Below, piece after piece: positions 1 to 40,281 of a DNA stretch of 40,281 nucleotides. The notes under the pieces are model-generated. The model had not been told where the DNA came from, did no database searches, and worked only from the letters and a program-made list of their open reading frames with translations. The stretch comes from a virus, in IMG/VR virus record IMGVR_UViG_3300026483_000010, positions 1 to 40,281 of that record; one strand, 5' to 3'. How positions within the stretch are numbered: the stretch's first letter is position 1; every line of letters starts with the position of its first letter. The position numbers and the translations under genes are program-made.

Positions 1-194
1 AAGTAAAACTCAAGTTAGCTGATTCAGTTTATCAACAAGTTTTATATACGAAAGACTTGGATACAATAAGAGGAAAGTTTTCGTCTGTTGAAAAAGAGTT
101 GTCAGAAAAGTATGGAGCTAATTCTGTTATTGATTTAGCAACTGGAGAAGTAAAAGAAAATCAACCAGCTGAAACAGCAGAGGTTATAGAATAA
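1..194 (+). CDS. 3' end of an upstream phage protein (partial)
   Basis: An open frame runs in from the left edge, with codons starting at position 3, and stops with TAA at 192-194. It gives 63 C-terminal residues that are charged and helix-prone, ending in ENQPAETAEVIE. No start codon is visible, so the gene begins outside the window. The next gene follows 11 bp later in the same direction, which suggests a shared transcript with the packaging genes. I do not recognise the function. The acidic, unstructured tail is compatible with a small conserved protein of the head region, but this is only inference. Confidence 0.7.
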   Translation, partial: VKLKLADSVYQQVLYTKDLDTIRGKFSSVEKELSEKYGANSVIDLATGEVKENQPAETAEVIE

Positions 195-205
195 AAACAA
201 TATTT

Positions 206-718
206 ATGGCAAGAATTAGCAACACATCATCATATCCAATAATAACACCAGACGGTGCTGACTATTTTATATTGACTGATGCTGAAAATGACAATGCAAC
301 AAAAAACTGTTCTATAAGTAACTTACAATCTTACTTAGGAGTAGATACAGTAAAAGTTAGTGTTGCAATTTCACCAGCTAACTTGCAAGTTTTATCAACT
401 CCATATACAATTATAGCCTCACCTGGTGAAGGATATACATATGACATTACAAATGTTTCTGTATTTATGGATTTTAACACTACTGTTTTTGATTTTTCTT
501 CGGATGCTAGTTTAAAAATAGGATCTTATGTTGCTGGTACAATACCACAATCGATATTAAATTCAACATCAGATGTAGTGTATAAAATACAACCTGTTAG
601 TGGCATATTAGCTGCTGACACACCTATAACTTTATCAGGTGGAAATGCTACAACTGGAGATGGTACTCTTTACATAAATATTACTTACAGAAAATTAAAA
701 TTAGATTCTACATTTTAA
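206..718 (+). CDS. Probable small structural protein (fibre or head decoration)
   Basis: This encodes 170 aa with a start of the form MARISNTSSYPIITPDGADY, followed by a stretch rich in Asn, Thr and Ser. That N-terminal pattern (MARIS, then a stretch on data such as FILTDAENDNATKN) is one I associate with short structural or fibre-base proteins of Bacteroidota phages. The rest is beta-rich with no Cys and ends in an alternating hydrophobic strand (GTLYINITYRKLKL), as in a jelly-roll or trimeric beta protein. No signal peptide or membrane segment is seen. It sits upstream of the terminase genes, where head-fibre genes occur in related phages. The structural role is inference. Confidence 0.6.
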   Translation: MARISNTSSYPIITPDGADYFILTDAENDNATKNCSISNLQSYLGVDTVKVSVAISPANLQVLSTPYTIIASPGEGYTYDITNVSVFMDFNTTVFDFSSDASLKIGSYVAGTIPQSILNSTSDVVYKIQPVSGILAADTPITLSGGNATTGDGTLYINITYRKLKLDSTF

Positions 719-722
719 TTAA

Positions 723-947
723 ATGGATATTAGAAAAATTTCTATAGGAGCAGACTATAAGTCTAGTGCTATGCATTATATAGCTGGACAGGAAGTTCTT
801 GGGGGAAATTATAAAATTCATTTAATTCAAAAAGAAGTAAACGTTAATTCTTACAAAATTTGGATTGAAAAATCTAATGAAGTTTTTTTGTGGAAAGAAT
901 TTAATTCTAATATTCCTATTTCAATCGAATATAATATAAATTTCTAA
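723..947 (+). CDS. Conserved hypothetical protein, 74 aa
   Basis: A short protein starting MDIRKISIGADYKSSAMHY and containing HLIQKE. It is compact and predicted mostly beta, and has no membrane segment. It starts 4 bp after the previous stop, and its own TAA shares an A with the next ATG (TAATG at 945-949), so translation is probably coupled to the GroES-like gene. I recall similar short proteins beside the terminase in Bacteroidota phages but know no function. The tight coupling makes it a real gene. Confidence 0.65.
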   Translation: MDIRKISIGADYKSSAMHYIAGQEVLGGNYKIHLIQKEVNVNSYKIWIEKSNEVFLWKEFNSNIPISIEYNINF

Positions 948-1510
948 TGAAGTCACCTTTTTATTTCATTGTAAAACCTTACAATGGAAGAAGGTATGAT
1001 AATGTAAAAAAGATAGGGGATGTGAACTTAATAATGAGTTCATCCAAAGAAGATCATACCGTTTCCAATAGGTTTGCAAAAGTTATTAGTACTCCAATTA
1101 ATTATACAGGAGAAATTATTCCAGGTGATATTTTACTAGTTCACCATAATGTTTTTAAATTTTATAATGATATAAAAGGTCGTCAAAAAAGCGGTAAAAG
1201 TTTTTTTAAAGACGATTTGTTTTTTATAGAAGAGGATCAGTTTTTTATGTTTAAGCATAATGATAAATGGAAATGTCATTCTAAATATGTAATGATAAAA
1301 CCAATATTAAAAAAAGATTCTTATATTAAAGGTTCTAATACTGAAGAACCATTAACTGGTATTATAAAATATATAAATTCTGAGCTATTAGAAAAAGGAT
1401 TAAAGGAGGGTGATACTATTTGTTTTCAGCCTGAAAGTGAATATCCTTTTATTGTAGAAGAAGAAAAGCTATATAGAATGTTTACCAACAATATAACTAT
1501 GGTTTTATAA
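947..1510 (+). CDS. GroES-like co-chaperonin (gp31/Cpn10 type)
   Basis: This encodes 187 aa. The first half has the pattern of viral GroES-like proteins: an entry strand (NRFAKVISTP), then GEIIPGDILLVHHNVFKFY, a polar insertion around residues 75-85 (KGRQKSGKSF) that could be the mobile loop or roof, then DDLFFIEEDQFFMFK. The second half repeats barrel strands (GLKEGDTICFQPESEYPF, then EEEKLYRMF). Known viral members such as T4 gp31 replace host GroES on GroEL so that the capsid protein folds. The position just upstream of terminase, portal and capsid fits that role. The alternative is an unrelated beta-barrel protein; assignment is by pattern only. Confidence 0.55.
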   Translation: MKSPFYFIVKPYNGRRYDNVKKIGDVNLIMSSSKEDHTVSNRFAKVISTPINYTGEIIPGDILLVHHNVFKFYNDIKGRQKSGKSFFKDDLFFIEEDQFFMFKHNDKWKCHSKYVMIKPILKKDSYIKGSNTEEPLTGIIKYINSELLEKGLKEGDTICFQPESEYPFIVEEEKLYRMFTNNITMVL

Positions 1511-1511
1511 T

Positions 1512-1787
1512 ATGGATGTTAAAGAAATAAAGTTACAAATAATAAAAGCTGGTGAAAAAGCTGTTATGCAACTTATTAAGGTTGCTGAAGAGCATATTAT
1601 AAAATATGGAGAAGATGATGAATTAGCCGCTGATAAATTAAAAAATGCAGCAGCTACAAAAAAGTTAGCAATATTTGATGCTTTTGAAATACTAACTAGA
1701 ATAGAGGAGGAAAAAAATTTAATAGAAGGAGTGAGTAAACCAAATAATAATACGTCTCAAGGATTTGCAGAAAGAAGATCAAAATAG
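1512..1787 (+). CDS. Small helical protein upstream of TerL, possible small terminase subunit
   Basis: This encodes 91 aa, almost entirely helical, with heptad-like segments at about residues 5-30 and 35-70 (LKNAAATKKLAIFDAFEIL) and a polar C-terminal tail. It begins 1 bp after the previous stop and overlaps the start of the large terminase by 23 bp. Small terminase subunits are usually short helical DNA-binding proteins encoded directly before terL, so position and composition suggest that role. No clear helix-turn-helix motif is visible, so the function is inference from context. Confidence 0.5.
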   Translation: MDVKEIKLQIIKAGEKAVMQLIKVAEEHIIKYGEDDELAADKLKNAAATKKLAIFDAFEILTRIEEEKNLIEGVSKPNNNTSQGFAERRSK

Positions 1788-4011
1788 CTTATATGTAAAG
1801 TTACCAAACTACATACCAAAAAGTATTGTTACAAATAAAAACAAAGCTAAAAACTGGGAGTACGGGTACAATGAAAAATATAATGTTGTTGTAATATCTA
1901 AAACTGGAAAAATATCAGATGTTATTTCTATAAATGGTTTAGCAATTGCCTTGCCTGAAAGACCAAAAAAAATACACAAAAGATCTGAAACTAAATCAGA
2001 ACAATATTGGGAGTCATTTGAAGTCCCTTCTTTACTTAAAAAAATACCAACAATATTTCAATGGAATCAAACCTCGCCTAATTTTAAAAATCAGTGGGTA
2101 GAATATATTGAGTCAGAGTTTGACAAGAGAGATGAAGGTTTTTGGTTTATGAATAATGGTAAGCCTACATATATTACTGGTTCTCATTATATGTATTTGC
2201 AGTGGACTAAGATTGATATTGGATTACCAGATTTTAGGGAAGCAAATAGAATTTTTTATATTTATTGGGAAGCTTGTAAAGCAGATAAAAGAAGCTTTGG
2301 TATATGCTATTTAAAAATTAGACGTTCTGGATTTTCATATATGGGTAGTGAGGAATGTGCTAATATAGCTACAATATCTAAAGATTCTAGAATAGGTATT
2401 TTATCTAAAACAGGAGCTGATGCAAAAAAAATGTTTACTGATAAAGTAGTTCCTATATCTAACAATTACCCTTTCTTTTTTAAGCCAGTACAAGATGGTA
2501 TGGATAAGCCTAAAACAGAATTAGCTTATCGTGTACCAGCCTCAAAGATTACTAAAAAAAATATGTATGAAGAGGATCAAGAACAGATAGAGGGATTAGA
2601 TACAACTATTGACTGGAAAAACACAGGAGACAACTCTTATGATGGTGAAAAACTAAAACTACTTGTTCACGATGAAAGTGGTAAATGGGAAAAACCAAGT
2701 AATATTTTAAATAACTGGAGGGTAACTAAAACTTGTTTACGATTAGGTAGTAAGATTATAGGAAAGTGTATGATGGGATCTACATCTAACGCACTAGACA
2801 AGGGTGGTAACAACTTTAAAAAATTATATAACGATTCTTCTACAAATCAAAGAAACTCAAATGGTCAAACTAAAAGCGGGTTATATTCCCTTTTCGTCCC
2901 AATGGAGTATAATATGGAGGGATTTATTGATATTTATGGTATGCCAGTTTTAGATAACCCAAAAATACCCAAGCTGGGTATTGATGGAGAAATGATCACT
3001 AAAGGTGCTGTTACCTATTGGCAAAATGAGGTAGACTCTTTGAAAAATGATGCAGATGCATTAAATGAATTTTATAGACAATTCCCAAGAACAGAGTCAC
3101 ACGCATTTAGAGATGAAAGTAAGCAGTCTTTGTTTAATTTAACAAAAATATATCAGCAAATAGATTACAATGATTCTTTAATAAAAGACAGATTTTTAAC
3201 TAGAGGTAATTTTAGTTGGAAGAATGGAATTAAAGATGGAGAAGTTTTATGGAGTCCAGATAATAGGGGTAGGTTTTTAATTTCTTGGACACCTAAAAAA
3301 CAATTGCAAAATAATAGTTATATTAAGAACGGCAGAAAGTTTCCAGGTAATGATCATATAGGTGCATTTGGTTGTGATAGTTATGATATATCAGGAACTG
3401 TTGGAGGTGGAGGATCTAATGGCGCTCTTCACGGAGTTACTAGATTTAATATGGATGATGCTCCTAGCAATGAGTTTTTTTTAGAATATGTAGCTCGTCC
3501 TCAAACTGCTGAGATATTTTTTGAAGAAGTATTAATGGCTTGTGTGTTTTATGGTATGCCTATTTTAGTTGAGAATAATAAACCTAGATTGCTGTATCAT
3601 TTTAAAAACAGAGGCTATAGAGGGTATAGTATAAATAGACCTGATAAAGCATATAATAAATTGTCTAAAACTGAAAAAGAGTTAGGAGGTATACCAAATT
3701 CAAGCGAAGATGTTAAGCAGTCTCACGCTGCTGCTATAGAATCTTATATAGAAAAATATGTAGGAATTGATTTTAGTGGAGATTATAGAGACCCTGATTT
3801 AATTGGAAATATGTATTTTAGTCGTACTTTAGAGGATTGGGCTAGGTTTGATATTAATAATAGAACTAAGTTTGATGCAACAATTAGTTCTGGGTTAGCA
3901 TTAATGGCTATACAAAAGCATTTGTATCAAGCCGTTAAAAAAGAGTCAAAAATAAAGTTTAACTTTGCAAGATATGACAATAAGGGAAGTTACAGCAAAA
4001 TTATAAGGTAA
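1765..4011 (+). CDS. terL: Terminase large subunit (ATPase-nuclease DNA packaging motor)
   Basis: This encodes 748 aa and drives ATP-powered DNA packaging at the portal and cuts concatemers. A variant P-loop lies at about residues 186-191 (RRSGFS, preceded by LKI), lacking the usual GK(S/T). The Walker B is hydrophobic residues then HDESG, with D303 and E304. The segment EFYRQFPRTESHAFRD near 440 is typical of phage TerL. The C-terminal RNase H-like nuclease has acidic residues D538 and D541 (FGCDSYDISG) and probably D649 (DVKQSH). The frame has no ATG before about residue 130; the first usable start after the in-frame stop at 1732 is TTG at 1765, so I use it. It overlaps the preceding gene by 23 bp and ends one base before the portal ATG. 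Confidence 0.9.
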   Translation: MQKEDQNSLYVKLPNYIPKSIVTNKNKAKNWEYGYNEKYNVVVISKTGKISDVISINGLAIALPERPKKIHKRSETKSEQYWESFEVPSLLKKIPTIFQWNQTSPNFKNQWVEYIESEFDKRDEGFWFMNNGKPTYITGSHYMYLQWTKIDIGLPDFREANRIFYIYWEACKADKRSFGICYLKIRRSGFSYMGSEECANIATISKDSRIGILSKTGADAKKMFTDKVVPISNNYPFFFKPVQDGMDKPKTELAYRVPASKITKKNMYEEDQEQIEGLDTTIDWKNTGDNSYDGEKLKLLVHDESGKWEKPSNILNNWRVTKTCLRLGSKIIGKCMMGSTSNALDKGGNNFKKLYNDSSTNQRNSNGQTKSGLYSLFVPMEYNMEGFIDIYGMPVLDNPKIPKLGIDGEMITKGAVTYWQNEVDSLKNDADALNEFYRQFPRTESHAFRDESKQSLFNLTKIYQQIDYNDSLIKDRFLTRGNFSWKNGIKDGEVLWSPDNRGRFLISWTPKKQLQNNSYIKNGRKFPGNDHIGAFGCDSYDISGTVGGGGSNGALHGVTRFNMDDAPSNEFFLEYVARPQTAEIFFEEVLMACVFYGMPILVENNKPRLLYHFKNRGYRGYSINRPDKAYNKLSKTEKELGGIPNSSEDVKQSHAAAIESYIEKYVGIDFSGDYRDPDLIGNMYFSRTLEDWARFDINNRTKFDATISSGLALMAIQKHLYQAVKKESKIKFNFARYDNKGSYSKIIR

Positions 4012-6447
4012 ATGCAAGATGTAAAAATAGACATTAATCCTATGGGTTTTCCAAGTCAGTTTGTTTCTGATTCAACAAAGAAGACTCTAGAGTTTGGATT
4101 ACAAATAGGGCAAGCCATACAATACGAGTGGTTTAGAAAAGACGGAAATACAAATAGGTTTTACAATCAATGGGGAGACTTTCATAGGTTAAGACTTTAT
4201 GCTAGAGGAGAACAGTCTGTATCTAAATATAAAAACGAATTAGCAGTGGATGGTGATTTAAGTTACTTAAATCTTGACTGGACTCCTGTTCCTATAATTC
4301 CAAAGTTTGTAGATATTGTTGTTAACGGAATGTCAGATAGGATATTTCAAGTAAAGGCGTATGCACAAGACGCTATGTCTATGGACAGAAGAAATGAGTA
4401 TCAGCGTATGATAGCTGCTGATATGGCTTCTAAAGAATTAATTACACAAGTAAATAAAGATTTTGATATTAATGCTTTTTCTAGTAATGTAGATGAGTTA
4501 CCTAACGATAGTGAGGAATTGGCTCTACATATGCAGATGAAATATAAACCATCAATAGAAATAGCAGAAGAAGAAGCTATAAATACTGTATTTGAAGAAA
4601 ATAAATATTTAGAAATAAAAAGACGTTTAGATTACGATCAAACAGTTTTAGGTATATCTGTAGCTAGACATTCTTTTTTACCTGGTGATGGAATAAAAAT
4701 AGATTATGTAGATCCAGCTAATTTAGTTTATAGCTATACTGAAGATCCTCATTTTAAAGATTGTTTCTATTGGGGTGAAATAAAAACACTACCAATAATT
4801 GAATTGAAGAAAATAGATCCAACTCTTACTAAAGAGGATATGGAAGAAATTTCTAAGTACAGTCAAAGCTGGTACGATTATCACAATACATCTCAGTTTT
4901 ATAATAATAGTTTATTCAGTAAAGATAGCGCTACAGTTTTGTTTTTTAATTACAAAACCACAAACACATTTACTTATAAAAAGAAAATTAATAATGTAGG
5001 TGCTGAAAAAGTTATTGAAAAAACAGATGATTTTAATCCTTCTGTTGAAATGATGGAAGAGGGTAAGTTTAAAAAAGTTTCTAAAACTATTGACGTATGG
5101 TATGAGGGAGTTATGGTTATGGGTACTAACATTATGCTGAAGTGGGAAATGGCAGAAAATATGGCACGACCACAATCAGCTAGTCAAAATGTATATCCAG
5201 AGTTTATAGCTTGCGCACCTAGAATGTATAAAGGTGTTGTTGAATCTTTAGTAAGACGTATGATTACGTTTGCTGATTTAATTCAGATTACACATTTAAA
5301 ATTACAACAAGTACTTTCTAAGGTTGTACCTGATGGTGTCTTTATAGATGCAGATGGATTAAATGAAGTTGATCTTGGTACTGGAGCTGCTTATAATCCA
5401 GAGGATGCATTAAGAATGTATTTTCAAACTGGTTCTGTTATAGGTAGAAGCTATACTCAGGATGGAGATTATAATCAGGCTAAAGTTCCAATTCAACAAT
5501 TAACAGCTAGTTCTGGTCAGTCTAAAATACAAAGTTTAATAGGTACATATAATCATTACTTAAATATGATGAGAGATGTAACTGGACTAAACGAGGCTAG
5601 AGACGGATCTTTACCTAATGAAAATTCATTAGTAGGATTACAAAAAATGGCTGCATTAAATAGTAATACAGCTACAAGACATATATTACAAGCAGGTTTA
5701 AGTATTACTCAAAATTTAGCAACTGCGTTGTCATCAAGAATAGCTGATGTTTTAGAGTATGCTGACTTTAAAGAAGAGTTTATAAACCAAATTGGTAAAT
5801 ACAATGTTTCTGTATTAAATGAAATAACAAATTTATATTTAAGTGACTTTGGTATTTTTATTGAGGTAACTCCTGATGAAGAAGAAAAAGCAATGCTTGA
5901 AAAAAATATTCAAATGGCATTGCAAAGAGATTCTATAAATTTAGAGGATGCTATTGATATTAGAGAGATTAAAAACTTAAAGGTTGCAAATCAAGTTCTT
6001 AAATTAAAAAGAAAAAGAAAACAAGAAGCAGAGGAAAAAGCAAAAGCAGCGGCAGCTCAACAGCAGGCTCAAATAAATCAACAGTCTCAGCAAATGGCAG
6101 CTCAAGCAGCTATGCAAAAACTACAAGCAGAAACACAAGCTAAGGTTCAATTACAGCAGAGCGATATGCAATTTCAAGTACAAAAAATGCAAGGTGAGGC
6201 TTCTATAAAATCAGAGTTAATGAAATTAGAGTTTGATCTACAAATGAAACTTAAAGGAGTTGAGGTAGAAGCAATGTCTAAAAGAGAAGATCAGAGAGAA
6301 ACTGCAAAGGCTGAAAGAATAAGTCAAGCAAATACTGAACAATCAAAATTAATACAACAACGTAAAAATAATTTAGCTCCAGTTAATTTCGAATCTAAGG
6401 AAGATAGCTTAGATGGTTTTGATTTAGCGGAGTTTGAACCAAGGTGA
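4012..6447 (+). CDS. Portal protein
   Basis: This encodes 811 aa and is the expected dodecameric ring at the DNA-entry vertex, which docks terminase and then the tail. Recognisable stretches are the N-terminal ring-forming region (PKFVDIVVNGMSDRIF, about 97-112) and the conserved stem segment MRDVTGLNEARDGS (about 520-533), then SLVGLQKMAALNSNTATRHI. From about residue 665 to 790 the chain is a long Gln/Ala/Lys-rich coiled coil, which would form the barrel projecting into the capsid as in short-tailed phages. Its ATG directly follows the terL stop, the usual order terL-portal. The size and barrel match the portals of crAss-like and related podophages, as I recall them. Confidence 0.88.
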   Translation: MQDVKIDINPMGFPSQFVSDSTKKTLEFGLQIGQAIQYEWFRKDGNTNRFYNQWGDFHRLRLYARGEQSVSKYKNELAVDGDLSYLNLDWTPVPIIPKFVDIVVNGMSDRIFQVKAYAQDAMSMDRRNEYQRMIAADMASKELITQVNKDFDINAFSSNVDELPNDSEELALHMQMKYKPSIEIAEEEAINTVFEENKYLEIKRRLDYDQTVLGISVARHSFLPGDGIKIDYVDPANLVYSYTEDPHFKDCFYWGEIKTLPIIELKKIDPTLTKEDMEEISKYSQSWYDYHNTSQFYNNSLFSKDSATVLFFNYKTTNTFTYKKKINNVGAEKVIEKTDDFNPSVEMMEEGKFKKVSKTIDVWYEGVMVMGTNIMLKWEMAENMARPQSASQNVYPEFIACAPRMYKGVVESLVRRMITFADLIQITHLKLQQVLSKVVPDGVFIDADGLNEVDLGTGAAYNPEDALRMYFQTGSVIGRSYTQDGDYNQAKVPIQQLTASSGQSKIQSLIGTYNHYLNMMRDVTGLNEARDGSLPNENSLVGLQKMAALNSNTATRHILQAGLSITQNLATALSSRIADVLEYADFKEEFINQIGKYNVSVLNEITNLYLSDFGIFIEVTPDEEEKAMLEKNIQMALQRDSINLEDAIDIREIKNLKVANQVLKLKRKRKQEAEEKAKAAAAQQQAQINQQSQQMAAQAAMQKLQAETQAKVQLQQSDMQFQVQKMQGEASIKSELMKLEFDLQMKLKGVEVEAMSKREDQRETAKAERISQANTEQSKLIQQRKNNLAPVNFESKEDSLDGFDLAEFEPR

Positions 6448-6454
6448 TAATATT

Positions 6455-6586
6455 ATGCAAAAATTAAGTGGTCCTCAATTAAATCAAGCTCGTGATGATT
6501 TTAATACTAGGGTCGAAAAGAAAAGTATTTTAGGTAAAAGTAAAAAAATTATATGGACATATAAACGTAGATATGGTAACATATAA
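6455..6586 (+). CDS. Small basic peptide after the portal, 43 aa
   Basis: An ATG at 6455, 7 bp after the portal stop, opens a 43-codon frame ending in TAA at 6584-6586. The product starts MQKLSGPQLNQARDDFNTRV and has a very basic C-terminal half (KKSILGKSKKIIWTYKRRYG). There is no other gene in the 190 bp between portal and scaffold, and the frame fits the spacing of its neighbours. It could be a minor head or DNA-associated protein. No function is recognised. Confidence 0.5.
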   Translation: MQKLSGPQLNQARDDFNTRVEKKSILGKSKKIIWTYKRRYGNI

Positions 6587-6638
6587 TTCCTAAAATAATA
6601 TATTTAAATAAATGTTAACTTTACAAAAATAAAATCAA

Positions 6639-7772
6639 ATGGAATTCAAACAAGTAAAAGAGGTTTCTCCAATAGAAGAGAAATCAACACAAGAAGTTGA
6701 ACAGAATCTTTTAGATAAGCACGAAGAAAGTTTAAAAGTATCTGATGTCAATCAAAATGTTTCAGAAACAAGTGACACTGTAGAAGAAACAATAGTAGAA
6801 GAAACTAAAGTAGATCAAGATGTTACTGATTTACCAGAAATAAAAGATGAGGATGTACTTTCTTATATTAAAGAAAGATATAATAAAGATATTTCTTCAG
6901 TAGATGAATTGTTTTCTGAACAAGAAAAAAACAATCCATTGCCTGATGAGGTTTCTAAGTATTTAGACTTTAAAAAAGAAACAGGTAGAGGGTTTGAAGA
7001 TTTTATCAAAGCTAATAAAAACTATGATAATTTAGAAGATGACCAGATACTAAAAGAGTATTATTCTTTAACTGAATCAGATTTAGATTCTGAAGATATT
7101 GAATATCTTATGGAAGATAAGTTTGGATATGATGAAGAGGTGGATGATGATAGAGATATAAAGAAAAAAAATATATCTAAAAAAAGAGAACTTGCAATAG
7201 CTAAGAAATATTTAAGTAAGCTATCGGAAACATATAAAACTCCTCTTGAGTCAAGTGGGGGTTCGTATTCGGAAGAACAACTTAAAGAAATCAATGCTTA
7301 CAAGGAATATGTTCAAAAGGCTCAAACTGAAGTAGAGTCCAACAAAAGAAAGTCTGAGTACTTTCAGAAAAAAACAGATGAGGTTTTTAACTCCGAGTTC
7401 AAAGGTTTTGAGTTCAAAGTTGGAGATAAAAATGTAATTTATTCGTCTGGTGATGCAAATGAGATTAAATCAAAACAAGTCAATGTACAGAGTTTTATAA
7501 ATCAGTACATAGGCGAAGATGGTTTAGTTAATGATGCACAAGGTTGGCACAAAGCATTAAACGCAGCAATGAACCCAGATAAACTAGCTCAGTATTTTTA
7601 TGAGCAAGGAAAGGCAGACGCCATAGGAGATGTTTCGAAGAAAAGTAAAAACATTAATATGAGTTTGAGGCAAACACCTCAATCGTCTCCACAGAAAGGG
7701 TTTCAAGCAAGAGCGGTTAGTACAGATTCAGGAAGAGGTTTGCGAATAAGGAGTAAAAACAAAAATAATTAA
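6639..7772 (+). CDS. Probable scaffolding protein
   Basis: This encodes 377 aa, very acidic in the first 170 residues (many E and D, e.g. EEVDDDRDIKKK) and helical, with coiled-coil regions around 175-245. The C-terminus is short, basic and polar (GLRIRSKNKNN). It lies between portal and major capsid protein, exactly where phages keep the internal scaffold that templates the procapsid and is then removed. Scaffolds are acidic, Gln/Glu/Lys-rich and poorly conserved, and their basic C-terminus contacts the shell, which matches. There is no protease gene nearby, so the scaffold may leave intact. Function is inferred from composition and position. Confidence 0.7.
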   Translation: MEFKQVKEVSPIEEKSTQEVEQNLLDKHEESLKVSDVNQNVSETSDTVEETIVEETKVDQDVTDLPEIKDEDVLSYIKERYNKDISSVDELFSEQEKNNPLPDEVSKYLDFKKETGRGFEDFIKANKNYDNLEDDQILKEYYSLTESDLDSEDIEYLMEDKFGYDEEVDDDRDIKKKNISKKRELAIAKKYLSKLSETYKTPLESSGGSYSEEQLKEINAYKEYVQKAQTEVESNKRKSEYFQKKTDEVFNSEFKGFEFKVGDKNVIYSSGDANEIKSKQVNVQSFINQYIGEDGLVNDAQGWHKALNAAMNPDKLAQYFYEQGKADAIGDVSKKSKNINMSLRQTPQSSPQKGFQARAVSTDSGRGLRIRSKNKNN

Positions 7773-7790
7773 CAATTAAAAAATTTTAAA

Positions 7791-9218
7791 ATGGCAGGAC
7801 AAATTGCAGCAAATCCTACTTTCGCACTACAGCCTAGTGCAGAACAAGTAGTATTACAAACAAACTATATCACTAATTTTGATTTCTTAAATCAATATTT
7901 ACCAGATACTTACGAAAAAGAATTTGAAAGATATGGAAACAGAACAGTAGCATCATTCTTAAGAATGGTAGGTGCTGAAATGCCTTCTAACTCAGACCTT
8001 ATCAAATGGGCAGAGCAAGGAAGATTACACACTAAATATGTAGACGTAACTTCAGCAGCAGCTGCGGGATCGGACACAGCAGTATTAACTGTTGGTGACG
8101 TATTAGTACCAGGTAGCGGATCAATCGCTTTAAGAGTAGGTCAAACAATTATGATCTCTGATAACACAAATGCTTCAGTTTTAACTAACAAAGCATTAAT
8201 TACTGCGGTAGATATGGCTAACGCTCAAATCACTGTAGCTTATTATGAAGCAGCTGGTCAAGCAGTAGCAGCAGATGTTGTTACTTCTTTATTTGTATAT
8301 GGTTCTGAGTTCCAAAAAGGAACAAGCGGAATGCAAGGTCAATTAGAAGCTGATGATGATATTTACAGCAATTCACCAATTATCATAAAAGATAAATACG
8401 CAGTATCAGGATCTGATATGGCTCAAATTGGATGGATTGAGGTAACTACAGAAAACGGTGCAACTGGTTTCTTATGGTACTTAAAGTCTGAACACGAAAC
8501 AAGATTAAGATTCGAAGACTATTTAGAGACAGCTATGGTAGAAGCAGTTCCAGCAATCGCAGGAAGTGGTGTTGCAGCAATCGCAGCAGGTGTAGCTTCA
8601 GGAGTTGGTAACAAAGGATCTGAAGGTTTATTCTATGTAGTAAACAATAGAGGTAATGTATGGTCAGGTGGAAACCCAAGTACATTAGCTGAATTCGATT
8701 CTATTATCCAAAGATTAGACAAACAAGGATCTATTGAAGAAAATGTTATTTTCTTAAACAGAGAGTTTGGATTTGATATTGATGATATGTTAGCTTCTCA
8801 GAATTCTTATGGAGCAAATGGTACGTCTTACGGATTATTTGACAATGACAAAGATATGGCATTGAACTTAGGATTTACAGGATTCCGTAGAGGATACGAC
8901 TTTTACAAGTCTGACTGGAAATACTTAAATGACCCAACAATGAGAGGTGGACTACAAGGTGGAAAAATCAATGGTATTTTAGTACCAGCTGGTTCAACTA
9001 CAGTTTATGACCAAGTACTTGGTAAAAACGCTAAGAGACCATTCTTACACGTTCGATACAGAGCTTCAGAAACTGAAGACAGACGTTATAAAACTTGGAT
9101 TACAGGTTCTGCTGGTGGAGCAGCTACTTCTAGCTTAGATGCAATGGAAGTAAACTTCTTATCAGAAAGAGCTTTATGTACTTTAGGTGCTAATAACTTC
9201 TTCTTATTCAAGCAATAA
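7791..9218 (+). CDS. Major capsid protein
   Basis: This encodes 475 aa and is expected to be the HK97-fold shell subunit. The N-terminal part has the pattern I associate with crAss-like and Cellulophaga podophage capsid proteins: YLPDTYEKEFERYGNRTVASF, then GAEMPSNSDLIKWAEQGRLH at about residues 62-81. A predicted beta insertion follows (residues 85-175, rich in Ala, Val and Thr), then SEFQKGTSGMQ and the body of the fold. Its codon choice differs visibly from neighbours: many TTC, AAC, ATC and GGA codons instead of T- or A-ending ones, as expected for the most abundant protein. It follows the scaffold and is followed by a hairpin that could act as a partial terminator. Confidence 0.88.
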   Translation: MAGQIAANPTFALQPSAEQVVLQTNYITNFDFLNQYLPDTYEKEFERYGNRTVASFLRMVGAEMPSNSDLIKWAEQGRLHTKYVDVTSAAAAGSDTAVLTVGDVLVPGSGSIALRVGQTIMISDNTNASVLTNKALITAVDMANAQITVAYYEAAGQAVAADVVTSLFVYGSEFQKGTSGMQGQLEADDDIYSNSPIIIKDKYAVSGSDMAQIGWIEVTTENGATGFLWYLKSEHETRLRFEDYLETAMVEAVPAIAGSGVAAIAAGVASGVGNKGSEGLFYVVNNRGNVWSGGNPSTLAEFDSIIQRLDKQGSIEENVIFLNREFGFDIDDMLASQNSYGANGTSYGLFDNDKDMALNLGFTGFRRGYDFYKSDWKYLNDPTMRGGLQGGKINGILVPAGSTTVYDQVLGKNAKRPFLHVRYRASETEDRRYKTWITGSAGGAATSSLDAMEVNFLSERALCTLGANNFFLFKQ

Positions 9219-9237
9219 GAATAACAATTTGTAATTT

Positions 9238-9264
9238 TTACCCTCGTTATAAAGACGGGGGTAA
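9238..9264 (+). terminator. Hairpin after the major capsid gene (possible attenuator)
   Basis: The sequence 9240-9246 (ACCCTCG) pairs with 9256-9262 (CGGGGGT) with one G-T wobble, and TT/AA at 9238-9239 and 9263-9264 extends the stem to 9 bp around a 9-nt loop. It lies 20 bp after the capsid stop codon. The downstream tract is AT-rich but lacks a clean T-run, so it may be a weak terminator or an mRNA 3'-end stabiliser that raises capsid transcript relative to distal genes. Confidence 0.55.
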
Positions 9265-9296
9265 TTATTACTTTTATAAATTTTAATTTAAATCAA

Positions 9297-10058
9297 ATGA
9301 AAAACACAAAAAAAATAGTTTTAGTTAATAAAACTTACAAATTAAAAGGAGATGTTGCTCCTTTAAGTTTAATGATACCAGCTAGAAATAGCAGACGATC
9401 ACCTTTAATGTATTTTGACGAAGACAAAGGAGTAAACAGAGCGCTTCGTTATGCAAGAAATCAAAAGAGTCCTTTCGAGGATGAACAAGATGGTAACGCC
9501 ATCCTAGAACCTATCGTATTTGAAGATGGGTTTTTATTTGTTCCTAAAACAAATCCAGTATTACAACAGTTCTTATCATTACACCCATCTAACGGACATT
9601 TATTTATGGAGGTAGACAAAGAGGTTGATGCTACTGCTGATGTTGACACCTTAGATATGGAGCTTGAAGCTCAAGTATCTGCTAAAGGATTAAGCTTAGA
9701 GCTTATGGAAACCATTGGTAGGGTTGTGATTGGATTAAATGTGGACAAGCTTAGTTCGGCAGAATTAAAAAGAGATATAAGGTTATTTGCAAAAAGATAC
9801 CCTCAAGATTTTTTAGAATCTCTTAATGATCCTTTATTAATTTTACAAAATAAATGTTCTCAATTTTTGTCTAACAATTTAATTATAATGAAAAATGAAA
9901 AAGATGTTTATTATAATTTAAAACAAAACAAGAAAAAACTACTAACTGTTCCTTATGGAGAAGATCCTTTATTTATATTGGCATCGTTCTTTCAAAGTGA
10001 TGAAGGGCAGGCAGTATTCACTTTATTAAGTAATAGATTAAAAAAACTAGACGAATAA
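9297..10058 (+). CDS. Conserved protein downstream of the capsid gene, unknown function
   Basis: This encodes 253 aa. The N-terminal half is beta-rich and starts with VLVNKTYKLKGDVAPLS, then MIPARNSRRSPLMYFDE and YARNQKSPFEDEQDG. The C-terminal half is helical, including a segment around 160-185 (LKRDIRLFAKRYPQDFLE) and a final helix. I recall proteins of this type directly after the capsid gene in flavobacterial phages but know no role. Soluble, no membrane segment. It ends shortly before a strong terminator, so it closes the packaging-capsid transcription unit. A head-completion or decoration role is possible but unproven. Confidence 0.65.
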   Translation: MKNTKKIVLVNKTYKLKGDVAPLSLMIPARNSRRSPLMYFDEDKGVNRALRYARNQKSPFEDEQDGNAILEPIVFEDGFLFVPKTNPVLQQFLSLHPSNGHLFMEVDKEVDATADVDTLDMELEAQVSAKGLSLELMETIGRVVIGLNVDKLSSAELKRDIRLFAKRYPQDFLESLNDPLLILQNKCSQFLSNNLIIMKNEKDVYYNLKQNKKKLLTVPYGEDPLFILASFFQSDEGQAVFTLLSNRLKKLDE

Positions 10059-10096
10059 GTATTGCATAATAATGCAATTAATTGTTTAAATGTTAT

Positions 10097-10131
10097 AGAG
10101 GTTTCACTAAAATGAAGCCTCTTTTTTTTTT
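10097..10131 (+). terminator. Strong intrinsic terminator
   Basis: The stem GAGGTTTC (10098-10105) pairs with GAAGCCTC (10114-10121) with one G-T wobble, plus A10097-T10122, around an 8-nt loop. A run of ten T bases (10122-10131) follows. It lies 40 bp after the stop of the 253-aa gene and directly before the promoter at 10134, so it separates the head transcript from the tail transcript. Confidence 0.88.
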
Positions 10132-10133
10132 CG

Positions 10134-10141
10134 TATCTTTG
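10134..10141 (+). promoter_or_regulatory. Bacteroidota-type promoter -7 element for the tail operon
   Basis: TATCTTTG matches the Bacteroidota -7 consensus TAnnTTTG exactly. It sits 3 bp after the T-run of the terminator and 18 bp before the ATG at 10160. A clear -33 TTTG is not seen; the T-rich terminator tail occupies that area. The transcript would have a leader of roughly 12 nt. Confidence 0.65.
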
Positions 10142-10159
10142 TTTAAATAACAATTTGAA

Positions 10160-11134
10160 ATGATTAACACAGTAAGAGCAACAGTATTGTCGATTGCGAA
10201 TAAAAACAATTACGGATATATAACTCCTAGTGATTTTAATTTATATGCAAAGCAAGCTCAATTAGATATTTTTGAAGACTATTTTTATCAATATAATAGT
10301 TGGATTATAAAGCAAAACGCCAGAGTTTCTGGTAGTGAATATGCAGATATACTAAAAGGATTAGTAGAGGTTATTGATAGTTTTTCTGAGACAAGAGGGT
10401 TGATTAATAATGGTATAAACTTATATAATCTTCCTGAAAACTATTACTTAATAAATAAAATAAACCATTATCCTAACGTTATATTTTCATCTACTAGCAC
10501 AGCAGCTGGACTAAATACGCTTACTGATGCTAATGCAACGTTTATAACAACAGGAACTGTTGTTCCTGGACAATTTATATCAAACACTTCAGCAAATAGT
10601 ATATACGCTGGATTTGGTGCATATGTAGTTAGTGTGGATTCAGAGACTCAATTAACATTATCTGGTAATCCATTTGGTACTGCAAGTACAATAGGTAATT
10701 CATATACGATTGTGACAACAGCAGGCATAAGAGAAATAGAAAGAGTTTCTCAAAATAAAATATTTTATTTAAACTCTTCTAGTTTAACATCGCCAAGCGT
10801 TTCATATCCTGCTTATGTTTTAGGAGGTGGTACTAGTACGGCTATTGGGAATACTATAACTGTATATCCTGAAAGTATAACTGGAGCTGGTAAAGTTTTA
10901 TCACAATATATAAGATACCCGTTAGATCCTAACTGGACATATAGTACACTAACAGGTGGAGAGCCTGTTTTTGATGAAGGTGCGGCAGATTATCAAGACT
11001 TTGAACTTCCTGATTCTGATGAACCTAATTTAGTAAATAAGATATTGCAATATGCAGGTGTATCAATAAGAGAAAATGATATAGCTACTTTTGGAAATAT
11101 TCAAGAACAAGAAGATAATCAACAACAATCATAA
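10160..11134 (+). CDS. Probable head-tail adaptor or ring protein
   Basis: This encodes 324 aa and starts INTVRATVLSIANKNNYGYI. The first 100 residues are helical (SDFNLYAKQAQLDIFEDYFY), as in tail-tube/adaptor proteins such as T7 gp11 that bind the portal. The middle (110-235) is Thr/Ser-rich beta and looks like an inserted beta-sandwich. The end is acidic. It is the first gene after the internal promoter and precedes a second adaptor-like gene and the nozzle-like gene, the order seen in short-tailed phages. The assignment rests on position and fold type; no family match was made. Confidence 0.6.
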   Translation: MINTVRATVLSIANKNNYGYITPSDFNLYAKQAQLDIFEDYFYQYNSWIIKQNARVSGSEYADILKGLVEVIDSFSETRGLINNGINLYNLPENYYLINKINHYPNVIFSSTSTAAGLNTLTDANATFITTGTVVPGQFISNTSANSIYAGFGAYVVSVDSETQLTLSGNPFGTASTIGNSYTIVTTAGIREIERVSQNKIFYLNSSSLTSPSVSYPAYVLGGGTSTAIGNTITVYPESITGAGKVLSQYIRYPLDPNWTYSTLTGGEPVFDEGAADYQDFELPDSDEPNLVNKILQYAGVSIRENDIATFGNIQEQEDNQQQS

Positions 11135-11137
11135 GAA

Positions 11138-12061
11138 ATGGCATATATAACAGACTATCAATATTATGAAAACGGAGGAGTTAATCCTACGAATTCAAAC
11201 TGGGGGTCATACCAATTTGTATCATTAGACGATATAGTAAATAATTTTATGCTAATGTATGTTGGTAATGACAAGCTAATAAACAATGTAGAAAAATATA
11301 ATATTTTATTTCACGCAAAGCGAGGTATTCAAGAATTGAATTACGATGCTATGAAAGAAATAAAAGTTTTAGAACTAAGTGTTTGTGATCAATTAAGATA
11401 TGTACTTCCACCTGATTATGTAAATTGGGTTAGGGTATCAATATATCAAAATGGTGTTCTTATGCCATTAACAGAAAATATTCAAACTAACTGGAGTAAT
11501 GCTTACTTGCAGGCAAATGACTGTAAGATATTGTTTGATGAATATGGAAATATATTAAAACCAGAAAACTCTACTATAGATATGGACAGAATATCTGGTG
11601 GAAAGAAAAGTCTTTACTTAAATGCTAACAGCAGTCAAGATGGCAATATGGGTTACAATATAGATGGGTCTTGGTATTTTGATTATAGCGTTGGTCAACG
11701 TTATGGTCTTAACACAGAGACAGCTAACTCAAACCCTACATTTAAAATTAACAAGGCTTCAGGTGTTATAAACTTTAGTTCTGGAGCAGCAGATAAGCTA
11801 GTTATTTTAGAATATGTTTCAGATGGTATGGAGAATGGAGTAGATTCTGAAATAAATTTAAACAAACTATTTGAAGATTTTATTTACGCATACATAAAAT
11901 ATGCTATATTAACGAGCAAATACGGGGTGCAAGAGTATATTATAAATAGAGCTAAGAAAGAAAAGTCAGCTTTATTAAGAAATGCAAAAATACGATTAAG
12001 TAACATACATCCAGGAAGATTGTTGATGAATCTAAGAGGTCAAGATAAATGGTTGAAATAA
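11138..12061 (+). CDS. Probable second tail adaptor or ring protein
   Basis: This encodes 307 aa, beginning 3 bp after the preceding stop. It carries a helical pair (NVEKYNILFHAKRGIQELNY, about 55-74) followed by VCDQLRYVLPPDYVNWVRVS, a pattern I have seen in connector proteins of crAss-like and Cellulophaga phages. The C-terminal part has a helical hairpin (LFEDFIYAYIKYAIL) and a basic helix. Together with its neighbour it would form the rings between portal and nozzle. The stop is separated by only 1 bp from the 1607-aa gene. The role is inferred from order and pattern. Confidence 0.62.
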   Translation: MAYITDYQYYENGGVNPTNSNWGSYQFVSLDDIVNNFMLMYVGNDKLINNVEKYNILFHAKRGIQELNYDAMKEIKVLELSVCDQLRYVLPPDYVNWVRVSIYQNGVLMPLTENIQTNWSNAYLQANDCKILFDEYGNILKPENSTIDMDRISGGKKSLYLNANSSQDGNMGYNIDGSWYFDYSVGQRYGLNTETANSNPTFKINKASGVINFSSGAADKLVILEYVSDGMENGVDSEINLNKLFEDFIYAYIKYAILTSKYGVQEYIINRAKKEKSALLRNAKIRLSNIHPGRLLMNLRGQDKWLK

Positions 12062-12062
12062 T

Positions 12063-15000
12063 ATGCCACAGTTTACAAGAAATTTTATAAAAGGGAGAAT
12101 GAATAAAAGCGTTGATGAACGATTAGTTCCTCAAGGTGAATATATTGATGCTCAAAATTGTAGACTTGGTTCTACAGAAAACACAGAAATAGGCGCTGTA
12201 GAAAACTCTTTAGGAAATACTAGGTTGACGACTTTAACTTATGAAGGTCAGGCGCTAAGTAATGAAGCAAAGTGTATAGGCGCTTATGAAGATGGAGGTA
12301 ATGAAACTATGTATTGGTTTGTAAATGATCCAGCTAATACAAATTCTAGTACTGGAGTTGTAGATATGATTGTTTCTTACGACACAAAAAATGATTCTCT
12401 TTTTTATCACGTAATATCTACTAGTGTTTTAAATTTTAATGACAAAAAATTAATAACAGGAGTTAATCTTATAGATGGTTTATTGTTTTTTACAGACAAT
12501 TTAAATCCTCCTAGAAAAATAAATGTTAGCAGAACATATCAATATCCTATAAGTGACGTTGATCAAATTACAGAACAAGATATAGGAGTTATTGTTGCGC
12601 CTCCATTATTTGCGCCTACATTAACACCAACTCAACAAGGTGGTGGAGAAAATTATATGAAAGAAATTATGATTTCTTTTGCATACCGATACCAATATGA
12701 AGATAATGAGTATTCGGCTATGTCTCCATTTTCACCTATATCATTTTCACCTGGTCCTTTTCAATTAAATTATTCTACCTATGACAATATAGGTATGGAA
12801 AATGTATATAATAGTGTTATTGTTAAATTTAATACAGGGACTAAAAATGTTAAAGGAATAGATTTATTATTTAAATCAACAAACTTTACAACAGTAAATG
12901 TAATAGAAAGATTTAATAAGCTTGATCAAGGATGGTTAGATAATGTAGAACAAACTTTTCAATTTACAAATCAAAAAATATATACAGTACTTCCTGAAGC
13001 TCAAATGATTAGATTGTTTGATAATGTTCCAAGAATAGCTCAAGCACAAACATTAATGGGTAACAGGCTGATGTATGGAAACTATGTTGATGGATATGAC
13101 ATAACTAATTCTGATGGTCAAGATGTTTACTTAGATTATGAATTAGATTTAATTACGGAAAACTTATCATCTGATCAAACATCATCAGTAAATAGTGACT
13201 TCAACTATTCTATAAATGGTTCAGTAAATATTATAAATGGTACTGCTAGTTATGATATATCTGGATATGATTTAAAAGCAGGCGCTCAAATAGGTATTGA
13301 CTTTAATTTAGGTCATTCACAATTTTCAGGCGCATCAGAATATGTTGATGGAACAGAGCCTTTAAATGAGTTTGAGAACACATTTTTATACAACTTACAA
13401 GAAGACTTTGCAAATGCACACGACCTAGTAACTTCACCAGGTTTTGTTGCTGCAATATCTGAATTTGTAGCACCCTCAGACTCAACTTGTTTTCCTCCAT
13501 TTTGTACAACAGGATGTACAAGTGGAACATCTATTACAGATTTAATTAACTGTTCGGTAGTGCCAAAAACAAGCTGGTATAAAGTAGGTTTTGGTTTATC
13601 GGGAACAAACCAAGGTATGTCAATAGGTTCTACACCAGGTAGCAACACATTCTCTTTAACAGCTCAAGCTATTAAATATGAAAAATATGATGTAAGTGTA
13701 TCTCCTGCTGTTCCTTTAGGAATATTTGCATATGAATATTTTACTGTTCTTCAATCAGAATTTTTATATAGTTTAAGTTCATCTAAAAGTAGCTTACATA
13801 GTGACAGGGATTATGAGGTAGGTATTGTATACGAGGATGATTATGGAAGAGCAAGTACAGCTTTAGTCGATACAAATAATACAATATATGTTCCTTGCGA
13901 TAATTCTATTACAAAAAATACAATAAAAGTTACTTTAAATAGTTACCCTCCTTATTGGGCTACTAAATACAAGTTTGTTTTAAAACCATCTAAGGATGAA
14001 TACAGAACAGTGTACTCAAACATATTTTTTCAGGAAGAAGAAACGGGGAATGTATGGTTTAAATTAGAGGGTGATAATAAAACTAAAGTAGTTTTAAATG
14101 AAAACTTAAAAGTTAAGTCTGATACTAATGGACCTGTTTTAAGGTGTGTTAGTACAAAAGTTCTTGACTATGGTAGTCAAGTAGAAAATTGGTTGTGTGA
14201 TAGAAATAGTGATGGTACTTTAGTTGATGACACTTGTGGTCAGCCAACAGGAGTCTATATGCAACTTAGACCAAGTAATTTTTCTGCTGCTTCACCAGAA
14301 AATGCTTTTATAAACTATGGAGAAAAAGGATGTAAAGGTTCTTATTGTGCTGTTAGATATGATGTTTCTATTCCTAATCCAGACACAACAGGACCTACAG
14401 ATGAATTTATTCCATACACTATACCAGCGGGTAGTATTGTTCAAATAAAATTAAGAGAGCAAAGATATAAAAGAGGTAGCAAGTGTGGTAGCAGACAGTA
14501 CTTATATGATAAAACCTTTACAGCTAGTCAAGACTATGATAGTATGTATGCTTTTGTTGAAGGAGATAATATTGACTTAACAAATGGTCAATCAGCTGGA
14601 TCTGATAGTACTATAAATAATATAAACCAACCTAGTACTTTATACCCTTACTTTACTTCTTTAGCAGGTGGCGGTCAGTCTTATTACTCTTTTCAGACAG
14701 ACGCTTCTAATGGTAAAATGTATTTAGTTGGACAGAACGGAACACCTCAATGTAATCCACCTGATAAAAGAAATTCTTATGGAAACATAGAGATTGTAGT
14801 TCAAAGAGCAACTACTCTTATGGTTTTTGAGACTGAAGCAAAAGATGCGAATACAGAGCTTTATTATGAAAACGAACAAGTATTTAATATATCTGGAGGG
14901 TATCATCAATCAGGAACTAATGACACTGATCAAGATCAAACAGTAAGCTTGCCTGCTGTAGTAAATTTAACTTTTAGCAATTGCTTTACTTTTGGGAATG

Positions 15001-16886
15001 GAGTAGAATCAAATAGGGTTTTAGATGCACTAGCAACTCCTAGTTTTACTATTGGAGAAAAAGTTACTTCAGTATCTGAAGAACAGTACAAAGAAACTTT
15101 ACGTTTTAGTGATATAACATATAGTGGAAACTATAACAAAGAGTCTAATATAAATAAGCTTAATGAATTTAATTTAGGGTTATCTAATTTTAAAACATTA
15201 GAAAGTTCTTATGGTCCTATTAGAAAATTACATTCAAGACAAACTGATATACTTACTTTACAGGAAGATAAAATATCTTACGTACTTGTAGGAAAAAATT
15301 TACTTTCTGATGCTGCTGCTGGAGGAGCTATAACATCTGTTCCAGAGGTTTTAGGAACTCAGTTAGCTAGAATAGAAGAGTATGGTATAAGTAATAATCC
15401 TGAGAGTTTTACATCTTATGGTTATGACGTGTATTTTACAGATGCAAAAAGAAGCTCTGTAATAAACATTAGGGGTGGTGTAGGCGCAAAGTCAGATAAG
15501 CTTCAGGTAATATCTTCTTTAGGTATGCGTAGCTGGTTTAGAGATTTGTTTACAGAAAACTTTAATACACAAAAGCTAGGTGGTTATGACCCTTATATGA
15601 ATGAGTTTGTTTTAACAAACAATACTGATCCAGTACCTTCTCCTCCTGTAGAAAGAGATTGTGGTTATGAACTTAGACAAAACAATTCAAGCGAGGCTAT
15701 AACTTTTAATTTAGATTGTACTTCAACAATAGGTGATATTGCTTGTGTTTATAATTTTGATTCTGGAAGCGCAACACTTCTTGTAAATTATAATGGTGTT
15801 AGTGTTGTTAATCAAACAATTAGCGGCTCTGGAACTGTAACCTGGAATAAAGGTCAGTCTTTTCCAACTACTGCACAAGTTACTGTAACACCAACAGCAG
15901 CAACTTATTCTTTACAAATAGGTTGTCCTCAAACAGAAAATTTAACAGTAAAAAGAATAGTAATAAATTCTTCAGGAGACGCTACTTTAACTTCAAGTGT
16001 AAGATATAAGTGGTCTGATGGAACTACAATAAGCCCTTATCAAAGTGACAATGTTATTTTAGAAGAGGATGGTGTTTCTTTGTTTGAGTCTCAAACTGGT
16101 CCTTCTTCATTTGGTACAATACCACCTGATGGAGCAACAGTTACTATGCAAAACAGACAGTTAAGCGGAGATACATTTCCGTTTGACCCATTGTCTGATA
16201 AGTTAAAGTATTTAGTTTCAAACACAAACTATGACGAGGCTGATGTAAATACATTAATACCTTTATTAAATACTGCAACACCAATTACCAATGTGGGTAG
16301 TAATACTTATCAATCAAGCTTTACATATACTAACGCATCTAATGATGATTATTTATATTTGGTTTGGGATTATAGAGTAGCTACGCCAATTGAACTTTGT
16401 TACAACGCTACAAGTTCTGAAGGGTCTTGTTGTGATTGTGGTACAGACGCTCCAGTTTGTCCAGATAGAACTTTAGTGTTTCAGGTATGTAATAGTAATT
16501 CAGCTAAAGACGATAACTTTGATGTTTACTTGAATAATAATTACATAGGGGCGTTAGACTTAAATGCTAACTCTCAAGTTGGTTCTGTATTTATTGCGAC
16601 TACAAATACTTCTGCAACAATTACAAGTTCAGATTTTGTATGTCCTTTAAATAATATGGTAACATACAGATTTGATCCTAACTTTGTAGTAGGTGGAGCA
16701 AATACTTTAGAGCTTAGAAATACTCAAAACAATAACAATGGTAACTATGGTTCTATTGGTATGAGAAATTACCTTACAACGGGTAATAATTTATCTAGTC
16801 CTTGCGTAGTAACTGATTTAGTTTATTCAGGAGGTTCAGGTCAAAGTTTTACATTTAATTTTAGTTATGACGAATGTTGTCCATAA
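12063..16886 (+). CDS. Large tail nozzle/stabilisation-like protein
   Basis: This encodes 1607 aa. The N-terminus (FIKGRMNKSVDERLVPQGEY, then DAQNCRLGSTENTEIG) is the start I associate with the tail stabilisation or muzzle protein of crAss-like phages, which corresponds in place to the T7 gp12 nozzle and begins with a beta-propeller. The body is beta-rich throughout. The last 150 residues are Cys-rich (GSCCDCGTDAPVC, final ECCP), unlike the rest, and may be an added receptor-contact or stabilising domain. It follows two adaptor-like genes and precedes the Cys-rich repeat protein. Expected location is the distal virion tail. The N-terminal assignment is good, the C-terminal domain unknown. Confidence 0.72.
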   Translation: MPQFTRNFIKGRMNKSVDERLVPQGEYIDAQNCRLGSTENTEIGAVENSLGNTRLTTLTYEGQALSNEAKCIGAYEDGGNETMYWFVNDPANTNSSTGVVDMIVSYDTKNDSLFYHVISTSVLNFNDKKLITGVNLIDGLLFFTDNLNPPRKINVSRTYQYPISDVDQITEQDIGVIVAPPLFAPTLTPTQQGGGENYMKEIMISFAYRYQYEDNEYSAMSPFSPISFSPGPFQLNYSTYDNIGMENVYNSVIVKFNTGTKNVKGIDLLFKSTNFTTVNVIERFNKLDQGWLDNVEQTFQFTNQKIYTVLPEAQMIRLFDNVPRIAQAQTLMGNRLMYGNYVDGYDITNSDGQDVYLDYELDLITENLSSDQTSSVNSDFNYSINGSVNIINGTASYDISGYDLKAGAQIGIDFNLGHSQFSGASEYVDGTEPLNEFENTFLYNLQEDFANAHDLVTSPGFVAAISEFVAPSDSTCFPPFCTTGCTSGTSITDLINCSVVPKTSWYKVGFGLSGTNQGMSIGSTPGSNTFSLTAQAIKYEKYDVSVSPAVPLGIFAYEYFTVLQSEFLYSLSSSKSSLHSDRDYEVGIVYEDDYGRASTALVDTNNTIYVPCDNSITKNTIKVTLNSYPPYWATKYKFVLKPSKDEYRTVYSNIFFQEEETGNVWFKLEGDNKTKVVLNENLKVKSDTNGPVLRCVSTKVLDYGSQVENWLCDRNSDGTLVDDTCGQPTGVYMQLRPSNFSAASPENAFINYGEKGCKGSYCAVRYDVSIPNPDTTGPTDEFIPYTIPAGSIVQIKLREQRYKRGSKCGSRQYLYDKTFTASQDYDSMYAFVEGDNIDLTNGQSAGSDSTINNINQPSTLYPYFTSLAGGGQSYYSFQTDASNGKMYLVGQNGTPQCNPPDKRNSYGNIEIVVQRATTLMVFETEAKDANTELYYENEQVFNISGGYHQSGTNDTDQDQTVSLPAVVNLTFSNCFTFGNGVESNRVLDALATPSFTIGEKVTSVSEEQYKETLRFSDITYSGNYNKESNINKLNEFNLGLSNFKTLESSYGPIRKLHSRQTDILTLQEDKISYVLVGKNLLSDAAAGGAITSVPEVLGTQLARIEEYGISNNPESFTSYGYDVYFTDAKRSSVINIRGGVGAKSDKLQVISSLGMRSWFRDLFTENFNTQKLGGYDPYMNEFVLTNNTDPVPSPPVERDCGYELRQNNSSEAITFNLDCTSTIGDIACVYNFDSGSATLLVNYNGVSVVNQTISGSGTVTWNKGQSFPTTAQVTVTPTAATYSLQIGCPQTENLTVKRIVINSSGDATLTSSVRYKWSDGTTISPYQSDNVILEEDGVSLFESQTGPSSFGTIPPDGATVTMQNRQLSGDTFPFDPLSDKLKYLVSNTNYDEADVNTLIPLLNTATPITNVGSNTYQSSFTYTNASNDDYLYLVWDYRVATPIELCYNATSSEGSCCDCGTDAPVCPDRTLVFQVCNSNSAKDDNFDVYLNNNYIGALDLNANSQVGSVFIATTNTSATITSSDFVCPLNNMVTYRFDPNFVVGGANTLELRNTQNNNNGNYGSIGMRNYLTTGNNLSSPCVVTDLVYSGGSGQSFTFNFSYDECCP

Positions 16887-16898
16887 ATAATAAATAAT

Positions 16899-17822
16899 AT
16901 GAGTTTAGTAAATAAATATATTGATTCTGTAAGTTTTCTAACTGCAACTGCGGTTTATGATGACGTGAACTTAACAGTAAAATCTGCTGATGGTTATTAT
17001 CAATCTGGTGGTCAATACAGACAACAGGTTTCTGGAGCTTTATTAAGTTCTAGTGTATGTTCTGATTGTTTTACTTTTGATTCTTTAGATTATGCAGCTA
17101 GTAGTTCAAGTGACTTATGCTGTTTAACACAAACACCATCGCAATATTATTATCCTACTGGATCTACTTTCGCAAATACTACAAATATTTATACGGATGT
17201 AAACTTAACAAACGTTGCTCCAGATGGATTTTATAGTGAGCCAGGTGGTAGTCAATTTAGACAAATTAGTAGTAGTGTTCTTGGTTCTTTACAGACTTGT
17301 GCTACGTGCTATACATCTAGAACATTGGCTTTTAGTTCTGTTTCCGCAGTAGATGTATGTTGTAATTTACCATCAAGTAGTACATACTATGTTGATTATG
17401 GTACTACCTTATTAACTACTAGTAGTATATATTCAGATACTTCAGGAACAATTGCAGCTGATGGTTTTTATAAAGACCCAACTGGAAATACATACAGAGA
17501 AATGTCATCTAGTGTGTTAGCAGCTCAAAATCCTTGTTCACCTTGTGGTGGAACTAACTCTTGGAAAGCTCAAGATTGTAACAGTGGTTCTGTATACTAT
17601 TATTTAGATCAACAAGATGGTTATTTAAACAACAACTTAATTGTTTTACAATATGGATATAGTGTTGGAGATGTTGTTTGGGTAAGACAATCTCCATCAG
17701 GAGCTGTTGCTTGTGCTACAATAATAAGTATATCTTCAACTCCTCCAAACTCTAAAATAGACGAAGGAGCTAATAGTGGAAACGGACCTTATAGTAATTG
17801 TAGTTCTTGTTCAATACCTTAA
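16899..17822 (+). CDS. Cys-rich triple-repeat tail protein, probable adhesin
   Basis: This encodes 307 aa with three tandem units of about 75-80 residues, starting near residues 15, 88 and 168. Each unit has the scheme (I/V)Y-x-D, about 8-10 residues, ADGFY or similar, (Q/T)(F/Y)R, a Ser-rich strand, then C-x-x-C; the first two also end with a CC pair (DLCC, DVCC). A Trp/Cys-containing end domain follows (NSWKAQDCNSGSVYYYLDQQ). No signal peptide is present. Such repeats are usual in phage fibres. Its position after the nozzle-like gene, and a shared CC-containing ending with it, suggest it is attached there. Receptor binding is inference. Confidence 0.65.
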   Translation: MSLVNKYIDSVSFLTATAVYDDVNLTVKSADGYYQSGGQYRQQVSGALLSSSVCSDCFTFDSLDYAASSSSDLCCLTQTPSQYYYPTGSTFANTTNIYTDVNLTNVAPDGFYSEPGGSQFRQISSSVLGSLQTCATCYTSRTLAFSSVSAVDVCCNLPSSSTYYVDYGTTLLTTSSIYSDTSGTIAADGFYKDPTGNTYREMSSSVLAAQNPCSPCGGTNSWKAQDCNSGSVYYYLDQQDGYLNNNLIVLQYGYSVGDVVWVRQSPSGAVACATIISISSTPPNSKIDEGANSGNGPYSNCSSCSIP

Positions 17823-17831
17823 AATAAAAAT

Positions 17832-18581
17832 ATGCCAAATTATACACTAACACATAGTCAAGACGTACAAGGATGGGCGTCATTCTATAGCTATTACCCT
17901 GATTTTATTATGGGTATGAATCAATACCTTTACACATTTAAAGGTGGTGATATGTATAGACATAACACAAACCCTATTAGAAATAACTACTATGGTGTTC
18001 AATATGATTCGTCTATAACAAGTGTATTTAATGAACAACCAATTCAAACAAAAGTTTTTAAAACTATAGAATTAGAATCTGATTCTAGCTGGGATGCTAC
18101 ATTTCAAACTGATTTACAAGAAGGAAGTATAGCAAGTGGTTATTTTTCTTTAAAGGAAGGTTCTTATTTTAGTTTTATAAGATATAATCAAAATCAAGAA
18201 AACTTAAACCTTAGATCAACTCAAGGTGTTGGTACTTGTGCAAATGTAACTGGTAGTGTTGCTGCGCCTCCTTTAGCTATTGAATTTAATTTCTCTGTTG
18301 ACTCCATACTTAATATAGGTGCAACAGCTTATAAAATTGATTCTGGAGCTTTAGTTGAGTTAGGTCCTGTAACATCAATATCGGAAGACAGAAGGGTTGT
18401 TACAGTTTTAAATCCTGTGAATAACGCATCTGCTGGAGATAACATTGTTTATCTTAAAGACCCAGTAGCAGAGTCTTTTGGTATGTTGGGGTATTATTTA
18501 GAATTTACTTTAACAAACTCTGACACTACTGCAACAGAATTATTTTCTGTCAATAGTCAGGTCTTCAAAAGTTATCCATAG
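17832..18581 (+). CDS. Conserved virion structural protein (tail)
   Basis: This encodes 249 aa. The first 80 residues hold a pattern I recall from tail proteins of many Bacteroidota phages: DVQGWASFYSYYPDFIMGMN, then YTFKGGDMYRHNT and NYYGVQYDSSITSVFNE. The rest is beta-rich with an Ala/Val stretch near 140 and no membrane segment. It lies between the repeat protein and the internal virion genes. Related proteins are annotated as structural, but the exact site in the tail is unknown to me. The gene ends 6 bp before a promoter element. Confidence 0.68.
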   Translation: MPNYTLTHSQDVQGWASFYSYYPDFIMGMNQYLYTFKGGDMYRHNTNPIRNNYYGVQYDSSITSVFNEQPIQTKVFKTIELESDSSWDATFQTDLQEGSIASGYFSLKEGSYFSFIRYNQNQENLNLRSTQGVGTCANVTGSVAAPPLAIEFNFSVDSILNIGATAYKIDSGALVELGPVTSISEDRRVVTVLNPVNNASAGDNIVYLKDPVAESFGMLGYYLEFTLTNSDTTATELFSVNSQVFKSYP

Positions 18582-18587
18582 ATTTTG

Positions 18588-18595
18588 TATCTTTG
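18588..18595 (+). promoter_or_regulatory. Bacteroidota-type promoter -7 element, leaderless or nearly so
   Basis: TATCTTTG, identical to the element at 10134 and an exact match to TAnnTTTG, ends only 5 bp before the ATG at 18601. In Bacteroidota transcription starts about 5-7 bp after this box, so the transcript would begin at or within a base or two of the ATG. No clear -33 TTTG is seen at the expected distance. Confidence 0.6.
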
Positions 18596-18600
18596 CTCAA

Positions 18601-19011
18601 ATGGGATTTATAATAAAAAAATTAAGCTCAACTGATTACGATAAAATTTTAGTAAATTGGTGGGGAGATTGGAGATGGAAAGCTCCACCTAAAGATTTTT
18701 TACCAGAAAATGGAATGGGTGGGTATATGGTTTATGATGGAGAAATTCCTGTTTGCGCAGGTTTTGTTTATGTAACCAACTCAAAAGTAGGATGGTGTGA
18801 CTGGATTATCTCTAACTTTAATTATAAAGATAAGGTAAAAAGAAAAGAAGGTCTTAAAAAGCTTATAAGCTCTTTAACGATGGTGTTAAAGAAAAGTAAA
18901 TGTAAATATGCTTACGCATTAATTAAGTCGGACAGTCTTATAAAAGTATATAAAGAAGAAGGTTACTTGGAGGCTGGTCAATATAACAAAGAAATGATTA
19001 AAATATTATAA
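18601..19011 (+). CDS. GNAT-like protein of the internal virion protein A type
   Basis: This encodes 136 aa. The sequence WWGDWRWKAPPKDFLPENGMGGYMVYDGEIPVCAGF (shown here as consecutive landmarks WWGDW, APPKDFLP, GGYMVYDG, PVCAGF) and the later ISNFNYKDKVKR and YKEEGYLE follow the GNAT acetyltransferase-like family often carried by podophages, to which T7 gp13 is related. The order of the acetyl-CoA-binding strand and helix is present but the usual R/Q-x-x-G-x-G/A loop is not clear, so activity is doubtful. It is followed 1 bp later by internal virion protein candidates, supporting a role in virion assembly. A promoter lies directly upstream. Confidence 0.68.
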   Translation: MGFIIKKLSSTDYDKILVNWWGDWRWKAPPKDFLPENGMGGYMVYDGEIPVCAGFVYVTNSKVGWCDWIISNFNYKDKVKRKEGLKKLISSLTMVLKKSKCKYAYALIKSDSLIKVYKEEGYLEAGQYNKEMIKIL

Positions 19012-19012
19012 T

Positions 19013-19849
19013 ATGGCAGCAGTAACATCAGCGATTTTATCGGTAGGGTCAATGGCTTACAAAGGTTTTTCAGCTATTGACGCTGCAAAAAGCCAGAGTA
19101 GAGAAGCAGGTAGACTAGAGGAGGAAGCTTTAGAGTTAGAAAGACAAGCTCTTGCAGATTTAGAACAAAACAGATTAGAGGCTGTTCAAGTACCTATGCA
19201 AATATTTGACACCGCTAACGAATTACAAACGCTAGATGGATCTACAATATTAGAAGCAGCCGCTGAAGGAGATCAAAGAGGGGTAGCTGCTACAGCAGGT
19301 AAAATAAAAGCTACACAAGACTCAGCGAGAACAGAGGCGAGAGACACTATGGCTAAAATCCAAATGGATTTAGATTTACAAACCGCTAAAGAAGGTAACA
19401 GAAAAGGCGAATTAGTCTCTGGAATGAAAGACACAAGAGCTATAGAGAAGTCACTTGAGGCAGATGCAATGGAAGCAAATGCAAATGCTCTATCATTATC
19501 AGGAACACAAGATTTAGTTGGTGCAGGTGTACAAGCTTTTAGTGCTTTAACTCCTGTTTTTAAATCAAAAAAAGGAGACGCTACTAAGCAGCTTACGAAA
19601 GACGATGCTAAAGATAAAACAATAATTAAAGATGGTCAGCTTAGATCCCAAGACAATGGAACAGATCCAAAAACTGGGTTTGAAAAAGTTTTGAGTGCTT
19701 TAGGAGGTGTAGGTAAAAATATAGTAGGTGCCGTATCTAATTTCACTGGTATTGGAGATGGTAAAGATTTTAATGAATCTCAATTAGCTGAATTGGCTAA
19801 AAGTCTAGGTATGTCGATAGAAGAACTTATTGCTAAACTAAAAAAATAA
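19013..19849 (+). CDS. Probable internal virion (ejection) protein
   Basis: This encodes 278 aa. It begins with an Ala/Ser-rich amphipathic stretch (MAAVTSAILSVGSMAYKGFS) followed by a long charged helix (about 25-65), the composition of T7 gp14-like inner-core proteins that insert into the outer membrane at infection. Two more Ala-rich helices and a weakly hydrophobic segment (about 160-182) follow, then a Lys/Asp-rich linker and a short Gly-rich helical end. It sits between the GNAT-like gene and two large virion proteins with 1-bp gaps, the order of internal proteins in short-tailed phages. Function is inferred from composition and order. Confidence 0.6.
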   Translation: MAAVTSAILSVGSMAYKGFSAIDAAKSQSREAGRLEEEALELERQALADLEQNRLEAVQVPMQIFDTANELQTLDGSTILEAAAEGDQRGVAATAGKIKATQDSARTEARDTMAKIQMDLDLQTAKEGNRKGELVSGMKDTRAIEKSLEADAMEANANALSLSGTQDLVGAGVQAFSALTPVFKSKKGDATKQLTKDDAKDKTIIKDGQLRSQDNGTDPKTGFEKVLSALGGVGKNIVGAVSNFTGIGDGKDFNESQLAELAKSLGMSIEELIAKLKK

Positions 19850-19850
19850 T

Positions 19851-22097
19851 ATGGCGGATAGATTAGATATTGCAAAATTAAAACTAGAGAAAGGTTTATT
19901 AAGCAATAAAGGAGTACCGAGTCAAGATTTAGCTACAGGTCTTCAAGGACTTTTTAGTGGTATTGATGCTGACGTACAAGCTAAAAGAGAAACTCGTCAA
20001 AAGTTTAAAGAAGAAAGCGCTTCAGATATAAGAGACCTCAGATCTTTAAGAGCAGAAGCAGAAGCAGCTGGAGCTACAAAAGATAAAAGTTCTTCAGGAA
20101 AAGATATTAAGTTAGGTGATATACCAACTAGTACTACAATAGCTAACTGGACTCTTAGTCAATTAGATGGATTTATACAAGACTCTTACGATAAACAAGA
20201 AATAGTAACCTCTGGTTTAGGAGGGCAATTTGCTGTAAGAGATTACAATATATTTAAAAATAATCAAAAACAAACTTGGCAAGCTGTAAAGGGTAGAGCT
20301 GATGCAGCAGCAGCAGAATTAGAAGAAACAATAAGAAGAGCAGAAGGCTATACTAATTCCGAAGGAGTTTTTATTCCACCAGTTGCTGGAGCAGGAGAGG
20401 CTGCCTTTCAAAGATACCAAAGTATTATAGGAGACTTAAACAACACTAGAGTAAGATCTGGTGAAGATGGTATGGGTGTTGTTGAGGTTTATGAAACGGT
20501 GTTTGATAAAGATACAGGTGTTCAGAAAAGAGTACTAGATGAAAATGATAATCCAGTGATAAATAAAAATATCAGTGGAACAAGTGTAATGGCTTTGTTG
20601 AATAAACAAAATTCAAGATGGCAGAAAACAGACGTAATTAGTTCTGTAGAAAAAGCCTTTGGTAAGGACGTTATAGCTTCTTATCAAGTTTCTACAAACC
20701 ATCCAGGATATATAAAGGGAAGTAGCAGAGAGGATAATATTAGACGTAATCCTAGTTTTACTAGATACCAAGATACTTTTATAAAAAAAACATTACCTAA
20801 TAACAGAGCGGTTTCAAGCGCCTTGACCGATAATTATGGTGGTGAATTTTATCAATTAGATCCTAATCAAACCGCAAGCGGAATAGTTGACGGAGTAAAA
20901 ATTGATATGAATAAAACTATATTAGTTAGTGTTTTAACTGGATATGATTCTAATGGAAAACCACTTTATGCTGATGTTGAAGCTCCTAAATATATAGGGT
21001 CAAAAATAGAGGGAGATGGTATTGTTGTTCAGACAACAGATAAACATAAAGAAGCAGCATCAGGAATTGTAAGAGCTACTATTGACGGACAGTTAGGTGT
21101 TAAGGTAGTTAATGGTGTAGCTGTGGCGCAATATGATCCTAATAGAGCTAGTAAAGTAAAATCTCAAGATAGAAAAAATAAAGGCGTGGATCTGTTTAAG
21201 CAAATCACTAGAAGTTATGATGGTAAGTCTGATGATGTTAAAAATGCAGTAGAGAACCTTATGATTAGTAGTAACTTTAAGTTTAATGAAACCATATCTG
21301 AGAAAGATGGAGATACTGTAGTTTCTCAAACATATCAAGTAGATAAAGGGGATGGAGTATTTAAATCATTTGAAGTTACATTACAAACTCCTAATCCTAA
21401 ATACAAAGAAGGTGGTAAAGAACCTAAATATATTCCTATATCTAAAGCAGAGTACGAAGATAAAATGTACGAACTGTTTAAAGGACGTGATGACAACAGT
21501 TCTGTTTCAGAAGCTAGAAAAAACTATAGCTCAATTAAAGCTAATAAGTATTCACCAACAGGTACTTTTAATTCTGAAGGAGATAGAAATATGTCTGTTA
21601 AGACTACAGAAAATGTAGATGTTGCAGGAATAGATGACATTTCTGTTAATACTAAAATAGGAGATAAATCTGCAATTGACACAATAACAGGATCTAAAGC
21701 TTATCAAAACATTAAAGACAATTGGACAGAAGATGGTGTTAAAAACGAAACCGTACAACTACAAGGATTACAAGGATCAATACAAGGTACGTTTGATAGT
21801 TTAAAAGCAGAACAAGAAGGTAATCAAGGCGCTGGTGTTGAAGTAAAATATGATGCCGCAACTGCTGAGTTCTACTTTGTAGGTCCTAACGGAGAAGAAA
21901 CGGATAGAGTTTCTGTAGCTGTAGATAATACTGAATTAGACGGGCAAATTCAAAAGATTTTAGCAGACGGAATAAGTAAATTTTTAGCTGGAAGAGCAGC
22001 AGGAACTAGAAAGAAAACAACTGTAGGAGGAAATGAAGTATTTGTAGATGCACAAGGAGTTGAGGTAGATGAACTTGGAGTGCCAATAAAAAAATAA
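19851..22097 (+). CDS. Large probable internal virion protein
   Basis: This encodes 748 aa, hydrophilic, with helical N-terminal 180 residues (LDIAKLKLEKGLLS, then long Ala/Glu/Arg-rich helices) and a mixed beta-rich body. No catalytic motif, Cys cluster or membrane segment is visible. The N-terminal pattern of LxxGLxxLFSGIDA resembles helical proteins carried inside podophage capsids and called cargo or internal virion proteins. Its position before the 2426-aa protein supports a DNA-ejection role, similar to T7 gp15 and gp16. I do not recognise a named family. Confidence 0.55.
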   Translation: MADRLDIAKLKLEKGLLSNKGVPSQDLATGLQGLFSGIDADVQAKRETRQKFKEESASDIRDLRSLRAEAEAAGATKDKSSSGKDIKLGDIPTSTTIANWTLSQLDGFIQDSYDKQEIVTSGLGGQFAVRDYNIFKNNQKQTWQAVKGRADAAAAELEETIRRAEGYTNSEGVFIPPVAGAGEAAFQRYQSIIGDLNNTRVRSGEDGMGVVEVYETVFDKDTGVQKRVLDENDNPVINKNISGTSVMALLNKQNSRWQKTDVISSVEKAFGKDVIASYQVSTNHPGYIKGSSREDNIRRNPSFTRYQDTFIKKTLPNNRAVSSALTDNYGGEFYQLDPNQTASGIVDGVKIDMNKTILVSVLTGYDSNGKPLYADVEAPKYIGSKIEGDGIVVQTTDKHKEAASGIVRATIDGQLGVKVVNGVAVAQYDPNRASKVKSQDRKNKGVDLFKQITRSYDGKSDDVKNAVENLMISSNFKFNETISEKDGDTVVSQTYQVDKGDGVFKSFEVTLQTPNPKYKEGGKEPKYIPISKAEYEDKMYELFKGRDDNSSVSEARKNYSSIKANKYSPTGTFNSEGDRNMSVKTTENVDVAGIDDISVNTKIGDKSAIDTITGSKAYQNIKDNWTEDGVKNETVQLQGLQGSIQGTFDSLKAEQEGNQGAGVEVKYDAATAEFYFVGPNGEETDRVSVAVDNTELDGQIQKILADGISKFLAGRAAGTRKKTTVGGNEVFVDAQGVEVDELGVPIKK

Positions 22098-22112
22098 TAA
22101 TAACATACAATA

Positions 22113-25100
22113 ATGGAAGACGAATTATTATTTGAAACCCCTAATGGGTCTGTAATTACGGAGAGTGAAGCTAAATCTAAATATGGAGATAGATTTCAAA
22201 GTTTGTTAGATAGCGGAACTTTTAAACAAACAGATAAAACTGCTGATAAAAAAGAAGAAGTTAAAATTGATTTTGATGTTGAGGCATTTTATATTAGTCC
22301 TAATGGTAGTGAAATAAAAGGAGCAGATGTTGTTAAAAAATATGGAAACCGTTCACAGTCTTTAGTTGATGACGGTACATTAAAAAAAAAAGACCCGTCT
22401 GTCGTTTCCACTGGGGAAGAGGCAAATATGGTTGGCACTACACCAATTCAAGAAACACCAGATACCTTATTGGAATCTGGAGGTCTACTAAATAATAACA
22501 CAGAATTAAATTCTATTATGGTTGGAGAAGTTCCCTTCTCACAACTATCTTCTCAAGAACAACAAACTTTTTACGAAGAGATTGAGAGGCTGGAGAAAGC
22601 TGAAAAGCTAAACAAAGCTGCGGCTGATAATCCTTATGGTATCAGTGTGGATGAAAAGTTTAAACCTTTAGAAATTGAAGGTCTTAACACAGAAAAAGAT
22701 CCTATTGTTATTGCCGCTCAAGAGCTTTATAATAAAAAAAATGCGCCTACAGATTTTTCTAAACTTGTTGAAGGCGTTGAGGATACAGAAAAAATAGTAT
22801 CAGCTAACAGAGTTGACTTATTAAAAAAATTCCAAAAATCTAAAAACAACACTAACTTATCTTTTACTGAAGACGGTAAAATAATTGGTAATAGAACAAT
22901 ACCAAAAGGTATTATTGGAACTACTCCAAAAGTTAAAGATGAGAATTTAAACTGGTTTCAAAAACTTATAATGTCTCCAGAAGAGTACAATGAAATAGAA
23001 GAAGCTAAAACTGTAAATCCAGAACTGCTATCTAAAATGGATATAGATGTTTCTGATTATCAGGCTTGGGAAGCAGAAAACACAAAGGAAGATGGTTTTG
23101 TATACCAACAAGTACAAGATCTAATAAACTCAGATTCTGACAATGACTACCTAAACGACAAAAGAAATTTTAAGAAATTATCTGCATACGTTAATAGTAT
23201 GGGTGATGAAATAGAAAATGACTTATCTGTTATTGAGAATAAATTATTGTTTGAAACTAACCAAGAAACAAGAAGACAGTTACTAAACGCTCAGTCTAAA
23301 TTAAAGGCTCAACAGATTAAAAACATATCAAGACAGTATAATATTATAAACTTATTTCCTGCTCTTGAAGGATCTGAAGATGCTAAGAAAAACAGAAGAG
23401 AGCAATACATAATAGACCAGAGAAACGGAGATGTTTCTGGAGGGTTTGGAAATGCAGTTTTGTTACCCGCAGCAGACTCTGCAATGAGATTTATTGGTGG
23501 TATTTTCTCAGTTATACCATCTTGGGTAGAACAAGGAGGTAATTTAGCTGGTTTTGAAATGCAGGGCTTGAGAGCTTTAAATGAAAGCTTAGACTCTATG
23601 CTTTCTAATGAAGTAGGAACTGTTGATGGTGCATTAGATACCTCTACTATTGAGAGAAGAACTGTAGAAAAATTAAAGCCTGTTACTATTAACTGGAAAG
23701 GAAAACCTTTACAGGTGGGTGTTACCCCAGAAGGAGATATTGTAGATATAAATACAATGGTATCTATGGGTGGTATCTTAACTAATGACGAGGTTAAAGA
23801 AGTAAATGAATTAGCAAAAAAAGTTCCCAACTACGAGTATGAATGGTCAGCTGGATCAATTACTCAAGGTACAGTAGGTACTTTAGTTAATTTAGTGGGG
23901 CTAATAAAAGGTGGAAAATGGGCAACCAAAGCTATTCAAAAAGGAGTTAAAAAAGCTGGTTTAAAAACCACTGTTCCTGGCGGTATAGGTATGGGTTCTG
24001 TTTCATATATGTCTACTGTTGCTGGAGAAGTTAATGATATTAAGAGTCAACTTATGGAGGCTGGTGTTCCTGAAGAAGAGGCTATGTCTAGAGCTATAAT
24101 GTATGGTAATGGTAGAGCTAGCTTAGATGGAATATTTTCAGGATTAGCAGGTGGAAACACAAAACTACTTGAAGCTACAAAGAGCTTTCCAAAAATACTA
24201 AAAGACTTAGCTTTAAAACCTAAAACAGTTGTTAGCAGTAAAGTGTTTCAGGATAAAGTAAAAGACTTAGTTAAAGAAAACGGTAAAGAACTTTTTATAG
24301 AAGAGTTACCAGTGCTTTTTACAGGTAATATCTTAAATGGATTAGCTAATGATTCTGTAGGTAAACAAATTTTAAATGAATCTACATCAAGCAGGGATAT
24401 TGTTGAGACAGCTATACTAACTGTTCTTGCTACAACTGGTGTAGGATCTAAAAGACTTTTATCTAACAATAAAAGAAAAGACTTAATAAGAGCTGCATCA
24501 TTAAGTAGTAATATAGAAAAGGATATTGCGAACTTGGTTAACTCTGGTCAAATGTCTGTAGCTGATGCTAAGTCAGTTTACCAGGAAATATACAGTATGC
24601 AAACTGCTTTAAACCAAACACAAGGTTCGGTTGTTATGAGTGGTAATCAAGAAGAAGCTGCCGCTCTTTTGAATCAAAGAAGAAAATTAATGGATCAGCG
24701 AAGCAATTTAGAAGGTCCATTAAAAGAAGATATAGATAAAAAGATTGAAGATGTTGACAAGCAAATAGAGATTTTAAAAGCAGAAGATACTGCTCAAGCT
24801 ATAGAAGCTTCTGGAGGAGAAACAACTACAGATGTTAATGTAACTAAAGATGATGCTTTGGCTTCTTTGAAGGCTGAGAATGAGGTAAGGTTAAAAGCAA
24901 ACCTGCCTGCCATTATAGAGTCTGAAGAAAACATTTTAAAAGAACAAAATAAACTAATAAAAGAAAAACAAGATGCCATTCAAGAGTCAAAAACAGAGGA
25001 GCAAGTGCTATCAGATGATGGCGGAAGCAAAGAAACAGGGGAAACCGATAAAGTGGAACTGCAAGGAGTGGGAAAAGGAGACACACGTCAAACTACCGTC

Positions 25101-28100
25101 ACTGATGAGAAAACGCTAACTCCAGAACAACAAGTAAAATCTGATGAGTTAAATAAAAAAAGAGACGAAAAGATAGATCAAGAGTCTCGAAAGTTTGTAG
25201 TTCCTGGAACAAAGATTCAGGTACAAATGAACGCAGATGGTACTGCTAATCCAGTGGCTGTAAAAGAAAATACAGATAAGCCAGTGAATAGATCTAGTCA
25301 GGCTAAGGCTAACAAAATGATATTAGAAAATGTTATTGATGTTAATGCTGGAAATAAATTAGACTTAGAAGGTGATACCAATTTAACTGAAGAGCAGTAT
25401 TCTGAAGCTGTTGCCGACAGATCTAACAATATAAAAGAGGTTGCTGAAACACTTGATGCTGAAAGAAAAAAGAGAAAGTCTAAAACAAAAGAAGAGAAGG
25501 AAAGATTAGTCGACCCTTTAGATATAAAAGGAAAGATAGGGAAAATTACTGAAGCAGACTATGTTAAGTATGGTGACAGAAATAACATTACTTCAGCAAT
25601 GAAAAGGTTCTGGTTTAAAAACAAAAATAAATTTGGGCAAAACCCAGCATCTGATTTAGATGCAAGAGTTCAAGAGCTGGATGGATATACTTCTGAAAAC
25701 GAAAGTCAATATATACAGGATGTTATAGATTTTATAACTGCTAACCCTACTGGTAAATTAGATATTGAAACGGGTACTTCTCAGGTTGAAAAAGATTTGG
25801 AGGCTAAGTTTGAACAGTTAACAGGTTTAAAACCAACACCAACAAACATTAAAACTGTAAATAACATTGACCCTAACAGAGAGCCTATTAGTGAGACTCA
25901 AAAGAAAAGTAAAGATGTACTACAGAAGGAAGCTTCTGAGCCTGGTGTATTTGGAAAGAAAAAAGGTCCTTCGCCAGATAAAATATTAGGTAAAAAGAAA
26001 ACCTCTTCAGATAAAACAAAACAAGAGGGCGAGAATGTAAACAGAAAAAAGTTCTGGAAGAACTGGAATAAAGCGTACAGGGAGTCTAAAAAAGATCAGA
26101 CAACTAGAAGAAAACAACTTTCAGATGCTATCCAGGATTTATTAGAATCAAAAATTATATCAACAAAAAAAGCAAAGTCTTTAATTAAAAAGATTTCTGG
26201 TGTTAATCTTAATAATCCAAGATTAGTAAATCAAGTACTTGAGTATGTAACTAAAGTAAACATAGATGCTGTTAATGCTGAGAAGTTTGATAATGCTAAG
26301 AACTTAAATAAAAAAATAAAAAGACTTTTAAAAAGTGATACGTTAGATGCTGAGGTTTCTATAGCTGCAAAGCAATTTAATAAGATTGATCCTAACTTAG
26401 TTGAGGATTTAGACTTGTATTTAGAAAATGCACAGAAAGTTATTAATGGTTTAACTAAAACCAAAACTGACAAAGAAGGTAATTTAATTTTTGCTGGAAC
26501 TGTAGACATAAAAGCGTTAGACAATTATACATCTAAGGTATTAAAGAATGAGGTTGATCTTATAAGAAAGGCAGAAGCACAGGCATTTAGTGATTTAACA
26601 GGACTTGACTCTAGTGAGTTTACTATTGATGAGATGAGGTCTATTTTAGAAAAATCAAACGATGAAGACGTTACAGTAGCTAATGAAAAAATGGCTAATG
26701 ACAAAGACGCTGTTATAACTAAAGGTGTTAAAAGAGCATTTGAAGCATATAAGGGAGCTATTAATGATATAATAAAAAATAGAATTGATCCTATTAGCGG
26801 TGAGCCTTTAGTTATAAGTAAGGCTGATCAGAAAGTTATAAAAGAGTTTATGGAAGTTGATATTGACTTGATGACTACCGCTAAAGAAAAGCTAGAAGCT
26901 TTAGATGCTATGGTTAATTTTATTGTAAACCAAGGGACTGGTGGAATTGTAGCTACAACTAAACGTAATGAAGGAATGAAGAACGTTATTGAAGCTAATA
27001 AAAAGTTAAAGCCAGCACGGAAATTAAAGCTTTTTGGTTCTGAAAAATTTGCAAACACCTGGTATAAGTATTTAGGGAACACGCCTAGAATAATGGAGAA
27101 CCTGTTTAAAGGTACATCTACAGCTAGAATTTTTAATAAGTTATCTGGTTTTGATGGATTTAGAAATGGGGTAGCGAAAGCTGAAAAATTATCTAACGAT
27201 ATTGCAGAAGCTTATGTAGATAAGTTTATAAAGCCAACTAGCAGAATGAATGCAGTTAAAGGCACTACAAAAACACAGCCAAATGGTACAGACTTTAATA
27301 CTGCTGAAAACGATACAGAGAGAGGTATGTTTGCTTTTATGAGAAGAACTGTGGACGGAACAAAAGACCAGCAGAAAAATGAGTTTGAAAGAAGAAAGAA
27401 CTTAATTAATAAAACTATAAAACGCTTAAATGACACGGGAGAAACAAAAAAAGCAGAAGTAATACAGAAAGTTTACGACAAAATACTTGCTGACTCAAAC
27501 ACAATAAGTGATTTAGACAATAAAGTAGACCCTATAAATAAAGAAGCTGTAGATTGGATGACAGCTGAGTGGTCAAAAGTTAGACCAGAGTTAGAAAATG
27601 TATCTCTAAATGTATACAATAGAGTTTTAGGTAAAGATTTAAACTATACGCCAGACTCATTTAGTTTATTAAAAGATCAAGGTGGCTCTGTTGATCAAGA
27701 AATTGGAGACCCACAATTTCAAGGAACGTCTCAGAGATTTTATGACAAAGAAGCTGGTGTGTTAATGGCTAAACAACCAAGTAATAACTTGCCTAGTGGA
27801 AGGGTTGTTAATTTAGGTTTTGATTCTTTAAACATAAGTAACCTAAAAGATGCATTAACAGATCTAGAAACAGCTGAAAGTATACAAATAATGAAAGGCT
27901 TTATGGGTACTTCAAAAAATATGAATCCTGCTTTTAAAATTTTGATTCCTGATGCGGATAATAGAAGACTTTTGTTTAGTAAGTTTCAGAATTATGTGAA
28001 TGAAAAAAGAGGCGTTAGTGAGCAAGCAACAGAAAAAGAGATTATAAAACTAATGAATAGTATAGCTGGTATTGGAGTATCTAGGGTTTTAGGTGGACCT

Positions 28101-29393
28101 ACACAAATACCCAAACAATTAGTTCCTTTGTTTAACACGGCTACAAATCTAATGTTTGATCTAGGATCTGTCGGTAAAGGAATTCAGTTGATGACATCAA
28201 ATACTGAGGCTCAAAAATGGTTAGCAAATTCTGGATATGAAATTGCTAATAGGGGACTACAGTCTATAACAAACTTAGATGGTATTACTTCAAAAATTGA
28301 TCGAGCTGCTGAAGGCGGTTGGAAGAGGGGTGGAAAACTTATATTGGAAGTTCAAAAAGAATACTTACAAAAATTTCTAGTAAATCCAGATAGGTTTGCG
28401 GCACAGGCTTCCTGGATGGCTTACTATATGAATGACTTAAAAAAACAAGGAATAGATCCTTCTAATATTGACTGGTCCAATCACAAGGTAAATAAACAAG
28501 CTGGTGCTTTTGCAGAGCAACAAGTGGGAAGACAACAGAATGTTTCTGATATAGCCTTGCAAGGAGATTTGTTTAGGGGAAAAAGTTTTGCTAAGCAGTT
28601 TGCTCGTAAAACATTATTTCCATTTGCTAACTTTCTTACGAATCAAAAAACAAGAATGTATACTGATATAAATATAGCAACAAGCAAAACAGCTACAAAA
28701 GAAGATAAGCGAACTGCTTATAGATCTTTAGCTGGTTTAGGTGTAGAAACTGCTGTGTTTAATTTACTAGGATTGGCTGTTACTCAAGGATTAGCTGCTG
28801 TATCACAAGGAATAACTGGTGATGATGATGAAGAAGATAAAAGAAAATCTTTTGAAAACAGAATTAAAGGTAGAGCTGGTAATGTTGCCACAGATATTTT
28901 ATCCCCTATTCCTGTTATAGATGATGAAATTATGGCTGGTGTAAACAAAATGATAGAAGTAGTTAGCACTGATGAAAATCCTTTTCAGTTTTTTGCTAAT
29001 GACAAAAAAACACTTACTGATCAATTAGGGGTTTTGGGTATACAAAAGAAAAATTTTGATGATCTTGTAGAGATGATACAAATGAGTACGACAGGATCTT
29101 ATAAAGATAATTATGGTAAAAAAAGAGAGATAGATCCTTCATTAAAAGGAGAGGTTGGTGTTAATGCATTTTTATATTTCTTATATGGATTAGGAGGATT
29201 GCCTTCTGAGGCGGGTTCTATTATTAAATACAATATGAAATCTTATAAGAAAAGCGGAAAAAATAAAAGTAAAGGTGGTTCAGGCATTCCTATAAAAAGA
29301 AAGACAAAGCCAAAAAAGAAAACTAAAAAGAGAAGATCTAGTGGTGGACCATTGTTAGGTGGTAAAAAGAAATCAGGAGGGGGTTTATTTTGA
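22113..29393 (+). CDS. Giant (2426 aa) virion/ejection protein
   Basis: This is the largest gene. The N-terminus has two copies of a roughly 35-residue motif (about residues 7-42 and 53-88) with the scheme PNGS-x-I, then KYG(D/N)R-x-QSL(L/V)D-x-GT. A hydrophobic segment lies near 450-470 (AMRFIGGIFSVIPSW) and another near 2215-2240 (VFNLLGLAVTQGLAAV). Between them are long charged helical stretches. The last 50 residues are Lys/Arg-rich with Gly-Gly runs (KRKTKPKKKTKKRR), as expected for binding the packaged DNA. Size, place and features resemble large ejection proteins such as T7 gp16, but no transglycosylase motif is evident. Its stop overlaps the convergent HNH gene by 9 bp. Confidence 0.65.
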   Translation: MEDELLFETPNGSVITESEAKSKYGDRFQSLLDSGTFKQTDKTADKKEEVKIDFDVEAFYISPNGSEIKGADVVKKYGNRSQSLVDDGTLKKKDPSVVSTGEEANMVGTTPIQETPDTLLESGGLLNNNTELNSIMVGEVPFSQLSSQEQQTFYEEIERLEKAEKLNKAAADNPYGISVDEKFKPLEIEGLNTEKDPIVIAAQELYNKKNAPTDFSKLVEGVEDTEKIVSANRVDLLKKFQKSKNNTNLSFTEDGKIIGNRTIPKGIIGTTPKVKDENLNWFQKLIMSPEEYNEIEEAKTVNPELLSKMDIDVSDYQAWEAENTKEDGFVYQQVQDLINSDSDNDYLNDKRNFKKLSAYVNSMGDEIENDLSVIENKLLFETNQETRRQLLNAQSKLKAQQIKNISRQYNIINLFPALEGSEDAKKNRREQYIIDQRNGDVSGGFGNAVLLPAADSAMRFIGGIFSVIPSWVEQGGNLAGFEMQGLRALNESLDSMLSNEVGTVDGALDTSTIERRTVEKLKPVTINWKGKPLQVGVTPEGDIVDINTMVSMGGILTNDEVKEVNELAKKVPNYEYEWSAGSITQGTVGTLVNLVGLIKGGKWATKAIQKGVKKAGLKTTVPGGIGMGSVSYMSTVAGEVNDIKSQLMEAGVPEEEAMSRAIMYGNGRASLDGIFSGLAGGNTKLLEATKSFPKILKDLALKPKTVVSSKVFQDKVKDLVKENGKELFIEELPVLFTGNILNGLANDSVGKQILNESTSSRDIVETAILTVLATTGVGSKRLLSNNKRKDLIRAASLSSNIEKDIANLVNSGQMSVADAKSVYQEIYSMQTALNQTQGSVVMSGNQEEAAALLNQRRKLMDQRSNLEGPLKEDIDKKIEDVDKQIEILKAEDTAQAIEASGGETTTDVNVTKDDALASLKAENEVRLKANLPAIIESEENILKEQNKLIKEKQDAIQESKTEEQVLSDDGGSKETGETDKVELQGVGKGDTRQTTVTDEKTLTPEQQVKSDELNKKRDEKIDQESRKFVVPGTKIQVQMNADGTANPVAVKENTDKPVNRSSQAKANKMILENVIDVNAGNKLDLEGDTNLTEEQYSEAVADRSNNIKEVAETLDAERKKRKSKTKEEKERLVDPLDIKGKIGKITEADYVKYGDRNNITSAMKRFWFKNKNKFGQNPASDLDARVQELDGYTSENESQYIQDVIDFITANPTGKLDIETGTSQVEKDLEAKFEQLTGLKPTPTNIKTVNNIDPNREPISETQKKSKDVLQKEASEPGVFGKKKGPSPDKILGKKKTSSDKTKQEGENVNRKKFWKNWNKAYRESKKDQTTRRKQLSDAIQDLLESKIISTKKAKSLIKKISGVNLNNPRLVNQVLEYVTKVNIDAVNAEKFDNAKNLNKKIKRLLKSDTLDAEVSIAAKQFNKIDPNLVEDLDLYLENAQKVINGLTKTKTDKEGNLIFAGTVDIKALDNYTSKVLKNEVDLIRKAEAQAFSDLTGLDSSEFTIDEMRSILEKSNDEDVTVANEKMANDKDAVITKGVKRAFEAYKGAINDIIKNRIDPISGEPLVISKADQKVIKEFMEVDIDLMTTAKEKLEALDAMVNFIVNQGTGGIVATTKRNEGMKNVIEANKKLKPARKLKLFGSEKFANTWYKYLGNTPRIMENLFKGTSTARIFNKLSGFDGFRNGVAKAEKLSNDIAEAYVDKFIKPTSRMNAVKGTTKTQPNGTDFNTAENDTERGMFAFMRRTVDGTKDQQKNEFERRKNLINKTIKRLNDTGETKKAEVIQKVYDKILADSNTISDLDNKVDPINKEAVDWMTAEWSKVRPELENVSLNVYNRVLGKDLNYTPDSFSLLKDQGGSVDQEIGDPQFQGTSQRFYDKEAGVLMAKQPSNNLPSGRVVNLGFDSLNISNLKDALTDLETAESIQIMKGFMGTSKNMNPAFKILIPDADNRRLLFSKFQNYVNEKRGVSEQATEKEIIKLMNSIAGIGVSRVLGGPTQIPKQLVPLFNTATNLMFDLGSVGKGIQLMTSNTEAQKWLANSGYEIANRGLQSITNLDGITSKIDRAAEGGWKRGGKLILEVQKEYLQKFLVNPDRFAAQASWMAYYMNDLKKQGIDPSNIDWSNHKVNKQAGAFAEQQVGRQQNVSDIALQGDLFRGKSFAKQFARKTLFPFANFLTNQKTRMYTDINIATSKTATKEDKRTAYRSLAGLGVETAVFNLLGLAVTQGLAAVSQGITGDDDEEDKRKSFENRIKGRAGNVATDILSPIPVIDDEIMAGVNKMIEVVSTDENPFQFFANDKKTLTDQLGVLGIQKKNFDDLVEMIQMSTTGSYKDNYGKKREIDPSLKGEVGVNAFLYFLYGLGGLPSEAGSIIKYNMKSYKKSGKNKSKGGSGIPIKRKTKPKKKTKKRRSSGGPLLGGKKKSGGGLF
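22131..22376 (+). repeat. Protein-level tandem duplication at the N-terminus of the giant protein
   Basis: Two copies of a 35-residue unit share PNGS, KYG, R-x-QSL, D and GT at equal spacing (copy 1 about codons 7-42, copy 2 about 53-88). The DNA of the copies has diverged, so the duplication is old and held by selection on the protein. A small repeated domain of this kind may bind a partner in the capsid or tail. Confidence 0.6.
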
Positions 29394-29768
29394 TGAATGA
29401 ATCTCAGCGTGACACCTGGAACAAACAACAATACATTTTTCTATTTCTTTCTTAATGGTTTCAAGTCCTTTTCCTTGAGCAATACCATTGCTGACTGAAA
29501 AACTTTTATCATTATTTTTATGATGAAATTCCAATGCTCTGCTACGAAAACTTTTGTTTGTTTTTTTTGAATACCCACAAACACTACAAGCGAGTTTCTC
29601 TTTATATTCCCTCAACCATATTCTTTTGTTACGCCTTCTTTGTTTTTTAACAACAAGAATACATTTTTTGCATTCGGTTCTAAAATACTTGCCGTCCTTG
29701 TTAAATTCTGTTAATGGTTTGGAAACTTTACATTGTTTACATACTCTAACTGATTCATTAGAACTCAT
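29385..29768 (-). CDS. HNH endonuclease
   Basis: This encodes 127 aa. It has an N-terminal zinc knuckle (CKQC at about 10-13 and CKKC at 33-36), a basic region, a second zinc site (CSVCGYS, about 62) with CSRCH near the end, and the HNH core: LEFHHKNNDKSF, then CIVVCSRCHAEIH. The His pair HH and the final H would bind the metal and the scissile phosphate. It is probably a free-standing homing-type nuclease. It lies at the convergent end of the early module and overlaps the giant late gene by 9 bp, so it is the last gene transcribed from the right. Overlap with the next upstream gene is 11 bp. Confidence 0.8.
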   Translation of the reverse strand: MSSNESVRVCKQCKVSKPLTEFNKDGKYFRTECKKCILVVKKQRRRNKRIWLREYKEKLACSVCGYSKKTNKSFRSRALEFHHKNNDKSFSVSNGIAQGKGLETIKKEIEKCIVVCSRCHAEIHSSK

Positions 29769-29946
29769 CTTCAGTTAGTTTTTGAGTATCCCTTAGTACG
29801 GATATAAGCTCTTTTATGTTTGAGTTTAATGATTCATTATCCTCATCCATAAGAGATTCGTAAATTTCGTCAGTTAATTCATTAATATTTGACATCAACA
29901 TATTAATGTAATTTATTGCATTCTGACTGTTTTTATTTAGTGGCAT
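29758..29946 (-). CDS. Hypothetical protein, 62 aa
   Basis: A short, acidic, all-helical protein starting MPLNKNSQNAINYINMLMSN and rich in Glu, Asp and Leu (ELTDEIYESLMDEDNE). Its stop overlaps the HNH start by 11 bp, so translation is probably coupled. No motif is recognised. It may be a small helical regulator or a partner of the nuclease, but nothing shows this directly. Confidence 0.5.
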   Translation of the reverse strand: MPLNKNSQNAINYINMLMSNINELTDEIYESLMDEDNESLNSNIKELISVLRDTQKLTEDEF

Positions 29947-30005
29947 TTTTTACAGGTTCTCTCAATCTACAAAAAATTTTAATTTTCTAAATAAAAAGTT
30001 ATTAA

Positions 30006-30236
30006 CTAGTCGAGGGCTGTAATTAAGCTTTTTCCTATTTTTTTATCAATTTTAGTAATAGCTCTGTAAATTATTTTAGACTTTCTTTTAGTTTCTTCAA
30101 CTTCTTTTTTTGTTGAGTCTTTACCCAGATTTGTATACATATAACAATCTATCCTGAATAGTTCATCTATTTTTTTATCGTCAGACCAAGAACTAAACTC
30201 AGTAATTTTTTCTAAATCTTTAAATGTATATTCCAT
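30006..30236 (-). CDS. Hypothetical protein, 76 aa
   Basis: A helical, charged protein (MEYTFKDLEKITEFSSW start; KKEVEETKRKSKIIYRAI) with no membrane segment or Cys. It overlaps the 3' end of the DnaA-like gene by 17 bp, so it is probably co-translated with it. The function is unknown. It could be a partner of the DnaA-domain protein judged only from coupling. Confidence 0.5.
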   Translation of the reverse strand: MEYTFKDLEKITEFSSWSDDKKIDELFRIDCYMYTNLGKDSTKKEVEETKRKSKIIYRAITKIDKKIGKSLITALD

Positions 30237-30666
30237 TTTTCTCTTTTTTTAATGTTAATAACTCTTTCTCTAATCTTTCTATTTTTTCTAATAACAATTG
30301 TTTTTCTGTCTTTAAATTTAAAACCCTGTCACTCACACGATTAAACAAACTTGCTATGTCTGGATCTGATTTAATTAAAAAATCAATATCTCTTAGGCTA
30401 TGTAATATTGTTGCGTGGTTTCTATTTCCACATAGCTTACCTATTTTATCTAAACTTAAGTAGTGATAGTTTCGTAGTATGTGATAAAATATTCTTCTAG
30501 CATCAACATAGCTTCGTTTTCTACTATTTTTCAAAATATTATCTATTCCGCTTTCGTCCTGGATAATTTTTTTAATAGTATCAATAGTGGTTTTAACTTC
30601 TTTTTTAGGTTCAGGGACAACATAATATCCAAGAACAAAGTTATAGTTTATTTCAGTATATTTCAT
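30220..30666 (-). CDS. DnaA domain IV-only DNA-binding protein
   Basis: This encodes 148 aa. Residues about 43-107 align by eye with the C-terminal DNA-binding domain of DnaA: a basic entry (SRKRSYVDARRIFYHIL), then LSLDKIGKLCGNRNHATILHSLR, corresponding to the DnaA signature [21 protein letters not shown] of E. coli. GNRNHATILH at 80-89 is the turn and recognition helix. No AAA+ ATPase, Walker motifs or DnaB-binding domain is present; residues 110-145 are a coiled coil instead. It would bind DnaA-box-like sites without ATP-dependent melting. It sits in the early operon near primase and helicase genes, and overlaps the VRR-NUC gene by 4 bp. Confidence 0.8.
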   Translation of the reverse strand: MKYTEINYNFVLGYYVVPEPKKEVKTTIDTIKKIIQDESGIDNILKNSRKRSYVDARRIFYHILRNYHYLSLDKIGKLCGNRNHATILHSLRDIDFLIKSDPDIASLFNRVSDRVLNLKTEKQLLLEKIERLEKELLTLKKEKNGIYI

Positions 30667-30902
30667 CCTTTATATATTTCGGTTATTACACCGTGCTTTT
30701 CTAATTCTTTTAATCTATATTTTTGTATTACAGAAAGAACTCCATTAGGTTTTTTAATTTCAGAAAACAAAACCTTGCAGTTAGGTGGTATAGCTACAAG
30801 ATCAGGTATACCATTTTTATTTGTTTTTATAAGCTTGATAACGTAATATCCCTCAGCCTCTAACTGCTTGATTCTTTTTGCTTGTATTTGTTGTTCTGTC
30901 AT
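30663..30902 (-). CDS. VRR-NUC domain nuclease
   Basis: This encodes 79 aa, the normal length of a stand-alone VRR-NUC domain of the PD-(D/E)XK fold. The catalytic set is visible: D34 in NGIPDLVAI, E48-x-K50 in FSEIKKPNG and Q60 in SVIQKYRLKELEKHG, with a Glu in the first helix (E15). Phage VRR-NUC proteins are structure-specific nucleases with Holliday-junction resolving activity in some cases. It overlaps the DnaA-like gene by 4 bp (ATGA) and shares one base with the 31-aa peptide upstream. It probably resolves branched intermediates of replication or recombination. Confidence 0.85.
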   Translation of the reverse strand: MTEQQIQAKRIKQLEAEGYYVIKLIKTNKNGIPDLVAIPPNCKVLFSEIKKPNGVLSVIQKYRLKELEKHGVITEIYKG

Positions 30903-30997
30903 TACTCCCAGTCTTCAGGAAATATTATTTTAGCTATTGCTTTTCCTACTACCATTACTACCCAGGCTACTATTAGCCAACCAATTGCGTTTATCAT
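30902..30997 (-). CDS. 31-aa single-membrane-span peptide
   Basis: ATG at 30997-30995 opens 31 codons ending with TAA at 30904-30902, where TAATG joins it to the VRR-NUC start. The product starts MINAIGWLIVAWVVMVVGKA and has one clear transmembrane segment (residues 4-20) followed by a short charged tail (FPEDWE). It fills a gap with no other gene, and its end is exactly coupled to the next gene. A role in host takeover or lysis timing is possible but not shown. Confidence 0.55.
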   Translation of the reverse strand: MINAIGWLIVAWVVMVVGKAIAKIIFPEDWE

Positions 30998-31002
30998 TGT
31001 AT

Positions 31003-32238
31003 TTAATTTAAAGTTAATAAATCTCTTTTAAAATGTCTTAACGTGTAATCCTTTTTTTTGCTTACTGCTTTATAAATATCTGGTTCGATTCCTCCTTTTG
31101 TAAAAACCCAAACCACTTTATTTTCTAATCTATTTTTAGTTGTCATCCTATCTCTTGATTGCCAATAGCTTGTGGCACTAAAGTCTATATTGTAGTACAA
31201 CAGTATATCAGCTTTCTTTAAGCTTATTCCTTCTCTACCAGAAACAATTTGTAATGCTATAGATTTATCAGTACTGTCAAATGTTTCAAGATCAGTACAT
31301 ATATTGTCACCATACACTTTTTTTATAGCATTAAGTTCTTCTTTGAACTTATAAAATATTCCTATTTTTTGAGTACAAAAATTATCATAGATAAACTGAG
31401 CCTTAAATGTATCTAACACCATAGACTTACCGCTTTCAAACTTAACAGTTCCACTATACATTTGATGTAGTTTTTGCATTAGTTTTACCCCAGTGTCAGC
31501 AAGTATAACATCTTCCTTGCCTTCAATAACTAAATCTTTTTTTAGTTTACTGCAAAGATTCATAATCATATCAGGTGCATCAACATAAATTATATCTTCA
31601 TTTATTTTTGATTTGAATCCTGCTTCTCTTTGCGTATATGATATAGTAAATGGCTTCATTTTATCAAGAATTTCTTGTTTACCTAAAGAGTAATCATTTA
31701 CCATAAAAGATCCTATTCGCTTCTGTTTAACTAAAACATAGTCTTTAGAAAACTTATAGAAATTAGAATACTTTCTGAACGGATTGTTTTTTAATCCATA
31801 TACCTGGTGGTACATTTGACTAAATGATTCTGGAGTAGGAGTTCCAGATAAAAATATTACAAAAGGATTGTTATTTATTATTAATTGCTTAACTTGTTTT
31901 GCTCTTTTACTTGGTTTTGGAAATGCACCCATACTATGTGACTCGTCACAAACTATAGCATCCCATCCACGTTCATCGATCTTATGTAGTGATTCATAGT
32001 TTATTACAAGCAGTTCATAGGTTGGTTTCAACATTTTAAAATCCTCGTAAATACTGCCTATTGCTTTTTTCTTAGTAATAAATAATACTTTGTTTATGTT
32101 TTTTATCTTGTCCAGGATACCTAGTGATGTAAGTGTTTTACCTGTTCTAACCTCCATAGATAAGTATATAAATTTTCTTATATCTATTATCTGTAAAGCC
32201 TTGTCAATAATTCGTTTCTGGTATTCTCTAAATTCCAT
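31003..32238 (-). CDS. SF2 DNA helicase (SNF2/DEAD-like)
   Basis: This encodes 411 aa with all main motifs: a Q-like start (EFREYQKRII), Walker A MEVRTGKT (K34), Walker B DESH (98-101), motif III LSGTPTPES (131-133 SGT), and in the second RecA domain SGREGISLKKADIL then YWQSRDRM (motif VI region). The spacing and the GREG/QSRDR motifs fit the compact phage helicases of SNF2/SSL2 type that melt or remodel DNA in recombination-dependent replication. It overlaps a nuclease-like gene by 11 bp and precedes the membrane peptide and VRR-NUC nuclease, giving a helicase-nuclease set. The ATP-dependent role is well supported; the substrate is inferred. Confidence 0.85.
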   Translation of the reverse strand: MEFREYQKRIIDKALQIIDIRKFIYLSMEVRTGKTLTSLGILDKIKNINKVLFITKKKAIGSIYEDFKMLKPTYELLVINYESLHKIDERGWDAIVCDESHSMGAFPKPSKRAKQVKQLIINNNPFVIFLSGTPTPESFSQMYHQVYGLKNNPFRKYSNFYKFSKDYVLVKQKRIGSFMVNDYSLGKQEILDKMKPFTISYTQREAGFKSKINEDIIYVDAPDMIMNLCSKLKKDLVIEGKEDVILADTGVKLMQKLHQMYSGTVKFESGKSMVLDTFKAQFIYDNFCTQKIGIFYKFKEELNAIKKVYGDNICTDLETFDSTDKSIALQIVSGREGISLKKADILLYYNIDFSATSYWQSRDRMTTKNRLENKVVWVFTKGGIEPDIYKAVSKKKDYTLRHFKRDLLTLN

Positions 32239-32662
32239 AATTTAAAATTTTTACTGATGCCCATTGTTTTGGCAATAAATAAACCTCCTTATTTATTTTT
32301 GGAGACTCAGTAAAATACGTTGTTGGGGGACAGTTCATATCTTCTGTAGTCAATACATTCATATCTATATCGTTTAACCAGAAAATATAAATTCCTGTTG
32401 GATCTTGCACCAAATAAAACTTATGCTCGTATTTTGGAAACGATGTTTCCATAAGCCATTGATATTTTTTTTTCTCCAACATCATATCTTCATAATGCGT
32501 TGTTCTGAATTTCATTTCCATAATACAACCATTACCTTTTCTGGTGTAACCTATAGCATCATAGTGTTCGTAGTCCATACCTGCGTGAGATAAATTCCAA
32601 TCATAGATTTCGTTGAGAAAATTTATAACGGCTATTTCTTTTTTATGAATCTTGTCAATCAT
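32228..32662 (-). CDS. Putative PD-(D/E)XK-type nuclease
   Basis: This encodes 144 aa. After an N-terminal helix (KEIAVINFLNEIY) comes D35, then a 13-residue gap and E49-x-K51 in IMEMKFRTTHYEDM, with a polar helix after it (KKKYQWLM). D-x(13)-E-x-K followed by a helix is the core of the PD-(D/E)XK superfamily. The C-terminal half is beta-rich and of unknown function. It overlaps the downstream SF2 helicase by 11 bp and its upstream neighbour by 8 bp, suggesting joint action on DNA. The alternative is a fold relative without catalysis. Assigned by motif only. Confidence 0.55.
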   Translation of the reverse strand: MIDKIHKKEIAVINFLNEIYDWNLSHAGMDYEHYDAIGYTRKGNGCIMEMKFRTTHYEDMMLEKKKYQWLMETSFPKYEHKFYLVQDPTGIYIFWLNDIDMNVLTTEDMNCPPTTYFTESPKINKEVYLLPKQWASVKILNYGI

Positions 32663-32921
32663 CTAAATTGTTTTTTATTTTTAATAATACAGCACACCTT
32701 TCATACTCTTCTGTTTCTTCAAAATATGCTATCAAAATATCTATAGATGATTTTTTAACTTTCGAACTTATATCGTGAATAAAAAATTCTACATCTGTAA
32801 TTACTATGTCTTCAATCTTAATGTCATTTACAATAACATCGTATGAATTCAACATAGCCCAGTGTAATTCTTCATCATCATATTCATCAAAAACACCCTC
32901 AAAAGGGTCATATTTATCCAT
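32655..32921 (-). CDS. Hypothetical acidic protein, 88 aa
   Basis: A short, very acidic protein (MDKYDPFEGVFDEYDDEELH start) with a central strand region and a helical end. No motif is recognised and there is no membrane segment. It overlaps its neighbours by 8 bp at each end, so it is a real member of the operon. Acidic small phage proteins are sometimes DNA mimics or inhibitors, but here that is only a possibility. Confidence 0.55.
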   Translation of the reverse strand: MDKYDPFEGVFDEYDDEELHWAMLNSYDVIVNDIKIEDIVITDVEFFIHDISSKVKKSSIDILIAYFEETEEYERCAVLLKIKNNLDD

Positions 32922-33174
32922 AGGTTTCTCGGAGGTATTTGTAAACTTCAGGCAATTTGTCCATTGCTTTTTTCTGAGTTTTATATTCTATTTTTCCTAA
33001 ATGTTCTTTACTGTATAATGTAATACTTTTTTTAGCATCATAAAATTTATCTTTACCATTTGTGGATATACCTCCTTTTCTAATTGCTATTTTAAAGTAC
33101 ATTGTATTTATTGGCTTTACATAAACTTGCCAATCGTTATCAATACACCATTTAAAATCAGAACTCCAACTCAT
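32914..33174 (-). CDS. Hypothetical protein, 86 aa
   Basis: A basic protein with alternating strands and a C-terminal helix (MSWSSDFKWCIDNDWQVYVK start; KEHLGKIEYKTQKKAMDKL). It overlaps the primase-helicase stop by 17 bp and the acidic 88-aa gene by 8 bp. It is a basic protein beside an acidic one, so they might form a pair, but no family is known to me. Small beta-alpha proteins in this place could support primase or helicase loading. Confidence 0.5.
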   Translation of the reverse strand: MSWSSDFKWCIDNDWQVYVKPINTMYFKIAIRKGGISTNGKDKFYDAKKSITLYSKEHLGKIEYKTQKKAMDKLPEVYKYLRETYG

Positions 33175-35584
33175 CTTTAGGTTTTACTTTTTTGTTTTTA
33201 TCCGTGTATATTATCATCCACTTACCATTCATATCTCTGTCTTCCATTGGCTCTAGTCCTGTTGTAAAAATAGCAAAAGCTTTTAACCATTTATAAAACG
33301 CAGTCCTGGATATTGTCATCTTTGCTTTTGGTGCATAATCAGGATTGTCTTGAATGAATTCTAAATATAGTTCATTTTTATAAATTTTTTGATCAAATTT
33401 TAATGAATCGTGTTTAGCAATCCCATCAATCAAACCACACCATTCTATAAACTCGTGACAAGTTTCAGCTGATAGCTTTCTAATAGATAAGTTTTTGAAC
33501 TTAGATTTTAATAGTCCGTTTTTAAGATAGAACATTAAATTTTCTACCATATAATTATCAAATATACACCATTCTTCTTGAGACCATTCAGAGAATAAAA
33601 GTTTACCAAACTCTACCAATGGTGTAAAGTCTTTTGTATAAAATTGTTTAAACTCTAACTCCCATTTTCTTCTCTCAAATGAATTACCCTTACCTTTAAT
33701 TGCGTAGTTAGTTGTGATTGCAACCTTTGGAGATTTATTAAATGGTATCTTGATTGCATCTTTATTTTTCTTTTCCAATGTTAGTCCTTCCGTGACAACA
33801 CTAAATAGTCTTTCAAAATCAAAATGTTTTTTTACATCATCAAAACATAGTACTTGTGTATCAGCAGATACTAATTGATATGCAAATGATTTTTCAAAAT
33901 TAAAAGCTTTACCATCTATTACAACTAATTTTTTCATTTGGTTGATGGCATTCATAAACAAACCTTTACCTGTCCCTCCTTCAGGATTCTCAGATATAAC
34001 CTCATCATTTAAAATTACGGCAGGACAATATGAAAAATTCTTGTATGCGTGTAACAAGTAACCTATGGTACTTTCCATAGACCTTATAGTTAATTTGTCG
34101 CCTCCTGCAATATTACTAATAAATGTTTTGTAGTCGCATTCATACGTTTCACAAAGATCAAAGTCTCTATCTATTACCTGGTCTTTCCAAACATAACCAC
34201 CTAAATCTAAATAATCAATAGCAGTCTTGCTATCCTTTTGAACTTTTACTGCACAGTTTCTGTAATATAAGTAAGCAGTATTTTTATCATCTTCTATAAA
34301 ATAAACATCTACTGTTCCTAGTAAAGACAAAAACTCTTCTCTAAAAAACCTTGTCTTGTCTGCAAAGTAATTGTAAACAGACATATCATCTAATACCTCT
34401 AAATATCCCAAAACAAAATCTTTTATTTCCTCTTCATTTGTATGATCAATTAAGTTGTTAGTTACTCTTACAAATATAAAGTTCTTGCTACCCTCTGGAG
34501 CATACTTATAAAAACCATTGTCCTCCAGGAATTGTCTAAAAAGATAGTGTATAATATTTATTACACCTTTCTCATTCTTATTCCAAAATCTTTTATCGCT
34601 TTCATCTTCCTCGATTGTGTGAATCACAGAGTCAATAACCGCATCTTCAATATTTGATTCAGATAACTGAAGACGGATTTCTTTTTTTGATACTCCACGC
34701 TTGAGTTTCATTCTTACTTGGTTTACCTTATCCTCATCTTCATAGTATTTAGATCCAAAGTTTTGAGTATGCAGGTATGCAGAGTTTATTGTGGTCTTAA
34801 TTTCAGAGGCTGAGAAGTCACTTGATTCAAAAGATGACATAATGTATTCAGCTAAAGATTTATTGACTCCATAGTCGTTAAAAGCAGCCGCAAGTACATA
34901 AACGTTATTGTTTCTTTCGCCACTTTTTAATCCATACTTTTTGTTCCACCATTTCATAAGTATGTCTACAATTTTATTTTCGTCTGTGACTGGTATTGTA
35001 GGTCTTGCAGTATACTTATCAACGGGTTTAAATTCTTGCTCCTCTATTTTTTTCCAAGTCTGTGAGTTTACATTAAGGTGAAGCAGAGGGTCATATGATT
35101 CATAACATACCCTTGAAATATTCTTTGATGTTTTGTCAAAGTAATCTGATTTGAAATATTTTTCAAGAGATAAAAAAAATAATTTATGGTTGTCTGGTTC
35201 TTTTGGTATTCTAACCAATGCTTTTAAACCATTGCCACTAGGAGATACAAAGACAGAGTAGACATATCTATCCTTTGATAGTCTTTCCTTTTCAGAAATC
35301 ATATCTTTCTTTGTGTTGTAGCCATCAAAGTCCAGGCATATAAAACCACTATGCTCAAGTATTGAATCGTCTGCTCTCTTTTTAAATGTTCCCGAAAAAC
35401 AAATTGCAGGTAGATTCTTTTTGAGTTCTTGTCGTACTTTTTTATCCTTTTCTTTTCTTATTTGCTTTATAAGTTCTTTTGACTTACCATCTTTAATTCT
35501 ATCCAGGATAGAGTCTAAGTCTCTATAAAAAGGAGTTGAGGTGTCCTTGATATTTCTAAATATCGTTATTTTACTTTCTTCCAT
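33158..35584 (-). CDS. Primase-helicase: VirE/BT4734-like N-terminus plus SF3 helicase
   Basis: This encodes 808 aa. Residues about 55-150 have the Bacteroidota VirE/BT4734 pattern: LPAICFSGTFKKR, HSGFICLDFDGYN and VFVSPSGNGLKALVRIP. A helical segment near 200-260 (KSGERNNNVYVLAAAFNDYG) resembles a primase C-terminal domain. The C-terminal half is an SF3 helicase: Walker A PEGGTGKG with K540, Walker B LCFDDV with D582 and D583, then motif C VAITTNY and FERRKWELEF. It would prime and unwind phage DNA at forks. It starts 19 bp downstream (in its direction) of an AT palindrome, and follows a terminator, so it likely has its own promoter. Its stop overlaps the 86-aa gene by 17 bp. Confidence 0.88.
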   Translation of the reverse strand: MEESKITIFRNIKDTSTPFYRDLDSILDRIKDGKSKELIKQIRKEKDKKVRQELKKNLPAICFSGTFKKRADDSILEHSGFICLDFDGYNTKKDMISEKERLSKDRYVYSVFVSPSGNGLKALVRIPKEPDNHKLFFLSLEKYFKSDYFDKTSKNISRVCYESYDPLLHLNVNSQTWKKIEEQEFKPVDKYTARPTIPVTDENKIVDILMKWWNKKYGLKSGERNNNVYVLAAAFNDYGVNKSLAEYIMSSFESSDFSASEIKTTINSAYLHTQNFGSKYYEDEDKVNQVRMKLKRGVSKKEIRLQLSESNIEDAVIDSVIHTIEEDESDKRFWNKNEKGVINIIHYLFRQFLEDNGFYKYAPEGSKNFIFVRVTNNLIDHTNEEEIKDFVLGYLEVLDDMSVYNYFADKTRFFREEFLSLLGTVDVYFIEDDKNTAYLYYRNCAVKVQKDSKTAIDYLDLGGYVWKDQVIDRDFDLCETYECDYKTFISNIAGGDKLTIRSMESTIGYLLHAYKNFSYCPAVILNDEVISENPEGGTGKGLFMNAINQMKKLVVIDGKAFNFEKSFAYQLVSADTQVLCFDDVKKHFDFERLFSVVTEGLTLEKKNKDAIKIPFNKSPKVAITTNYAIKGKGNSFERRKWELEFKQFYTKDFTPLVEFGKLLFSEWSQEEWCIFDNYMVENLMFYLKNGLLKSKFKNLSIRKLSAETCHEFIEWCGLIDGIAKHDSLKFDQKIYKNELYLEFIQDNPDYAPKAKMTISRTAFYKWLKAFAIFTTGLEPMEDRDMNGKWMIIYTDKNKKVKPKDELEF

Positions 35585-35602
35585 TATGTTGATTTTGTGA
35601 TC

Positions 35603-35620
35603 CTATATATATATATATAG
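35603..35620. other. 18-bp AT palindrome, candidate DNA-unwinding element
   Basis: The sequence CTATATATATATATATAG is perfectly self-complementary and is flanked on the side away from the primase by T-rich and A-rich runs (35621-35641). Alternating AT of this length melts or extrudes easily, as do origin unwinding elements. It lies in the only non-coding spacer of more than 120 bp in the early module, next to the primase-helicase gene. As RNA in the primase leader it would be a weak hairpin 19 nt before the start codon. Confidence 0.5.
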
Positions 35621-35650
35621 TTTTTTTTATTATATTTTTTTGTTTGCCAC

Positions 35651-35685
35651 GTCTAAGGGAAAAAATTAACATTTCCAACATAGAC
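35651..35685. repeat. Interrupted inverted repeat in the primase leader
   Basis: GTCTA (35651-35655) pairs with TAGAC (35681-35685), and inside it GGAAA (35658-35662) pairs with TTTCC (35672-35676) around a 9-nt loop, with short unequal bulges of 2 and 5 nt. The element lies between the terminator at 35699 and the AT palindrome. It may be an operator for the primase transcript or part of an origin. It is short, so chance is not excluded. Confidence 0.35.
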
Positions 35686-35690
35686 AAGGT

Positions 35691-35716
35691 AAAAGAAAAG
35701 GGGAGTTTCCTCCCCT
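35691..35716 (-). terminator. Intrinsic terminator after the SSB-like gene
   Basis: On the minus strand AGGGGAG pairs with CTCCCCT (7 bp, 35699-35705 with 35710-35716) around a GAAA tetraloop, and TTTCTTTT follows (35698-35691). It lies 22 bp after the stop of the SSB-like gene and separates the recombination operon from the primase operon. GC pairs of this density stand out from the AT-rich surroundings. Confidence 0.85.
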
Positions 35717-35738
35717 ATACTTAATACTTTACCTTTAA

Positions 35739-36002
35739 TTAAAAAGGCAAGTCAGCAGTTTTTTCTTCTTCCTTTGCAGGTTGATCCTCTTGTTTCTTAG
35801 GTACGAACGTATCTAATTCAACATAAGGCTTTCCAGACTTTGCCGTAAGTACATTTAAATTTACCCAACCATTTTTATGATTAGCTTTTAGAAATGTAAT
35901 AGCTTCTTCAACTTTTACGCTGATGTTACCAATTACGAACTCTGGTGCGTTCTCTCTTCTTTTGAAAAGAAATCCGTCTGCAAAAATTTTGTCTTGTGAC
36001 AT
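35739..36002 (-). CDS. Probable single-stranded DNA-binding protein (SSB-like)
   Basis: This encodes 87 aa from ATG 36002; a longer frame reaching 36161 is open but would overlap the exonuclease gene in another frame, and the shorter start follows an intergenic leader. The product starts MSQDKIFADGFLFKRRENAP and has alternating strands with aromatic residues (GWVNLNVL, PYVELDTF), consistent with a small OB-like barrel. The last 20 residues are acidic and end TADLPF, the hallmark tip by which SSB proteins recruit partners. It follows annealase and exonuclease genes, as phage SSBs often do. The core fold is inferred; the tail is seen directly. A structured leader precedes it. Confidence 0.62.
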   Translation of the reverse strand: MSQDKIFADGFLFKRRENAPEFVIGNISVKVEEAITFLKANHKNGWVNLNVLTAKSGKPYVELDTFVPKKQEDQPAKEEEKTADLPF

Positions 36003-36023
36003 AATATAAAGTATTAATTTTGA

Positions 36024-36054
36024 GTGCTTAGTAGGAGAAGCACATCTGACTCCT
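36024..36054 (-). promoter_or_regulatory. Potential H-type pseudoknot in the SSB-like gene leader
   Basis: In minus-strand RNA sense, AGGAG (36054-36050) is followed by a 6-nt loop, GTGCTT (36043-36038), CTCCT (36037-36033), ACU and AAGCAC (36029-36024). GTGCTT pairs with AAGCAC (6 bp) and AGGAG pairs with the loop CTCCT (5 bp), giving a classic H-type pseudoknot with a 6-nt L1 and a 3-nt L3. An AU-rich, unpaired stretch then leads to the ATG at 36002. T4 gene 32 has the same layout for autogenous repression by its product. The function here is inference. Confidence 0.5.
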
Positions 36055-36057
36055 TTT

Positions 36058-36795
36058 TTATAAATCTTGTATTGTAATGTGTTGAGATATTTCCATCTCT
36101 GCATTATCTGTAAAGAAATTATTATAAACTTCAATCGCCTTTTGCACCTTTGCTCTACCACCTATTAAAAAATCCTCTGTTGGTGTAAAGATACCTAGTC
36201 TACCAGAAACCTTGCAAACTACATAAAATATTACAGGTTTACCGAATATCTGCTGATAAATATATGCTTGACTGTCGTAATTATAGTCACGAGAACTCCA
36301 CTTAAATTTATCTATGTTTGAGGTAGTTTTGATGTCAATAAGTATCTCTGGAGTTATAATATCTGCCTTACCCTTCCATTTTAAACCAAATAATTCTGTA
36401 ATTCCTGGTACTTCATATTTATTTAATGGATTAAATATATCAGAATGAAACCTAAAGTTTGATCTCACTTTATTTATTAAAAAATCTAAGTGGTCTTGCT
36501 CTTTTTTTAACAATAAAATCTTACCCTCTTCAGCTGAAGCTTCCTTGTATGCTTTTGTAGATCTTGTTGAGGAGTCTATAATTTTAAATAACTCCAGTTT
36601 TTCAGGCTCTAATATTGAAACGTGAAAATATCTTCCTGCAACCATTGGCACAGTTTCTTCCTTTCCTTGACCATACTTGTGTGGCTCTTTCAATAAAGTC
36701 CATATATCAGAGTTTGACATATATTGTTTACCAAACTTTCCATAGTATTCCTTATCGTCCTGGAGTTTTTCTAGTATCTCCTTTTTAGTTAGCAT
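36058..36795 (-). CDS. RecE-like PD-(D/E)XK exonuclease
   Basis: This encodes 245 aa. The nuclease core is clear: GRYFH near 54-58 (motif I His region), then KGKADIITPEILIDIKTT with D145 and D154-x-K156, and a helix with DSQAYIYQQIFG (Q176). This is the RecE/exonuclease VIII and Cas4-like type of PD-(D/E)XK protein, which degrades one strand of duplex ends to give 3' tails. It overlaps the annealase gene by 11 bp, the classic exonuclease-annealase pair of phage recombination. The leader of the SSB-like gene follows it. The family call is firm, the polarity of digestion is from family knowledge. Confidence 0.82.
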   Translation of the reverse strand: MLTKKEILEKLQDDKEYYGKFGKQYMSNSDIWTLLKEPHKYGQGKEETVPMVAGRYFHVSILEPEKLELFKIIDSSTRSTKAYKEASAEEGKILLLKKEQDHLDFLINKVRSNFRFHSDIFNPLNKYEVPGITELFGLKWKGKADIITPEILIDIKTTSNIDKFKWSSRDYNYDSQAYIYQQIFGKPVIFYVVCKVSGRLGIFTPTEDFLIGGRAKVQKAIEVYNNFFTDNAEMEISQHITIQDL

Positions 36796-37378
36796 AGTAA
36801 GAGTTTAATTCTTTCTTATTAGATGCAGGAATTGTAAATCTATCTTCAAGATTTTTTATTAATTGTGCAAACGGAACTGACTTGTTATTCTTTATATATG
36901 AAACACAGTCTGCCCAATTTTTATGAGTCTTCTTTAAAGATGGCTTTACACTTTTCTTTACAGGTGGTTTATCTTCAGAAACATCAACCAAGTCTTCTCC
37001 TGCCCATAAAGATAATCCTAATCCGTGCATTCCAATAGCTTTTACCATTGATCTCTGAATAGCTTTATTAACATCAAAAGATGTAACGTTTTCTACCTTT
37101 ATAGATCTGTTCTGATGATTCATAATTGGTAGGTAATCAATATGTTCTACCCCTCCAACAGTTACACCAACTTTTACATAAGCAGTATTTCCATCTGTAA
37201 AGTAGTTTAAACCCGTGTGGTCTGATTCATATACTTTTCTATTTGCATCTGGGTACTTGTCTTTTATAATCGCCCAAGCATATGCCCAAGACAAATAATC
37301 GAATCTTCCCTTTTTTTCAATTTTATCCTTAACATTAATAGATGCTAATGCTTTGAATGTAGTCGTAGTTTTTGTCAT
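36785..37378 (-). CDS. Single-strand annealing protein, Sak3 type (DUF1071)
   Basis: This encodes 197 aa. Family landmarks of DUF1071 are present in order: FDYLSWAYAWAIIKDKYPDA (about 26-45), YFTDGNTAYVKVGVTV, HIDYLPIMNHQNRSI, and TSFDVNKAIQRSMVKAIGMHGLGLSLWAGEDL (about 99-130). These proteins anneal complementary single strands in recombination-dependent replication. It is followed by the RecE-like exonuclease (11-bp overlap) and the SSB-like gene, giving a complete three-part recombinase set. Its start overlaps the upstream gene through ATGA. The C-terminal 55 residues are basic and variable. Confidence 0.87.
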   Translation of the reverse strand: MTKTTTTFKALASINVKDKIEKKGRFDYLSWAYAWAIIKDKYPDANRKVYESDHTGLNYFTDGNTAYVKVGVTVGGVEHIDYLPIMNHQNRSIKVENVTSFDVNKAIQRSMVKAIGMHGLGLSLWAGEDLVDVSEDKPPVKKSVKPSLKKTHKNWADCVSYIKNNKSVPFAQLIKNLEDRFTIPASNKKELNSYYAN

Positions 37379-37800
37379 AATTTCTCTTTTTTAATAATTT
37401 GTGTGTATTTTTTTATAATGTTATCTCTCTTTTGCTTGAGGTAATCGTAATGCTTTTTATTATTTCTTTGATTTACCTCGTTCTGTATTTTTTGTGTGAT
37501 GGCATCAATCTGTTCTTTATAAGTCCTTTTTAATATATGATAAACACCATTTCTAAATCCTCGATTTATAAAATAGATGTAGTCATCATAACTAATCTCT
37601 TTATAATCTAGTCCTGCTTTTTTTGTATTGTATATTTTTATTCCTTTAGACGAGTTAACGATCTTTATACCTTTAAATAGTATTGCATCGTTATTTTTAG
37701 TTGTTAGTTTAATGGTCTTAGAGTCTGAATTAGCCTCGTCCCACACCTCATACAAACTATCTAATGGACTTAACAACATTCCTCTGCTTTTTCTAAACAT
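37375..37800 (-). CDS. Hypothetical basic protein, up to 141 aa
   Basis: A protein with a beta-rich first half (TIKLTTKNNDAILFKGIKIV) and a very basic helical second half (NQRNNKKHYDYLKQKRDNI), ending in a Lys-rich tail, consistent with nucleic acid binding. Two starts are possible: 37800, which overlaps the DnaA-like gene by 31 bp, or ATG 37779 (ATGTTGTTAAG), which lies across the stop region with a 10-bp overlap and looks like normal coupling. It ends in ATGA overlap with the annealase. The function is unknown; a link to the recombination set is likely from position. Confidence 0.6.
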   Translation of the reverse strand: MFRKSRGMLLSPLDSLYEVWDEANSDSKTIKLTTKNNDAILFKGIKIVNSSKGIKIYNTKKAGLDYKEISYDDYIYFINRGFRNGVYHILKRTYKEQIDAITQKIQNEVNQRNNKKHYDYLKQKRDNIIKKYTQIIKKEKL

Positions 37801-38084
37801 TCAGAAACAAAAGCCTGGAAATCTTTATCTTTACTAGATATAATATCTTCCTTAACTCTATTAATTCCATTTCTTACAGTTTCATAAGTAGTACTATACC
37901 CCTTGTTATCCATAAGAGAAATGATTTGATTAATTGTCATTGGTCTCTGGTAACATAAGTTGTAAAGAATCTGTCTTGCCTTTGCCAACTCTCTCTTCCT
38001 TGATGAAGAAAATAATTCCTCTTCAGTTAAGTCTAATCCATCACAGATAAGTTTGACATACATATTAAATATTCCTTTCTTCAT
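37770..38084 (-). CDS. Divergent DnaA domain IV-like protein
   Basis: This encodes 104 aa (97 if the start is ATG 38063, which lies 1 bp after the preceding stop). The segment LFSSSRKRELAKARQILYNLC (about 24-44) followed by MTINQIISLMDNKGYSTTYETVRNGI (49-74) matches the shape of DnaA domain IV: a basic helix with the ARQ motif, then a helix-turn-helix. The usual GGRDH signature is replaced by NKGYST, so the specificity is probably altered. It is a second such protein in the window. It may be an early transcription regulator or a replication initiator. Homology is judged by eye. Confidence 0.62.
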   Translation of the reverse strand: MKKGIFNMYVKLICDGLDLTEEELFSSSRKRELAKARQILYNLCYQRPMTINQIISLMDNKGYSTTYETVRNGINRVKEDIISSKDKDFQAFVSECLEKAEECC

Positions 38085-38235
38085 TGTTTTTTTCTGGTTT
38101 TAATTCATAATTATACTGCTGACCTAACATTGTAAAATATTCTTTCCATAAGAACTCTGTTGGTACTTTTGTTAAAGGCTTAGAGTCTTGCTCTACCTCT
38201 CTAGTTTCGATAAATTTTTCGCTTGATTTTCCCAT
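38065..38235 (-). CDS. Micro-gene, 56 aa, upstream of the DnaA-like gene
   Basis: ATG at 38235 opens 56 codons ending with TAA at 38067-38065. The product starts MGKSSEKFIETREVEQDSKP and is charged, with a central aromatic stretch (FLWKEYFTMLGQQYNY). It overlaps the longer start of the DnaA-like gene by 20 bp, or lies 1 bp upstream of the ATG at 38063, which is typical coupling. No function is recognised. Confidence 0.5.
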   Translation of the reverse strand: MGKSSEKFIETREVEQDSKPLTKVPTEFLWKEYFTMLGQQYNYELKPEKNNEERNI

Positions 38236-38268
38236 TTGATTTTAATTAATTTGTGTTTGTAAAAGTAA

Positions 38269-38415
38269 TTAATTTAAAGTTAATATACAAGTAATTACTA
38301 TTATAATTATCATTACAATAGATATAAACATAACCTTGTATGACTCTTCCATCTTCTTAGGACTTCGACCTTGATTACTTCTGTATTGTCTAATTTTCTT
38401 CTTTATTTTTTTCAT
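38269..38415 (-). CDS. Small membrane protein, 48 aa
   Basis: ATG 38415 opens 48 codons ending with TAA at 38271-38269. It has a very basic N-terminus (MKKIKKKIRQYRSNQGRSPK) and one strong transmembrane segment at about residues 28-47 (VMFISIVMIIIIVITCILTL), so it should sit in the inner membrane with its basic end inside. It overlaps the 41-aa gene by 26 bp. A short basic-plus-one-helix layout is seen in some holins, spanins and host-takeover peptides, but none is identified here. Confidence 0.5.
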   Translation of the reverse strand: MKKIKKKIRQYRSNQGRSPKKMEESYKVMFISIVMIIIIVITCILTLN

Positions 38416-38515
38416 TTTTGAATTGATCTAATTTTTGTTGTAACTTTCTTATTAATTTAAAGTCTGGTTTTAATTTTAATTTTTCAAATAAAATTTGTTT
38501 TATTATTTTTTTCAT
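38390..38515 (-). CDS. Micro-gene, 41 aa, Lys-rich
   Basis: ATG 38515 overlaps the stop of the 3D-domain gene through ATGA (38515-38512) and opens 41 codons ending with TAG at 38392-38390. The product is helical and Lys-rich (MKKIIKQILFEKLKLKPDFK start; KLDQFKNEKNKEEN end). The exact stop-start overlap supports translation. No function is known. Confidence 0.45.
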   Translation of the reverse strand: MKKIIKQILFEKLKLKPDFKLIRKLQQKLDQFKNEKNKEEN

Positions 38516-38883
38516 TCTACTAAGCTTATTATTACGTTAGTCCACTTGCCTCCTTTTTTAGATTTGTTTACTAAAAAGTCTATCCTACTTATCCACCTTT
38601 TATTCATTCGATCTTCTATTGTCCAGACTCCATTCATTTCATCTGCGTTTTCAACAAGAATCTTTTCGCCCATCTTAAATCCTAACTGCTCAAGGTCTCT
38701 GCTTACTGCAACCCACCTGTGTCCTTGTGGGTTGTCTTCATTTATTTTCTTACCACTTGCAGTAGTTAAATAATCTGCATTGCATTGCTCTGGAGTTGCG
38801 TGGTATATTGTAGCAGTAACTAAAAAACCTTGTTCTTCAAAATCGTATAAAAATAGTGCCATAATTAAAAGTATTGTTTTCAT
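38512..38883 (-). CDS. 3D-domain/RlpA-like double-psi beta-barrel protein, secreted
   Basis: This encodes 123 aa. A short hydrophobic start (MKTILLIMALFLY) is a probable signal peptide. The body follows the 3D-domain layout: TATIYHATPEQCNADYLTTASG, then RWVAVSRDLEQLGFKMGEKILV, GVWTIEDRMNKRWISRIDFLV, with the conserved Asp near the C-terminal (RID) and the earlier TASG and SRDL motifs. Relatives cut or bind peptidoglycan glycan strands. In this operon it is an early gene, 4-bp-coupled to its upstream neighbour and by ATGA to the next. A cell-wall remodelling or lysis role is probable, but catalytic activity is not proven for such short forms. Confidence 0.72.
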   Translation of the reverse strand: MKTILLIMALFLYDFEEQGFLVTATIYHATPEQCNADYLTTASGKKINEDNPQGHRWVAVSRDLEQLGFKMGEKILVENADEMNGVWTIEDRMNKRWISRIDFLVNKSKKGGKWTNVIISLVE

Positions 38884-39245
38884 ATTTCTGCCGTAAAATA
38901 AAGTTCAGACTCATCTGGGTTATTATCAAAATAATCTTTCATTTGCTTACCCATTCTATGATCAGCATATTCAGACATATCTTGACTACTTACCCCAAAC
39001 TTTTTCATCTTTTCGTCATTATAGAGCCAATCATCTTTAAACATTTTGTTAACTCTGTCTACTGCTCCCGTTTCTTCAATTTCTTTTAATTCTTCCACTA
39101 TTGCCTTGTAGCTATCTTCTTTATAAACTACATAATCAATGTAACCAGACTCTTGCTCTATTGCACCAAATCTTTCTCCTGCATCACTGCCTTGTACTGC
39201 GAACATAAATTTACCATCTATGTCTCCGTTGTAATATCTACCCAT
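38880..39245 (-). CDS. Hypothetical protein, 121 aa
   Basis: A protein starting MGRYYNGDIDGKFMFAVQGS, followed by DAGERFGAIEQESGYIDYVVYK. The second half is acidic and helical (KAIVEELKEIEETGAVDRVN; FDNNPDESELYFT). No Cys or membrane segment. I have seen this start in proteins of marine phages but know no function. Its stop is coupled to the 3D-domain gene by 4 bp. It is likely cytoplasmic and expressed early. Confidence 0.6.
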   Translation of the reverse strand: MGRYYNGDIDGKFMFAVQGSDAGERFGAIEQESGYIDYVVYKEDSYKAIVEELKEIEETGAVDRVNKMFKDDWLYNDEKMKKFGVSSQDMSEYADHRMGKQMKDYFDNNPDESELYFTAEI

Positions 39246-39250
39246 AATTT

Positions 39251-39526
39251 CTATTTATTTATTTTTGTTAATTTATTATCTTCTCCGTGAAAATCTATTG
39301 CAAACCATATTTGTTCCATAGTCGCTTCGTTTGTTAAAGCCATTTCCAAAACTTCTTGTGCCTCTTCTTCTGTGCATTTAAAGTCCCTAAAAACATCTTC
39401 TGTACTCCATAGATTATCAACGAAATACCCATTGTTTTTAAGCGTTTTTTTCGCCTCTTCTATTTTTCGCCAAGTATCAAATACTTCGTTTTCAATAGCA
39501 TTGTGTTTAATTTCTGCTTTTGCCAT
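39251..39526 (-). CDS. Hypothetical protein, 91 aa
   Basis: An acidic, helical protein starting MAKAEIKHNAIENEVFDTWR, with TEEEAQEVLEMALTNEATM near residue 52-70 and a short end with ending NKLTKINK. No motif is recognised. It starts 21 bp after the tRNA-like element and is followed 5 bp later by the 121-aa gene. Spacing and composition fit an early phage gene. Confidence 0.58.
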   Translation of the reverse strand: MAKAEIKHNAIENEVFDTWRKIEEAKKTLKNNGYFVDNLWSTEDVFRDFKCTEEEAQEVLEMALTNEATMEQIWFAIDFHGEDNKLTKINK

Positions 39527-39546
39527 AATTTTAATTTATTGATTAG

Positions 39547-39630
39547 CAACTAGAAAAAGAATCGAACCTTTTTTACTCGTCAGTAAGTTTTGCCTCCGTA
39601 CCTAAACGTGTGGCTTATCCAAACCTAGTT
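39547..39630 (-). ncRNA. tRNA-like cloverleaf element
   Basis: On the minus strand an acceptor-like stem AACTAGG pairs with TCTAGTT (39630-39624 with 39554-39548), followed by discriminator G at 39547. A T-arm has stem AAAGG/CTTTT and loop TTCGATT, within GGTTCGATTC, the tRNA B-box consensus. Between them are a hairpin GCC...GGC (residues 17-39, loop TTAGGT) and a hairpin TTACT-GACG-AGTAA (45-58). No normal D-loop GG, 7-nt anticodon loop or CCA end is found, so it is a degenerate or unusual tRNA. It lies exactly between two genes. Confidence 0.5.
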
Positions 39631-39635
39631 GTTTT

Positions 39636-39863
39636 TTAATTATTTTTATTTTCTTGTGCGTATTCCCAGACTTGTGTGTGTATGGCATCATCTACCCAAT
39701 CCCAATAAAAATCGGTTATGTCAACTCCATTTAAACTTACTTCCAGAATTTCCATATCGTTTTCTGGAGGGTTGTTATAATCTCCATCGTCCCAATAATA
39801 TTCATAGTATATTTCTAATTCGTAATTATCATCAGTAACTACATAAGTTCCTTTTACTTTCAT
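39636..39863 (-). CDS. Hypothetical acidic protein, 75 aa
   Basis: A very acidic and Tyr/Trp-rich protein (YYEYYWDDGDYNNPPENDME, then DFYWDWVDDA) starting MKVKGTYVVTDDNYELEIYY. It looks like a small beta protein and could mimic DNA by its charge, as some phage inhibitors do, but this is only a thought from composition. Its start overlaps the preceding stop by 4 bp. It ends just before the tRNA-like element. Confidence 0.55.
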   Translation of the reverse strand: MKVKGTYVVTDDNYELEIYYEYYWDDGDYNNPPENDMEILEVSLNGVDITDFYWDWVDDAIHTQVWEYAQENKNN

Positions 39864-40087
39864 AGTTCTTCGTTTTGAATATTGTCTGCATATCTTATTG
39901 CAAAGTCATCTGTATTTGGTTTATTTACCGAAACACATTTTCCGTAGTTTCTCCACCATTCTAGTTTAGTTTCGTGTCTTGACTCTATCTCTATATTTAT
40001 TTTATAAATAAGATCGAGTGCTGAGTTCCTTTCGCCTATTAATTGAGAGGTTTTTACTTTCTTTATATCCTTGTCTGTTAAATACAT
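39860..40087 (-). CDS. Hypothetical protein, 75 aa
   Basis: A charged, mostly helical protein starting MYLTDKDIKKVKTSQLIGER, with a Trp-Trp pair (EWWRNYGKCVSV) in the middle and one Cys. It overlaps the next gene by 4 bp and follows the gene upstream by 2 bp. No motif is known. The order and spacing are typical of early phage small proteins. Confidence 0.55.
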   Translation of the reverse strand: MYLTDKDIKKVKTSQLIGERNSALDLIYKINIEIESRHETKLEWWRNYGKCVSVNKPNTDDFAIRYADNIQNEEL

Positions 40088-40089
40088 AT

Positions 40090-40242
40090 TTATTGTATTA
40101 AAATATTATTTTGGTTTTCTATTGTTCCGTGTTCTGCCTCTGTTACCCATTTTCTGGCAACCTCTATACTTGGTGTGTATCGTTGTTCGTTTGGCATTTC
40201 GCCTCCATAATAAAGGCATACTTTAAAAATTTGTGGTTTCAT
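40090..40242 (-). CDS. Hypothetical protein, 50 aa
   Basis: A frame starting at ATG 40242 gives MKPQIFKVCLYYGGEMPNEQ, ending FPN-free in IENQNNILIQ. The frame is open further to the window edge, but in another frame a stop TAA at 40246-40244 lies 1 bp before this ATG, which is the coupling used elsewhere in the operon, so I prefer the shorter start. The protein has alternating polar and hydrophobic residues. The function is unknown. Confidence 0.5.
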   Translation of the reverse strand: MKPQIFKVCLYYGGEMPNEQRYTPSIEVARKWVTEAEHGTIENQNNILIQ

Positions 40243-40243
40243 A

Positions 40244-40281
40244 TTATATAGTTTTAATTGTTCTGTATTCTTCGACATCAT
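40244..40281 (-). CDS. C-terminal end of a further early gene (partial)
   Basis: A frame on the minus strand enters from the right edge with codons GAT GTC GAA GAA TAC and ends TAA at 40246-40244, giving DVEEYRTIKTI before the stop. Only 11 residues are visible, too few to identify, but its stop is 1 bp from the next ATG, as in other coupled pairs here. It is a weak call. Confidence 0.3.
   Translation of the reverse strand, partial: DVEEYRTIKTI

What the first reader, a model, noticed from the sequence alone, without database searches (positions are those of the whole stretch)
36002..36058. Pseudoknot-like leader in front of the SSB-like gene, resembling T4 gene 32 autoregulation
Seen directly: AGGAG, 6-nt loop, GTGCTT, CTCCT, ACU, AAGCAC, then an AU-rich unpaired run to the ATG. 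The two pairings (5 and 6 bp) are compatible with one H-type pseudoknot, with L1 of 6 nt and L3 of 3 nt. Known: T4 gp32 represses its own mRNA by nucleating on a pseudoknot upstream of an unstructured AU-rich start region. Here the downstream gene also appears to be an SSB with an LPF tip. The link is inference, and an unrelated phage type would be using the same logic.
Basis: partly seen in the sequence, partly recalled or inferred. Interest (0 to 1): 0.75.

Follow-up and report, generated by a model that had tools for sequence, protein, structure and literature searches.

The report
Pseudoknot switch before phage ssDNA-binding gene
[quoted passage not shown] its sequence changes from phage to phage while its base pairing is kept, which suggests that these phages, like the unrelated phage T4, let this protein shut off its own production.

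Summary
On the minus strand, 36054-36024 can form an H-type pseudoknot ending 21 nt before the ATG (36002) of an 87-aa gene. In 19 distinct close leaders stem 2 has 25 compensatory cells in 4 of 6 pairs, and every cell pairs; stem 1 is invariant there. A collection scan that left stem 2 free found 38 elements at this gene, all 6/6 paired, and 19 matches elsewhere with at most 4/6. A 24-element group has the T4 gene 32 plan: one-A loop 1, 7-bp stem 2, no gap between stems. Antisense folding is weaker in 24/24, so the element is sense-strand RNA. The gene sits between exonuclease and primase, has an SSB-like ...DLPF tip, and is the only SSB candidate found in 14 contigs of 52-63 kb, but it has no detectable homology or fold match to any known SSB. 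Best explanation: a gene-32-like autogenous translational operator in an unrelated phage lineage. The pseudoknot is well established; autoregulation and SSB function are inferred.

The parts
36000..36002 (-). ATG start codon of the SSB-like gene
   Evidence: conserved in relatives; in-frame stops upstream in relatives exclude the 36161 GTG start
35739..36002 (-). SSB-like gene, 87 aa, C-terminus ...KTADLPF
   Evidence: over 200 relatives in viral contigs; P86/F87 at least 90% conserved over 97-120 sequences
36050..36053 (-). stem 1, 5' strand GGAG (with A at 36054 in the window)
   Evidence: invariant in 19 distinct leaders
36044..36049 (-). loop 1 TCAGAT; TCAG invariant
36038..36043 (-). stem 2, 5' strand GTGCTT
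   Evidence: 4 of 6 pairs with compensatory changes
36034..36037 (-). stem 1, 3' strand CTCC (with T at 36033 in the window)
   Evidence: invariant
36030..36033 (-). loop 3 TACT; ACT invariant
36024..36029 (-). stem 2, 3' strand AAGCAC
   Evidence: 38 of 38 element-bearing hits of the pattern scan fully paired
36003..36023 (-). 21-nt AU-rich single-stranded run to the ATG (contains TTAATAC)
   Evidence: sequence; length 14-27 nt in most clades
36058..36795 (-). upstream gene: PD-(D/E)XK exonuclease (phrog_412, DUF3799); its stop codon lies 55 nt before the SSB-like ATG
36785..37378 (-). Sak single-strand annealing protein, same gene cluster
33158..35584 (-). downstream gene: primase/helicase (BT4734-like N-terminal domain, PriCT_1, DUF5906)

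Best explanation
The leader is an autogenous translational operator working on the T4 gene 32 principle. SHOWN by comparison: the sense mRNA forms an H-type pseudoknot whose 3' end lies about 20 nt before the start codon, next to an AU-rich, unstructured initiation region; the pairing, position and gene are conserved while the sequence is not. INFERRED: the downstream protein is the phage's ssDNA-binding protein; when it exceeds the available ssDNA it docks on the pseudoknot and polymerises 3'-ward over the AU-rich run and AUG, blocking 30S binding, so SSB supply follows ssDNA supply. The element lies between exonuclease and SSB inside one gene cluster, so it would adjust SSB separately from its neighbours.
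For: Stem 2 compensatory changes; both stems in other clades (all 7 stem-2 pairs doubly compensated, stem 1 own -16.9 against swapped -8.0 kcal/mol; clade E -15.9 against -7.8); enrichment and fixed position (30/63 leaders against 6/344 other genes and 24/2520 shuffles; 43/96 against 14/541); sense-strand specificity (24/24 and 14/14); T4 gene 32 recovered by the same scan with loop 1 = 1 nt, stem 2 = 7 bp, no gap between the stems, the plan of clade D; gene context Sak-exonuclease-SSB-primase-helicase; SSB-like DLPF tip; no PF00436 SSB in 14 relatives. T4 mechanism from PMC535899 and PMC3014915.
Against: No binding or repression data. The protein has no sequence or fold match to any SSB. The AU-rich run is shorter than in T4 (about 20 against 39 nt) and AU-rich starts without Shine-Dalgarno are general in this phage. 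40 of 122 family members have no pseudoknot that was detected, including the only named record, MW202828 (L081).
Confidence: 0.66

Rival explanations
1. The pseudoknot is a cis-acting translational control or mRNA-stability element recognised by something other than the SSB-like protein (ribosome, host protein, small molecule), or acts by itself as a timer or standby site.
For: Position directly at the upstream edge of the ribosome-binding region; invariant loop nucleotides TCAG and ACT in clade A allow specific recognition by any partner.
Against: A small-molecule aptamer would be expected to keep a sequence-conserved core across clades; here only the shape is kept. The association is with this one gene family: other genes of the same loci lack it (0/344 for the clade D form).
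Confidence: 0.22
2. Only a stem-2 hairpin is functional; the stem-1 pairing is incidental.
For: In the window's own clade stem 1 never varies, so it is untested there; ordinary folding gives only the hairpin.
Against: In clades D and E stem 1 is entirely re-sequenced and still pairs, in clade B ACUAG/CUAGU becomes CCUAG/CUAGG, always around stem 2 in pseudoknot register.
Confidence: 0.04
3. The element acts as DNA (single-strand structure, recombination or replication site), as its describers considered for STAXI.
For: Neighbouring genes all handle DNA.
Against: Strong strand asymmetry: sense arms pair better than antisense in 24/24 and 14/14; 105 G.U pairs against 2 A.C mismatches in stem 1; fixed distance to the start codon.
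Confidence: 0.03
4. Upstream open reading frame or Shine-Dalgarno effect: GGAG plus ATGTGCTTCTCCTACTAA is a translated minileader.
For: Present in the window.
Against: The ATG is missing in many relatives (L007, L012, L013, L019, L023, L025 ...), and none of 27 window gene leaders has a Shine-Dalgarno-like sequence.
Confidence: 0.02

Closest known systems
T4/T2/RB69 gene 32 leader pseudoknot (gp32 autogenous operator)
   Same: H-type pseudoknot followed by an AU-rich unstructured run to the AUG of an SSB gene; 1-nt loop 1, 7-bp stem 2 and no gap between the stems in T4 and in clade D here; operator sequence diverges quickly while the function is kept (RB69, PMC535899); overlap with the upstream reading frame in T4 (segG) and in clade E here.
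   Different: No sequence similarity seen; protein of 87 aa without detectable relation to gp32; shorter spacer (about 20 against 39 nt); no Shine-Dalgarno sequences near window gene starts; window clade has a 4-5-bp stem 1 with a 5-6-nt loop 1; binding and repression not shown.
STAXI motif (Rfam RF01728)
   Same: Pseudoknots located near genes for ssDNA-binding and other DNA-handling proteins (PMC2864571).
   Different: STAXI is two to three tandem pseudoknots, often with UUCG tetraloops, in Enterobacteriales; here a single element, no Rfam match, in front of one gene family.
E. coli rpsO (S15) leader pseudoknot
   Same: Autogenous translational operator that contains a pseudoknot (named in PMC3014915).
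   Different: Ribosomal protein, different gene class; works by trapping the ribosome (general knowledge) rather than by nucleated coating.

Membership tests
Gene 32-type autogenous pseudoknot operator | H-type pseudoknot in the leader, supported by covariation | tested here: met
Gene 32-type autogenous pseudoknot operator | Unstructured AU-rich (UUAAA-type) run between pseudoknot and AUG | tested here: inconclusive
   run present, 85% AU in the last 20 nt against 74% for other genes; about 20 nt, no UUAAA repeats in the window
Gene 32-type autogenous pseudoknot operator | Downstream gene is an ssDNA-binding protein | tested here: inconclusive
   context, DLPF tip and no PF00436 SSB in relatives agree; no homology or fold match
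Gene 32-type autogenous pseudoknot operator | Product binds the leader and represses its own translation | not testable with these tools
   needs gel shift and reporter assays
Gene 32-type autogenous pseudoknot operator | Downstream protein homologous to gp32 (common descent with the T4 operator) | tested here: not met
   no Pfam, PHROG, NCBIfam or PDB sequence match to gp32
SSB with acidic C-terminal tip | Acidic tail ending in D-(L/I)-P-F or similar | tested here: met
   P and F of the tip at least 90% conserved in 97-120 sequences
SSB with acidic C-terminal tip | OB fold or another known ssDNA-binding fold | tested here: inconclusive
   AF2 model pLDDT 78, beta-beta-alpha-beta-beta, no PDB match
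STAXI RF01728 | Match to the covariance model; tandem repeats | tested here: not met
   no Rfam match to the window or to 20 related loci apart from one tRNA

The most novel reading that the evidence does not exclude
A phage lineage unrelated to T4, with an SSB-like protein family of its own (no known relatives), independently evolved pseudoknot-nucleated autogenous repression, and its relatives present dozens of re-sequenced natural operators of the same shape, one group with the T4 stem and loop plan.
Probability: 0.55. Interest if true: 0.85.

Novelty: new variant of a known kind. Interest (0 to 1): 0.74.

Why it matters
[quoted passage not shown] My paper searches found no later example in the held library. 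A second, apparently unrelated lineage with the same plan would suggest that a pseudoknot next to an unstructured AU-rich start is a general solution for an SSB that must sense its own excess. The many natural variants with changed sequence and constant shape make the question of how a sequence-indifferent ssDNA-binding protein recognises one mRNA directly testable. It also flags a small, unannotated protein family as a probable new SSB.

Tried and rejected
Ordinary MFE folding of the window leader: not significant. GTG start at 36161 and a translated uORF: rejected. DNA or antisense function: disfavoured. Known RNA family: no Rfam match to leaders. SSB identification by PHROGs, Pfam, NCBIfam, PDB sequence, PDB fold and BFVD: nothing informative; a deeper alignment made the model slightly worse. 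The Enc34-type SSB (PF10991) search was uninformative because no control genome rang. Two pseudoknot-like control leaders in front of other genes (L015:470, L055:2691) are not conserved in relatives, so background. The second pseudoknot scan does not detect clade A because of its loop limits; that count must not be read as absence. Clade G (L055-like) was labelled pseudoknot, but its near relative L218 lacks it and it lies in coding sequence: weak. The T2 pseudoknot structure paper is not in the library.

Full report
Observation. The gene is on the minus strand. Read 5'->3' from 36059 the leader is AAAAAA GGAG TCAGAT GTGCTT CTCC T ACT AAGCAC TCAAAATTAATACTTTATATT ATG. GGAG/CTCC and GTGCTT/AAGCAC interleave in H-type pseudoknot register. 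Ordinary folding sees only the second hairpin, with no excess stability. A simple pseudoknot scan gives p = 0.033 against shuffles for this one sequence, so the single sequence is suggestive but not proof.

Close relatives (clade A). The 87-aa protein (P0001) has over 200 relatives in the viral contig collection. Nineteen distinct close leaders align almost without gaps. All 190 cells of the ten-pair structure are standard pairs; four of six stem-2 pairs change on both sides (25 cells; shuffles 7.5 +/- 1.9, none of 500 as high), and structures slid by 1-3 columns pair in 36-55% of cells. Stem 1 never varies in this clade, so it is neither supported nor contradicted there. An eleventh pair is G-C or G-U in 9 of 19, making stem 2 seven pairs long in those.

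Collection test. The pattern GGAGTCAGN8CTCCNACT, which does not constrain stem-2 pairing, was scanned over the whole viral contig collection: 57 stretches. Of these, 36 are followed by this gene and 2 break off just after the element; all 38 have 6/6 stem-2 pairs, in nine different pairings. The other 19, in unrelated places, have 0-4 of 6. Many of the 38 lie on contigs already found through the protein.

Other clades. More distant relatives (leaders) do not carry this sequence but carry other pseudoknots in the same place. Among 63 non-redundant leaders, 30 have a strong pseudoknot ending 14-26 nt before the ATG, against 6 of 344 leaders of other genes in the same loci and 24 of 2520 shuffles; with a stricter threshold 25, 0 and 10. 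The 63 are not all independent, since about 13 are clade A. A second scan for long-stem-1 forms over 96 leaders gives 43, against 14 of 541 other genes and 21 of 768 shuffles; it does not detect clade A by construction, so its positives come from the other clades.

Clade D (24 distinct elements) is the clearest. Loop 1 is a single A, stem 2 is 7 bp, there is no gap between the stems, stem 1 is long, loop 3 ends in AGA, and the element ends 16-24 nt (mode 20) before the ATG. Fifteen different stem-2 pairings occur and all seven pairs have double compensations. Stem-1 arms pair with their own partner at -16.9 kcal/mol on average and with partners from other phages at -8.0. No other-gene leader (0/344) and 2 of 7050 shuffles show the element. 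Clade E has stem 2 of the GUUCC/GGAAC type and fully re-sequenced stem 1 (own -15.9, swapped -7.8). In most clade E members it overlaps a small upstream reading frame, where coding could explain part of the conservation, but L056 and L198 keep the pseudoknot without that frame. Clade B shows ACUAG/CUAGU replaced by CCUAG/CUAGG in stem 1. In all, 82 of 122 distinct proteins have a pseudoknot-type leader by my labelling; clade G, five of these, is weak.

RNA, sense strand, right start. Sense arms of stem 1 pair better than antisense arms in 24/24 clade D and 14/14 clade E elements, and G.U pairs far outnumber A.C mismatches (105 against 2; the scan favours G.U, so one search is the fairer test). 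The start at 36002 is right: relatives have in-frame stops 6-96 nt upstream; the apparent uORF is not conserved; none of 27 window gene leaders has a Shine-Dalgarno-like sequence, which, with the BT4734-like primase, hints at a Bacteroidota host (inference).

The protein. It sits between exonuclease and primase: 168 of 188 relatives show at least one of Sak, exonuclease, primase or helicase in this order around it. It has the SSB-like tip ...DLPF, and no PF00436 SSB is found in 14 related contigs of 52-63 kb, although the same search rings in 10 control genomes. Yet no library or fold search names it. SSB function is therefore likely but not shown; I put it at roughly 80%.

Mechanism. In T4, gp32 in excess of ssDNA nucleates on a leader pseudoknot and spreads over an AU-rich run to block initiation (PMC535899, PMC3014915). 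My scan recovers the T4 element with loop 1 = 1 nt, stem 2 = 7 bp and no gap between the stems, 39 nt before the ATG, the same plan as clade D apart from the length of stem 1. Conservation of shape and position without conservation of sequence, in front of a probable SSB gene only, is what that mechanism predicts. The step from structure to autogenous repression remains inference, and recognition by another factor is the main rival.

Novelty. It is not in Rfam. The closest published pseudoknots near SSB genes are gene 32 and STAXI, and neither covers it. Paper searches found no report of such a leader outside T4-like phages in the held library, which lacks most subscription journals. I file it as a new variant of a known kind: it works like the gene 32 operator but is not shown to descend from it.

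Noticed in passing
window 35739-36002 (-) and relatives: Small SSB-like protein family (FADGF..NAPDFV.G..S.K..EA..FL...KNGWVNLN....G..Y.ELD....DLPF) found in over 200 viral contigs but with no PHROG, Pfam, NCBIfam or PDB assignment.
   Followed up: partly
L044, L053, L073, L156, L206, L209 (just upstream of the SSB-like ATG): A small reading frame (about 45-69 aa, ...TRAEK..II.AT..LEQ...) whose 3' end contains the pseudoknot; L056 and L198 keep the pseudoknot without the frame, reminiscent of segG overlapping the T4 operator.
   Followed up: partly
window 9228-9264 (+), before the gene at 9297: Strong hairpin or pseudoknot-like inverted repeat (TTACCCTCG...CGGGGGTAA) between two structural genes; possibly a terminator.
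   Followed up: no
window 947-1510 (+): Match to a PHROG annotated as co-chaperonin GroES (phrog_13932); the related record MW202828 has genes annotated as GroEL and chaperonin 10 elsewhere.
   Followed up: no
L253 (Aliivibrio MAG contig JAAGZR010000163.1): Only hit of the SSB-like protein family in one scan of 84,980 bacterial and archaeal genomes, probably a phage contig binned into a MAG; the host of the group remains unknown.
   Followed up: no
L056, L063, L068, L149, L195 and others, roughly 60-100 nt before the SSB-like ATG: Recurrent small hairpins of the type GTGTCCTC..GAGGACAC just upstream of the pseudoknot in clades D and E, and tRNA-like 3' ends (L145, L150; tRNA in L212) ahead of the gene.
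   Followed up: no
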